Assembly: GCA_017447875.1 (NCBI GenBank)
Contig: JAFSMP010000006.1
Span: 1-46,327 of the forward strand
DNA from: Paludibacteraceae bacterium
GTDB lineage: Bacteria; Bacteroidota; Bacteroidia; Bacteroidales; Paludibacteraceae
Direction: 5' to 3'
Length of the DNA stretch: 46,327 nucleotides
The position numbers and the translations under genes were made by a program. This document shows, piece after piece, positions 1 to 46,327 of this stretch. Below the pieces are notes generated by a model. The model saw only the letters and a program-made list of their open reading frames with translations. It ran no database searches and was not told where the DNA came from. The stretch's first letter is position 1. Each line of letters opens with the position of its first letter.

Positions 1-416
1 GCGGTAGCGCAGATCGCGTTGATCATAATGTACATGAAGCCGATCCAGACATACTGCACAGCGGCGCCGGCGTGCTGCGGCGTGTTGAAGAGCAGGATCG
101 TAAAGAGCCACTCTAAGATGATGAAGACCTCGTAGGGGCGCGCTTTGCCCCAGCGGGTGTGGGTCTTATCCAGAATGTAGCCGAAGCCCAAATCCGTAAA
201 GGCGTCGATGATTCGGGATGCCAGCAGGATGCCGCCGATGATGACGGGATTCAGGCCGAGAAGGTCTGTGCTGTAAAAGGTGACGTAGACCACCAGCACC
301 ACGTTGATGGCCGCCGCAATGCCGCGGGTGGACCATACCGCGCCGTACCAGATGGGCATACGCTGCCGGGCACCGTAGGGCACGCCCTTTTCATTGAGCC
401 GTTCTTTTTTAGCCAT
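1..416 (-). CDS. GPH-family sugar:cation symporter, N-terminal part (runs off left edge)
   Basis: Reading the minus strand from an ATG at 416 gives an open frame to the window edge with no stop, starting MAKKERLNEKGVPYGARQRM. It continues through hydrophobic stretches (about residues 24-46, 55-75 and 95-120) typical of the glycoside-pentoside-hexuronide branch of the major facilitator superfamily (MelB/UidP-like). The soluble turn DKTHTRWGKARPY matches the GPH loop 2-3 signature. A strong site GGGAGGAAG lies just upstream of the ATG. The family couples sugar uptake to a cation gradient at the cytoplasmic membrane; the substrate cannot be read here. It is divergent from the AraC regulator at 580, which is its likely controller. 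About 138 codons are visible; full members have about 450. Confidence 0.85.
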   Translation of the reverse strand, partial: MAKKERLNEKGVPYGARQRMPIWYGAVWSTRGIAAAINVVLVVYVTFYSTDLLGLNPVIIGGILLASRIIDAFTDLGFGYILDKTHTRWGKARPYEVFIILEWLFTILLFNTPQHAGAAVQYVWIGFMYIMINAICAT

Positions 417-579
417 AGTGTTCTCTTCCTCCCTGTTTCCATATTTGCGAAAAGGTTTTTCGTGATTTTACTATACCAAAAGAACGAAAAAGGTGTTATA
501 ATTTATCTGCCTATTTTATTCGTTATATGCCTATATTGTATTTTTCGCTATAGTATACAAAGAAAGGGGCGCGAATAGT
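417..579. promoter_or_regulatory. Divergent intergenic region, symporter / AraC regulator
   Basis: This AT-rich gap separates two divergent genes and must hold both promoters. TATAAT at 497-502 fits a -10 element for the rightward regulator, but no good -35 is at the right distance. CGAAA/TTTCG half-repeats lie around 448-462. The AraC start is a GTG at 580 preceded by AAAGGGG. No operator could be defined. Confidence 0.4.
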
Positions 580-1788
580 GTGAATCTTCACCAAAGGCTT
601 GCGTTCTTCTATGAGCTCATCGGCTGCGGTCATGCGCTGTACCATACGGTTCTCGACCCGTCTTTACAGCTTGAGGACACCAACTGCCCCTTTTCCGCGC
701 ACATCCCGGCATTGCTGAATTGGAACGAGGACGCCCCATCCTTTTTTGCCTCTTTGGCGGATGAACCCCTCCCCGTGATGATCGCCGGCTCCGCCGACCT
801 TCTGTGGATCCTGGATTTTGAAAAGGCGGAGGGTGCGCTCCTGGCATTTCATCTGATTGGCCCGGTTTTTCTCGAAGATATCTCCGTGCCCCGGCTGGAG
901 GCGGCGATTTCCGCCCTGGGGATTTACGGCGGCGAGAAGCATGAGCTGGTGGGGCAGCTCACCGCGCTGCCCATTTTCCCCATCAACCGTTGGATGGACT
1001 ACGGCCTCATGCTCCACTACAGCCTCTGCGGCCAGCGACTGGACTCCGGCAGCTTCCATTTTGTGGATCGCAAGACCGCCTCCTCCGAAGCGCCGGAAAA
1101 GCAGCGGCCCGGCGCCTCCCACGGCACCTGGGCCATGGAGCAGGAGCTGCTGCGGCTGATCGAAGAGGGCAATCTGGACTATCGCAAGCGTGTGGGCCAG
1201 CTGGTAGAGCGGGGGCAGATGGTTCCCCTCGGCGCCGGCGATACGCTGCGGCACGTCAAGAACTCCATTATCATTTTTACGGCGCTCTGCACCCGCGCCG
1301 CAATCCGCGGAGGGCTCTCGCCGGAGGTCGCCTACACGCTCAGCGACCGCTACATCAACAGCGCGGAGAGTGCCGGGAGCTTTGAGGAAGCGGCAAGCAT
1401 CAACAGCAGAATGCAGGATGACTTCGTGCAGCGGGTCCACGATTGCCGCTATGCGCGGGTCTCGCCCCTGTTTCAAAAGCTGTTCCAATATCTGGACACC
1501 CACCTGGAGAATACGCCCAGTATGCCGGACATTGCCAAAGAAATGGGCTACTCTGTTTCCTATCTGGCCAGAGAGTTCAAAAAGCAAACCGGGCAGACCA
1601 TGCAGCAGTATCTGCGTTCGCGCCGGCTCGAGCTGGCCAGGCTGGCGCTTCTCAGCAGCAACGACTCGATTCAGAACATCTGTCACAGTCTCGGCTTCAG
1701 CTCCCAAAGCTATTTTACAGCCGAGTTCCGAAAGGCCGTAGGCATGACGCCCACCGCGTATCGGCAGCGAAACGGAATCGAAGGATAA
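580..1788 (+). CDS. AraC-family transcriptional regulator
   Basis: A 402-residue protein with a C-terminal double helix-turn-helix of the AraC/XylS type at about residues 294-400 (DIAKEMGYSVSYLAREFKKQTG and ICHSLGFSSQSYFTAEFRKAVG). The N-terminal 290 residues form a sensor region of the kind seen in long clostridial AraC regulators, where a central segment (HVKNSIIIFTALCTRAAIRGG, near residues 226-246) precedes the DNA-binding part. The start is GTG with AAAGGGG about 9 bases upstream. Because it is divergent from a GPH sugar symporter, the simplest inference is that it senses a sugar or its metabolite and controls that transporter. The effector is unknown. A strong terminator follows. Confidence 0.9.
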   Translation: MNLHQRLAFFYELIGCGHALYHTVLDPSLQLEDTNCPFSAHIPALLNWNEDAPSFFASLADEPLPVMIAGSADLLWILDFEKAEGALLAFHLIGPVFLEDISVPRLEAAISALGIYGGEKHELVGQLTALPIFPINRWMDYGLMLHYSLCGQRLDSGSFHFVDRKTASSEAPEKQRPGASHGTWAMEQELLRLIEEGNLDYRKRVGQLVERGQMVPLGAGDTLRHVKNSIIIFTALCTRAAIRGGLSPEVAYTLSDRYINSAESAGSFEEAASINSRMQDDFVQRVHDCRYARVSPLFQKLFQYLDTHLENTPSMPDIAKEMGYSVSYLAREFKKQTGQTMQQYLRSRRLELARLALLSSNDSIQNICHSLGFSSQSYFTAEFRKAVGMTPTAYRQRNGIEG

Positions 1789-1795
1789 GCACTTT

Positions 1796-1845
1796 CCCCC
1801 ATACGCCGCAGCGACAAGGCAGCGGCGTATGGGGGTTGTTGTTTT
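1796..1845 (+). terminator. Rho-independent terminator of the AraC gene
   Basis: Perfect 13-base arms (CCCCATACGCCGC and its complement) close a short loop and are followed by TTGTTGTTTTT, just after the stop at 1788. Confidence 0.9.
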
Positions 1846-1903
1846 TCATTTATATTTCCACCTCTATGAATCGATAGTTTACCTCCGCAGCGAGCCTTTT
1901 GTG

Positions 1904-1917
1904 GTTGCCATGGCAAC
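1904..1917. promoter_or_regulatory. Palindromic operator GTTGCCATGGCAAC upstream of the Crp/Fnr gene
   Basis: A perfect 14-base palindrome centred about 43 bases upstream of the start inferred from TTGACA (1919-1924) and TATCAT (1942-1947), which have a 17-base spacer. A near-identical site (GTTGCCATAGCAAC) lies at 4441-4454 in front of the DUF438 operon. The position near -42 is that of a class II Crp/Fnr activator site. That the adjacent regulator binds it is inference. Confidence 0.75.
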
Positions 1918-1918
1918 A

Positions 1919-1956
1919 TTGACAAAAGAGAATTTGCGCCGTATCATAGGCGCAAA
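1919..1956 (+). promoter_or_regulatory. Promoter of the Crp/Fnr gene with overlapping inverted repeat
   Basis: TTGACA (1919-1924), 17-base spacer, TATCAT (1942-1947). An 8-base inverted repeat, TTTGCGCC (1933-1940) and GGCGCAAA (1949-1956), straddles the -10 and reaches the likely start point. It could be a second operator or, less likely, a 5' leader hairpin. Confidence 0.65.
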
Positions 1957-1969
1957 GGAGTGAATTCAT

Positions 1970-2653
1970 ATGTTGCAGGACAAAGATATGGCGGTTCTGG
2001 CAAAATGCGATCTGTTCCGGGGAATCGCGGAAGCCGAGCTGCCTGACGCGCTCCGCTGGCTGAACACTACCGAGAAAACCTATCAGAAGGGTGAGATGGT
2101 GTTTATGATCGGCGACGTCATGAAGCGCGCCGGCATTGTGCTGGAGGGCACGGTATCGGTCAGCTTTCTGGACGAGAGTGACAACAGCGTCAACATGAAC
2201 ATGTTTTCACAGGGCAATCTGTTCGGCGAATCGCTGGCGTACCTCGGCGGCAACAAAAGCCCTGTCCAAATGGAAGCAGGTAGCAAATGCCGCATTGCGT
2301 TCTTTGACTTCAAGGCGGTTATGACCGCCGAAGAATACGCAAAAGGCTATCAGGCAACGCTGGCGTCCAATTTGCTGCGGGACTTTGCGCGACAGAATTT
2401 CTTTCTGAATCGCAAGCTGCGGATCATGAGCCAAAAACGCCTGCGCGACAGGGTCAAGGTCTATCTGCGCGGGCAGGGCGTTGCGCCGGACGGTGTGATC
2501 TGCGTTCCGTTCAGCCGCAGCGAATGGGCGGAGTTTATGGGCGTCAACCGCAGCGCGCTCTCCCGCGAGCTGTCCAATATGCAGGCGGAGGGCATTTTGG
2601 AGATCGTTGGAAAGGATGTGCGGATACTGGATAAGAGCTTTCTCCAAAGATGA
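1970..2653 (+). CDS. Crp/Fnr-family transcriptional regulator
   Basis: 227 residues: an N-terminal cyclic-nucleotide-binding-type beta roll (about 10-125, with the GNLFGESLAYLGG turn), a long dimerisation helix, and a C-terminal winged helix (about 150-220) with recognition helix NRSALSRELSNM. It lacks the clustered cysteines of oxygen-sensing FNR. Three cysteines are scattered (residue 13 and two more), so a different signal such as nitric oxide, redox or haem is possible but unproven. AAAGGAG lies about 10 bases before the ATG. It converges on the DUF438-ferredoxin operon, shares a palindromic site with that operon, and probably controls both itself and the operon, as HcpR-like Crp/Fnr proteins do for nitrosative-stress genes. 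Confidence 0.88.
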   Translation: MLQDKDMAVLAKCDLFRGIAEAELPDALRWLNTTEKTYQKGEMVFMIGDVMKRAGIVLEGTVSVSFLDESDNSVNMNMFSQGNLFGESLAYLGGNKSPVQMEAGSKCRIAFFDFKAVMTAEEYAKGYQATLASNLLRDFARQNFFLNRKLRIMSQKRLRDRVKVYLRGQGVAPDGVICVPFSRSEWAEFMGVNRSALSRELSNMQAEGILEIVGKDVRILDKSFLQR

Positions 2654-2654
2654 T

Positions 2655-2694
2655 GCTGCGCCGGAGCGATTGCTCCGGCGCAGCTTTCCTTTAT
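2655..2694. terminator. Terminator between convergent genes
   Basis: Near-perfect arms GCTGCGCCGGAGC and GCTCCGGCGCAGC around a GATT loop, followed on the plus strand by TTTCCTTT. It lies between the Crp/Fnr stop and the ferredoxin stop, and probably ends transcription from the left; it may also act from the right. Confidence 0.85.
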
Positions 2695-2879
2695 TCCTCC
2701 TCGCGGATGGCTGAGACGGGGCATCCGCCGATGGCCGCCTGCACGTCGTCCTTGTTCGCGTCCGTGGTGTCGGCGTAAGCCTCCGCCGTACCGTTGTCGT
2801 TCATGCGGAACACATCGGGAGCCGTACCGGCGCAAAGGCCGCAGCCCATGCAAACGCTCTGATCTACAAATGCTCTCAT
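2691..2879 (-). CDS. Small single-cluster [4Fe-4S] ferredoxin
   Basis: 62 residues from the ATG at 2879: MRAFVDQSVCMGCGLC at the N terminus and GGCPVSAIREEE at the end. The pattern C-x2-C-x2-C (residues 10, 13, 16) with a distal Cys-Pro (residue 53) binds one [4Fe-4S] cluster, as in Thermotoga/Desulfovibrio-type ferredoxins. The start follows the DUF438 stop by one base, and GAGGAGG at the end of the upstream gene serves as ribosome site, so the pair is translationally coupled. It is a cytoplasmic one-electron carrier, probably serving the DUF438 protein or its redox partner. A longer reading of the frame upstream overlaps the DUF438 gene and is not real. Confidence 0.93.
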   Translation of the reverse strand: MRAFVDQSVCMGCGLCAGTAPDVFRMNDNGTAEAYADTTDANKDDVQAAIGGCPVSAIREEE

Positions 2880-2880
2880 G

Positions 2881-4386
2881 TTACTTGTCCTCCTCTTTCT
2901 TTGTGAAGTATTCTTTTGCCAGTTGCATATCCTGATCGAATTCCATTGTGCCGAGGTAGTTCCCGTCCTTATCCCGCACCGCCATGTAGTTGACCAGCAT
3001 GATATGTCCGTCCTTTTCCACCCAAACGGGTACGCGGTCGCGCTTGCCCGTGCGGAAATCGTCGATGATCGCGCGCACCATCGGCTCGATCTTCGGCGGG
3101 TGGCAGGAGAACACGTCGCGGTCGATGGCCATGCCGGGGCGCTTGAACACCTTCGGGCCCTCGTTGAAATAGCGGTTGATGTTCTCCGTGTCAATGAAGC
3201 TGATTTCAGCCGGAATCGTATTGAGCATCGCCGCGAGCTGTGGCACCGTCATGTGTCCGCCGGGCATCACGACCTCGCCTTCCACAGCGGTGGCGACCGC
3301 AGAGGAGGATTCCTCAGCAGCTTCCCATGCTTCGCCGGTCACGCCGAGGCAGTCGTCATAGGCTTTCGCGTCACGGTAGATGCCCTGCCACTCCGCTTCG
3401 GTGAAGTTGACCGCGCAGATGGGAAACAGGATATTCCGCTCCTTGTAGATCATCTCCTCGGCGCGCTTCAAAACGGCATCGACGCGTGTGCTCCAAGCCT
3501 CACCGCGTTCCGTCGCGGTCACCAGCGCTTTCAATTCGTCGCGGATCTCGTCATCCACCGTCCACATCACGTCAGACGGCCCGCTGATGCCGTAGCGCAC
3601 ATCCAGCAGCGGATAAAGCAGATCGCCCTTCTTTTCGTAGTGGATGATGACCTCGCGCACCTTTTCCAGTTCCGCGGTCAGTTCCGTTCCCTGTGCCAGC
3701 GCTTCCCGCGCAGCGGCAATGCGCTGCGTCAGTGCTTCGTTCTCCCGCGTCAGGGTATGGAGCGGATGGCCGGGGATCGCGGCAAGCGCCGCCGCACGCT
3801 GGTGTTTGTCGGTGTAATCCGCCGTAGAGGCGGACGCCGATCGCCGCAGGGATTCCTCCACTGCCTTTTCCGCGTTGGCGATTTTCTCCTCGCGGGTCGC
3901 GCCATGGAACAGAGCAGAATGGAGATCGCAGAGCTTTTGCACTTCGGTCAGCGGTGTACCCTCCCGCATCAGCTCCTGTTCCGCCTGCATGATTTCGGAG
4001 GCTTCCACCTCGCGGAACGCCTGAGCGAAATCGGCACGCACACTCTCCAGGTCCTCGCCCGCGCCGAGCCGCCTAAGGTAGCTTTTGAGCTGCTCCGTGC
4101 GCTCGCCGGAGGGGATGCTTTCGGGTTTTCCCGATACCGTGGCGACGCCTGACGGCATTCCGCCCTCGATGGCAAAACCTGCCTTGATGAGCGCGGCGAC
4201 CACGTCCAGCATCTCAATGCCTTTCATCTTCGCGCCCTTCGGAATGGTCATGAGCTTTCCAACCGAGTGGAGCACCGCGGGCTTTTTGACCTCGCTGAAG
4301 CCCAATTCATCCATAATATCCGCCAGCTCCGGGTACTCCGCGACAAGCTCGTACACCGAGCGGCTGAAGTCGATTGATTTCTTCAT
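2881..4386 (-). CDS. DUF438 protein: DUF1858, DUF438, hemerythrin and PAS domains
   Basis: 501 residues with the COG2461 layout: DUF1858 (about 2-72), DUF438 (about 95-165), a hemerythrin-like HHE bundle (about 195-345, with HPLHTLTRENE and VIIHYEKKGDLLYPLLD) and a C-terminal PAS domain (about 385-490, with CHPPK and TMEFDQDMQLAKEYF). Hemerythrin domains bind a di-iron centre, and PAS domains of this group can bind haem or flavin. Such proteins are linked to oxygen or nitric-oxide handling in anaerobes; the exact reaction is not established. No signal peptide or membrane segment is visible, so it should be cytoplasmic. It is the first gene of an operon with the ferredoxin, driven from a promoter that has the shared palindrome at about -41.5. 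Confidence 0.9.
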   Translation of the reverse strand: MKKSIDFSRSVYELVAEYPELADIMDELGFSEVKKPAVLHSVGKLMTIPKGAKMKGIEMLDVVAALIKAGFAIEGGMPSGVATVSGKPESIPSGERTEQLKSYLRRLGAGEDLESVRADFAQAFREVEASEIMQAEQELMREGTPLTEVQKLCDLHSALFHGATREEKIANAEKAVEESLRRSASASTADYTDKHQRAAALAAIPGHPLHTLTRENEALTQRIAAAREALAQGTELTAELEKVREVIIHYEKKGDLLYPLLDVRYGISGPSDVMWTVDDEIRDELKALVTATERGEAWSTRVDAVLKRAEEMIYKERNILFPICAVNFTEAEWQGIYRDAKAYDDCLGVTGEAWEAAEESSSAVATAVEGEVVMPGGHMTVPQLAAMLNTIPAEISFIDTENINRYFNEGPKVFKRPGMAIDRDVFSCHPPKIEPMVRAIIDDFRTGKRDRVPVWVEKDGHIMLVNYMAVRDKDGNYLGTMEFDQDMQLAKEYFTKKEEDK

Positions 4387-4412
4387 CGTGTTATCCCTCG
4401 CTTTCTGCTGTC

Positions 4413-4454
4413 AGCATACTCTAATCGGGACACGATTTCGGTTGCCATAGCAAC
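4413..4454 (-). promoter_or_regulatory. Palindromic operator and promoter of the DUF438 operon
   Basis: GTTGCCATAGCAAC at 4441-4454 differs by one base from the perfect palindrome at 1904-1917. On the minus strand a -10-like TATGCT (4413-4418) predicts a start near 4406, which places the operator centre at about -41.5. No good -35 exists, consistent with activation by a Crp/Fnr-type regulator bound at this site. Confidence 0.7.
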
Positions 4455-4457
4455 ACA

Positions 4458-4604
4458 TCAATCTAATTTTCTGTCCAACAGGTCGCTCTTTTCCAAAAAG
4501 TCCTCAATCGTCGCAAAGCCGAGCCGTTCCGGCAACGCGATTACATAGGGGTTCTCCATGGGTGTTTCAAACTTCGCCTGGGCCGGTTGCTGCGGCAACA
4601 ACAT
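4458..4604 (-). CDS. Small ORF of unknown function (possible gene remnant)
   Basis: An open frame on the minus strand from an ATG at 4604 to a TGA at 4458 encodes 49 residues. It starts MLLPQQPAQAKFETPMENP and ends EDFLEKSDLLDRKLD; an internal ATG at 4559 would give 33 residues. Composition and codon use look coding, but I do not recognise the family and no clear ribosome site precedes either ATG. It ends 4 bases before the DUF438 operator, so it may be the 3' tail of a gene whose front was lost when the mobile debris at 4700-5374 arrived. A third GTTGC-N4-GCAAC palindrome (4586-4599) lies inside its beginning. Confidence 0.35.
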   Translation of the reverse strand: MLLPQQPAQAKFETPMENPYVIALPERLGFATIEDFLEKSDLLDRKLD

Positions 4605-4700
4605 TAGTTCTAAATAAAGAATAAACGACAAAAAGATGCCTTGGGGATTTTTGCGGGATACAAAACACGTTCAAAACGCCGGGGATATTACGAAAAGCCT

Positions 4701-4727
4701 TATGTCGGTGCCCTTGCCGGCCCATTA
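4701..4727. repeat. 27-bp direct repeat, copy 1
   Basis: Identical over 27 bases to 10738-10764 (core GTCGGTGCCCTTGCCGGCC). The flanks differ. Both copies sit in mobile-element debris next to tnpV or IS605-like sequence, so this may be the conserved end of a former element. Confidence 0.8.
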
Positions 4728-4770
4728 GAATAGCATGGCAGCTGTACCGGTCAAGTAAAGTTGACACAGT

Positions 4771-5013
4771 CATGACCACCGGCTAAGCCGGTGGCTTGAT
4801 TAGGCCCTATAAGGGCCTTTTACTGGCACGCATCTTAAGATGCTACGAATAATTTGCCAGCCGCATTACCCGCCCCGCAGCCCGTAAACGGGCGATGCTT
4901 CTTCTACTTCGCGTTTGAAGGAATCGGAAGATTCCTCCCTACTCGCTCGCTGCGCTCGATGCTTGAAGCTACAGCTTTTTTGCGGGACACCTCCACCGGC
5001 AGAGCCGGTGGTT
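4771..5013 (-). mobile_element. IS200/IS605-type deletion remnant (MITE-like) with palindromic ends
   Basis: Two hairpins with the same arms CCACCGGC / GCCGGTGG stand at 4776-4794 (loop TAA) and 4993-5011 (loop AGA). Between them, on the minus strand, is the 3' end of a frame finishing SFKREVEEASPVYGLRGG with its stop at 4866. I tentatively read this as the tail of a TnpB-like accessory protein. Beyond that stop come AGGCCC/GGGCCT (4802-4818) followed by a T run, and a perfect 14-base palindrome (4830-4843). Subterminal hairpins are the hallmark of IS200/IS605 elements, which are moved by a Y1 transposase. No tnpA is present, so this is a non-autonomous internally deleted copy. Confidence 0.6.
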
Positions 5014-5021
5014 TCCGAAGC

Positions 5022-5070
5022 AAAAAAGGCCAGCCGCAGAAAGCACCTCTGCTCTCTGCGGCTGGCCTCG
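5022..5070 (-). terminator. Terminator reading leftward
   Basis: Arms GGCCAGCCGCAGA (5028-5040) and TCTGCGGCTGGCC pair over a short loop, and six A on the plus strand at 5022-5027 give a T tail on the minus strand. It sits just downstream of the truncated gene at 5111-5374 and may have come with it. Confidence 0.8.
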
Positions 5071-5084
5071 TCTTTACCAAGCGG

Positions 5085-5374
5085 CCCCGCCGCTTGCCTG
5101 CGCCGCCCTCTTACCCTTTCTCTGTACAAACCATGTACATGGCGCCGCGGGTCAGGAAGAACAGGCAGGTGAGCCAAATCCCGTCATCAGAAAAGCCATC
5201 ACTGATAAGAAGCTGTGCGAAGACCTTGTTGATGACATCCAGCATAGTGGGTAACCCAAACATCACGTAGGACATGCCTTCGGCGCCTGTCAGCTCGCTG
5301 ATTTGCGTAACAAGCCCACGCAGCCGTACTGTTGTGTATGCCCCAAACACATCGAGAGGCCGCAGGAACGTAAA
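5085..5374 (-). pseudogene. Truncated duplicate of the gene at 45391-45939
   Basis: This 290-base block aligns without gaps to 45365-45654 with about 11 mismatches (about 96% identity). On the minus strand it carries the last 80 or so codons (stop at 5111) of the hypothetical protein that is complete at 45391-45939 (FGAYTTVRLRGLVTQISELTGAEG). Similarity ends abruptly at 5374, in codons corresponding to TFLRPLDV, and the front of the gene is missing. The next upstream gene is unrelated. An internal ATG could start a 79-residue peptide, but there is no ribosome site. Confidence 0.85.
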
Positions 5375-5389
5375 TATCGATAACAGCGA

Positions 5390-6682
5390 TTACATCACCA
5401 AGTACTTTTTCTCCACACCGCGGCCAATCATCCGTACGAGCTCTAAATTACGCATCTGCTTCATGAGTTCAAACGCGCGGGTTTTTTTGATTCCCAGCAA
5501 GGACTGGACTTCTTCATCCGTGATCTGGCCGTGCTCAGAGATATAGTCGAGCACCTTCTGCATTTGCGCGGTCACCGGCGAAGCCTGCTTCGGCGCGGCG
5601 GCCACGGCGTTCATATTGGGTAAAACAATTTTGAACGTATTGGGGGTCACTTCGATTTGCGGCTGCTCCGGGCAATCGGCATACAGGTTGAATATTCTGC
5701 GAATGCCGGTGCCGTAACTTTCAATCAGGCGCAGACGATGGAACACCTCTGCAAGATTCTTGTTTCTGGGCTGAGAGATGCCGGAACGAATATCGTCTGG
5801 GGAAAGGCCGGGAAGAAGACCGCGGAGAGAAATAAACTCCATTTTATGGTCGGTGACATTGATTATGATACTGCCACTAAAGCTGTAATCGCGGTGGACA
5901 ATCGCATTAAGCAGAGCCTCGCGGATAGCTTCTTCAGGATAATCCTGCTTATCCGTCCGTATCACACCTTTGATTACTGAGCTCGTTTTATTGCATAGTG
6001 CCAAATAGTTTACGGCGTCTTCAAATTGCTTAAATATCGAACCCGTGAACTCCTTGCTATCCCGAAACACGGTACGGGCGTCATCGCTGAACACAGCAAT
6101 TTTTGTTGTGTGTGCGCACTGATCGGAGAGGAGCAAGGCAAGATTGGTATAAATGCCGTCTTTCTTTTGTGTAATACCAAGAGACCGATATTTTTCTGCA
6201 CCCCATTCCACACCGTAAAGCTTGAACGCTCTTTGGGCCGCTTCAAAAGTCAGTTCCTGCTCCATGGAGCGCATTTCCTCAAACGTATCGCCGTCGCTTT
6301 CCTTGATCATCTGACGGATCTGCTCGGGGGACGCCGGCACGCTGGAGGTGCCCTGGCGCACGTAAACACCGCTGGGCTTCAGGCCTTTTCCTTTGAGGTA
6401 GTAAGGCTTGTTGGAGCTCTCGCTTACCGTAATACGCACCACCTTGTTCTCCTGGATCGTGAAGCGCACGAGCATTGTGACATCCGGCATAATGGCGTCA
6501 CGGATGCCGTTGGTGATACGGGTATATTCCTGATCCACATCAGTCAGTCCGACAGCATTGCCATTGTTGTCGATTCCGACGTACACAATGCCTCCATCCG
6601 TATTGGCGAAGGCAATTACTTCTTTATAGATATCCTCGGTAAACTGAGATTTGAATTCGATGTTCTCGGTCTCAAAATTCAT
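5390..6682 (-). CDS. AlbA_2/Schlafen-type ATP-binding regulator with C-terminal HTH (COG2865)
   Basis: 430 residues: an N-terminal AlbA_2 (divergent AAA-4, Schlafen-like) domain (about 1-120, NIEFKSQFTEDIYKEVIAFA and GIVYVGIDNNGNAVGL), a middle region with an HATPase_c_4-type fold (about 245-340, EAIREALLNAIVHRDYSFSG), and a C-terminal winged helix (about 370-430, EEVQSLLGIKKTRAFELMKQM). Members are predicted transcription or nucleic-acid regulators that often sit near mobile or defence genes; the biochemical role is not settled. GAGGAGG lies 8 bases before the ATG. The promoter on the minus strand (TTGGCA, 16 bases, TATAAT) is embraced by a 9-base inverted repeat, suggesting autoregulation. 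The stop is next to the duplicated block. Confidence 0.88.
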   Translation of the reverse strand: MNFETENIEFKSQFTEDIYKEVIAFANTDGGIVYVGIDNNGNAVGLTDVDQEYTRITNGIRDAIMPDVTMLVRFTIQENKVVRITVSESSNKPYYLKGKGLKPSGVYVRQGTSSVPASPEQIRQMIKESDGDTFEEMRSMEQELTFEAAQRAFKLYGVEWGAEKYRSLGITQKKDGIYTNLALLLSDQCAHTTKIAVFSDDARTVFRDSKEFTGSIFKQFEDAVNYLALCNKTSSVIKGVIRTDKQDYPEEAIREALLNAIVHRDYSFSGSIIINVTDHKMEFISLRGLLPGLSPDDIRSGISQPRNKNLAEVFHRLRLIESYGTGIRRIFNLYADCPEQPQIEVTPNTFKIVLPNMNAVAAAPKQASPVTAQMQKVLDYISEHGQITDEEVQSLLGIKKTRAFELMKQMRNLELVRMIGRGVEKKYLVM

Positions 6683-6713
6683 CGGAGCGCCTCCTCACAA
6701 GAAGTCTGACTAT

Positions 6714-6773
6714 ATTATACTCATAAAATTCGCCTTGCCAACCGGAATGAGCGAATTTTCGGTGAATATTCAC
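6714..6773 (-). promoter_or_regulatory. Promoter of the AlbA_2 gene with inverted-repeat operator
   Basis: On the minus strand TTGGCA (6736-6741), 16-base spacer, TATAAT (6714-6719). A perfect 9-base inverted repeat, AAAATTCGC (6725-6733) and GCGAATTTT (6751-6759), flanks the -35. A perfect 12-base palindrome GTGAATATTCAC follows at 6762-6773. These look like operator sites, probably for the gene product. Confidence 0.65.
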
Positions 6774-6834
6774 TTATTCAACGTGAACAATCAGCGTATT
6801 CGTCCCCAAAAAGAATACAGCGCTTTTCTGGAAG

Positions 6835-6872
6835 CAAAAAAGGGCCTCCTCTGCGAAAGCAAAGGAGGCCCC
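6835..6872 (-). terminator. Leftward rho-independent terminator
   Basis: GGGCCTCCT and AGGAGGCCC pair around a loop, with a run of A on the plus strand at 6836-6841 giving the T tail on the minus strand. It ends whatever once read leftward through the relics at 6966-7527. Confidence 0.8.
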
Positions 6873-6965
6873 GATGGATTGAATATCCATTTTTCAATGG
6901 ATTATGATGCTCAGAACACACACTTTTCAATAGAAAAACGCACTTTTCAAATTCTGCCGCTGATG

Positions 6966-7088
6966 CTACCTCTCAAGAAAACTCTCGTACGGGGCGTCAT
7001 CACTCAGAAACGTATCCATCATAAACCATGCGCCAAGGCGGAAGCCGGTGATGAAGGTATCCAGCTCGGATTCGCCAATGAACTCGGC
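6966..7088 (-). pseudogene. C-terminal relic of a DUF6809-like small protein
   Basis: The minus-strand frame ending with TAG at 6966-6968 reads EFIGESELDTFITGFRLGAW, then MMDTFLSDDAPYESFLER. The F-x-x-GFRLGA-x-x-M pattern resembles the C terminus of DUF6809 proteins of gut Clostridia. An in-frame TAA at 7089-7091 cuts it off and no start remains. A perfect 10-base inverted repeat (CCAGTACGAT / ATCGTACTGG) at 7140-7167 lies upstream and may mark a junction. Confidence 0.5.
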
Positions 7089-7168
7089 TTAAACTGCTTC
7101 TTTGGACCTTGCGCTGCAGTATTGTGGAGAGAAAAGGACCAGTACGATCCATAGAAATCGTACTGGTA

Positions 7169-7527
7169 CTAACGTTTTTTCTTTTCAATTAACCGGCATG
7201 TAGAGAGTGAGCAGGCTTTTTTATCCTTGACACAGATGCCAATGGTGCAGGAAAAGGTCTTCTCCATGCGGCACTGAACCACCGGGAATGCGCTCCGCCG
7301 CACCATCAGCTCTGGCATGATGCTGATTTGACACCATGGCCGGCAGGGTTTGATCCTCCTTGACGGTTGAATGTTTGGCCGGATGCCAAAGGTGTCGAAT
7401 ACGGCGCCGATTTCATAGTCGTCGCCCTCATCCAATTGAATAAACGGCAGCTCCGCCAGCGCCTGGCGGGGAAAGGGTTCCCGGCCCGCCAGCATAGAGA
7501 CGGTCGCCCGTGAGATGAACTCTGTCT
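7169..7527 (-). pseudogene. Relic of a LysR-family regulator (substrate-binding domain)
   Basis: The minus-strand frame contains LAGREPFPRQALAELPFIQL followed by DEGDDYEIGAVFDTFGIRPN, and then ISIMPELMVRR. This is the order of the effector-binding domain of LysR regulators (entry segment, then the SIMPEL strand), but the stretch between them has been lost. There is no helix-turn-helix and no start; a stop codon precedes it near 7528. It is a decayed fragment that does not match the intact LysR at 16959 closely. Confidence 0.55.
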
Positions 7528-7581
7528 TTCAGAAATCAATTGTGCTAACCGGAAAACCTCCAATTCTCGCAGTAATCACGG

Positions 7582-8010
7582 TTAAAACGCCTTCTTTATC
7601 GTAAAACGAGTTCTTTCGCCGATGGTTTGGCTTTCCAGTTCAAAGATCTCGCCCCGGTGCAGCAGAAGCCCGGTTGGGTTCCTGCCGAAGATAAGATACT
7701 GGTTTTGCGTGTCCAGTGCAATATATTGTCGCATGGCATCGTCCAGCAGAATATCCGCATTATCGATAATAATCATCTTTCCCTTTGACCGCTTGATTGC
7801 GGATTTATATCCCGTGTTTATATCCAGATAATTGTAGCATCTTATGGACTTATTTTCGGCAGCCAACTCCTGCAAAAAGGAGAAAACAGCCGATTTTCCG
7901 GTGCCGGATTCACCGATTAGAAACATAATATTCTGTGTCAGCTCAAAATCCACCTCAAAGGAGGTATGATTTGTTTGGAGTCTATTGCAAACCACAGGCT
8001 TAATTTCCAT
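7582..8010 (-). CDS. Small P-loop ATPase
   Basis: 142 residues with a clear Walker A motif GESGTGKS (about 33-40) and a Walker B-like strand KMIIIDNADILL (about 79-90). The rest is compact, ending ELESQTIGERTRFTIKKAF. No signal peptide or membrane segment is visible. I do not recognise a named family; a free-standing small P-loop protein like this occurs in clostridial accessory islands. Its ATG at 8010 overlaps the stop of the upstream frame (8000-8002), so it was probably translated by coupling to that gene, which is now truncated. Whether it is still expressed is unclear. Function unknown. Confidence 0.6.
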   Translation of the reverse strand: MEIKPVVCNRLQTNHTSFEVDFELTQNIMFLIGESGTGKSAVFSFLQELAAENKSIRCYNYLDINTGYKSAIKRSKGKMIIIDNADILLDDAMRQYIALDTQNQYLIFGRNPTGLLLHRGEIFELESQTIGERTRFTIKKAF

Positions 8011-8185
8011 CTTGCCACCACGCTTTCAGTTCTTCGTAAGAATCAATTTCACGGATCCCTTTTCTATCCGCCACGGCAACCCCGACCATATCAAACGAAA
8101 TCATAGGGTATGCGCAGTATACGTTTCCATGGGGAAGTGCATAGATTGCGTCCAGGGCATTTCCCGCTTCACTTCCAAATGTCGC
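8000..8185 (-). pseudogene. C-terminal fragment of the gene upstream of the P-loop ATPase
   Basis: The open frame reads FGSEAGNALDAIYALPHGN, then MISFDMVGVAVADRKGIREI, and ends ELKAWWQDGN. It overlaps the ATPase start by 11 bases, the usual geometry of a coupled gene pair. A stop (8186-8188) lies directly upstream and no start with a ribosome site is left, so the front was lost, probably at the junction with the TetR gene. Family not recognised. Confidence 0.5.
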
Positions 8186-8229
8186 TCATTCTGTTTGTCA
8201 TTACCCGAAAATCAATACCGTATCCTTTT

Positions 8230-8751
8230 TCATGCCGCACCGCCATTTCCGCTTACGATGGCACGCAACAACGCAGCCATTTCCTCCGGCGTTTCCCGGA
8301 AGTCCCGCTTGATCCATTCGTCCAGCAGACCATACAGGCCATGGGCGTAAAACTTCTCCCGATAGGTGGTTAGAGTATCGTCTCCCCGGTCCGGCGGCGT
8401 CATGATCCGGTAAAAGGACTCATGGATCGCCTCCTGCTGTCCGGCTTTGTAGACCAGTGTTAGAATATGACGAATCGAAAGATTGTACTGAAAGAAATGC
8501 AGGGCATTGTCAAGGTCGAACCGGTCCCGGACCTTGATGTCGTTCAGCTCCGCATACTGCTCCCACATCTTGATGAATTTGAAGGTAATGGCTTCGCTCT
8601 TATTGGAAAAGCTGCGGAAATAGGTCACTCGACCCACCCCAGCCCGGGAAGTGAGCTCGTCCACCGTGATTTTTTCGATGGGCTTTTCTTTCAGCAGAAC
8701 CAAAAGTGCATCCGCGATGCACTCCTTGAGATAATCGTTTGACTTGCTCAT
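8230..8751 (-). CDS. TetR-family transcriptional repressor
   Basis: 173 residues with an N-terminal TetR helix-turn-helix (about 8-55, ITVDELTSRAGVGRVTYFRSFSNKSEA) and an all-helical C-terminal ligand/dimer domain of the TetR_C_7-like short type. AGGAGA precedes the ATG. It is divergent from the hydrolase at 8943, and the shared spacer holds GATAC/GTATC inverted repeats over the hydrolase start point, so autoregulation and repression of the hydrolase are likely. The ligand is unknown, perhaps a hydrophobic ester or drug, as for many TetR/hydrolase pairs. Confidence 0.92.
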   Translation of the reverse strand: MSKSNDYLKECIADALLVLLKEKPIEKITVDELTSRAGVGRVTYFRSFSNKSEAITFKFIKMWEQYAELNDIKVRDRFDLDNALHFFQYNLSIRHILTLVYKAGQQEAIHESFYRIMTPPDRGDDTLTTYREKFYAHGLYGLLDEWIKRDFRETPEEMAALLRAIVSGNGGAA

Positions 8752-8764
8752 TTTTCGTTTCTCC

Positions 8765-8790
8765 TGATACTTTTCCGCTGTTTCGTATCA
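8765..8790. promoter_or_regulatory. Candidate TetR operator, TetR side
   Basis: TGATAC (8765-8770) and GTATCA (8785-8790) form an inverted pair in the 5' region of the TetR gene. The same GATAC/GTATC half-sites occur at 8853-8866. Probable autoregulatory site. Confidence 0.5.
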
Positions 8791-8816
8791 TTTCAGCGAC
8801 TGCCGTTTGATTATGA

Positions 8817-8866
8817 TTGACAATGTAACCTTGAAACACTATAATGCATTCAGATACTAAAGTATC
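8817..8866 (+). promoter_or_regulatory. Consensus sigma-A promoter and TetR operator for the hydrolase
   Basis: TTGACA at 8817-8822 and TATAAT at 8840-8845 with an exact 17-base spacer, a full consensus promoter. The inverted repeat GATACT-AA-AGTATC (8853-8866) lies on the predicted start point, the classic place for a repressor to block initiation. Confidence 0.85.
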
Positions 8867-8942
8867 ACATCAACCCAACAATATCACTTCTGTTCGCGGT
8901 TGTCAACCGTTAAAAGTGGAGGAAACAGACAGGAGAAAGCAA

Positions 8943-9926
8943 ATGAAAAAGTTTGTAAAGGTTCTGCTCATTGTGGCGCTGGTCATCGTCGTTCTCGTTA
9001 TCGTTGTCATTGCCGCGTTGGGGAAAATGGCGAAAGAGAAAAACGAAAAATACTATGAATACACGAATCCCGTGGGAGTAGTTGAAAAGAAATACGCGCC
9101 TATGGGCTCAAACGAGGTTTCCAGCATTGAGTTCAAATCCGACAACGCGCAGATCGGCAGATTTGTGATTTATTATCCCACCAAGTTAGAAAAGGAAACC
9201 GGAAAAATCCCGGTTGTTCTTTGGGCAAACGGCACCGGCAGCAAGTCGGATACATACACTTCTTTCCTGACGCACCTTTCCTCATGGGGATTCATCGTCG
9301 TTTCCAATGACGATGAGAACACAAGGACGGGTGAATCCCTGAATGCCGGTATTGATCTGCTGATCAAAGAAAATGAAAATCCCGACAGTGTGCTGTACCA
9401 GAAGATCGACTTGGACAGCATCGGCATCGGCGGTCATTCTCAGGGCGGTCCGGCTGTATTCAACATGGCAACGGTCCAGCCGCATGCCGACATGATCAAA
9501 ACAGTGTATGCCGTCAGCGCAACGTCATCGTATCATACCAAGGTGTTTGGGGACGGCTGGGAATATGATATCTCGAAAGTAAACGTTCCGACGCTGTTGA
9601 CTGCGGGGACGCAAACCTTTGACGCCGGAACTGCAACCTCTGCCGAGCAGGAGTCGGACGAGAAGGCGGGGATCATGCAGGGCATTTGCCCTTTGTGGAG
9701 TCTGGAAGAAAACTTCGGCCTGCTGCCGGACGTCGATAAGGTCTATGTACGCAAAATGAACGTTGACCACGGCGATTCCCATTTGCAGTTCGACGCCTAT
9801 ATGACCGCCTGGTTCCGCTTCTATCTGATGAACGATGAAGATGCTGGGACTGCGTTCTTCGGGGAAGCTCCTGAACTCTCCACGAATGATCATTACCAGG
9901 ATTATAAAGCCTACAAATCGGAATGA
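8943..9926 (+). CDS. Membrane-anchored alpha/beta hydrolase
   Basis: 327 residues from the ATG at 8943, chosen because AGGAGA precedes it and an earlier in-frame ATG lies upstream of the transcription start. An N-terminal hydrophobic helix (about 4-26) anchors the enzyme outside the membrane. The hydrolase fold follows, with PVVLWANGTGS (oxyanion region), nucleophile elbow GHSQGG (Ser about 166) and a late GDSHLQFDAY histidine region. It resembles the dienelactone hydrolase/PET-hydrolase-like group, so an ester is the likely substrate. It is monocistronic, behind a consensus promoter with a TetR operator, and is followed by a perfect terminator. Confidence 0.88.
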   Translation: MKKFVKVLLIVALVIVVLVIVVIAALGKMAKEKNEKYYEYTNPVGVVEKKYAPMGSNEVSSIEFKSDNAQIGRFVIYYPTKLEKETGKIPVVLWANGTGSKSDTYTSFLTHLSSWGFIVVSNDDENTRTGESLNAGIDLLIKENENPDSVLYQKIDLDSIGIGGHSQGGPAVFNMATVQPHADMIKTVYAVSATSSYHTKVFGDGWEYDISKVNVPTLLTAGTQTFDAGTATSAEQESDEKAGIMQGICPLWSLEENFGLLPDVDKVYVRKMNVDHGDSHLQFDAYMTAWFRFYLMNDEDAGTAFFGEAPELSTNDHYQDYKAYKSE

Positions 9927-9972
9927 CTCGAATATGATCCGATCTTTATGACCTCCACTCGACAGATGCATT

Positions 9973-10000
9973 GGGCGGCGGGGAATGTTCCCCGCCGCCC
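9973..10000. terminator. Perfect 13-bp-arm hairpin between convergent genes
   Basis: GGGCGGCGGGGAA and its exact complement flank a TG loop, between the hydrolase stop and the tnpV fusion stop. There is no long T tail, but its position and strength suggest a shared terminator. A related GGGCGG hairpin follows the tnpV relic at 41211. Confidence 0.75.
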
Positions 10001-10006
10001 GTTACT

Positions 10007-10500
10007 TTATGCGTAAATCAGATTGTGATTAACAATCTCCATAGCCCGATCCCGGATGTTGTTCATCTGCTGTGCCCACAGCATTTGATCCTGGGCCTTG
10101 AGCTGCTCTGCGACGCCCTCACGGGCGGAAAGCTGTTTTACCAACTCAAGAAACATAGCTTCCGCCTGCTCGTTAAGATCGGCAAATACCCACTGCTCCA
10201 AAAAGCGGAATGAAAGCAGAGCAAACTCAAACGAATGGACCAGAATGAGAGATACGTTGCTCTTTCCTTCCGCATTTTTACGTAGCGCATTTGTCTCTCT
10301 GATCACATCTGGATTATCTGCGGCGTCGTCCATCAGGATATAATACTCGTTTCCGTCGTTCTTAATCTGCCCCACGGCGGCCCTTAACCGGGAATTGTTT
10401 CCCTTGTTTCAACCATGACGTCAGGATAGAGATATCCACATAAGGTGCGCCAAAACAGATAGCCGGAGCCACTGTCTTCACACCATAAGTACTTGCTCAT
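10007..10500 (-). pseudogene. Chimeric, frameshifted relic: hypothetical protein fused to TnpV C terminus
   Basis: From an ATG at 10500 with AAGGAGATC upstream, the minus strand begins MSKYLWCEDSGSGYLFWRTL. The frame shifts near 10397; the continuing frame reads NNSRLRAAVGQIKNDGNEYY and on to HSFEFALLSFRFLEQWVFA. That first part resembles a conserved Firmicutes accessory protein of unknown role. At about codon FADLNEQ it passes in frame into the C-terminal half of TnpV (MFLELVKQLSAREGVAEQLK, ending EIVNHNLIYA). This is a recombination joint. The post-shift part alone could encode 122 residues, but no start site supports it. Confidence 0.7.
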
Positions 10501-10937
10501 CTGATTTGATCTCCTTATAAAACACATTTTGCCGGATTACCGCTTCTTCTCGAATATCCACCGAAGGGATTTCGCATCCGGCACGGGCTTTACCTCGGCA
10601 TATTGCATAATCAAGTGGCAGACTATTATCGGCCAAACAGCACCACCGGGGAGAGATTATCCTATGAATAAGTTGGATTATACTACAAAAACCCGGTGAG
10701 GTAAACACCTTTAAGGGCAGTGACACCCGCTTTTACATATGTCGGTGCCCTTGCCGGCCCATTATGCGGATTTTGAGGCAGGCAAAACCGTCAGATTCCC
10801 CCCAAAAAAACAGGTTGGTGGCTTAGGCCAACACCCATAAGAGAGTTTTGAAACAAAAATGACTTGGTAACTGTCTGACAGGATTGGATAGGTATTTATA
10901 AGTTGAGGCAGAGGAAAAAAGATATCCTCTTGCCTAA
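10501..10937. other. Gene-free stretch with a 27-bp repeat
   Basis: No intact gene is seen. A minus-strand frame ending EIKSDEQVLMV overlaps the relic start and may be the tail of another lost gene. Copy 2 of the 27-base repeat is at 10738-10764, and the tnpV promoter region follows. Confidence 0.5.
10738..10764. repeat. 27-bp direct repeat, copy 2
   Basis: Identical over 27 bases to 4701-4727, 6 kb away in the same orientation; see copy 1. Confidence 0.8.
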
Positions 10938-10970
10938 TTGTTTCAAAATGAATTATGGGAGGTATATTCC

Positions 10971-11351
10971 ATGAAAACAGCGAAGTCCTTTTTTGAGCAG
11001 AACGGCGGCACCTACACAAGAGTTGGCGACTATCTTCTTCCTGACTTGGCGATTGGAGAAGCAGATGCTCAGCCCATCGGCAAATACGGTCGGATGCGGA
11101 AGCGCTATTTGAAAGAGACCTGCTCCGCACTGTATACAAACTTGCTACTATCCGGAAAACTCTGGGAGCACCTGGCCGAGATCGACCGATCCTGTGAAGA
11201 GCGTATGGAAATCATCACTCGGCAGATGAAAGAACGCGAGGGCGTAACCGAGGCACTAAAAGCTAAAAATCAGTGGGAATGGATCCGGCTAATGAACATT
11301 ATACAGTCAAGCGCAGAAGAGATCGTTCTTAACGAGTTGGTTTACATCTAA
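10971..11351 (+). CDS. tnpV: TnpV, transposon-encoded protein (intact)
   Basis: 126 residues, MKTAKSFFEQNGGTYTRVGD to AEEIVLNELVYI. It has the full TnpV layout: the N-terminal FEQ-GGTYT motif, the central IGKYGRMRKRYLKE segment and the C-terminal REGVTEALKAKNQWEWIRLMN block. GGGAGG lies 9 bases before the ATG at 10971. TnpV is a small cargo protein of Tn4451-like elements and its function is unknown. Here it has no transposase beside it, so it is a stranded passenger. Two partial copies exist in this window (10007-10160 and 41211-41360). A hairpin pair downstream ends its transcript. Confidence 0.9.
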   Translation: MKTAKSFFEQNGGTYTRVGDYLLPDLAIGEADAQPIGKYGRMRKRYLKETCSALYTNLLLSGKLWEHLAEIDRSCEERMEIITRQMKEREGVTEALKAKNQWEWIRLMNIIQSSAEEIVLNELVYI

Positions 11352-11360
11352 ACAGAGAAT

Positions 11361-11395
11361 CAACGAACCCGTGGCGATTTGTCACGGGTTCGTTG
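11361..11395. repeat. Perfect 13-base inverted repeat after tnpV
   Basis: CAACGAACCCGTG and CACGGGTTCGTTG pair over a 9-base loop. There is no T run, so it is a stem-loop at the 3' end of tnpV rather than a full terminator, or possibly an element end. Confidence 0.7.
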
Positions 11396-11404
11396 GATGA
11401 AAGC

Positions 11405-11442
11405 AACACTCCCGATCACCTTTGACCGGGAGTGTTTTTCTC
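11405..11442. terminator. Terminator overlapping the 3' end of the QueG-like gene
   Basis: AACACTCCCG and CGGGAGTGTT pair and are followed by TTTTTCTCT on the plus strand, ending tnpV transcription. On the other strand the same bases encode the last residues (KNTPGQR) and stop of the QueG-like gene. Confidence 0.85.
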
Positions 11443-12426
11443 TATGAGCTGAATTTTCCTGTTTCTGACCGCACGCTCCGCACTGTGGCGCAGGACTGCG
11501 CTGTCGCCAGGCATGAGGTGATCAGCGGTTTTGGGAATGATCTGCTGCTCTATAAAAGTATCCGTCTGTTCAAGCAGCTTTTCGGGAACCAGCTTGGCCG
11601 CGATTTCCTCGAGATTAGAAAAAGAGTCTCCTTCGTCCCAGTTGTGCTTTCGATTATACGGGCAGGCGTCCTGGCAGTTGTCACAGCCGCATATCCATTC
11701 CTCGAACATGGATTCTTCCAGAAAGCCCGGGATATTCCCTTTTCCGAAGGTCGTCCAGAAGGACACACAGCGAGAGGGGTCCATGGTATAAGCGTCGCAC
11801 AGCGCGCCCGTTTTACATGCTTTCCTGCACAGCGTGCAGGCTTCGCTGCACGGCCTTATGTTCGTCTGTTGATACAGCGTGCATTCGCAGTCAACAATAT
11901 ACGCAGTCAGGCTGACGAAGGAGCCGCGCTCCGTATAGAAGAAGTTATTTCTTCGGATAATTCCCAGTCCCGCTTTCATAGCGGCGTATCTGAGAGGTAC
12001 GGCATCGACGCCGTCCCAACGGATATGATGCTCCGTCAGCCAGCGTTCAAACTGCACGTGATCGAAACTGTCGGTGTGCCCTTCCTCCGGAGACAGGAAG
12101 AAGGCTTTCGCGTACCTTCCCCGCAGTTCGGGAGGATAGCGGTATTTTCCGTGCTCGGCCGTCAGCACGATAATGGACTTTGCCCAGGGAAATCTGTCTT
12201 TGACCGGCTCATAAATACGCATCCCGCCATAAATTGCGGCACTGGATGGTACTTTTCCCATTCGCTCCTGTAAGCGTTCCTTACTACCCGTCAGATCCTC
12301 CGGCGCAATGATACCGCAGTTGTCATACCCGCACGCCAATGCGGCCTGATAGATTTCATTTGAAAGCCCCGTGATTATCCACCTCCGCAAATACCGAGTC
12401 GACAAGCAGATTATTATGATAGGCAA
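11416..12426 (-). CDS. QueG-like double [4Fe-4S] iron-sulfur protein
   Basis: About 320-336 residues. The C-terminal half has two ferredoxin-type cysteine groups (CSEACTLCRKACKTGALC at about 198-215 and CGCDNCQDACPYNRKHNW at about 250-267), as in epoxyqueuosine reductase (QueG) and its paralogues. The N-terminal half resembles the cobalamin-binding region of that family. QueG proper makes queuosine in tRNA; this shorter, divergent form may instead be a general corrinoid iron-sulfur reductase. The start is odd: GGAGG at 12383-12387 points to ATA or ATC codons, and the only conventional start in frame is a TTG at 12426 upstream of it. The 3' end runs into the tnpV terminator. It is the last gene of the operon that begins at 16843. 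Confidence 0.8.
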   Translation of the reverse strand: MPIIIICLSTRYLRRWIITGLSNEIYQAALACGYDNCGIIAPEDLTGSKERLQERMGKVPSSAAIYGGMRIYEPVKDRFPWAKSIIVLTAEHGKYRYPPELRGRYAKAFFLSPEEGHTDSFDHVQFERWLTEHHIRWDGVDAVPLRYAAMKAGLGIIRRNNFFYTERGSFVSLTAYIVDCECTLYQQTNIRPCSEACTLCRKACKTGALCDAYTMDPSRCVSFWTTFGKGNIPGFLEESMFEEWICGCDNCQDACPYNRKHNWDEGDSFSNLEEIAAKLVPEKLLEQTDTFIEQQIIPKTADHLMPGDSAVLRHSAERAVRNRKIQLIEKNTPGQR

Positions 12427-12467
12427 AGAGACAATGTTCTCTCACGAAAAACAAACTTGCAAAGAAT

Positions 12468-13250
12468 TTAATCGATGTGTATCAGCGGCTCCGTCAGTTC
12501 CGCAACATTGATTTTAGGATCGGGGAAGCGCTCGCGGTTTGCTGTCACCCTGCCGATGTCGATTGCGTGTTGCGGGCAAAACTGCACACAGCCCAGACAG
12601 CCCATACAGTTTGTTCCAAAGACCGGCCTTCCGTCTGCAAGTTGAATGTTCTCTCTCGGACATACCTTTACACAGGTACCGCAGCTGATACATTTGTCGT
12701 TGGCTTGGAACTTGGCAGCTCTTTTCTCGTGAGTTTTCCCCAAGGCCTTGCTCATCAATTCGAACGCAAGCTCTTTAGGTGGGCGCTTCTCGCTGCGTTT
12801 GCCTGCCAGCACCGCCTGAACTACCTCATTCACCTTACAGTCTATGCGATGTTGCGCCATTTTGGGTGTGGTCGGCGGAAGCGTCAATTGATGGGGCATC
12901 AGCCAAATCGCCGTGGAATGGTTGGAGATACCGGTCCAGTAATCCAGGCGCACGATCTCGTCGATTTTTCTCATGCCGCAGCCGAGGTAACCCGCATACT
13001 GTTCTACAGCAAAACGGTAGGCATCGGGCGCGATCTGGATGGCTTTCACATAGTCTTCTACATCCCCCGGAAGGCCTCCAGCCATACAGGAGAAGACGAA
13101 GCCCACTCTTTTTGCTGACCTTGCATCTGTAAGCACCGGAAAGCGGCGCATCATGACGATATCCGTATCTCCCAGAGCCGTTGCAATACTCTTGGCCATG
13201 CTTAGACAGTGGCCGGCACCGGAATAACAGTAGATGATATTTTCACTCAT
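12468..13250 (-). CDS. EFR1-family flavodoxin/ferredoxin fusion
   Basis: 260 residues: an N-terminal flavodoxin-like domain (about 1-170, starting IIYCYSGAGHCLSMAKSIA, an FMN phosphate-binding loop) joined to a 2[4Fe-4S] ferredoxin domain (about 183-235, CISCGTCVKVCP and CMGCLGCVQFCP). EFR1 proteins are cytoplasmic electron carriers of strict anaerobes. GAGGAG precedes the ATG and only 20 bases separate it from the AAA gene, so it belongs to the same transcript. It probably supplies electrons to the QueG-like protein downstream. Confidence 0.92.
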   Translation of the reverse strand: MSENIIYCYSGAGHCLSMAKSIATALGDTDIVMMRRFPVLTDARSAKRVGFVFSCMAGGLPGDVEDYVKAIQIAPDAYRFAVEQYAGYLGCGMRKIDEIVRLDYWTGISNHSTAIWLMPHQLTLPPTTPKMAQHRIDCKVNEVVQAVLAGKRSEKRPPKELAFELMSKALGKTHEKRAAKFQANDKCISCGTCVKVCPRENIQLADGRPVFGTNCMGCLGCVQFCPQHAIDIGRVTANRERFPDPKINVAELTEPLIHID

Positions 13251-13270
13251 GGATAAAATCTCCTCACACT

Positions 13271-14758
13271 CTAAACAAGGTCGTCGTAATTAACGGCCAC
13301 TTGTTCCTTTTTTTGTAATGCTGTAACGGCGCGCTCAATGTCATTACGCCGCTGGTTGAACATCAGTACTTCGCTGTGCTTATAGTAGGCATCGCAGCCA
13401 TACCGGGCAACGAACATGGAAAGCAGCGGATCGGCAGTCAGATCGCTCAGCAGAATGACCATCTCCTGCCCTTCACCCCAGCACAAATCGCAGAAGGAGA
13501 AAATCGCTGCGAGCTTGTCGGATACAGCTTTCGCGCAGGTCGTTGTTTCTGTTCTCAAGCTCTCGAAGGATTCCTTGATCGCCGAAAAATCCTTTCCTGC
13601 ATTCCTTTCCAAAAAGGCGATCGTAAAATTCATAACGACCCGTCTTTGCGGCGACAAACCACCTCTCCGTCTGCTTTTGGAGAGCCTGCTCTTTTCTTCC
13701 TCTATCTGCTTTTGCATCGGCTCTCCGGCTTTTACGGCTTTCAGATAAGGGTGAAGCTCCTCGAGCACCGACCTTCTCTCAAAGAGTGCAGATGCTGCCT
13801 CGCGGATTTTCCCAAGCATAAGCTCAAGAAGACTGAGCCGCTCGTCAAAAGGTGCAGCAGAAGCTCGTTCAATAATTTCCTGGAGCACGGCACCGTTGAG
13901 GATTTCTTGAATTCGATAGTCCGAGTCATATTTTTTGAACAGCATGTAGTAGTCCGCAAAGCTGTCGGCAATAGCGGCATCCTGCAGATACTGGACGATA
14001 AGGTTTCGATTTGCCGCAAGCCCCTTTTTCTCATAGACAAGAAGGATATTACTCAGATCTGTCCACCCGCGGGCGGTGACGAGACCATGCCCATCTTCCC
14101 CGCGGCGGAGTGAATAAAACGCGCTCCTATTGATATCCAGGTAGCTCAAAACAGCAGGGTGCACGCCGACCGACACGGCATATTTGCGCCAGGAAAGATA
14201 ATCCGGGTCTATATCGATCCGCTTCAGCCGGTCCCAGGTTACCGTGTCAAATTCTCTTGCTGAGCGGTTGTATTCCGGGGGATTGCCCGCGGCTACAACA
14301 ACCCAACCGTCCGGGAGAGCATGGCGCCCAAAGGTTTTATACTGCAGAAATTGAAGCATCGTTGGGGTAAGAGTTTCGGATACACAGTTCATCTCATCCA
14401 GAAACAGAATGCCTGCACGGTTGCCGGTGGCCTCCATCTCGTCATAAACGGACGCTATGATTTCCGACATGGTATATTCCGTAACGCTGGTCTCTTCTCC
14501 GCCGTATTCTTTCGTCTTGATGATCGGAAGACCAAGTGTGCTCTGACGGGTGTGATGGGTCATGGAATATGACAGAAGATTGATGTCAAGCTCATTGGCG
14601 ATCTCCGCCATGATGGCGGTCTTACCAATACCCGGCGGTCCCATCAGAAAAACAGGCCGCTGTGATTGAGGCGGAATCAGATGATCTCCGTACTGGTCAC
14701 GCTCAGAGTAAGCAATTACAGTATCTTTGATCTGCACCTTTGCTTCGTCTATCGTCAT
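13271..14758 (-). CDS. MoxR-like AAA+ ATPase (AAA_5)
   Basis: 495 residues. The N-terminal AAA_5 domain has Walker A GPPGIGKT (about 40-47), Walker B ILFLDEMN (about 116-123) and sensor strand VVVAAGNPPEYN (about 152-163). The C-terminal 200 residues are helical and charged (KSRLSKSRRRGG near 360) and have no recognised domain. MoxR ATPases work with VWA-domain partners to remodel or metallate client proteins, as RavA does with ViaA. Its ATG overlaps the stop of the LRR gene (ATGA), so it is translationally coupled to the LRR and VWA genes. Cytoplasmic. Confidence 0.92.
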   Translation of the reverse strand: MTIDEAKVQIKDTVIAYSERDQYGDHLIPPQSQRPVFLMGPPGIGKTAIMAEIANELDINLLSYSMTHHTRQSTLGLPIIKTKEYGGEETSVTEYTMSEIIASVYDEMEATGNRAGILFLDEMNCVSETLTPTMLQFLQYKTFGRHALPDGWVVVAAGNPPEYNRSAREFDTVTWDRLKRIDIDPDYLSWRKYAVSVGVHPAVLSYLDINRSAFYSLRRGEDGHGLVTARGWTDLSNILLVYEKKGLAANRNLIVQYLQDAAIADSFADYYMLFKKYDSDYRIQEILNGAVLQEIIERASAAPFDERLSLLELMLGKIREAASALFERRSVLEELHPYLKAVKAGEPMQKQIEEEKSRLSKSRRRGGLSPQRRVVMNFTIAFLERNAGKDFSAIKESFESLRTETTTCAKAVSDKLAAIFSFCDLCWGEGQEMVILLSDLTADPLLSMFVARYGCDAYYKHSEVLMFNQRRNDIERAVTALQKKEQVAVNYDDLV

Positions 14759-15537
14759 AGCTCAAACTCCGTTTCTCTTGTTGAACCAGCTCTTGTGTTT
14801 CTCAGCAGCAAAGCGGTGAGTTCCGGGCAACCGACCGCATTTGTCCGCTTCACATAGTTCATGGTATGATCCTTGCGCAGCAGATCCATCTTTAAAAGCC
14901 CCTCGAGCGCCCGCGTGTTTCGTTCGGAAATGATGATTTCCATCAGCACTTCCTCGTTCCGGTCGACATACGTTTCCAACCATGGGCGATTGCGTCGGTA
15001 TTCCTCTTCCTTGCAGGAACAGCGCAGCAATGCAAGCAGCAGCTCATCCTCCGGCCCGGGATCATCAGGGAGTCTTCCATAAATACGACCGCGGCGAAGT
15101 CTCCGGCAGCCATCAAAGACATTGTGACCGAGCAGGGTTTCCTCTCCGGGGATTACGACTGACTCAAGTTGAAGACAATCCTTGAAGGCGTTTTCTCCGA
15201 TGGTTTGAACGGCTTTCGGCAGAATGAGGGCTCTGAGCCCGCAGCCGAAAAAGGCGATGCTCCCGATTTCCTGGAGCGTTTCGGGAAACTGAAGTGTCTG
15301 AAGCGACCCGCATCCGACAAACGCGCCGTCTCCGATCGAGATAAGGCCGGCCGGCAGCCAGACTTGCTGGAGCTTCTCACAAGCCATGAAGGTGCACTCC
15401 GGGATTCGGGTGAGCCCATCGGGGAGCTTCACCTCCAGAAGCTCTGCCTGTCCGGCAAACATCTCCGAGTCCATCGTTCCGCCGGGCAGGGGCAAGGATT
15501 CTATTATGCCGTTTGTTTTTGCTATTTCAATCTGCAT
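14755..15537 (-). CDS. Cytoplasmic leucine-rich-repeat protein (BspA/LRR_5 type)
   Basis: 260 residues with about five BspA-like LRR_5 repeats (residues about 30-150, for example LTRIPECTFMACEKLQQVWL and LQEIGSIAFFGCGLRALILP). A helical C-terminal third (about 165-250) looks like a separate binding domain. Unlike secreted BspA proteins it has no signal peptide or cell-wall signal, so it should act in the cytoplasm. Its start overlaps the VWA stop by 11 bases without an independent ribosome site, and its stop overlaps the AAA start. That strict coupling implies a fixed ratio and suggests it is an adaptor or client receptor in a VWA-AAA machine. Confidence 0.88.
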   Translation of the reverse strand: MQIEIAKTNGIIESLPLPGGTMDSEMFAGQAELLEVKLPDGLTRIPECTFMACEKLQQVWLPAGLISIGDGAFVGCGSLQTLQFPETLQEIGSIAFFGCGLRALILPKAVQTIGENAFKDCLQLESVVIPGEETLLGHNVFDGCRRLRRGRIYGRLPDDPGPEDELLLALLRCSCKEEEYRRNRPWLETYVDRNEEVLMEIIISERNTRALEGLLKMDLLRKDHTMNYVKRTNAVGCPELTALLLRNTRAGSTRETEFEL

Positions 15538-16843
15538 GGGGCGCCGCCTTCACAAAACTTCGGATTTCTTCCTGATTCAGAGACATGCTCATTGCCCATG
15601 ACGGCACTTCGATTTCTGTGCCCTCACATTCCCGGAGGACAAAAGCCGTCCTGTATGGCGGAGCCTCATCGGGAAAAGAGCCCTTTCCGTCGGTAAAATA
15701 GATGAGACCCTGCAGATGCGTAAGTTCTCCCCGCTTTTGCAGGGCATCCACATAGTCGAATACCGGGCGGAAATCCGTCCCGCCAAGTCCCTTGACGCTG
15801 CAGCCTGCGAGATACTGCTGGAAATCCTGCCTGCTTCGGATGACGGCATCCTCACGGATCCTGTTATCGCACTGAATAATATGTACTTCAACGGAATCGG
15901 AAAAGTGCTCGTGATCCATCAGGATTTCCCATGTTTTCTGAACGAAAGCCTGGACTGCTTCTCCTTTTACGGAACCCGATGTGTCAATTGCGATGACGAA
16001 TTGCCGGATTCCCTGATTCTCACGATATTCAAGCGGCTCGATAAGCGGAATATCTCCGTAGAGCTTCAGCCCATAGGTATAGTAGTTCTGATCGAATTCC
16101 TCATCCGATAAGCGAAGCTGCTCGGTCAACTGGCAGAAGTTTCTCAAAAATGCCGAGTAGTCTCTGCGCTTTCCGGACATTTGCTTTAATTGCTGCAGCA
16201 TGGCGCCGGATGTATTTCCGGTATTAAGCTCCAGCTCGTTTTTCATTCTTACGGCGACCTGCCGCCAAATCTCCTCGCTATCCTGCGACAGGTTTTTACC
16301 GGTGGCTGACATGTACCAGAGTGAATGGTCGTCGGCAAGAAAATCGCGCTTCAAAACAAGAAAGTCTTCGTTGGACAGTTTCCTGTCGCGCAGCCAGGGA
16401 TACAGCTTTTCCGCGGTGACAACGCCCAGATCCGCCCTGCATTCATTCAGGAACGCTGTCCTTTCTTCAGCCCGCGAATCTCCTGCCACTCTGAGGTGGA
16501 GGCTTTCGATCGTATCTTCAACAGCTATGTCACAGGACAAGTCCCACAAGGCAGGATCGATCCGCGTGCTTACCAGATTGTGGCGGAATATGCAATGGAG
16601 TATCAGATGCAGCAGATGATGGGCGGGCAGAGAAGACCGCATCTGGAAAAGGGACAGAATATGCTGTGGATCGATATAAAGATTCGTCCCGTCTGTCGAA
16701 ATCCGAGCATTCGTCTTTATCACAGGAGGCATACGGGAAATAGCCCTGCTCATAAAACGCAGTTCCAATGTAAGCTGACTCTGCGCCAGTGAAAGGATCT
16801 GCAGCGCCAGTGCTTCCGCCTGCTGTTTGTCCGACTGATCCAT
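15527..16843 (-). CDS. VWA-domain protein with DUF2201-like N terminus and altered metal motif
   Basis: 438 residues from the ATG at 16843 (GGAAAGG upstream; a longer reading would enter the LysR promoter). The N-terminal part matches DUF2201_N putative metallopeptidases, but where the family has HExxH it reads HLILHCIFRH, so the catalytic Glu is Leu and protease activity is unlikely. The C-terminal VWA domain keeps a full metal-ion-dependent adhesion site: DTSGS (about 300), GGTD (about 375) and FTDGKG (about 400). It is the first gene of the operon with LRR, AAA, EFR1 and QueG-like genes, and pairs functionally with the MoxR-like ATPase. Confidence 0.88.
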   Translation of the reverse strand: MDQSDKQQAEALALQILSLAQSQLTLELRFMSRAISRMPPVIKTNARISTDGTNLYIDPQHILSLFQMRSSLPAHHLLHLILHCIFRHNLVSTRIDPALWDLSCDIAVEDTIESLHLRVAGDSRAEERTAFLNECRADLGVVTAEKLYPWLRDRKLSNEDFLVLKRDFLADDHSLWYMSATGKNLSQDSEEIWRQVAVRMKNELELNTGNTSGAMLQQLKQMSGKRRDYSAFLRNFCQLTEQLRLSDEEFDQNYYTYGLKLYGDIPLIEPLEYRENQGIRQFVIAIDTSGSVKGEAVQAFVQKTWEILMDHEHFSDSVEVHIIQCDNRIREDAVIRSRQDFQQYLAGCSVKGLGGTDFRPVFDYVDALQKRGELTHLQGLIYFTDGKGSFPDEAPPYRTAFVLRECEGTEIEVPSWAMSMSLNQEEIRSFVKAAPHAD

Positions 16844-16880
16844 ACAGGACACCCTTTCCGCAATAAATTTGCTGAGAGAC

Positions 16881-16925
16881 TTGCGAAAGATTTTCTGCTG
16901 TGCTACTATTATTCCAAAATGGAAT
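16881..16925 (+). promoter_or_regulatory. LysR promoter and T-N11-A box
   Basis: TTGCGA (16881-16886), 17 bases, TACTAT (16904-16909). The inverted repeat ATTCCA-AAA-TGGAAT (16911-16925) contains a T-N11-A core (16912 to 16924), the LysR-type binding pattern. It lies between the divergent LysR gene and the VWA operon and can serve both. Confidence 0.6.
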
Positions 16926-16958
16926 CCTGGTGAAGCTGCAAATACGGAGGCGGGCAGA

Positions 16959-17855
16959 ATGGATACCACATTCTACAGGGAATTCATCGTACTGGCAGAG
17001 ATACTCAACTTTGGCCGGGCAGCAGACGCACTGAATATGACCCAGTCAAATCTTTCAAAGCATATCCGGGCGATGGAAGCGGAATTGGGAGAACCGCTGT
17101 TTGAACGCCGATATCATTCGGTCGAGCTCAGCGGCTTCGGAAAGCAGTATCTGCCTTATGCAATACGCATTCAGAAAGCGCTTGATGAGGCTGCTGCCGG
17201 TGTAGAGAGCTATCGTAAATCCGCCGAAGAAATCGTCATGTTCGGAGGCTATCATAATATTGAGATATACGGCGTCGAAAAAATGCTTGTCGAATTTATG
17301 AAAGCAAATCCGCCATATAAAACCCGTGTTTACGAAGCCGAGGAAAAAAAGCTGCTTCAGCTTTATCAGGCCGGAAAGATCAATATCATTACCGACTATT
17401 ACATGGAGCCGGACAAGCCGCAGTTCCCCTTTGTTCCAATCGGGAGGGTGCCGTTTGTCGCGATCATACCCCCGGACCACCGGCTTGCCGGCCGCAGCGC
17501 GGTTCACCTTTCAGAACTCGCTGATGAGTCTTTGATGATCCCGAATCGTGATACCAAAATGGGCGAACGTATATTCGAAATCGTAAAAGAGGCGTGTAGC
17601 AAAAGCACACTCGATATTGTTTACGAAGGCTCTTCTGTCTCCTGCCTGTCCCTGGTGAAAAACGGCCGCGGTATCGCGCTGCAGCCGGAAGCGCTGCCGC
17701 TTCATATGCCCGGAACAGTCTATGCCCAGCTCGAGCCTGCACCGTCTTTTATATATGGAGCCACGTACCGCAACAGCGACGATCTGACAAAAGGCGAGCG
17801 AATCCTTATCCGATTCTGTGATAAAGTCCTCCGCAATTCCCAGATAAAAGTATAG
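16959..17855 (+). CDS. LysR-family transcriptional regulator
   Basis: 298 residues from the ATG at 16959 (ACGGAGG 9 bases upstream). An N-terminal winged helix (about 1-60, FGRAADALNMTQSNLSKHIRAMEAELGEPLF) is followed by a type 2 periplasmic-binding-like effector domain (about 90-290). It is divergent from the VWA/LRR/AAA operon and lies next to the redox gene pair at 17915-20692; either could be its target. The T-N11-A palindrome at 16911 favours the VWA operon plus autoregulation. Effector unknown. A terminator follows closely. Confidence 0.92.
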   Translation: MDTTFYREFIVLAEILNFGRAADALNMTQSNLSKHIRAMEAELGEPLFERRYHSVELSGFGKQYLPYAIRIQKALDEAAAGVESYRKSAEEIVMFGGYHNIEIYGVEKMLVEFMKANPPYKTRVYEAEEKKLLQLYQAGKINIITDYYMEPDKPQFPFVPIGRVPFVAIIPPDHRLAGRSAVHLSELADESLMIPNRDTKMGERIFEIVKEACSKSTLDIVYEGSSVSCLSLVKNGRGIALQPEALPLHMPGTVYAQLEPAPSFIYGATYRNSDDLTKGERILIRFCDKVLRNSQIKV

Positions 17856-17865
17856 ATTATAGCCG

Positions 17866-17903
17866 CTCCGGCCGATGCTCATTGAGCACCGGCCGGGCTC
17901 TTT
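17866..17903. terminator. Terminator between LysR and the convergent reductase gene
   Basis: CCGGCCGATGCTC and GAGCACCGGCCGG pair around ATT, with CTCTTTT on the plus strand. Confidence 0.8.
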
Positions 17904-17914
17904 TGCACAGAAGA

Positions 17915-19126
17915 TCAGCCCTTTGCAGGAACATCCAGCGTAAGATCGCTGAGCGCAAAGCTTGCACAGGGGTGAATGTAGCCATAAACCTTGTCCGCCT
18001 CGCGGCGGCCATCGACAATCTCCGGGATGAAGACCTGACCGCTCACAAGCTTGCTGCGGCACCAGCCGCAAATACCGCCGCGGCAGCGGTTCGGGCCGGC
18101 GATCCCCGCACGCTCGAAGGCAGTGATGATGCTTTCGTTGGCCGAGCAGGGAATGTCATATTCACGGGAGCACATTTTCACATGAACATTGAAGACCTTG
18201 TCCTTTGCCTCCATGGGATAGCCGGGAAGAGTCCACGGTTCCTTAATGGAGCCGAAGAGCTCCTTGCGATAGTATTTCTGCTCAATGCCGAGCTTGCTGA
18301 CCTCACCGTCCAGGAAGCGGTACATTGCCTGCGGACCAGCAGCAAAAATACTGTACTTCTCTCCCGATGCGAATTTATCCGCATATTTTCGGATGAGATC
18401 CGCTGTAATGAATCCGTGCTCATACCCTTCGACGTTCTCATCGGAAAGAACATTCAGAAGGCGAACCTTGTCGGTGCGTCTTTCAATCTCATCGAATTCC
18501 TTTTTGAACATGATATCATCACGCGTTCTGCTGCCGTAAATGATGGTAAGGTCAAAATCCTCATCACCGTCAGCAATGGCGTTTGCCATAGCAAATGCAG
18601 TGGTTATTCCGCTTCCGCCTATGCAGGCGATCACGTGCTTTGCATCACGGAAAGGTTCATAATACCCAGTCCCCTGAGGACCGGAAGTGGTGACCTCCAT
18701 GCCGGGCTTCCAGTTCTCCTGAATGTAACCGGACAGGTAACCGTCATGAACCAGCTTCACGGTGAGGGTCATCTTTCCTTCAAGTGTCAGTGCCGGCCCG
18801 CAGGAGATCGTGACAGGGCGGGCGATCATTTTTCCATCGACCACTTGGCGGATGACCACAAACTGGCCAGCGCGGAAGAATGCGGGATTCTTTCCGTCCT
18901 TGCGGCGAAGCACATAGGTTTTCGCTTCAGACGCACGGTCGATCACATCCTCAATGACGAAGACCTGTTCCTCCGGGTGACGCTCCTGCGCTTTCCGGTT
19001 GATCTCAGGCAGTCCGCCAAGTGGAGCAGAGGATGCGTTATCAATATGGTTTTCACGTTCTTTATATTTGTTCTTGAAATAGAGCATCTCGGGAATGCCG
19101 CCGAGGCCTTTTATTTTTTCAGCCAT
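17915..19126 (-). CDS. Flavin reductase with C-terminal plant-type [2Fe-2S] ferredoxin domain
   Basis: 403 residues: an FAD-binding barrel (about 60-150, ARPVTISCGPA), an NAD(P)-binding domain (about 160-290, CIGGSGITTAFAMANA and YGSRTRDDIMFKKEF) and a C-terminal [2Fe-2S] domain (about 320-400) with C-x4-C-x2-C (CRGGICGWC) and the distal HPCASF cysteine. This is the layout of phthalate-dioxygenase-reductase-like proteins. In an anaerobe it more likely passes electrons from NAD(P)H to the partner flavoprotein. The ATG directly abuts the upstream stop, with GAGGAGGAAAAG as ribosome site, so the two form a coupled pair. Physiological substrate unknown. Confidence 0.9.
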   Translation of the reverse strand: MAEKIKGLGGIPEMLYFKNKYKERENHIDNASSAPLGGLPEINRKAQERHPEEQVFVIEDVIDRASEAKTYVLRRKDGKNPAFFRAGQFVVIRQVVDGKMIARPVTISCGPALTLEGKMTLTVKLVHDGYLSGYIQENWKPGMEVTTSGPQGTGYYEPFRDAKHVIACIGGSGITTAFAMANAIADGDEDFDLTIIYGSRTRDDIMFKKEFDEIERRTDKVRLLNVLSDENVEGYEHGFITADLIRKYADKFASGEKYSIFAAGPQAMYRFLDGEVSKLGIEQKYYRKELFGSIKEPWTLPGYPMEAKDKVFNVHVKMCSREYDIPCSANESIITAFERAGIAGPNRCRGGICGWCRSKLVSGQVFIPEIVDGRREADKVYGYIHPCASFALSDLTLDVPAKG

Positions 19127-20692
19127 TTACTTTTCCTCCTCTTCAGCCATTTCCTGAAGCACAAGCTGTGCCATGTCGTTTCCGTTCAGATGTGTCTGGC
19201 TGTAGCCGTCTCCGCGGGCACCGGCCGCGCCGACAGTCTTGAATCCGCGGATGGGCTGGTCCTTCTTCATTGCGATCATACGGGAGATCATCGTGTCCCA
19301 ATCGTTCAGCTCATAGCCGTAGATCACGCCATTCGGGGTGTTGAGGTAGTTTGCGAAGGTCCACGGCGTGGCGATCTCGATCTCTTCGATGCTGTCGCGG
19401 ATCTTGATCCCGGTCTGTTTTTCAAATGCGTCCAGAACCATGCCAAAGGCTTCTTCTTTTTTCTTCGTATACTCTCTGTCATTCACAGCACCCCAGTAAG
19501 GCTCGGTCACAGGGATCGTAAACGTCATGGTCGTAGTCCCTTCGGGAGACGCTTTGGGGTCGGCAAGGTTGTAGCAGACAAAGGTGGCGTTGGTGTTTCC
19601 TTCCCATGTTCCCGCGAGCTCCTTACATTTTGCGCTGTCATAGGCGGGGGGAACGAACATGGAATAGTCATGAATGCCAAGCTCCTCCGGGCTCTTGTTC
19701 AGTCCAAGGTAAACGTTGACAAAGCTGACCGCAGGCTTGGAGGCGTTAACGCGCTTGACCTCGCGCATGGGGAGATCGATCTTCTTGTCCAGCAGCTGTG
19801 TATAGGCAAAATAGGGATTGAGATTTGCGATTACGTAGTTTGTCTCCACGAAACCCTCAGTGGTATCCACGCCGATGATCCGTCCTTCGTCATTGGCAAC
19901 TACGCGGTTTGCCTTGGTATTCAGCCAGACCTCACCGCCCAGCTCTTCAAAGCGCTTCACAAATTCCGCCGTGATTCCGAAGGATTTGTAGCGGCAGGTG
20001 GATGGCTTCAGATCACAGTACATCAGGAACATCCATGCGTACATGACAAAGCTCATGTGATCGAGGTCGTCGGAAAGATAGAGCCAGTAGGGGCTCATAA
20101 TATCGATGGCGTCTTCCGGCACGCCGATCTCACGCATGACCGTCGTGAACGGCTTCTCTGCGACCTTGAGGAAGTTGGGGAAATGCGTCATGAAATAAAG
20201 GTCGTCCACCTTGACGAAATCGTCCTTTGTGTACTTGTCAAGATGCTCGTCAAAGTATTCCGAGGCCTCGCGGCATTCTTGCGCGAGGGCAAAGAACTTG
20301 CGGATGGAGGCTTCCGAACCGGGAACTGCCTCTTCGATGGCGTGGATGCAGTTTTCGATCCCTGTCGGCATCGTCATGTCGATGCGCTTACCGCTCCGGG
20401 TCACGCTTACGCAGCGGTACATCTCCGGGGCGGGAAGCCACTGGACCTTCAGCCCGTATTTCTCATTCAGCAGCTTGCCCGCAGGACCCCAGTTGCCCGG
20501 CTCGCCAATCCCGCAATACTCATGCAGTGACAGATCGAACTCGAAACGTCCGCGTACGATACTGGTCCCGCATCCTCCCGGAACATTGTGCTTCTCGATC
20601 AGAAGCGTTTTCTTGCCCGCAACGGCCAGAGACAGTGCGGCAGACAGGCCGCCTGTGCCTGCGCCAATCACGACGGCATCATATTTTTTCAC
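19127..20692 (-). CDS. CrtI/phytoene-desaturase-like FAD-dependent oxidoreductase
   Basis: 521 residues from a GTG at 20692, chosen for AAAGGAGGAG 8 bases upstream; upstream extensions lack a site. The N-terminal dinucleotide fold is clear (DAVVIGAGTGGLSAALSLAVAGKKTLLIEK, about 5-34), with the C-terminal FAD motif VGAAGARGDG (about 490) typical of COG1233 (phytoene desaturase, retinol saturase). No other carotenoid genes are near, so the substrate is probably another unsaturated or amino-oxidisable small molecule. It is coupled to the 2Fe-2S flavin reductase, its likely electron donor or acceptor. A long antisense frame over this gene is not believed real. Confidence 0.88.
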   Translation of the reverse strand: MKKYDAVVIGAGTGGLSAALSLAVAGKKTLLIEKHNVPGGCGTSIVRGRFEFDLSLHEYCGIGEPGNWGPAGKLLNEKYGLKVQWLPAPEMYRCVSVTRSGKRIDMTMPTGIENCIHAIEEAVPGSEASIRKFFALAQECREASEYFDEHLDKYTKDDFVKVDDLYFMTHFPNFLKVAEKPFTTVMREIGVPEDAIDIMSPYWLYLSDDLDHMSFVMYAWMFLMYCDLKPSTCRYKSFGITAEFVKRFEELGGEVWLNTKANRVVANDEGRIIGVDTTEGFVETNYVIANLNPYFAYTQLLDKKIDLPMREVKRVNASKPAVSFVNVYLGLNKSPEELGIHDYSMFVPPAYDSAKCKELAGTWEGNTNATFVCYNLADPKASPEGTTTMTFTIPVTEPYWGAVNDREYTKKKEEAFGMVLDAFEKQTGIKIRDSIEEIEIATPWTFANYLNTPNGVIYGYELNDWDTMISRMIAMKKDQPIRGFKTVGAAGARGDGYSQTHLNGNDMAQLVLQEMAEEEEK

Positions 20693-21143
20693 ACAAACTC
20701 CTCCTTTTTGAAAAATATTTTGTGTAAAATTACAATGATATTTTATTTTCTTGTTAAGAAATTCGCAATTCAAATATCAGGAGTTATGATTCCAAACAGG
20801 AATGATACTGCTCGGAGAATTGCGTTCCGCCGGATTGCGGTTCTTTAATGAGATGTTCGGATTTTGAGCCGACTGCAAAAGCCCTGCTCCGGTGGCAATG
20901 AAAACTCGCAAAGACTATAAAACTGCAAATATTGTGCCGTCTTTCATGCAATTCAAAAAGAGCGAGAAGGTGCCTTGATTCAGGCCCGTTCTCGCTCACT
21001 TTTGCCACATCCGCTGTCAAAGAGAGTCTATAACTGATGTATTCTGTGCCGAATGAAGATAATCCATACCGTTTATTCATGATAGGTAACCCGAACGCCT
21101 CAAAAATGAATAATCGGAGTGAGACTACCCCGCTGCTCACCAC
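20693..21143. other. Intergenic region, 450 bases, with a leftward terminator
   Basis: An AT-rich part (20693-20790) holds the promoter of the FAD oxidoreductase. The rest contains a terminator at 20964-21005. A 119-codon open frame on the minus strand crosses that terminator and looks non-coding. Confidence 0.6.
20964..21005 (-). terminator. Terminator of the carbohydrate operon
   Basis: GAGCGAGAA and TTCTCGCTC pair over a loop, with AAAAA on the plus strand just left of the stem giving a T tail on the minus strand. On the plus strand ACTTTT follows, so it may work both ways. It lies downstream of the esterase at 21144. Confidence 0.8.
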
Positions 21144-22088
21144 TCAACGAGCCTCGAGCATGGATTCGATTACCTGATAACGTTTTTTCAAAATGCGCTG
21201 AACAAGAGGACTCTCAAGATCTGCGTCAAAACCGTGATAGCTTTGCGGAATCAAATTGACCTCAACCTTGTTGCCTGCTTGCCGGAGTTTGTCCGCGTAC
21301 GCCAGCCCCTCATCTCTCAGCACATCCATCTCCTGCGGTTCAACATAGCTTGGGGGCATGCCGCAGAGGTCATCAAAAGCCATGGGGACAGCATATTTCC
21401 GCATGCCGCAATCCCCTTGAAAGAAATAGGCTTCCCACATCTTCCGGTTGGAATAGGCTGTCCAGGCCGCATGCGCATAGTCACGGACAGAGGGATATTT
21501 CTCCGAATGATCGTCTGTAACCGGATAGACGAGGATCAAACCCTTGACAGATGGACCTTTCCTGTCTTTTACCATATGGGTTACACCTGCTGCAAGCGCA
21601 CCGCCAGCACTGTCGCCATAGACAAGGAGCTGCTCCCTGTCAATCTTAAGAAGCTCCGCATTATGATATACATACTGCAGCATACTGTAGCAATCTTCCA
21701 AGATGGTCTGGCAGGAATTGTCCGGTGCTACGCGATAATCGGGCATTAGTACTCGAATCCCGCAGTTTTTCGCATATTGCTGCGCGATCATCAGCATCGC
21801 CGGCTGCACCGGAAAGATAAATCCACCGCCGTGATAATAAATCATTGCCGGAAGTGCATGATCGATCCCTTCTGGTTCCAAAACAAAATACGGAATCGAC
21901 GCCCCATCGTAGGATGGATAACTTTTCCGATATAAAACCAAGCCGGGAAGCGGCGTAATCCGCTCATTTTCTGCACGGAAGAACGAAAAGAGCTCGGCGT
22001 TTTGTTTCCGTACCTCTGGTGCAAGAAAATCCACATCACCGATATAAAAAGGATCCTTCAGTTCCGGACTGTAGTTGTATTCTGCCAT
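21144..22088 (-). CDS. HSL-type (GDXG) alpha/beta esterase
   Basis: 314 residues with the hormone-sensitive-lipase signatures: oxyanion motif HGGG (86-89), nucleophile GDSAGG (Ser160), and late Asp (EMDVLRDEG) and His (SYHGFD) triad members. No signal peptide, so it is cytoplasmic. It is the last gene of the operon starting at 30512, 18 bases after the preceding hydrolase gene. In this context it probably removes acyl groups from imported glycosides. Exact substrate unknown. Confidence 0.92.
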   Translation of the reverse strand: MAEYNYSPELKDPFYIGDVDFLAPEVRKQNAELFSFFRAENERITPLPGLVLYRKSYPSYDGASIPYFVLEPEGIDHALPAMIYYHGGGFIFPVQPAMLMIAQQYAKNCGIRVLMPDYRVAPDNSCQTILEDCYSMLQYVYHNAELLKIDREQLLVYGDSAGGALAAGVTHMVKDRKGPSVKGLILVYPVTDDHSEKYPSVRDYAHAAWTAYSNRKMWEAYFFQGDCGMRKYAVPMAFDDLCGMPPSYVEPQEMDVLRDEGLAYADKLRQAGNKVEVNLIPQSYHGFDADLESPLVQRILKKRYQVIESMLEAR

Positions 22089-22106
22089 GTGTTGTTTCCT
22101 CCGAGT

Positions 22107-23054
22107 TTAATGGGCTCCGCCGGGGATATCTTCGTGATCCTTCAGTTCCAGCGAGAAGCGCGTCATAAGCCAGCTTTCCGCCATTTGAATCCATTGTGCA
22201 GCCGGAGCGCTGACCTGGGTTTTTGCATAAGCCGTTGCCTGAGAGGCAAGCGCAAGACCATGGCCACCGTTTTCAAAGATATGGAGTTCAAAAGGAACCC
22301 GGTGCTCGGCCAAGGCGTTAGCCATCCGAATAGAGTGCTGCACAGGGACCAGATTGTCCTCTGCGGTAGCCCACAGAAACATCGGAGGGGTCTTTTCGCT
22401 GACCAGTCCAGCCGGGCTGACCGACTCCAGAGCCGCTTGATCCGCTTCCGTAGTGCCGAGCAGCGCCATGCAGGAGGCATCAAAGAAAATCTTTGCAAAT
22501 TCGCTTTCAGAAGACTTGTCCCGCATGAACACAAAATCGCTCAGGGTATATCCCAGAATGACCGCGGCTGGGCGCAGCACATCCTCAGCGCAAGCCAAAT
22601 AATCCTGAATGATCGGTCGATGCCAGTTCGTAGCATAGAGCGCACAATTATGAGCGCCGGCCGAGAATCCGCAGAGAATGATTTTCCCGCGCTCGACACG
22701 CCAGTCTTCTGATTTGTCGGCAATATACTTCATTGCCATAGCAATTTCCCGAATTTGTGTCGGATAAATCCGATCCGGTTTAGGGGGCATGGGCTTTTCC
22801 AGATCAACAAAACCGGGCTCGCCTTCCTTATAAGTGGAATAGCGCAGAACAAAGGCATGGTATCCCATGGCTGCGAAGCGCAGAGCGACAGGCTCTGCTT
22901 CCCGGTCAGAGCAGTACATGTAAGCACCGCCGGGACAGATTAGCACTGCAGGACGCGGTTTGCCATTGAGCATCTCCTGTGAATCGTCCAAGATATAAGC
23001 AGTCAGACTGACATCGGATTTCTTTTCATCCAGGAGGATTTTTTCCAACTTCAT
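22107..23054 (-). CDS. Alpha/beta hydrolase, acetylxylan-esterase-like (BD-FAE type)
   Basis: 315 residues. VLICPGGAYMYCSDREAEP (about 38-56) and the nucleophile elbow GFSAGAH (Ser131), with a C-terminal NGGHGLAL histidine, match the cytoplasmic carbohydrate-esterase group often misnamed endo-1,4-beta-xylanase B. Those enzymes deacylate xylo- and other oligosaccharides. Its ATG overlaps the MBL gene stop by four bases, so the two are coupled. It fits a pathway for acylated plant sugars. No signal peptide. Confidence 0.88.
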   Translation of the reverse strand: MKLEKILLDEKKSDVSLTAYILDDSQEMLNGKPRPAVLICPGGAYMYCSDREAEPVALRFAAMGYHAFVLRYSTYKEGEPGFVDLEKPMPPKPDRIYPTQIREIAMAMKYIADKSEDWRVERGKIILCGFSAGAHNCALYATNWHRPIIQDYLACAEDVLRPAAVILGYTLSDFVFMRDKSSESEFAKIFFDASCMALLGTTEADQAALESVSPAGLVSEKTPPMFLWATAEDNLVPVQHSIRMANALAEHRVPFELHIFENGGHGLALASQATAYAKTQVSAPAAQWIQMAESWLMTRFSLELKDHEDIPGGAH

Positions 23055-23926
23055 CTTCCCTCTCCCTTCATATGTTCCGGATTAATAACTACAGAAGCAA
23101 AACCTGGTTTCATAAAATCATCCATGGTGAAACCTGGGCGGATGCAGATGCGGGCATTGGCTCCGTGAGCGAGCAGATGCCCATCAAAAGGCAGGCCGCT
23201 TTCATAGTTCACATTTCTGGCTGCATCCAGGAAAGTGTCAAGCACATCCTTCGGTACAGGGAAGGGCCCATGCGCAAAAACCAATTGCTCGAAATCAAGC
23301 GCCCTTGCCTTCTCAAGCGTGGCAATATAGGTGGACAGGTCGGCCGCCTCCGGCGTAAAAAGCCACACGAAGGGATTCATTGCATCGCCTGCATAGAACA
23401 ATTTTTCTTCCGCGTACAGTAAACAAATGCTTCCTTTGGTATGGCCAGGCATGTGATAGACCGTGAGGTGCATACCGCCGAGGTCAAAGACATAGCCTGC
23501 TTCCAGCGGACGCAGATTTCCGCAGGATGAATTCACATAGGCTTCTTCATCAAAAGAAGCCGGTAGAATATTGACGATATTCCCAGTCTCGTGGTCGAAG
23601 GTGTGTTTGGCGTCCTCGACGATGGTTCTGCGCATCTGCGGTGTATTATGCTGCTGCAGCAGCTGCATATCCAATGGATGAACATACTTGTCTTCAGCGA
23701 AGCGGAAGTTTCCGCAGGAATGATCCAGATGGCCGTGCGAGTTAACAATGATCAAGGGGAGGTCTGTGATCTCACGGACTGTCTCCCGCAGATCGGCAAA
23801 GCCGTATCCGGTATCAAAAAGCAGCGCGCTGTTCTGGCCCACAAAGAGCTCCATGAAAACACTTTCTGCGCTGGTGATGCGGTATACGTTTTTCCGCAGC
23901 TCAGTTACTCTGTAATAATCTGCCAT
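23051..23926 (-). CDS. MBL-fold metallohydrolase
   Basis: 291 residues with the zinc motif NSHGHLDHSCGN (HxHxDH at about 64-69) and further metal ligands (MPGHTKGSI, near 160; a late DD/H region). The fold covers lactonases, thioesterases and glyoxalase-like enzymes; activity cannot be assigned from sequence. Coupled upstream to the GH3 gene (23-base gap) and downstream to the esterase. A role in opening a sugar lactone or splitting an ester from the imported glycoside is plausible inference. Confidence 0.9.
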   Translation of the reverse strand: MADYYRVTELRKNVYRITSAESVFMELFVGQNSALLFDTGYGFADLRETVREITDLPLIIVNSHGHLDHSCGNFRFAEDKYVHPLDMQLLQQHNTPQMRRTIVEDAKHTFDHETGNIVNILPASFDEEAYVNSSCGNLRPLEAGYVFDLGGMHLTVYHMPGHTKGSICLLYAEEKLFYAGDAMNPFVWLFTPEAADLSTYIATLEKARALDFEQLVFAHGPFPVPKDVLDTFLDAARNVNYESGLPFDGHLLAHGANARICIRPGFTMDDFMKPGFASVVINPEHMKGEGR

Positions 23927-23949
23927 ATGCCTGTTCTTTCTCCTGACCC

Positions 23950-25665
23950 TTAATACTTCAGATATTCCTTCCCGCAGAAGGGATCCACGGGACTCTTCCC
24001 TACAAAGGCGGATTTGCCCACCAGCTTTTCCACAACAGTTTCAATCATAAGGTCATGATTGGAATAAGCATTGATGTATGTCCGAATCATCGGAACATCC
24101 AGTAAGTGATACGGGTTCTGCAGGGAGACGAAGATGGTGGGAACCACCTCGGTAAACCAGGGAACATTGTCCCCGGCACCGAAGGGAGCGTGCCAGTTGA
24201 TACGATTGGTGGTCTTGTTGGAGGCGTTTTCCACGTTACCCACATAAATCACCAGATCGTATTTTTCCCTGAACTCCGTTACGGTTTCAAAATGTACAGG
24301 CTTTGTGAAGTCAAAAACTTCTTCCTCATATTGGGTGACCGAAAAACCTTCCTTCTCTAATGCAGCCGTGAAGGTTTTTCTGACACGATCCTCCGAAGGG
24401 AACTTTCCAAGAACCTCCAGAAGCACCCGTTTCTGCTTCTGCGGACTGATGGGCAGAAGATGTTGGGTGTCCTTGACCAGTGTGACAGATTTTTCCGCAC
24501 ATTCCTTTGCCCAGGCTTGATGCTCCGGACAACCAATTTTCTGGAGATCTTCCCGTTTGGGTGCCAGCGTACCGTCTTTTTGTTTGCGATGGAGCTTCAG
24601 AGAAGCTTTGACAGCCAGAATACGCGTGATCGCTTCATCCAGCCTCCGTTCAGAAAGAATTCCGTCCCGATACCCTTTCATCATGAATCCCAGATCTTCC
24701 TGGTAATCCTTATAGAAAAGCAACATGTCGCATCCCGCTTCAATGCAGTAAGGGACTGCCGTTTCCCGATCCATGGCACACAGGAAACCAACCATCGGGG
24801 AGGCATCCGTGATGATCATCCCGTTGAAGCCAAGCTGCTCACGTAACAGATTTTGCAGCAGCTCCGGAGACAGAGTCGCCGGTATCAGCTTGTCCGGATG
24901 AGCGGGATTAAACTTTTTCTGATAGGCTGGCATGGCAATGTGGCCGATCATGGCGGTAAGCGCGCCGTTCTCGATCAAGGCCTTATAAACCTCTCCATAC
25001 GTCTGATCCCATTCCTCACAGGAGAGTGAATTGACACTGGTCAGAATATGCTGGTCTGTCTCGTCAACACCGTCCCCGGGAAAATGCTTGATGGAAACGG
25101 CACAACCGCTATCCATCGCACCACGCATATATTCCAGGCCGTAGCGCTTCACGGTTTCGGGATCTGAGCCGTAGGTGCGGACATTGGTGATGGGATTGTG
25201 ATACTCCATATCAATATCTACGACAGGCGCAAAGGTATAGTTACAGCCGACAGCCTGGGCCTCCGTACAGGAAAGCCGGCCAAGACGGTAAGCTTGTTGC
25301 GAATCTCCAGTAGCGGCAACCTGCATCTGCTTTCCAAAGGGAGTCCCCTCCACAACGATGCCGTCTCCACCGGCTTCCAGATTTGCTGCCAGCAGCATGG
25401 GAATCTTTGCATGTTCCTGAAGATAGGAAAAGGCCGAAAACAGTTCTTCCTTCAAACCCGCGCGGAACATCAGCCCGCCTGGGTGACGATCCAAGATCTC
25501 GTGCTGCAGATAATCGGGGTTCGGAGAATAGCCAATGGGGAAGAACAGCTGGCCGATCTTCTCTTGCAGGGACATGGAGGCTTTGGTTTCTTCAACCCAG
25601 CGGATATCCTCTTCATCCAGGAAAAACGGATTTGCCCTTAAATCAATTCTGCCATTTTCGTTCAT
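23950..25665 (-). CDS. Glycoside hydrolase family 3 enzyme (NagZ/beta-glucosidase type)
   Basis: 571 residues. The GH3 N-terminal barrel carries KHFPGDGVDETDQH (193-206), equivalent to the catalytic loop of bacterial NagZ (Asp204, His206), and the nucleophile in ITDASP (Asp287). A GH3 C-terminal domain follows (about 390-560). No signal peptide is present, so it acts on imported oligosaccharides. The presence of the His/Asp loop hints at beta-N-acetylhexosaminidase or a phosphorylase-like relative rather than a plain beta-glucosidase. Its start overlaps the upstream permease stop by four bases (ATGA), tying it to the transporter. Confidence 0.9.
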   Translation of the reverse strand: MNENGRIDLRANPFFLDEEDIRWVEETKASMSLQEKIGQLFFPIGYSPNPDYLQHEILDRHPGGLMFRAGLKEELFSAFSYLQEHAKIPMLLAANLEAGGDGIVVEGTPFGKQMQVAATGDSQQAYRLGRLSCTEAQAVGCNYTFAPVVDIDMEYHNPITNVRTYGSDPETVKRYGLEYMRGAMDSGCAVSIKHFPGDGVDETDQHILTSVNSLSCEEWDQTYGEVYKALIENGALTAMIGHIAMPAYQKKFNPAHPDKLIPATLSPELLQNLLREQLGFNGMIITDASPMVGFLCAMDRETAVPYCIEAGCDMLLFYKDYQEDLGFMMKGYRDGILSERRLDEAITRILAVKASLKLHRKQKDGTLAPKREDLQKIGCPEHQAWAKECAEKSVTLVKDTQHLLPISPQKQKRVLLEVLGKFPSEDRVRKTFTAALEKEGFSVTQYEEEVFDFTKPVHFETVTEFREKYDLVIYVGNVENASNKTTNRINWHAPFGAGDNVPWFTEVVPTIFVSLQNPYHLLDVPMIRTYINAYSNHDLMIETVVEKLVGKSAFVGKSPVDPFCGKEYLKY

Positions 25666-26675
25666 ACGGCATTCTCCTTCGGCGATTTCTTTCCTCCGAA
25701 CAGTTTTTTAAACCCGGAGATCAGGTTTCCCCCCTGAGCGGAAAGGACATTCACAAGCAGGATAAATATCCCGATGATTACCATGGATATGTATTTGCCC
25801 ATGTCCGAGGTAAAGACGGCGCCAAGGGCGTAGGACATGAGGCTCAGCGTCAAGGCACCCATGATGATGCCGATGGTATCACCACAGTATTTCGCCAGCA
25901 TCAGGCCGATAAAAACCGGTAAGATGTTGACGAACAGGGAACCGACGGTCGCCAATGAAGAAAATGCACCTCCGCGGATGCCAGTGGTGGCATAAATCAT
26001 AGAAGCAAAGCCGAAGATGATGCCGCTGAAGAGATAGGATATAAAGACATTCTTTCTCTCGTTGACGCCGATATTGACGGCTGCCTGCTGATTCATGGCC
26101 AGGATCGTCGACTGTTTTCCGCTGACAGTCAATTCGCTGAAAATGGCGTAGACGACGATCCCTCCGATCAACGGAACAAGTACCAGCGGATAAAGCGAAA
26201 AAGCTTTCAGCTTCATATTGGAAACCAGGTGAATGCCGCTTCCACCGTAAATCAGGCAGGTCACCGCCTCGTAAAGCAACGCCATTCCGATGGTGCAGAT
26301 CATGATGGGCAGCCTGCCATAGACATATAATACAGCAACCAGAAGACTCAGCACAATACTAACAGCCTGACAGATTACCGCGAACAGCAGCGGGTTGCTG
26401 CCGTTTGCCTTGGCAATATTGCCCGCGATAATAACAGAAACCAGCATGATGGCACCGCCGGAAAAATCAAATCTACCGCATTTAAACTGTAGGCCGATCC
26501 CCATAGCGCAGGTGACGGAAACCGCCAGATCCACAACAAGTGTCTTCCACATGGACAGGGAACCGAAATAGGTTTTCCCGTTCGCGTAGCAAAGACTGGC
26601 CATGGCAATATACATGGCGACAGGGAGCACCAGCGTGCCGAATATTCTCTTCCATACATTGGGACTGCTCTTCAT
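25662..26675 (-). CDS. Sugar ABC transporter permease (CUT2, RbsC-like), second
   Basis: 337 residues with about eight to ten hydrophobic helices and the BPD_transp_2 pattern of ribose-type permeases (LQFKCGRFDFSGGAIMLVSVIIAGN in the second and third helices; LFVNILPVFIGLMLAKYCGD later). It forms the membrane channel with the permease at 28009 and takes substrate from the lipoprotein at 26787. A stem-loop at 26746-26779 separates it from the binding-protein gene, and the GH3 gene is coupled downstream. Confidence 0.92.
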   Translation of the reverse strand: MKSSPNVWKRIFGTLVLPVAMYIAMASLCYANGKTYFGSLSMWKTLVVDLAVSVTCAMGIGLQFKCGRFDFSGGAIMLVSVIIAGNIAKANGSNPLLFAVICQAVSIVLSLLVAVLYVYGRLPIMICTIGMALLYEAVTCLIYGGSGIHLVSNMKLKAFSLYPLVLVPLIGGIVVYAIFSELTVSGKQSTILAMNQQAAVNIGVNERKNVFISYLFSGIIFGFASMIYATTGIRGGAFSSLATVGSLFVNILPVFIGLMLAKYCGDTIGIIMGALTLSLMSYALGAVFTSDMGKYISMVIIGIFILLVNVLSAQGGNLISGFKKLFGGKKSPKENAV

Positions 26676-26745
26676 CTGATTCTGCCTCCCGTTTTAACAT
26701 AGTTAACTTCATTTGCGCAACCGGCCATGATAGCGCTTTGCTTTT

Positions 26746-26779
26746 CCGCCTCTGCCTCCCACAAGGGAGACAGAGGCGG
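26746..26779 (-). promoter_or_regulatory. Intercistronic stem-loop after the binding-protein gene
   Basis: CCGCCTCTGCCTCCC and GGGAGACAGAGGCGG pair with one mismatch over ACAAG. No T run follows on the minus strand, so it is probably an mRNA-stabilising or partial-attenuation hairpin that keeps the binding protein in excess over the permease. Confidence 0.75.
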
Positions 26780-26786
26780 AGAGGGA

Positions 26787-27947
26787 TTACTTAATTCCCG
26801 CAATAGAGAGCCTGTCGGATGCAAACAGAGCCAGCAGATCCGCATGCGTTGTGCAGGCATGAATCTCTTCATTGGAAACCTGAATCTTGGAGACATCCCC
26901 GGAGCCGGTGAAGCTCTTGGTCATGACAAGCTCCACATCCTCAGGAGTCTTCATCACGAAGGAAACGCTGTCCAGACGTTCCGGCTTGAAGTCATCATAG
27001 AGGCGTCCTTCAATGGCACGAGTCAGCACCTCGAGAACATAGCCGAAGTTTTCCTTGGCGACAATGTTGACATACTGAATAACGCCATCGCCGCCGATGT
27101 CTTCCAAGACGGACTCCTCGTTGCTGAAGCCGCCGGTCACCAGCTTGGTGTCAGGAGAAGCGGTACCGTTGATGATCGCACTCTTGAGCACGGGATACAC
27201 GAATTCAATGCCGGAAGAAAAGCAGACAATTACATCCAGATCGCCATTTCCCGGCTCCAGGAACCAAGACTCTTCCAGAGGGGCGAACTGCAGAATTTTG
27301 GTTTCCCCAATGATTTCAATGGGCTTCTCGGCAGTCTTATTATACTCGGCAACCAGTTCACGGAAAGTATCGTCTGCTGCCTGAAGATTGGGATAAGCAA
27401 AAGCAGGGAAGGTCGCTGTGGCTACCTTTGTGTAGCCCTTTTCGACCACGACGTCCATCATTTCCTGACCCATAACCGCGCCATCGCAATGGCCTTCGCA
27501 GATGGTACCCAAATACTTGTCGCTGTTCTGAACGGCATTCGTGGGATTACCTTCCTCGTAAACCATTCGAAGATCCGTGTTGTATCCGATCACAAAGAGA
27601 TCCGGATATTCTTCCATAATGTTCAGAAGACCGCCGTCCACGGAAGTGATCAGGCCAACAACATCTTTAGTCATTGCATTTCTGACTGCATTCAGATTGG
27701 CGTTGGGATCATTGGTCATGTCCGCAATGACAACCTTCAGATCATAACCGAGTTCGGGCAGAAAATTGTTGGCATATGCCATGGAGTAATCATAGGACAT
27801 ACCTGCCGTCAGGCTTGTCAGCCATAAAATTGTGCCCTTTTTCTCTACTGCGGTGTTCCCTTTTGCACCGCAAGCGCTGCTGCAGAACGCAACGACAAGC
27901 AGCATCAGAACCAGAACGAGACTCAGAAGCTTCCTTGATTTTTTCAT
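26787..27947 (-). CDS. Sugar ABC transporter substrate-binding lipoprotein
   Basis: 386 residues. An N-terminal lipoprotein signal (MKKSRKLLSLVLVLMLLVVA then FCSSAC-GAKG, lipid on Cys26 most likely) is followed by a type 1 periplasmic-binding fold (peripla_BP_4; ILWLTSLTAGMSYDYSMAYA at the start). It lies outside the membrane and presents a sugar to the CUT2 permeases. The order ATPase, permease, binding protein, permease is typical of split-permease CUT2 operons. Substrate unknown; the GH3 and esterase partners suggest a small glycoside. Confidence 0.92.
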   Translation of the reverse strand: MKKSRKLLSLVLVLMLLVVAFCSSACGAKGNTAVEKKGTILWLTSLTAGMSYDYSMAYANNFLPELGYDLKVVIADMTNDPNANLNAVRNAMTKDVVGLITSVDGGLLNIMEEYPDLFVIGYNTDLRMVYEEGNPTNAVQNSDKYLGTICEGHCDGAVMGQEMMDVVVEKGYTKVATATFPAFAYPNLQAADDTFRELVAEYNKTAEKPIEIIGETKILQFAPLEESWFLEPGNGDLDVIVCFSSGIEFVYPVLKSAIINGTASPDTKLVTGGFSNEESVLEDIGGDGVIQYVNIVAKENFGYVLEVLTRAIEGRLYDDFKPERLDSVSFVMKTPEDVELVMTKSFTGSGDVSKIQVSNEEIHACTTHADLLALFASDRLSIAGIK

Positions 27948-28008
27948 TTTCTTTTGATCCTCCCAAATTTATGATTGTTATAATAACCTGCCTCAGCAGA
28001 TATGTTCT

Positions 28009-28989
28009 TTAACGAGGCAACGTGCCGTACTTCTTGCGGCAGGTAATCAGAACGACGACAATGAAAAGTATCGCCTTGATTATAAATGTGGCATTATTCG
28101 GCACACCCATTATGGGGAGACCAACCGCCAGCAGGGAGTACGTAAAAGAACCGATGATTGCACAGGATATTCTGGACTTCATTCCTCCTGCCAGGGGCAT
28201 CCCGCCCAGAATCAGCGCAACCATGACATTCATTTCAAACCCGGTCCCGGTTGCATCGGAAGCGGCACCGGTATAGCCCATCTGGAATACGGATGCGAGC
28301 ACGACGCACACGCTCAAAATTACATAGGGGAGCACTTTGTATTTCAACAAATCCACACCATTTTGCTCGGCGGAAACCTCATTGGCGCCGATTGCTCTTG
28401 AATTCTTCCCGATTTTAGTATAGTAGAAAAGATAACTGACGACGAGAGTTTCAATTACCAGGGCAACGATCATCAACCAAGGTTCTTTGAATATGCGATA
28501 ATCAATCGTCTTCAGAAAGATGCTGCGTGTGTTCAGGTTGGTATATACGATGCCGCTGATTCCCTGAAAAACCATCATGAATACCAGAGAGGGGATGATC
28601 GGAAAGATCTTCAGCAGCTGCCCAGCAGAGCCGTTGATCACAGCTACAAGCAGCGCAATCGCAAGAGAAACCAGGATACCGGGCAATAAGCTGCCTGTTG
28701 CGTTTCCGAGCAGCACCATCAGCAGGGCATAGACACGAACCTGCGCTCCGATGCTGATGTCCATGTGTCCCAGCGAATACACAAACACCGCACCGACCGA
28801 CAGAAGCGCTGTGACAATAACATTTGCCATCAGTGCAGAAAATTTCTCCGCAGACCAGAGGCTTTCACCAAAAAACGGGGGAACCACCGAGAATACGATC
28901 AGGCAGACAACCAGACCGCCATAAGCGGCAACCGAGGTTATGTGATGGCTGACCCATTTCTTGAAATTAAAGGAATTGTTTTCCGGCAT
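28009..28989 (-). CDS. Sugar ABC transporter permease (CUT2), first
   Basis: 326 residues, multi-spanning, with the BPD_transp_2 signature YSLGHMDISIGAQVRVYALLM (about 70-90) and the conserved GANEVSAEQNGVD cytoplasmic loop that contacts the ATPase. The start at 28989 lies 14 bases after the ATPase stop. Together with 25662-26675 it makes a heteromeric channel. Confidence 0.92.
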   Translation of the reverse strand: MPENNSFNFKKWVSHHITSVAAYGGLVVCLIVFSVVPPFFGESLWSAEKFSALMANVIVTALLSVGAVFVYSLGHMDISIGAQVRVYALLMVLLGNATGSLLPGILVSLAIALLVAVINGSAGQLLKIFPIIPSLVFMMVFQGISGIVYTNLNTRSIFLKTIDYRIFKEPWLMIVALVIETLVVSYLFYYTKIGKNSRAIGANEVSAEQNGVDLLKYKVLPYVILSVCVVLASVFQMGYTGAASDATGTGFEMNVMVALILGGMPLAGGMKSRISCAIIGSFTYSLLAVGLPIMGVPNNATFIIKAILFIVVVLITCRKKYGTLPR

Positions 28990-29003
28990 ATTATCTCCCC
29001 CTC

Positions 29004-30512
29004 TCAGATCATATACTCGATAATGTCGGTTTCCTTGAGATCCGGTGAGCGCATGAACTCTTTTTGAATTTGATAATCCTTCATGATCATGATCTTATCC
29101 GCCATACCGATCAGTTCGGAGAGTTCTTCGGAAATGATAATAATTGCTTTGCCCTGTTGCTTCATCTTCTCAATCAGGGAATACATGGACTGCTTGACGC
29201 CAATGTCCACTCCGCGCGTGGGGCAATCCATGATGATGACCTCAGATCCTTTGGCTTCCCATTTGGCAAAGGAAACCTTCTGCTTGTTGCCTCCTGATAG
29301 CGTGTTGACCCATTGCTTTCCGTTGCCACACTTGATACGGAATGCTTCGATTTCCTGGTCTGCCATCTGTTTTTCATCCTTTGGCCGAATGAAACCGTGC
29401 TTCTCCAGTGAGGTCAGGGACGGCAGAACGATATTGTCCTGAATGGATCCGTTTAAAATCAGGGCTTCGGTATCGCGGTTCTTGGAAATATACCCGATCC
29501 CGCTCTGAATCGCCTGCAGCGGAGACGAGATTTCCTTCCCCTCTCGGATGACGGAGCCTTTGTCCGGCCTGCTGATTCCGTAGCACAGTCTGCCGACATC
29601 GTGCATACCACAGCCTGACAAACCGCCGAAGCCGAGGATTTCACCTTTGTGCACGGTCAGATTCAGATCGTGAATCCGGCCATAACTCACATGACGCAGC
29701 TCCAGCGCGACTTCACCGCTGTGCGTGGTGTCATAATCCGTTCTGTAATATTTATCCCCGATTTCACGTCCCACCATCAGATAGCGTATTTTCTTAACGA
29801 CATCCGGGGCCTTCAAGTCCGCTTCTGTCAGTTCCCCGACGATGTCACCATCCCGAAGAACCGTCAGAACGCTGCAATGTTCCAGGATTTCATCAATGTC
29901 GTGAGAGATGAAGATTACGCATTTGTTCTCCTGCTCAGCCATTCGATGCATCAGCTTGTAAAGAATCTGACGCCCTTCGTGAGAAAGCGCGGTGGTCGTT
30001 TCGTCCACAACCAGGATTTGCGTATCGTCATTTACACAGCGGACGATCTCAATCAGTTTTCGATCCTCAAAGTTATACAGATCAATGGGATGACGGCTCT
30101 TAATATGTGCGACGCCAAATTTTTCCAGAAGAGCATCCGCTTCCTGAAACATGTGCTTCATATCCACAAGTCCAAGCCGAGAGAACTCCTGTTCTCTGCC
30201 GGCGAAAATGTTCTGCGCCACCGTGACGCCGGAAATGGTATTGGCTTCCTGCAGGATCATGGAGATACCATTGCGCTGCGCCTCGACCATGCTGTGAGGA
30301 CTCCATGGCGCGCCCCGATAAAGCATCTCCCCACTGCTGGCAGATTGCATACCCGCAATGATAGAAGTGACAGTGGATTTTCCGCTGCCGTTTTCCCCTA
30401 CAAGACCCCTGATTTCGCCCCGATAAAAAGTCATACTGACGTCTTTCAGCGCTACAGTAGGGCCGAAGGTCTTGTTTATATTTCTGACTTCGATCAGTTT
30501 CTCTTGGCTCAT
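29004..30512 (-). CDS. Sugar ABC transporter ATP-binding protein (RbsA-like, two ABC domains)
   Basis: 502 residues from the ATG at 30512 (GGAGGG six bases upstream; longer readings lack a site). The first ABC domain has Walker A GENGSGKST (about 37-45) and a degenerate signature (NFEDRKL). The second has a degenerate P-loop (GGLSGCGMHDVG) but a normal signature LSGGNKQKV and Walker B VIIMDCP. This asymmetry is normal for RbsA/MglA. It is the first gene of the operon, and powers uptake through the two permeases. The promoter (TATAAT at 30561-30566 on the minus strand, no clear -35) suggests activation by the divergent AraC-GH39 protein. Confidence 0.93.
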   Translation of the reverse strand: MSQEKLIEVRNINKTFGPTVALKDVSMTFYRGEIRGLVGENGSGKSTVTSIIAGMQSASSGEMLYRGAPWSPHSMVEAQRNGISMILQEANTISGVTVAQNIFAGREQEFSRLGLVDMKHMFQEADALLEKFGVAHIKSRHPIDLYNFEDRKLIEIVRCVNDDTQILVVDETTTALSHEGRQILYKLMHRMAEQENKCVIFISHDIDEILEHCSVLTVLRDGDIVGELTEADLKAPDVVKKIRYLMVGREIGDKYYRTDYDTTHSGEVALELRHVSYGRIHDLNLTVHKGEILGFGGLSGCGMHDVGRLCYGISRPDKGSVIREGKEISSPLQAIQSGIGYISKNRDTEALILNGSIQDNIVLPSLTSLEKHGFIRPKDEKQMADQEIEAFRIKCGNGKQWVNTLSGGNKQKVSFAKWEAKGSEVIIMDCPTRGVDIGVKQSMYSLIEKMKQQGKAIIIISEELSELIGMADKIMIMKDYQIQKEFMRSPDLKETDIIEYMI

Positions 30513-30560
30513 ATTTCCCTCCATGTACAACATCCTCAGGTATTCAACAGAACCGGTCTT

Positions 30561-30721
30561 ATTATACTGGGCAAACAGGGGAATTTTAAGGTTAAGAGTT
30601 TTTGTTTTTTTGTACAAATCTTAAATAAACTACAGGAACACTTTTGTTTTTCATATAAACGAAGAAATAGACATTAAAAAAAGTCCCTTTTGCTTGCATT
30701 CCTCCGACAATCTTGTATAAT
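30561..30721. promoter_or_regulatory. Divergent promoters, ABC operon / AraC-GH39 regulator
   Basis: Leftward: TATAAT on the minus strand at 30561-30566 without a good -35, as expected for activator dependence. Rightward: TTGCAT (30694-30699), 16 bases, TATAAT (30716-30721). The AT-rich spacer between them should hold AraC-type binding sites, which I could not define. Confidence 0.55.
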
Positions 30722-30756
30722 GTATAATAGCTATTGTTATATGGAGGACGGAGAAG

Positions 30757-33255
30757 ATGACGGAAGAACGGCATGAGATTATTGATTTTTCCCCGAACAT
30801 CCCCTTGAAGGTTTTTCTGCACAAGCTGAGCTTTGTGGCAAAGCACTGGCATAGAAGCCTGGAACTGCTCATGGTTGTAGAGGGAATTGTCGACATTTCT
30901 GTGGACGATTCTGTCTATCATCTTGGCAGTGAGGATATTCTTTTGATCAATTCCAACAGTATCCACGAGCTTCGATCGGAGAGCGCTGTTCTGATTGCTT
31001 TGCAGTTTGATATGGCAAGGCTGAAGGAATTCGACAGTTCCCTTGAAGATGCAGTTTTTGACTGCAATTCGACAACTTGTTCGGACGCCACCAAGTTTCA
31101 GGGGATTCGCTTCGCAATTGCAACACTGTTGCATGAGAATTCGCGAAGGTCCAAAGGTGCTGAGTTTAAGAATTATTCCCTGTGCTACTATATCATCTCA
31201 GAGCTGCTCAACCATTTTCAGATCCCGACTACGGAAGCCACGCGGAAACGACAAAAGTATATGGCACGCCTGCAGCGGATTATTAAGTTCATCAATGCCC
31301 ACTATATGGAGAACTTCACACTGGCGGATCTTGCGGAAAGCGAGCAGCTTTCGGTTCCTTATCTTTCCAATTTCTTTTACAAATATATGGGGGTTAAGTT
31401 TTCTCAGTATTATACAAATGTCAAACTGGATCATGCGGTGGCGGAACTGCTCAATACGGAAAATTCGATTGAATCTGTCGCACTGCATAACGGATTTACG
31501 GAAACACATACATTTGTCAGATGCTTTAAGAAACGCTATAACATGCTGCCCAGCGTCTACCGGAGGCAGAAAAAGGAAGAGAGCTTTTATTCGTCCTCTG
31601 AGAACCTGAATTATCTGCTGATAGAGCCGACCAATTATCTGCACCGTTTATCCAACTATTTATCTTTGCCGAACAGTGAGAGTCTCAGTCCCTCCGCATC
31701 AGGGTACGCCGAGGAGCTTGCAGTTCCCTCTGTTTCTGTCCTTTCTGCCGGCCGCCGGCTGAAGCATACATTCAAGAAGTTCACGTCTGTCGGGCGGGCC
31801 AAAGAACTTCTGAACGCAGATATTCAAAATATGCTGCGAGATCTCCAGAGCAATGTGGGTTTTGAATTTATCAAATTTCACGGGATTCTCTCGGACGATA
31901 TGATGGTTGTCAGCCGGGTCAACGGACAATTGCAGTTCCATTACACGTTGGTTGACACGGTGTTGGATTTTTTGCTTTCCATTGGGTTGAAACCGCTGAT
32001 TCAGCTTTCGTTTATGCCCAGAGAACTGGCCTCAGATCCGCAGAAAACCATTTGTTATACGCCGTTTATTACCAGCCCGCCGCGCGACATGAATGAGTGG
32101 GTCGAACTGGTCTCCGATTTCACACAGCATCTGCTATTGCGTTACGGGAAAAAACAAGTCTGTTCTTGGTTGTTCTGTGTGTGGAATGAGCCCGTGACGC
32201 CAAAGTCCATGTTTGGTTTTGGGGATCAGCAGATGTTTTTTCAGTTTTACGCACGGACATTCCGAGCTGTCAAAGACGTCTGCCAGGATCTTGTGATCGG
32301 CAGCCCCTCTCTGCTCTATATGGAGAATCTGGGTGATGAGACTTGGATCCGGAGTTTTCTCTGCTATTGCAGAAAGAATCAATGTATGCCCGAGTTTTTA
32401 AATTTTCACTATTACGCGGACATTCTTCCGAAGCTCAGCGGGAGCAATTTTCAACTAACCTACGTTGCATCCTCCTCGTTCCCGAAGAACCCCGATGATT
32501 TTGCTCTTTGGATCAGAAGAATCCGAAAAATTCTGACTATTGAAGGCTTGGAAGATCTGCCTCTGTATCTGACAGAGTGGAATCTGACGCTTTCCCATCG
32601 AAATTTGATTAACGATACCTGTTTTAAATCCTGCTGGGTTCTGCGGAATCTTCTGCAGAACTACGATAAGCTGGACAGCTTTGGCTACTGGAGCCTGACG
32701 GATCTTTTGGAAGAAAACGCGCTGCCAGATGGCCTGTTTCACGGCGGCTTGGGCATTTACACAATGAACGGAATCCGTAAAAACGTGTTTTATGCATTTC
32801 AATTTGCGAATATGCTTGGGAATGAACTGCTGGCTTCTGGAGAAGGATACTTTATCACCCGTAGCGAGGACAAATACCAGATCATCACATACAACTATAT
32901 TCATTACGGGGATCTTTTTGCTTCCGGTGAAATGTTTGATGTCACGGAAACCACCCGGTATACGCCGTTTGACATGACACGAGGGATGCACTTTACTGTC
33001 GATCTCAAGGATGTTGAAAACGGGAGCTATGAGGTCAGGGAATATTTTGTGAACCGTGTACATGGTAGCTCTTATGATATCTGGCTGCAGACAGGAGCGG
33101 CTCCTCTGGGGGCAGAAGAGCCGCTGATTCTGCGAGATCTGAGCGCACCGGGACTTCATAGAGAGATACGTCTGGCCAAAGATAGAAAGCTTTCCTACAG
33201 CGCAAGTTTGGAACCACTGGAGATTAGAATCGCCGAAATAAAACGCATTGTCTGA
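30757..33255 (+). CDS. AraC regulator fused to a GH39-like glycosidase domain
   Basis: 832 residues: a cupin-type sensor (about 15-90, LSFVAKHWHRSLELLMVVEG), an AraC double helix-turn-helix (about 170-272, LADLAESEQLSVPYLSNFFYKY and SVALHNGFTETHTFVRCFKK) and a C-terminal GH39-like domain (about 340-800). The GH39 part retains the acid/base in WNEP (Glu478) and the nucleophile in TEWN (Glu607), so it may bind or even cleave a xyloside-type ligand. GGAGG precedes the ATG. It is divergent from the sugar transporter operon and is the obvious activator of it, using a sensor derived from an enzyme. Confidence 0.93.
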   Translation: MTEERHEIIDFSPNIPLKVFLHKLSFVAKHWHRSLELLMVVEGIVDISVDDSVYHLGSEDILLINSNSIHELRSESAVLIALQFDMARLKEFDSSLEDAVFDCNSTTCSDATKFQGIRFAIATLLHENSRRSKGAEFKNYSLCYYIISELLNHFQIPTTEATRKRQKYMARLQRIIKFINAHYMENFTLADLAESEQLSVPYLSNFFYKYMGVKFSQYYTNVKLDHAVAELLNTENSIESVALHNGFTETHTFVRCFKKRYNMLPSVYRRQKKEESFYSSSENLNYLLIEPTNYLHRLSNYLSLPNSESLSPSASGYAEELAVPSVSVLSAGRRLKHTFKKFTSVGRAKELLNADIQNMLRDLQSNVGFEFIKFHGILSDDMMVVSRVNGQLQFHYTLVDTVLDFLLSIGLKPLIQLSFMPRELASDPQKTICYTPFITSPPRDMNEWVELVSDFTQHLLLRYGKKQVCSWLFCVWNEPVTPKSMFGFGDQQMFFQFYARTFRAVKDVCQDLVIGSPSLLYMENLGDETWIRSFLCYCRKNQCMPEFLNFHYYADILPKLSGSNFQLTYVASSSFPKNPDDFALWIRRIRKILTIEGLEDLPLYLTEWNLTLSHRNLINDTCFKSCWVLRNLLQNYDKLDSFGYWSLTDLLEENALPDGLFHGGLGIYTMNGIRKNVFYAFQFANMLGNELLASGEGYFITRSEDKYQIITYNYIHYGDLFASGEMFDVTETTRYTPFDMTRGMHFTVDLKDVENGSYEVREYFVNRVHGSSYDIWLQTGAAPLGAEEPLILRDLSAPGLHREIRLAKDRKLSYSASLEPLEIRIAEIKRIV

Positions 33256-33275
33256 AAATGAGAACGCGTTGGGAG

Positions 33276-33917
33276 TTATGAAATCAAGAGCCGTTTTAAA
33301 TCGGAAAACTCCTTGATTGGCCAGGTGACATGCCCGTGCCCTGCGGCCTCTCCCAAGCCGGCCGAATAGAAACCTCCGTCGTAGGCTGCTTGAATGCCGG
33401 CCTTTGCGTCCTCAACAACGAGGCAGTTTTCCGGCCGTTCATGAAGCATCTCTGCTGCTTTCAGGAAAACTTCAGGGTCAGGTTTAGAACGCGTGATATT
33501 AGTCCCGTCTGAAATCGCATCAAAAAACTGCGCAAGGCCAATACGGGACAAAATCAATTTCGTGTTCTTGCTGCTGGAACCAATGGCCATTCTGTATCCG
33601 GCAGCGCGTAAGGCTTCCAGTGTTTCACGAACTTCGTCGGATAGATCGGAGGTGCTCATCTGATTGAGCAGCTTCACATAGATCCCGTTCTTTTCTTCGG
33701 CAAAGATTGATTTTTCCTCCTCGGAGTATTCCTTACTGGATTGCTCCAGAATGATGTTTAAGCTGTCCATCCGACTGACTCCGCGCAGACGGTTATTGAT
33801 CTTCTCATCAAAATAGATGCCAAGCCGGTCGGCCAACTGCTTCCACGCCTGATAATGGTACCTGTCAGTGAAGCAAATTACACCATCCAGATCAAAAATA
33901 ATTGCCCGTATATTCAC
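33276..33917 (-). CDS. HAD phosphatase, beta-phosphoglucomutase-like
   Basis: 213 residues with HAD motif I DLDGVI (Asp at about 9 and 11), motif II GSSS (about 118), motif III Lys in RSKPDPEVFLKAA, and motif IV VVEDAKAGIQAA. The cap domain (RYHYQAWKQLADRLG and RLRGVSRMDSL) matches beta-phosphoglucomutase, which converts beta-glucose 1-phosphate to glucose 6-phosphate after phosphorolysis of a disaccharide. It is convergent with the AraC-GH39 gene with a 20-base gap. That suits a glycoside pathway involving a phosphorylase, possibly the GH3 protein. Confidence 0.88.
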   Translation of the reverse strand: MNIRAIIFDLDGVICFTDRYHYQAWKQLADRLGIYFDEKINNRLRGVSRMDSLNIILEQSSKEYSEEEKSIFAEEKNGIYVKLLNQMSTSDLSDEVRETLEALRAAGYRMAIGSSSKNTKLILSRIGLAQFFDAISDGTNITRSKPDPEVFLKAAEMLHERPENCLVVEDAKAGIQAAYDGGFYSAGLGEAAGHGHVTWPIKEFSDLKRLLIS

Positions 33918-34399
33918 AGTCCGTACTCCTTTTCTGTTTGCTCGGCGTTACCGGCATAGAAATTATACCTGCTGGAGAGTGCGCTGATAACGGCGCAATT
34001 TACGTTCTGAATGTACAATAATTAAGGTTTGCGTATGCGCGCATTCTTCATTGCGTTTCAAAGCTGCGCTGTCCTCAATGATCATCTGCTTTCGTGATAC
34101 CCTGCTTTCTGAGAGTTCTTCCGACATTTCCAGATTGCATTTCTTCGCAAGGGGAAGGTGCGATCTTCTCCAGATTTGAAAAACAAGCCATCATCCCAGT
34201 TGTATCTCCAGTTAAGCGAACAGGCATTTCAACAATTGTCACATCCGCTGATCCATTCCTTCAGCATCTTATCTTGTAATAGAGCAAATACCGCGGTCAA
34301 TCATAATCATTGTCTATTTCGGGAAATAGAGTTTAACGATCTTTCTTCGCAGATCGTGCAGTGAAAATCTGACACAAAAAATTTCAAATTCATCTTGAC
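33918..34399. other. Gene-poor junction left of the mobilizable element
   Basis: No intact gene. It includes the pgmB-like gene's promoter region and, at 34010-34285, a relic of a QueG-like gene. No repeat marking the left end of the element was found. Confidence 0.5.
34010..34285 (-). pseudogene. Decayed C-terminal copy of a QueG-like iron-sulfur gene
   Basis: The minus strand reads MLKEWISGCDNC, stop, then NACSLNWRYNWDDGLFFK, aligning with FEEWICGCDNCQDACPYNRK and HNWDEGDSFS of the intact gene at 11416-12426. A shifted frame continues NLEKIAPSPCEEM. Stops and frameshifts rule out function. Confidence 0.65.
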
Positions 34400-34444
34400 A
34401 CGGACTGTTTCGCGTGATATATTCTTGCCATCGAAACAGTCCGT
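34395..34444 (+). promoter_or_regulatory. Promoter of the LexA-like gene inside a 13-bp inverted repeat
   Basis: TTGACA (34395-34400), 17 bases, TATATT (34418-34423). Perfect arms ACGGACTGTTTCG (34400-34412) and CGAAACAGTCCGT (34432-34444) lie on both sides of the -10. The left arm is upstream of the start, so this is a DNA operator rather than an RNA hairpin. Probable autorepression site. Confidence 0.8.
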
Positions 34445-34461
34445 TTTACTTTGGAGGTCTT

Positions 34462-35067
34462 ATGAAGAAGGACGAAACGAAAAAAGTTGTGATCGCGGAC
34501 TATATCAATGCGTTTTACTACGAACATGACAAAGTTCCCAGCGTGCGCGAGATAGAAGCCGGAACGGGCATTCCGTATGCGACGGTGCACCGCTATCTTG
34601 TCGCCATGCAGGAAGCAGGCGAAGTGACTTACAACGGCTATCGCAGCGCACGCACAAAAGAGATGAACGAGGTCTCGCCCATTCACGGCATTTCTGTACT
34701 CGGAACCGTCGCTTGTGGTCCTGGTCAGGAGGAAGAACAGCGCTTTATCGAGACGATCCGTATGCCGGAGTCGCTGGTGGAAAAGGGAGATTACTTTGCT
34801 CTGATCGCCAAAGGCGAGAGCATGATCGGTGCAGGCATTTTTCCCGGAGATTATATTTTTGTCAAACGTCAGCAGACAGCCAACGAGGGCGATCTTGTGA
34901 TCGCACTCTTCGACGGAAAGAATAATTTGAAGGAGCTCGGCTTCGATGCGAAGAACAAAAAATACATTTTACATTCCTGTAATCCCGACATGGAAGCCTA
35001 CCCGGATATTATCGTGGACGAGCTGCAAATCCAGGGAATCGTGAAAGGCTCGTATCATAAGCATTGA
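34462..35067 (+). CDS. LexA-like repressor / S24 peptidase
   Basis: 201 residues from the ATG at 34462 (GGAGG upstream). An N-terminal winged helix (about 8-62, VPSVREIEAGTGIPYATVHRYL) is joined to an S24 peptidase domain (about 75-200) with a self-cleavage site ACG (near 90), catalytic Ser in GESMIGAGIFPGD (near 116) and a Lys in NNLKELG (near 155). LexA-family proteins cleave themselves with RecA during DNA damage. Here it opens the mobilizable element and sits behind an inverted-repeat promoter, so it likely ties element activity to the SOS response. Confidence 0.88.
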   Translation: MKKDETKKVVIADYINAFYYEHDKVPSVREIEAGTGIPYATVHRYLVAMQEAGEVTYNGYRSARTKEMNEVSPIHGISVLGTVACGPGQEEEQRFIETIRMPESLVEKGDYFALIAKGESMIGAGIFPGDYIFVKRQQTANEGDLVIALFDGKNNLKELGFDAKNKKYILHSCNPDMEAYPDIIVDELQIQGIVKGSYHKH

Positions 35068-35089
35068 TCGCGGAGGTAAAAGAAAGAGA

Positions 35090-35362
35090 TTGAAAAACAG
35101 CATAGCGAATAATCGCCTCCGACTCCCGTCCTTCGATTGTCCAAATAAAGAATGCCATGCAAAAAATCTTGTGTTCGCGGTCAGTCGTGAAGCGAAAAAC
35201 GAAACTGAACTGATCCCGCTGGAATATATTTCAGAGGATACGCCTGTAGATTTTGCGGTAGTATGTCCGAAGTGCAAGAGAAAATACGTTTTGTATCGAC
35301 ACCGGGAAACGCCGATCATTCCTCTCAGCGCCCTGCCTCTTTACAGCAGGATCGCAACATAA
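35090..35362 (+). CDS. Small zinc-ribbon protein
   Basis: 90 residues from a TTG at 35090 (GGAGG 13 bases upstream, a long spacing). Two cysteine pairs, CPNKEC (17-22) and CPKCKRKY (59 on), suggest a zinc ribbon. Family not recognised. It lies between the LexA-like gene and a large terminator and is probably in the same transcript. It may bind DNA or a partner protein in the mobilizable element. Confidence 0.6.
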   Translation: MKNSIANNRLRLPSFDCPNKECHAKNLVFAVSREAKNETELIPLEYISEDTPVDFAVVCPKCKRKYVLYRHRETPIIPLSALPLYSRIAT

Positions 35363-35415
35363 AAACAAAATACTTTGGCATAGTGAGCCGTCCTCCCACC
35401 CGTGAATGTGGAAGC

Positions 35416-35500
35416 AAAGGGCAGGTATCAAGTCCAAAAAAGAATCACGCAGCAGCAGAACTGCGCGTGATCTTTGGCTTGATGCCTGCCCTTCTTTTTT
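35416..35500 (+). terminator. Long nested terminator
   Basis: AAGGGCAGG...ATCACGCAG pairs with CTGCGCGTGAT...CCTGCCCTT in a long interrupted stem, followed by CTTTTTTT. It separates the regulator genes from the mobilisation genes. Confidence 0.85.
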
Positions 35501-35519
35501 TATCAGTTTTGCTAAAAAT

Positions 35520-35700
35520 GAATCACGTACGAAATGCAAAACTGAAAAAGTGCGGCCACAGGGTGGCGTTCAGATACTAAGAGCAAGTATCGACCGGTGG
35601 CCCAAATTTCAGAATTTGCTCCTTCGGTCCCGGTCAGAACTTGTTGGGGAGTGCCTTCCCCAAACCCAGCAGAACGAAAGAGACGATCATTTTTTCTCAC
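35520..35700 (+). other. Putative origin of transfer (oriT)
   Basis: A non-coding stretch just upstream of mobC, as in MOBP elements. It holds the inverted repeat TTGGGGA (35644-35650) / TCCCCAA (35657-35663) with a 6-base loop, and smaller repeats around 35550-35635. The nick site is not identified. Confidence 0.6.
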
Positions 35701-35716
35701 ACGGAGGTGATCAAAA

Positions 35717-36187
35717 ATGCGAGGAACATACGATACGCCCAAGCGCAGTCATGTCATCAAGACGCGCCTGGACGATGACGAGTACGAATTCTTTTTGCGG
35801 AAGTGCAAGGTTTACGGAATGAATCAATCGGAGATGATCCGCGCTTCCTTGGATAAGCTCGTTATCAACCCCGTGATCAAATTCTCGCCGGTGAACAAAG
35901 AACTTTTATCAAAAATCGACGAGCTGATCACCGAGGGAAAACGCATCGGGAACAATCTCAATCAGATCGCTCGCGCTCTCAATTCCGGTTATCCCGATCA
36001 ATCTCTTGATGCAGATATCCGCCGCGCGCTCGGCGATCTGGCGGAATGGAAATACAGGATTTTGCAGGAGGTGGGAAGCGCCATTGGCAACGATCAAACA
36101 TTTGAGCTCGAAAAACTCGGACCTCGGGGCCGCCGAGCGTTACTTGATCTTTCAGCACAACGAGAGCAACAACAAACCGGTTCTTGA
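35717..36187 (+). CDS. mobC: MobC-like relaxosome accessory protein
   Basis: 156 residues. An N-terminal ribbon-helix-helix-like region (KRSHVIKTRLDDDEYEFFLRKCKVYGMNQSEMIRASL) is followed by the MobC signature NNLNQIARALNSG (about 80-92). MobC helps the relaxase to open oriT. A ribosome site (GGAGGTGAT) precedes the ATG. Its 3' end overlaps the relaxase start by 104 bases in another frame. Confidence 0.9.
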   Translation: MRGTYDTPKRSHVIKTRLDDDEYEFFLRKCKVYGMNQSEMIRASLDKLVINPVIKFSPVNKELLSKIDELITEGKRIGNNLNQIARALNSGYPDQSLDADIRRALGDLAEWKYRILQEVGSAIGNDQTFELEKLGPRGRRALLDLSAQREQQQTGS

Positions 36188-37664
36188 TGAATACGGACAT
36201 CTCATTCCGCGTGAGGATTACCGCATCGACACCGTGCTATGCGGCGGCGAGGATTTCGCGATTGCCTGCATGAAAACGAATCTCGCCTATAACAAAAATC
36301 TTTCCCGCGGCGATATTAAGACGCATCATTACATCATCAGCTTTGATCCGAGAGACGCGGAAGACAACGGCCTGACGATGGATCGCGCGCATGAGCTGGG
36401 ACTCGAGTTTTGCAAAAAACATTTCCCCGGCCATCAGGCTTTGGTCGCAACGCACCCGGACGGTCACAACAAAAGCGGCAACATTCACGTCCATATCGTC
36501 ATCAACAGTCTGCGCATCGAGCGCGTCCCTCGGATGCCATACATGGATAAAGACTGCGATATGCTGCCCGGCATGAAGCACCGATGTACATCCGCTGCGC
36601 TCCGTTATTTCCGCGCGGAAGTGATGGAAATGTGCCAGCGGGAAGGGCTGTATCAGATCGATTTGCTCAACGGCAGCAATAACAGAATTACCGAACGCGA
36701 GTATTGGGCGCAGAAGCAGGGACAGAAAAAGCTCGACGAACAAAACGCCGAGTTGATCGCAAAAGGCGAAGAACCGAAGCAGACGAAGTTTGAAACGGAC
36801 AAACAGATCCTCCGCCAGCAGATCCGCGCCGCGCTCAAGAAATCCAAAACGCTGGAAGATTTCTTTGATTATCTTTTGGAGGATTACGGCATTGCGGTCA
36901 AAGAGAGCCGAGGACGATTCAGCTATCTGACGCCGGAGCGCACAAAGCCGATCACATCTCGAAAGCTCGGCGACGATTTTTCCAAAGAAGCGATCCTCGC
37001 CGCGTTGGAGCAAAACGCTGCGCATGTCATTCCGTCTGTCCGTCAAAAGGTCCCGGTTGAGAAATCGGAGATCGAAAAGCTGATCGATCTCGAAGCCAAG
37101 CGTGCCGAAGGAAAAGGCGAAGGATACATCCATTGGGGAACGGTCTTCAATCTGAAAACGATGGCGAAGACGCTTTTGTATTTGCAGGAAAACGGACTGA
37201 CCGATCTGGACGCGCTCGACGCCGCGCTTGCAGAATCACACGAGGAAACAAAAACCACCCGTGCGGATCTGAAAAAGATCGAGGCGGAGCTGAACGCGAA
37301 AAAGGAATTGCAGCGACATGTCCTGAATGCCCGCGACGCGAAAGAGCTGCACGCGGAGTATCTGAAGCTGCCGAAGAAAAAGCAGGAAAAGTTTTACGAG
37401 GAAAACCGTCCGGCGCTTATGCTCTACGACGCGGCCATGCGGTATTTCAAAGAAAACGGTGTCAAAACGATTCCTACCGCCAAGCGAATCCAGGACGAGA
37501 TCGAAGATCTGACTTCTGCCAAAAACGCCGGGTACACCGAGTACCGCGAGAGCCAAAAGCGGGAAAAGGAGCTTCAGACTGTCAAGGTCAACATCGAAAA
37601 AATGCTCCGGCAGCAAGAGCCGGAGACTGAGTTGAATCGCAAAATGGACGAACTGGAGCTTTAG
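36084..37664 (+). CDS. MOBP-type relaxase
   Basis: 526 residues from a TTG at 36084 (AGGAGGTGGG 10 bases upstream; family members begin MATIKH-S-KNSD, matching here). The relaxase domain spans about 1-210, with ATIKHLSSKNSDLGAAERYL carrying the likely catalytic Tyr, and the metal motif NIHVHIVINS (HxH). The C-terminal half is a long coiled-coil, charged helper region. It nicks oriT to start transfer with help from a co-resident conjugative element, as no type IV secretion genes are in view. The last 50 codons are duplicated as a relic at 40162-40309. Confidence 0.93.
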   Translation: MATIKHLSSKNSDLGAAERYLIFQHNESNNKPVLDEYGHLIPREDYRIDTVLCGGEDFAIACMKTNLAYNKNLSRGDIKTHHYIISFDPRDAEDNGLTMDRAHELGLEFCKKHFPGHQALVATHPDGHNKSGNIHVHIVINSLRIERVPRMPYMDKDCDMLPGMKHRCTSAALRYFRAEVMEMCQREGLYQIDLLNGSNNRITEREYWAQKQGQKKLDEQNAELIAKGEEPKQTKFETDKQILRQQIRAALKKSKTLEDFFDYLLEDYGIAVKESRGRFSYLTPERTKPITSRKLGDDFSKEAILAALEQNAAHVIPSVRQKVPVEKSEIEKLIDLEAKRAEGKGEGYIHWGTVFNLKTMAKTLLYLQENGLTDLDALDAALAESHEETKTTRADLKKIEAELNAKKELQRHVLNARDAKELHAEYLKLPKKKQEKFYEENRPALMLYDAAMRYFKENGVKTIPTAKRIQDEIEDLTSAKNAGYTEYRESQKREKELQTVKVNIEKMLRQQEPETELNRKMDELEL

Positions 37665-37980
37665 CTCCGGCGTCACGCTTTAGGCATTGAAAAGCGCAGT
37701 AGTCATGCGGGTTCCAGAGCGCGATTTTGACGAGGCAATACGATTTCACGTTTACCCCGATTTTGGGTTTCTAAACGCTAACAGAAATCCGGCAGTTCGC
37801 TGCCGCTGCGAAAATGAAATGGAAGCCATGAGGGAAAATCGTCAGATTTGTTCAGTCGAGGGTATGGGGAGCAGTCATCCCCAACGAGATGGCCGCGGGC
37901 GACAAAAATCATTTTTGAGTTTTTGGCTGCCATAGCCGTATCTTGCTTTAGAAATGTCGCAGAAAGGAAAACATGAAAAA
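37665..37980. other. Non-coding stretch between relaxase and small acidic protein
   Basis: No convincing gene. It contains an inverted repeat TGGGGA (37865-37870) / TCCCCA (37878-37883) that resembles the oriT repeat, and CAAAAAT-C-ATTTTTG near 37901. An 82-codon open frame from a TTG lacks support. Confidence 0.5.
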
Positions 37981-40158
<2,178 letters not shown>

Positions 40159-40161
40159 CAT

Positions 40162-40309
40162 CGCCAAGCGTATCCAGAATGAAATCGAGGATCTGACTTC
40201 TGCAAAAAATGCTGGATACACCGAATACCGAGAGAGCCAGAAACGCGAAAAAGAGCTGCAGACCGTCAAGGCCAACATCGAAAAAATGCTCCGGCTACAG
40301 GAGCCGGAG
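40162..40309 (+). pseudogene. 3'-end relic of a second relaxase gene
   Basis: 148 bases align without gaps, at roughly 80% identity, to 37478-37625 near the end of the relaxase gene (AKRIQNEIEDLTSAKNAGYT). No start or catalytic part remains. It marks a second related element or a footprint of insertion. Confidence 0.85.
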
Positions 40310-40343
40310 CATGAAGAAAGCCGTATAAAAATGAGCAGGAACT

Positions 40344-41129
40344 TTAGAACGTCGGGTCATCGCGTTGTGCAGAGCGTTCGCTACGTTCGATCTGCTTCTC
40401 CCAAGTCTTTACTGTTTGCGCGCGCAGAAAAGCTTCCATCGGAGCGAGCTCCTGTCGTTCGTCCCAGGCCTCCAGCGCGGCATAGTAATCCTTGCGGTCC
40501 TCCTGGTGGATCGTGATTGGCGGATGCCCGTTCATGACCAAAAAGTAATTCATGGTCAGGCGGCCGGTTCTGCCGTTCCCGTCAGCGAAAGGATGGATAT
40601 TCTCGAACTTGACATGATAGTAGGCCGCCGCACGCAGTAGCTTGTCGGTGGGGATGTCATGCAGCTCGTCCAGCAACTCATTCATTTCATCGGCTACGTC
40701 CTCAGGCGCGGCCCCGATCTCGTTCTTTCCGGTCACATAGTCGTGGTGTTTATATTCACCGGGACGCTCTCCTAACTGACAGCGGCGCGTGTCACAGGTG
40801 TTCAAAGTAAGCCTTTTCTGAAACTCTTTTACCAGGCTTTCATCCAGAGATCGCTTGTCATGGAAGGCCTGCAAAAACAGCTCGTTAGCGTCCTTCGCGT
40901 TGCGGATCTCAAACAGTGTCCGCAGGTCACCGGTATAAGAGGTCACACCATCGTGGTCGAAGATCTCGCGCGTGTCGTTGTAGGTGATGCGTTCGTTTTC
41001 CAAATTGCCGGAATGATAGGCAAAGGAAATGCTGTGCCCGTTCAGCGCCTCGGCCAGCTCGGCATCCGTTTTTACCTGTTTGCGTTGCCATAAGGCGAGA
41101 GCCTTTTCATAACGATCCATTTGCGCCAC
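40344..41129 (-). CDS. Fic-family protein with N-terminal inhibitory motif
   Basis: 261 residues with the full Fic motif HPFADGNGRTGR (about 178-189), needed to transfer AMP or another nucleotide moiety to hydroxyl groups of target proteins. Near the N terminus SGNLEN (about 40-45) fits the class II inhibitory helix pattern S/TxxxE-G/N, so the enzyme carries its own brake instead of a separate antitoxin. There is no separate antitoxin gene next to it. The ribosome site GGAGG precedes the ATG. It is placed between mobile relics and may be an addiction or host-modulating gene. Confidence 0.92.
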   Translation of the reverse strand: MAQMDRYEKALALWQRKQVKTDAELAEALNGHSISFAYHSGNLENERITYNDTREIFDHDGVTSYTGDLRTLFEIRNAKDANELFLQAFHDKRSLDESLVKEFQKRLTLNTCDTRRCQLGERPGEYKHHDYVTGKNEIGAAPEDVADEMNELLDELHDIPTDKLLRAAAYYHVKFENIHPFADGNGRTGRLTMNYFLVMNGHPPITIHQEDRKDYYAALEAWDERQELAPMEAFLRAQTVKTWEKQIERSERSAQRDDPTF

Positions 41130-41210
41130 CTCCCATTGATATTACAAGCATTATAACATAGATTTTGGCCTTTCGGGAGATTTTTATATAATCATTATTT
41201 CACACCGCAT

Positions 41211-41360
41211 ATGTTTCTTGAGCTGGTAAAGCAGATGGCCCAGCGTGAGGGTGTCACCGAACAGCTTAAAGCTCAGGATCAAATGTTGTGGGTACAGCGG
41301 ATGAACAGTATCCGGGATTGGGCAACTGAAATCGTGAACAACGATCTGATTTATGCATAA
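41211..41360 (+). pseudogene. tnpV: C-terminal fragment of tnpV
   Basis: 49 codons, MFLELVKQMAQREGVTEQLK to VNNDLIYA, similar to the last part of the fusion relic at 10007 (MFLELVKQLSAREGVAEQLK). There is no ribosome site and no front half. A terminator follows. Confidence 0.85.
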
Positions 41361-41366
41361 TGTACC

Positions 41367-41402
41367 GGGCGGCAGGGAGAAATCTCCCACCGCCCTATTT
41401 TT
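41367..41402 (+). terminator. Terminator after the tnpV fragment
   Basis: GGGCGG and GGGAGA arms pair with TCTCCC and CCGCCC, followed by TATTTTTT. Confidence 0.85.
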
Positions 41403-41703
41403 TAAAGGCCTGCTTCCTGCGCTTCTGACGGTTGTTTCCATGCTCTTGACGGTATTTGTCATTTCAGTTTTTTCCTATCGCCGGCAAAAGAATCTGGCAG
41501 AAAGAATCAACCGGGAGTTAGCATTGAGGCGGCAATAGGATACAGCGCTTCGTTCGTTGCGGCTTACGAGGTGGTATGATTGAACTTGAGCATTGATTTT
41601 CAAGGAGATATCATGTATGATTGTTCTATAAATCTATGAAAGGTGCGTACACCAATGATTATTACGATCGCCTGAAAACTGAACAGAGGCGCAAAGCATG
41701 ACT

Positions 41704-41719
41704 GAGGGGTATACCCCTC
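41704..41719. promoter_or_regulatory. Perfect 16-bp palindrome
   Basis: GAGGGGTATACCCCTC reads the same on both strands, about 170 bases upstream of the GNAT-hydrolase gene. It is a possible operator or a small element end. Confidence 0.5.
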
Positions 41720-41884
41720 TTGGTTAGTGCGCCGTTTTTGAGGTACTTTCGGATAGTGGGAACCGCAGGATGCAGCCACGACGGGAGCTGCTTCGCTGCG
41801 GTATTATTATACCCATTTTCAGCAATCGACGTTATACGAGAACGATTACATATCAAATTATATGTTCAAGGAGAAAAAGCAATT

Positions 41885-43375
41885 ATGATAATCAAACTGG
41901 AACCTATCAATGATAATAACAGAGATGCGGTTTTAGCCCTTTCCGTGCGGGAGGATCAGCCTTTCGTGGCCAGCAATAAAACCTCTCTGCGGCAGGCGGA
42001 CGAGGCGAACGCGGAGCAGCCCGGCTTTGCCCGGCCCTTTGCCATCTATGCAGATGAGAAGCTGGTGGGCTTCTGCATGTTCGCATTCAATCCTGAAGAC
42101 GAGGACGAGGATGACCGCTACTGGCTCTGGCGGTTCATGATCGACAAAAACGAACAGGGCAAGGGCTACGGTCAGGCCGCCCTGCAGGAGATCATCAAAT
42201 ACTTCAAAGAAAACGGCGCCGACCGGCTCTTCCTGTCCACCGAGCCGGAGAACGAGCTGGGTTTGCACGTCTATCATAAAGCCGGCTTCCGGGAGACCGG
42301 CCTCATCGATAACGATGAGGCTGTGCTGATGCGGATGCTCAAAGGCCCCAACCGGATCATCAAGAATGTCTATGGCGTCGATGTGGATAAGGCCATGCGC
42401 ATCAAGGGCAGGAAGGGCTACGGCGTCAGCATTGCCGTCCAGGCCGGAGGCGGTGATTTCCTCACCTACTGCGCCGGCAGCGGCCGGTACGGCGAGGACT
42501 TCCCGGTGAACCCGGATATGCTGTTCCAGGCGGGTTCCGTATCGAAACCCATGTTTGCGCTGACGCTGCTCCGCTATGTGGACAAGGGGATTATCGACCT
42601 TGACGCGGACATCTCCGGAATCGTGCCGGAATTCGTCAAAAAGGGCCCCGTGACCTTCGCCGCGCTGCTTTCCCACACGGCGGGCTACAACCTGCACGGC
42701 TTCCCCGGCTACCGCGCGGATCACGAGCCGCTCTCTCTGGAGGACGTGCTGAACGGCAAGGGCGTCACGCCGAAGCTCAGAAGGATTCGTCCTTACGGCA
42801 AGCAGCACATGTACTCCGGCGGCGGCATTACGCTGGCACAGCTCGCCTTTGAGCGTATCACCGGCACGACCCTTCGCGAGGCCTTCCAAAAGGAGGTCGC
42901 CGAGCCGCTGGGCCTGAAGCGCACCGGCTTTTTCCAGCCGCTGGACGAAGATCTGGTTTCCAACGCAGCGTTCGGCTTCAGGCTGGCGCAGAAGGAGGAT
43001 CCCGCCCACGGTTACCATTACTATCCCGAGCACGCCGCTGCCGGTCTGTGGACGACGCCCACAGAGCTTGTCAAGATCGGCCTTGCCCTCTCCAGGAGCT
43101 ACCGCCGGGGCGGCTTCCTCAAAAAGAAGACCGCCCGGCGCATGATGACGCCTGTCATGGATGACTACGGCCTTTGCCTCGACGTTTGGGAATCGGAAGC
43201 GCGCAAAGACAGCGTTGCCGGTCACGGCGGAGAGAACTGGGGTTTTCTGACCAGCTGGGTCTTTTCCCGCAAGAAAGACATCTGCGTTGCCATCATGTAC
43301 AACAACGTCACGGAAGCCGCTGACGAAGCGATGAACAACATCGCCTGTGAAATTTACAAAAACGCAAACGAATAA
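41885..43375 (+). CDS. GNAT acetyltransferase fused to SxxK serine hydrolase
   Basis: 496 residues from the ATG at 41885 (AAGGAG about 11 bases upstream). The N-terminal GNAT domain (about 1-155) has the acetyl-CoA loop QGKGYGQAA (91-99) and an LGLHVYHKAGF strand. The C-terminal beta-lactamase/peptidase-S12 domain (about 165-495) has SVSK (218-221), a Tyr motif YSGGG and a late HGG motif. No signal peptide is visible, so a classical secreted beta-lactamase role is unlikely. The fusion may acetylate and hydrolyse the same peptide or amide substrate. It is followed 14 bases later by a second serine hydrolase, so they form an operon. Confidence 0.88.
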   Translation: MIIKLEPINDNNRDAVLALSVREDQPFVASNKTSLRQADEANAEQPGFARPFAIYADEKLVGFCMFAFNPEDEDEDDRYWLWRFMIDKNEQGKGYGQAALQEIIKYFKENGADRLFLSTEPENELGLHVYHKAGFRETGLIDNDEAVLMRMLKGPNRIIKNVYGVDVDKAMRIKGRKGYGVSIAVQAGGGDFLTYCAGSGRYGEDFPVNPDMLFQAGSVSKPMFALTLLRYVDKGIIDLDADISGIVPEFVKKGPVTFAALLSHTAGYNLHGFPGYRADHEPLSLEDVLNGKGVTPKLRRIRPYGKQHMYSGGGITLAQLAFERITGTTLREAFQKEVAEPLGLKRTGFFQPLDEDLVSNAAFGFRLAQKEDPAHGYHYYPEHAAAGLWTTPTELVKIGLALSRSYRRGGFLKKKTARRMMTPVMDDYGLCLDVWESEARKDSVAGHGGENWGFLTSWVFSRKKDICVAIMYNNVTEAADEAMNNIACEIYKNANE

Positions 43376-43389
43376 AGGAGAGAAACAAA

Positions 43390-44766
43390 ATGGATAAGAA
43401 TACAACAATGGAAAACCTTGCCCGGGCGCTGCAGGAAAAGGACGGCTTCAACGGGGCGTGGCTCTACGCCGAAAACGGCGAGATCGTGTCCAAGGGCGTT
43501 CTCGGCTTCCGGGACCCTGAAGACACGCTGCCGATCACGGAGGACACGATCTTTCAGCTGGCTTCGATCAGCAAGACGTTCACGGCGACGGCGGTCATGC
43601 TGCTGATGCGGCAGAGCCTTCTCAGCCCGGAGGACAGGATCACAAAGTTTTTTCCGGAACTTGCTGCGTATGAGGGCGTAACTGTCCGGCATCTTCTGAA
43701 CCACACCAGCGGCATTCCCGACTATTTTGACGACGCGGACTGGTTCATTAAAATCTGGAAGGAAGAAAAGCGGGTCCCGTGCAACGACGAGATCCTGCGT
43801 TTCCTCCGCGAGACCAAAGCAAAACCGTACTTTGCACCGGGGGAAGGCTTGCGCTACTCCAATACCGGCTATAACCTGCTGGCTCTGCTGGTGGAGCGGC
43901 TCTCCGGCGTTCCTTTCGAGGCATTTCTGCAAAAGAATATCTTTGAGCCTGCCGGGATGACCTCCACCCGCTGTTGTCATATCCGCAGGGACGGCGTTCC
44001 GTTCGAGAACTACGCCCGTGCGACAGTATTCGAAGACGATAAATGGGTTGCCGATATTGATTCCGCCGAGGACGGCGACGTGGTTGCCTTTGATGGTCTG
44101 AACGGCGACGACTATGTGTACGCCAACATTTTTGACATGCTCAGATGGGACAGGGCGCTGCGCGAGGGCAAGGTGCTCACACTGGATGAGCAGAAGCTCA
44201 TGTACACCCCCGGGAAGCTCAACAACGGCGAGGACGCTGTTTACGATGAGGACGATGGGCTGGGCTACGGATTCGGATGGGGCGTCGGACACGACGAGAA
44301 GTACGGTCTGATTGTCAGTCACAGCGGCGGCATGCCGGGTGTCGCCACCTGGTTTGAACGCTTCATAGAGGCGGACAGGGTTCTTGTGATCCTCGCCAAC
44401 CGGGACTACAGGGATGTAAGGGCGTATTTGGGTTACTGGAACGGAATGGAAGCCATTGCAAGGGATAAGGAACCGGAGCCCATCGTGTCGATTGAGGATA
44501 TTGCACTCAAAAGTGCCGACAAGTCGAAATGGAATCGTTTCTGCGGCAAGTACGAGCGTCCTGAGGAGGCCGATTTCATTGTCGACGAAGTCTTCCTGAA
44601 AAACGATGCGCTTTACGCAAAAGCAATCGACGAAGACGGCGATGCAGTCGAATTCATGCTCTATCCCATCGGGGAAAACGAATTCGGCAGGAAGGGCGGG
44701 ATGCTCAAGTTGACCTTCAGTGACGACTGTGTGGCGTACGGCGAACGCACCTGTAAAAAGCTGTAA
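43390..44766 (+). CDS. Serine hydrolase, beta-lactamase/peptidase-S12 family
   Basis: 458 residues. SISK (59-62), RYSNTGYN (about 156-163) and HSGG (about 312) are the three active-site motifs of class C beta-lactamase-like and D-aminopeptidase-like enzymes. An extra C-terminal beta domain (about 365-458) is common in these stand-alone hydrolases. There is no signal peptide. AAAGGAG precedes the ATG, 14 bases after the fusion gene. The substrate is unknown, perhaps a peptide or ester. The pair may be a recent duplication that diverged, though identity between them is low. Confidence 0.9.
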   Translation: MDKNTTMENLARALQEKDGFNGAWLYAENGEIVSKGVLGFRDPEDTLPITEDTIFQLASISKTFTATAVMLLMRQSLLSPEDRITKFFPELAAYEGVTVRHLLNHTSGIPDYFDDADWFIKIWKEEKRVPCNDEILRFLRETKAKPYFAPGEGLRYSNTGYNLLALLVERLSGVPFEAFLQKNIFEPAGMTSTRCCHIRRDGVPFENYARATVFEDDKWVADIDSAEDGDVVAFDGLNGDDYVYANIFDMLRWDRALREGKVLTLDEQKLMYTPGKLNNGEDAVYDEDDGLGYGFGWGVGHDEKYGLIVSHSGGMPGVATWFERFIEADRVLVILANRDYRDVRAYLGYWNGMEAIARDKEPEPIVSIEDIALKSADKSKWNRFCGKYERPEEADFIVDEVFLKNDALYAKAIDEDGDAVEFMLYPIGENEFGRKGGMLKLTFSDDCVAYGERTCKKL

Positions 44767-44850
44767 GCTTAGTTTATGCAGCGGGCTCGCAGTGGGCCGC
44801 TCTGCAAACTCTTTGATCATACAATCGGAAAGGAGCATAGCTTTTATGAC

Positions 44851-44915
44851 CAGAAAGTATGTGAACGCTCAGTAGTCTGAGCTTAAATCCATTACAATTC
44901 TATAAGCTCAGACGG
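44851..44915 (+). promoter_or_regulatory. Possible leader peptide plus hairpin before the DUF1062 gene
   Basis: AAAGGAG is followed by a 9-codon frame MTRKYVNAQ-stop (about 44847-44876). Right after it TCTGAGCTT and AAGCTCAGA form a perfect 9-base inverted repeat (about 44877-44913). The arrangement resembles a translation-sensing leader, but a gene-start relic is an equal alternative. Confidence 0.4.
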
Positions 44916-44942
44916 TTCCTAAAGGATATTTGGGAGGAACGT

Positions 44943-45305
44943 ATGAGCAAAAACATACCGGGCAGGAGACTGTCCGGAGCAAAAAACAGCGCTATCCAGC
45001 AGGAGGTCGAAAAAGCAAACGGTATCCGTGTGTTTCATCGTTGTGGAGGTTGTGGAAAAAAGCAGGAGTTTCTCAATTCCGGCAAATTCAGAGTAAACGC
45101 CAACGGGAACAAGGTCGATGTGTGGTTGATCTACAGATGCAAAAAATGCAAGCATTCCTGGAACCTCACCATCTATGAACGGATAAAGCCGGGAAAGATT
45201 CCTGCAGAATTGTTTGAAGCATTTCAAACGAATGATACGGAGACTGCCGCAGCTTACGGTAGGAATATCGACTTCCTGAAGAAAAACAACGCAGAAATAA
45301 AATAG
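44943..45305 (+). CDS. DUF1062 family protein (short)
   Basis: 120 residues. CGGCGKKQEF (about 34-43) and YRCKKCKHSWNLTIYERIKPG (split zinc ribbon, about 64-84) with FRVNANGNKVDVWLIY between are diagnostic of DUF1062. Full members are nearer 180-200 residues, so this one may be shortened. GGGAGG precedes the ATG. Function unknown; a zinc-binding cytoplasmic protein is likely. A strong hairpin follows. Confidence 0.85.
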   Translation: MSKNIPGRRLSGAKNSAIQQEVEKANGIRVFHRCGGCGKKQEFLNSGKFRVNANGNKVDVWLIYRCKKCKHSWNLTIYERIKPGKIPAELFEAFQTNDTETAAAYGRNIDFLKKNNAEIK

Positions 45306-45348
45306 CCCATGTTAGGCTGGCCGTTCGCCGATCAGTCTGACACAGAAC

Positions 45349-45374
45349 AGCGGCGGGGAGCGATCCCCGCCGCT
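45349..45374. terminator. Bidirectional hairpin between DUF1062 and the hypothetical gene
   Basis: AGCGGCGGGGA and TCCCCGCCGCT pair perfectly over GCGA. It lies between convergent genes. The right arm is partly kept in the duplicated block at 5085. Confidence 0.75.
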
Positions 45375-45654
45375 TGCCTGCGCCGCCCTCTTACCCCTTC
45401 TCTGTACAAACCATGTGCATGGCGCCGCGGGTCAGGAAGAACAGGCAGGTGAGCCAAATCCCGTCATCAGAAAAGCCATCACGGATAAGAAGCTGTTCGA
45501 AGACTTTGTTGACGACATCCAGCATAAAGGGTAACCCAAGCATCACGTAGGAAATGCCTTCGGCGCCTGTCAGCTCGCTGATTTGCGTAACAAGCCCACG
45601 CAGCCGTACCGTTGTGTATGCCCCAAACACATCGAGAGGCCGCAGGAACGTAAA
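45365..45654. repeat. 290-bp duplicated block, intact-side copy
   Basis: Aligns without gaps with 5085-5374, about 11 mismatches, same orientation, 40.3 kb apart. A candidate for recombination that could delete or invert nothing but would excise the interval between as a circle. Confidence 0.9.
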
Positions 45655-45939
45655 CCTCTCCCCGGACCGCTGGGCGTTTGCTTCTTCAAGTTGATTTAAC
45701 TGGTTTAAATCAAATCCGTCGCTGTTGATCTGCCAAAGCTCGTCCATAATATCGCTGCAAAGGTTGACGATACCCGTCATCTGCTCCCACGTGTAGCAGC
45801 AGTCAAACTCATGATTTTGCAGCGTCACATGATAGGTCGTGCCCTCACGGGCCATTCGGGGATCGAGATTATTCTCAATCCGCCGCAGGAGTTCTTCCAC
45901 GCATGCATCCCGTTCCTCTTTCGGTCTTCTTTCTGACAT
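45391..45939 (-). CDS. Hypothetical protein, intact copy of the duplicated gene
   Basis: 182 residues with no recognised domain: an acidic/charged N terminus (MSERRPKEERDACVEELLRR), a helical middle and a hydrophobic C-terminal stretch (WLTCLFFLTRGAMHMV). AGGAGG lies 8 bases before the ATG at 45939. The last half is duplicated at 5085-5374 with about 96% identity. Unknown function; the C terminus might associate with the membrane. Confidence 0.8.
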   Translation of the reverse strand: MSERRPKEERDACVEELLRRIENNLDPRMAREGTTYHVTLQNHEFDCCYTWEQMTGIVNLCSDIMDELWQINSDGFDLNQLNQLEEANAQRSGERFTFLRPLDVFGAYTTVRLRGLVTQISELTGAEGISYVMLGLPFMLDVVNKVFEQLLIRDGFSDDGIWLTCLFFLTRGAMHMVCTEKG

Positions 45940-46059
45940 CGTTTTTTCCTCCTTGTCATTTTTCTTTTGTTTTCTATGCCCGTTATTTCATTGGCCACGC
46001 CCACAGCCACAGCCCAGCCGTGGCCGTGGGTGTATCTGCCCTTCCCTGTCTCGCTTTTA

Positions 46060-46327
46060 TTACGCCACGTCCTGAATATGCACCGGCTTGCCGTCCATGA
46101 AAGTGACGTCCTTACCAAAGTTGCCGTCCACGCTGCTGTCCAGGTTGTCCACCACCGCCAGCAGCTTGGCCTCCGGCGTGATGGGGCTCACGCCAACGCG
46201 GAACGGATAGGCGGTGTGGTGGCTGGCCACCAGGTTTTCCAGCTTCCTTGCCTTATCCTCCGGCGTGCCCAGCTCCTGGGCCATCTCCCGGATCATCATG
46301 GCGCCCTCCAGCGCATGGGCGTTCTCC
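46060..46327 (-). CDS. HD-domain phosphohydrolase, C-terminal part (runs off right edge)
   Basis: The minus-strand frame is open to the window edge and ends IQDVA-stop at 46060. Visible segments are ENAHALEGAMMIREMAQELG, then ENLVASHHTAYPF and AKLLAVVDNLDSSVDG. The second half of HD-type phosphohydrolases such as YhaM has a similar SHH and (A)DNLD pattern. The first half, with the HD doublet, is outside the window, so the family call is provisional. Confidence 0.5.
   Translation of the reverse strand, partial: ENAHALEGAMMIREMAQELGTPEDKARKLENLVASHHTAYPFRVGVSPITPEAKLLAVVDNLDSSVDGNFGKDVTFMDGKPVHIQDVA

Follow-up and report, generated by a model that had tools for sequence, protein, structure and literature searches.

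The genes for a MoxR-type AAA ATPase, an LRR protein and a VWA protein that lie together in the window, the whole 46,327-nucleotide stretch of DNA analysed here, form a system of the MoxR-VWA kind. Judged from sequence, this trio is a conserved gene set of gut Clostridia and some gut neighbours, of which the window holds one form, and its third component is modular, with LRR, ankyrin, DUF6273 or DUF4132 modules sharing a predicted helical, ankyrin-like adapter. The set may well encode a remodelling machine of the AAA+ class that works with interchangeable adaptors, and whose client in the window's branch would be a neighbouring pair of redox enzymes, a reading for and against which we see the case as evenly poised.

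The run of VWA/DUF2201, LRR, AAA_5, EFR1 and QueG-like genes reported by the first-pass annotation was confirmed in the window (Table 1), as were its two overlaps: the start of the LRR gene shares 11 bases with the end of the VWA gene, and an ATGA at 14755..14758 joins the LRR and AAA_5 genes. In eight other loci (L029, L032, L033, L037, L050, L052, L061, and L083) the AAA gene likewise overlaps its LRR/adapter neighbour by 4 nt, and this recurrence places the window overlap beyond chance. The EFR1 gene begins 20 nt past the AAA gene, and a single transcript presumably spans all five genes from VWA to QueG; promoter-like matches occur between the EFR1 and QueG genes, in a scan that yields chance matches too. 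The LysR-type regulator could possibly control either the redox pair or the VWA gene.

Table 1. Genes of the window discussed in the text, with their coordinates.
Feature	Coordinates	Strand	Remarks
VWA protein (DUF2201)	15527..16843	-	ATG start, 438 aa
Third component, BspA-type LRR protein	14755..15537	-	LRR_5 2.2e-27, 260 aa
AAA_5 (MoxR-type) ATPase	13271..14758	-	495 aa
EFR1 flavodoxin-ferredoxin	12468..13250	-	NF038196 match; downstream neighbour in window only
QueG-like double 4Fe-4S protein	11416..12369, up to 12426	-	start codon unsure; neighbour in window only
FAD/NAD/2Fe-2S reductase	17915..19126	-	403 aa; recurrent partner of window's branch
CrtI-like FAD-dependent oxidoreductase	19127..20695	-	522 aa; recurrent partner of window's branch
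LysR-type regulator	16953..17855	+	divergent; between redox pair and VWA gene

The window ATPase retains intact Walker A (GPPGIGKT) and Walker B (LFLDE) motifs and adjoins a VWA protein with a MIDAS, the composition that defines a MoxR-VWA couple; it scores 35.2 bits with AAA_5 (cut-off 22) and 26.4 bits with bpMoxR, just below the cut-off of 27. Of the 45 related loci whose flanks reach 4 kb or more in each direction, 44 contain a VWA gene and 42 encode an LRR or adapter protein no further than 4 kb away. This linkage, which recurs across diverse Clostridia and in Eggerthellales, bears out the earlier proposal that ATPase, LRR and VWA proteins constitute a unit, and refutes for the trio the explanation that unrelated genes have come together by local coincidence, a reading that we consider extremely improbable. 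The association also appears in a sample of 291 genomes from the class of the R. flavefaciens genome G920, the source of locus L091, which was already known to carry the ATPase. The ATPase was found in 16 of these genomes, G920 included, with one match per genome. The adapter was detected at E ≤ 0.01 in 17 genomes, 11 of which also carry the ATPase (Fisher p = 1.9e-12; 2.2e-11 without G920), and all eight genomes with an adapter match at E ≤ 1e-6 carry it (p = 1.1e-11; 2.0e-10 without G920). At the looser threshold, the search returned no adapter match in 5 of the 16 ATPase genomes, and of 15 loci that were fetched, 3 contain no third component in the stretch, although 2 of these lie close to the end of a contig. 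A scan for LRR_5 that took in 15 of the 16 ATPase genomes (all except G1215) gave only 1–10 matches each in 14 of them, yet for 12 of the 15 the matches listed include one that is no more than 10 kb from the AAA gene.

The two downstream genes fared differently. The first-pass annotation had counted EFR1 and QueG-like proteins as parts of the system and had proposed a five-gene order to be sought in related genomes; the LRR gene was indeed found beside the AAA/VWA pair, but relatives of EFR1 and QueG were detected (phmmer, E ≤ 1e-10) in none of 79 related loci from genomes (64 of them continue for 2 kb or more beyond the AAA gene on its downstream side), in none of seven faecal contigs and in none of 15 further loci. 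Under the refuting condition set in that annotation, the LRR half of its proposal stands and the EFR1/QueG half fails. Both were rejected as system parts, and for EFR1 and QueG coincidence does hold. The EFR1 protein is a clear family member (150 bits with NF038196, cut-off 75), and its neighbour is not QueG proper, since it scores 88.2 bits with TIGR00276 against a cut-off of 200. A recurrent redox partner, absent from the earlier annotation, lies instead upstream in the window, where a CrtI-like FAD enzyme is paired with a reductase of the 2Fe-2S/FAD/NAD type. At least one member of this pair occurs in 12 of the 14 loci of the window's branch and in none of the 66 loci outside it, 41 of which extend 5 kb or more upstream and 3.5 kb or more downstream, and among clustered neighbours the pair alone recurs in at least 10 loci. 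On a tree of 80 of the 87 loci (genome contigs only), whose bootstrap had not settled, the redox label requires four changes, not one. Furthermore, the pair occurs without the ATPase in 11 of the 291 sampled genomes, and in none of the 16 ATPase genomes of the same sample; the pair thus does not need the machine.

The window VWA protein matches DUF2201 (1.6e-13) and DUF2201_N (1.3e-6), both above cut-off, and the fold matches of its model include NorD. The C-terminal VWA domain has an intact MIDAS (DTSGS, T356, D385), the residues of which are kept in all 64 proteins aligned out of 71 (the window's plus 70). No effector domain was found: the VWA-like domain spans residues 283–421 of 438, with nothing past it. 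The VWA proteins of some relatives are longer. The helical N-terminal domain displays HxxxHxxxxH and DxxxE motifs, with H79, H83, D105 and E109 present in 64/64 proteins and H88 in 62/64. HExxH is the canonical metallopeptidase motif, and its catalytic Glu, expected at position 80 in a DUF2201_N metallopeptidase, is found in 0/64. These conserved positions, retained though the catalytic residue is gone, would suit a metal or cofactor insertase in which a metal bound by the degenerate metallopeptidase-like domain is passed by the AAA ring into a client that the LRR protein has selected, as would the persistence of HExxH in two distant VWA proteins (HEIMH in L017; HEVLH in L018, the same place as L015) and the insertion of iron by NorQD. 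The redox pair, however, should, going by its families, need FAD and 2Fe-2S rather than a mononuclear metal, 66 of the 80 tree rows have no such pair nearby, and seven other distant VWA rows lack HxxxH altogether, leaving an insertase quite unlikely. The idea is the metallation proposal of the first-pass annotation, with other clients.

The third component of the window combines BspA-type LRR repeats, recognized by LRR_5 and by fold (residues 2–152, approximately), a helical adapter (162–249), a domain that the structure comparison barely covered, and a disordered C-terminal tail ending in EFEL. Pfam profiles on 96 adapter proteins (of 99 ORFs, two above 1100 aa and one fragment having been dropped) match LRR_5 in 79, DUF6273 in 7, Ank_2 in 6 and DUF4132 in 5, with hybrids among them and 17 families in total. 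The adapter alignment used 69 of 93 listed stretches. Of the 60 proteins whose adapter is C-terminal, 33 carry an F-x-L tail, as against 5 of 449 control ORFs, and 21 lack even a loose form of it. The adapter was not detected in 23 of the 103 LRR ORFs of the loci, and its profile also matches apparent ankyrin arrays in G1155, a genome without the ATPase, so part of the profile's reach may be ankyrin similarity. A simple hydrophobicity rule marks a hydrophobic N-terminus in 1 of 99 adapter ORFs and in 68 of 449 others, in agreement with the earlier description of the LRR protein as having no signal peptide, none being apparent; the suggestion that it selects clients likewise fits a modular adaptor. 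The repeat proteins might themselves be the clients, with the MoxR-VWA pair folding or assembling large repeat proteins of its own operon, and operons with several LRR genes but one AAA/VWA pair (L053, L066, L070, and L081) would accord with this. Yet what these proteins share is the small adapter, which also accompanies non-LRR modules and in L025 stands nearly alone in a protein of 118 aa, and R. flavefaciens has 117 LRR_5 matches, mostly away from the locus among the matches listed; we strongly doubt this alternative.

The variability of the third component would also suit a role in conflict or defence like that of the MoxR-vWA ternary systems, in which LRR and other modules would sense invaders and the ATPase/VWA couple would set the threshold of response. 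A single AAA gene can have as many as five LRR/adapter genes within 4 kb, and the third component diverges faster than AAA and VWA in some locus pairs, such as L054/L076 (AAA 75%, VWA 64%, adapter 18%), but the closest pairs display no such excess (L029/L083: 97, 98, 97, 96%). A SIR2-like gene lies within L076, DUF6273 is described as a C-lectin-like domain on which diversity-generating retroelements act in phages, the PADLOC candidate PDC-S48 matches 3 of the 96 adapter proteins, and the window ATPase weakly matches IetA (1.5e-5). Against this, PADLOC gave nothing strong on five window proteins and did not match the VWA or LRR protein of the window or any of ten chosen relatives; the window VWA protein has no effector; VMAP-M1 matches 1 of the 96 adapter proteins, weakly (5.8e-4); and among the neighbours compared by clustering only the redox pair recurs in 10 or more loci. 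Among the 17 Pfam families listed for the adapter proteins, VMAP-M1 is the one that belongs to the third-component types of Kaur (2020). We consider a defence role rather unlikely.

Most likely, the window is a contig from Clostridia that was wrongly placed in a Bacteroidales bin. Genome G000 has a Bacteroidales-type 16S (judged by eye) and contigs that split into two tetranucleotide groups, and the kinship searches around it, which returned no full-length relatives except the window's own, most likely sampled the wrong phylum for that reason. No relatives were found in a scan of viral contigs, and plasmid relatives are distant (22–27%) among the matches listed. Faecal records labelled 'Bacteriophage sp.' were rejected as phage, their gene content looking bacterial.

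In the remodelling model, a cytoplasmic MoxR-type AAA+ ring and a VWA co-chaperone would remodel a bound protein at the expense of ATP. The third protein would be an exchangeable adaptor, the helical adapter and acidic F-x-L tail of which would dock on the ATPase/VWA pair, the tail possibly at the MIDAS of the VWA domain. Target choice would fall to the LRR or, in relatives, to the ankyrin, DUF6273 or DUF4132 module. In the window's branch, the target would probably be the neighbouring FAD enzyme and 2Fe-2S reductase, which might be activated, matured or switched by analogy with the action of RavA-ViaA on the flavoprotein FrdA. The linkage, the modularity, the F-x-L tails and the MIDAS residues described above speak for this model, as do the redox pair of the branch and published MoxR-VWA couples. 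Gene linkage, motifs and the modular make-up of the third component are observed, and the folds come from predicted models, whereas docking, ATP-driven remodelling and the identity of the client are inferred. More tentatively, it is possible that gut Clostridia and Eggerthellales possess a general AAA+ platform, with a constant ATPase/VWA pair, changing adapter-fused LRR, ankyrin, C-lectin-like or DUF4132 proteins, and one branch dedicated to a flavin/2Fe-2S pair. If so, target choice would evolve through module swaps, like that of F-box proteins for SCF ligases. How MoxR ATPases choose their substrates is poorly understood, and a separate, swappable recognition protein with a shared adapter would make the question testable by module swaps; such a family would also assign a function to some of the BspA-type LRR proteins that gut bacteria keep in the cytoplasm.

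We did not find a third component of the LRR/adapter kind described for a MoxR-VWA system, nor any title or abstract opening describing an LRR third component, in a literature search with subscription papers mostly outside its scope. NorQ-NorD and CbbQ-CbbO are AAA+ ring and VWA pairs of the same type; NorQ-NorD is, unlike the window system, a two-part system with a fixed client, and we know of no repeat-protein third component for it. Its ring and VWA protein remodel a metalloenzyme, a likeness to the machine proposed for the window. The DUF2201 VWA proteins share both Pfam domains with the window protein, but retain in L017 and L018 the catalytic Glu lost from the 64 aligned here. RavA-ViaA of E. 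coli likewise pairs a MoxR-type AAA+ protein with a VWA protein, and the latter forms a bridge to the flavoprotein FrdA, which the VWA domain of ViaA binds; the available text on this system mentions no LRR or adapter protein and describes the N-terminal domain of ViaA as a novel helical structure. The MoxR-vWA ternary systems (VMAP, iSTAND, FtsH, beta-propeller, and TERNS3) are said to prefer multicellular bacteria, whereas the window system is found in gut anaerobes, and a GXXXTAKS P-loop, often seen in the beta-propeller set, contrasts with GPPGIGKT here. The window system further differs in an effector-less VWA protein and in LRR, Ank, DUF6273 or DUF4132 third components with a common adapter. 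On the other hand, these ternary systems similarly join MoxR and vWA proteins to a variable third component, itself linked to small shared non-catalytic domains, and in published MoxR-VWA couples the VWA protein captures a peptide that the ATPase releases altered (Kaur, 2020).

The minus strand of the window carries, in this order, genes for a VWA protein (DUF2201 type, with a metallopeptidase-like domain at its N-terminus), a BspA-type LRR protein, an AAA_5 ATPase, an EFR1 flavodoxin-ferredoxin and a QueG-like iron-sulfur protein that scores far below the QueG cut-off; the five-gene order and the two overlaps reported in the first-pass annotation are both seen (table). The contig most probably belongs to Clostridia and was mis-binned with Bacteroidales (bin G000), as indicated by the 16S of the bin, judged Bacteroidales-type by eye from sequence signatures, by tetranucleotide composition and by a 99.98% match to an 'Oscillospiraceae bacterium' MAG contig from water buffalo abomasum (L028). 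Tetranucleotide correlations of the window contig are 0.83–0.93 with contigs C2 and C5 of the bin and 0.66–0.71 with C1, C10 and C25; among Clostridia loci they reach 0.83–0.89 with L029 and only 0.54–0.58 with L031. Kinship searches around G000 are therefore not informative on the operon. The bin (window contig C20; C25:31884-32752), with a listed contamination of 0.23%, holds its Bacteroidales-type 16S (by eye) beside Clostridia-like contigs. The window and L028 diverge beyond 10823, an assembly join or a strain difference, and two short look-alike ORFs, presumably TnpV-like, lie at this split. A repeat of about 70 bases, widespread on many contigs of G000 and G021 (two genomes of one genus), resembles the strong Bacteroidota promoter.

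Coordinates of features in the window
Feature	Position	Strand	Remark
VWA gene	15527..16843	-	DUF2201
VWA/LRR gene overlap	15527..15537	-	11 bases
LRR gene	14755..15537	-	
LRR/ATPase gene overlap	14755..14758	-	ATGA
ATPase gene	13271..14758	-	AAA_5
Redox pair (reductase and CrtI-like FAD oxidoreductase)	17915..20695		upstream of VWA gene, LysR gene between
Match to L028	10823..21758		
Short ORF	10007-10375	-	at split ~10823
Short ORF	10938-11351	+	at split ~10823

ATPase relatives at 40–46% were present on seven human-faecal contigs, some cut by contig ends, and a scan of genome contigs with their alignment yielded at least 592 relatives, the best 80 of which were kept (by record title, mostly gut and rumen Clostridia; five from Eggerthellales or near kin). 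Excluding the window's own, 73 of these best 79 loci contain a VWA relative, and in 73/79 an LRR or adapter protein is encoded no more than 4 kb away. The proposed linkage of the LRR gene to the AAA/VWA pair is supported by the 45 loci that extend 4 kb or more to either side: the VWA gene is found in 44 and the third component in 42. An LRR-like third gene lies between VWA and ATPase in 23/87 loci; elsewhere it is upstream, downstream or on the opposite strand. A sample of 291 genomes, drawn irrespective of ATPase neighbours from the class of the R. flavefaciens genome holding L091 (G920), contains the ATPase in 16, G920 included. A VWA gene, in L172 split and in L175 cut, is present in all 15 loci fetched from the others; an LRR/adapter protein occurs within the stretch in ten and 5 to 6 kb past the VWA gene in two more, and none was found in three, two of them near contig ends. 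In one locus a SIR2-like gene (L076:6090-6995; Pfam SIR2_2, 1.4e-7) lies between the LRR and ATPase genes. In another, three tandem adapter-bearing paralogues precede the VWA gene (L086:2391-5381); the first, tested, matches DUF6273, a known phage hypermutation target.

No relative of EFR1 or QueG turned up at E<=1e-10 in the 79 genome loci, the seven faecal contigs or 15 further loci, and the proposed standing of the two as conserved neighbours is not borne out. By neighbour clustering, counting the window, a 403-aa FAD/NAD/2Fe-2S reductase recurs in 11 loci and a 522-aa CrtI-like FAD oxidoreductase in ten. In the ATPase tree the window falls in a branch of 14 rows, split from the other 66 with support of 96/89 (the bootstrap had not settled), and at least one member of the redox pair occurs in 12 of these 14 loci, 11 of them by clustering (L078 has nothing but an FAD-enzyme fragment, at its contig end) and the twelfth, L032, by an FAD-enzyme fragment at the contig end, directly after the ATPase. 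The pair is not seen in L031 and L050, both on short contigs, nor in any of the 66 loci outside the branch, 41 of which reach 5 kb or more upstream and 3.5 kb or more downstream; mapped on the tree, its presence requires four changes, not one. Same-strand runs with short gaps show the order pair-VWA-LRR-ATPase in L029, L083 and L099, and VWA-LRR-ATPase-pair in L033, L037, L052, L061 and L067; in L052 and L061 the trio is flanked by two copies of the pair, one per side. The pair also exists independently of the trio: 11/291 genomes carry it but lack the ATPase (reductase adjoining FAD enzyme in 13/13 places), and at E<=1e-40 it is missing from all 16 sampled genomes that have the ATPase. The window FAD enzyme is about equally alike to relatives inside (40–41%) and outside (29–39%) the branch.

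The ATPase keeps Walker A and Walker B. In 64 VWA proteins, H79, H83, D105, E109 and the MIDAS residues are invariant and H88 is present in 62, and the HExxH glutamate is missing in all; the metallopeptidase-like domain is therefore likely a pseudo-peptidase, which may still hold metal. Among ten distant VWA rows, three, representing two proteins (L017; L015/L018), carry HEIMH or HEVLH, and no HxxxH occurs in the other seven. In published MoxR-VWA couples the VWA domain is reported to capture a client peptide, which is remodelled by ATP use (Kaur 2020), and in the RavA-ViaA couple of E. coli the flavoprotein FrdA is bound through the VWA domain of ViaA. Read by this pattern, the LRR and other modules are best seen as exchangeable adaptors of the MoxR-VWA pair, and the FAD enzyme/reductase pair as likely client in the window's branch. 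Client selection by the LRR protein, as first proposed, would fit this reading; EFR1 and QueG are not supported as partners. The main rival is a defence system: the ternary MoxR-vWA conflict systems likewise have a third component that varies, and in some locus pairs the third component diverges faster than the rest. The closest pairs, however, lack this faster divergence, and among the clustered neighbours the redox pair is the only one to recur in at least ten loci.

The system belongs to the MoxR-VWA kind, and the earlier remark that no described system of such composition was known stands only for the LRR/adapter third component, which a literature search did not find in open papers.
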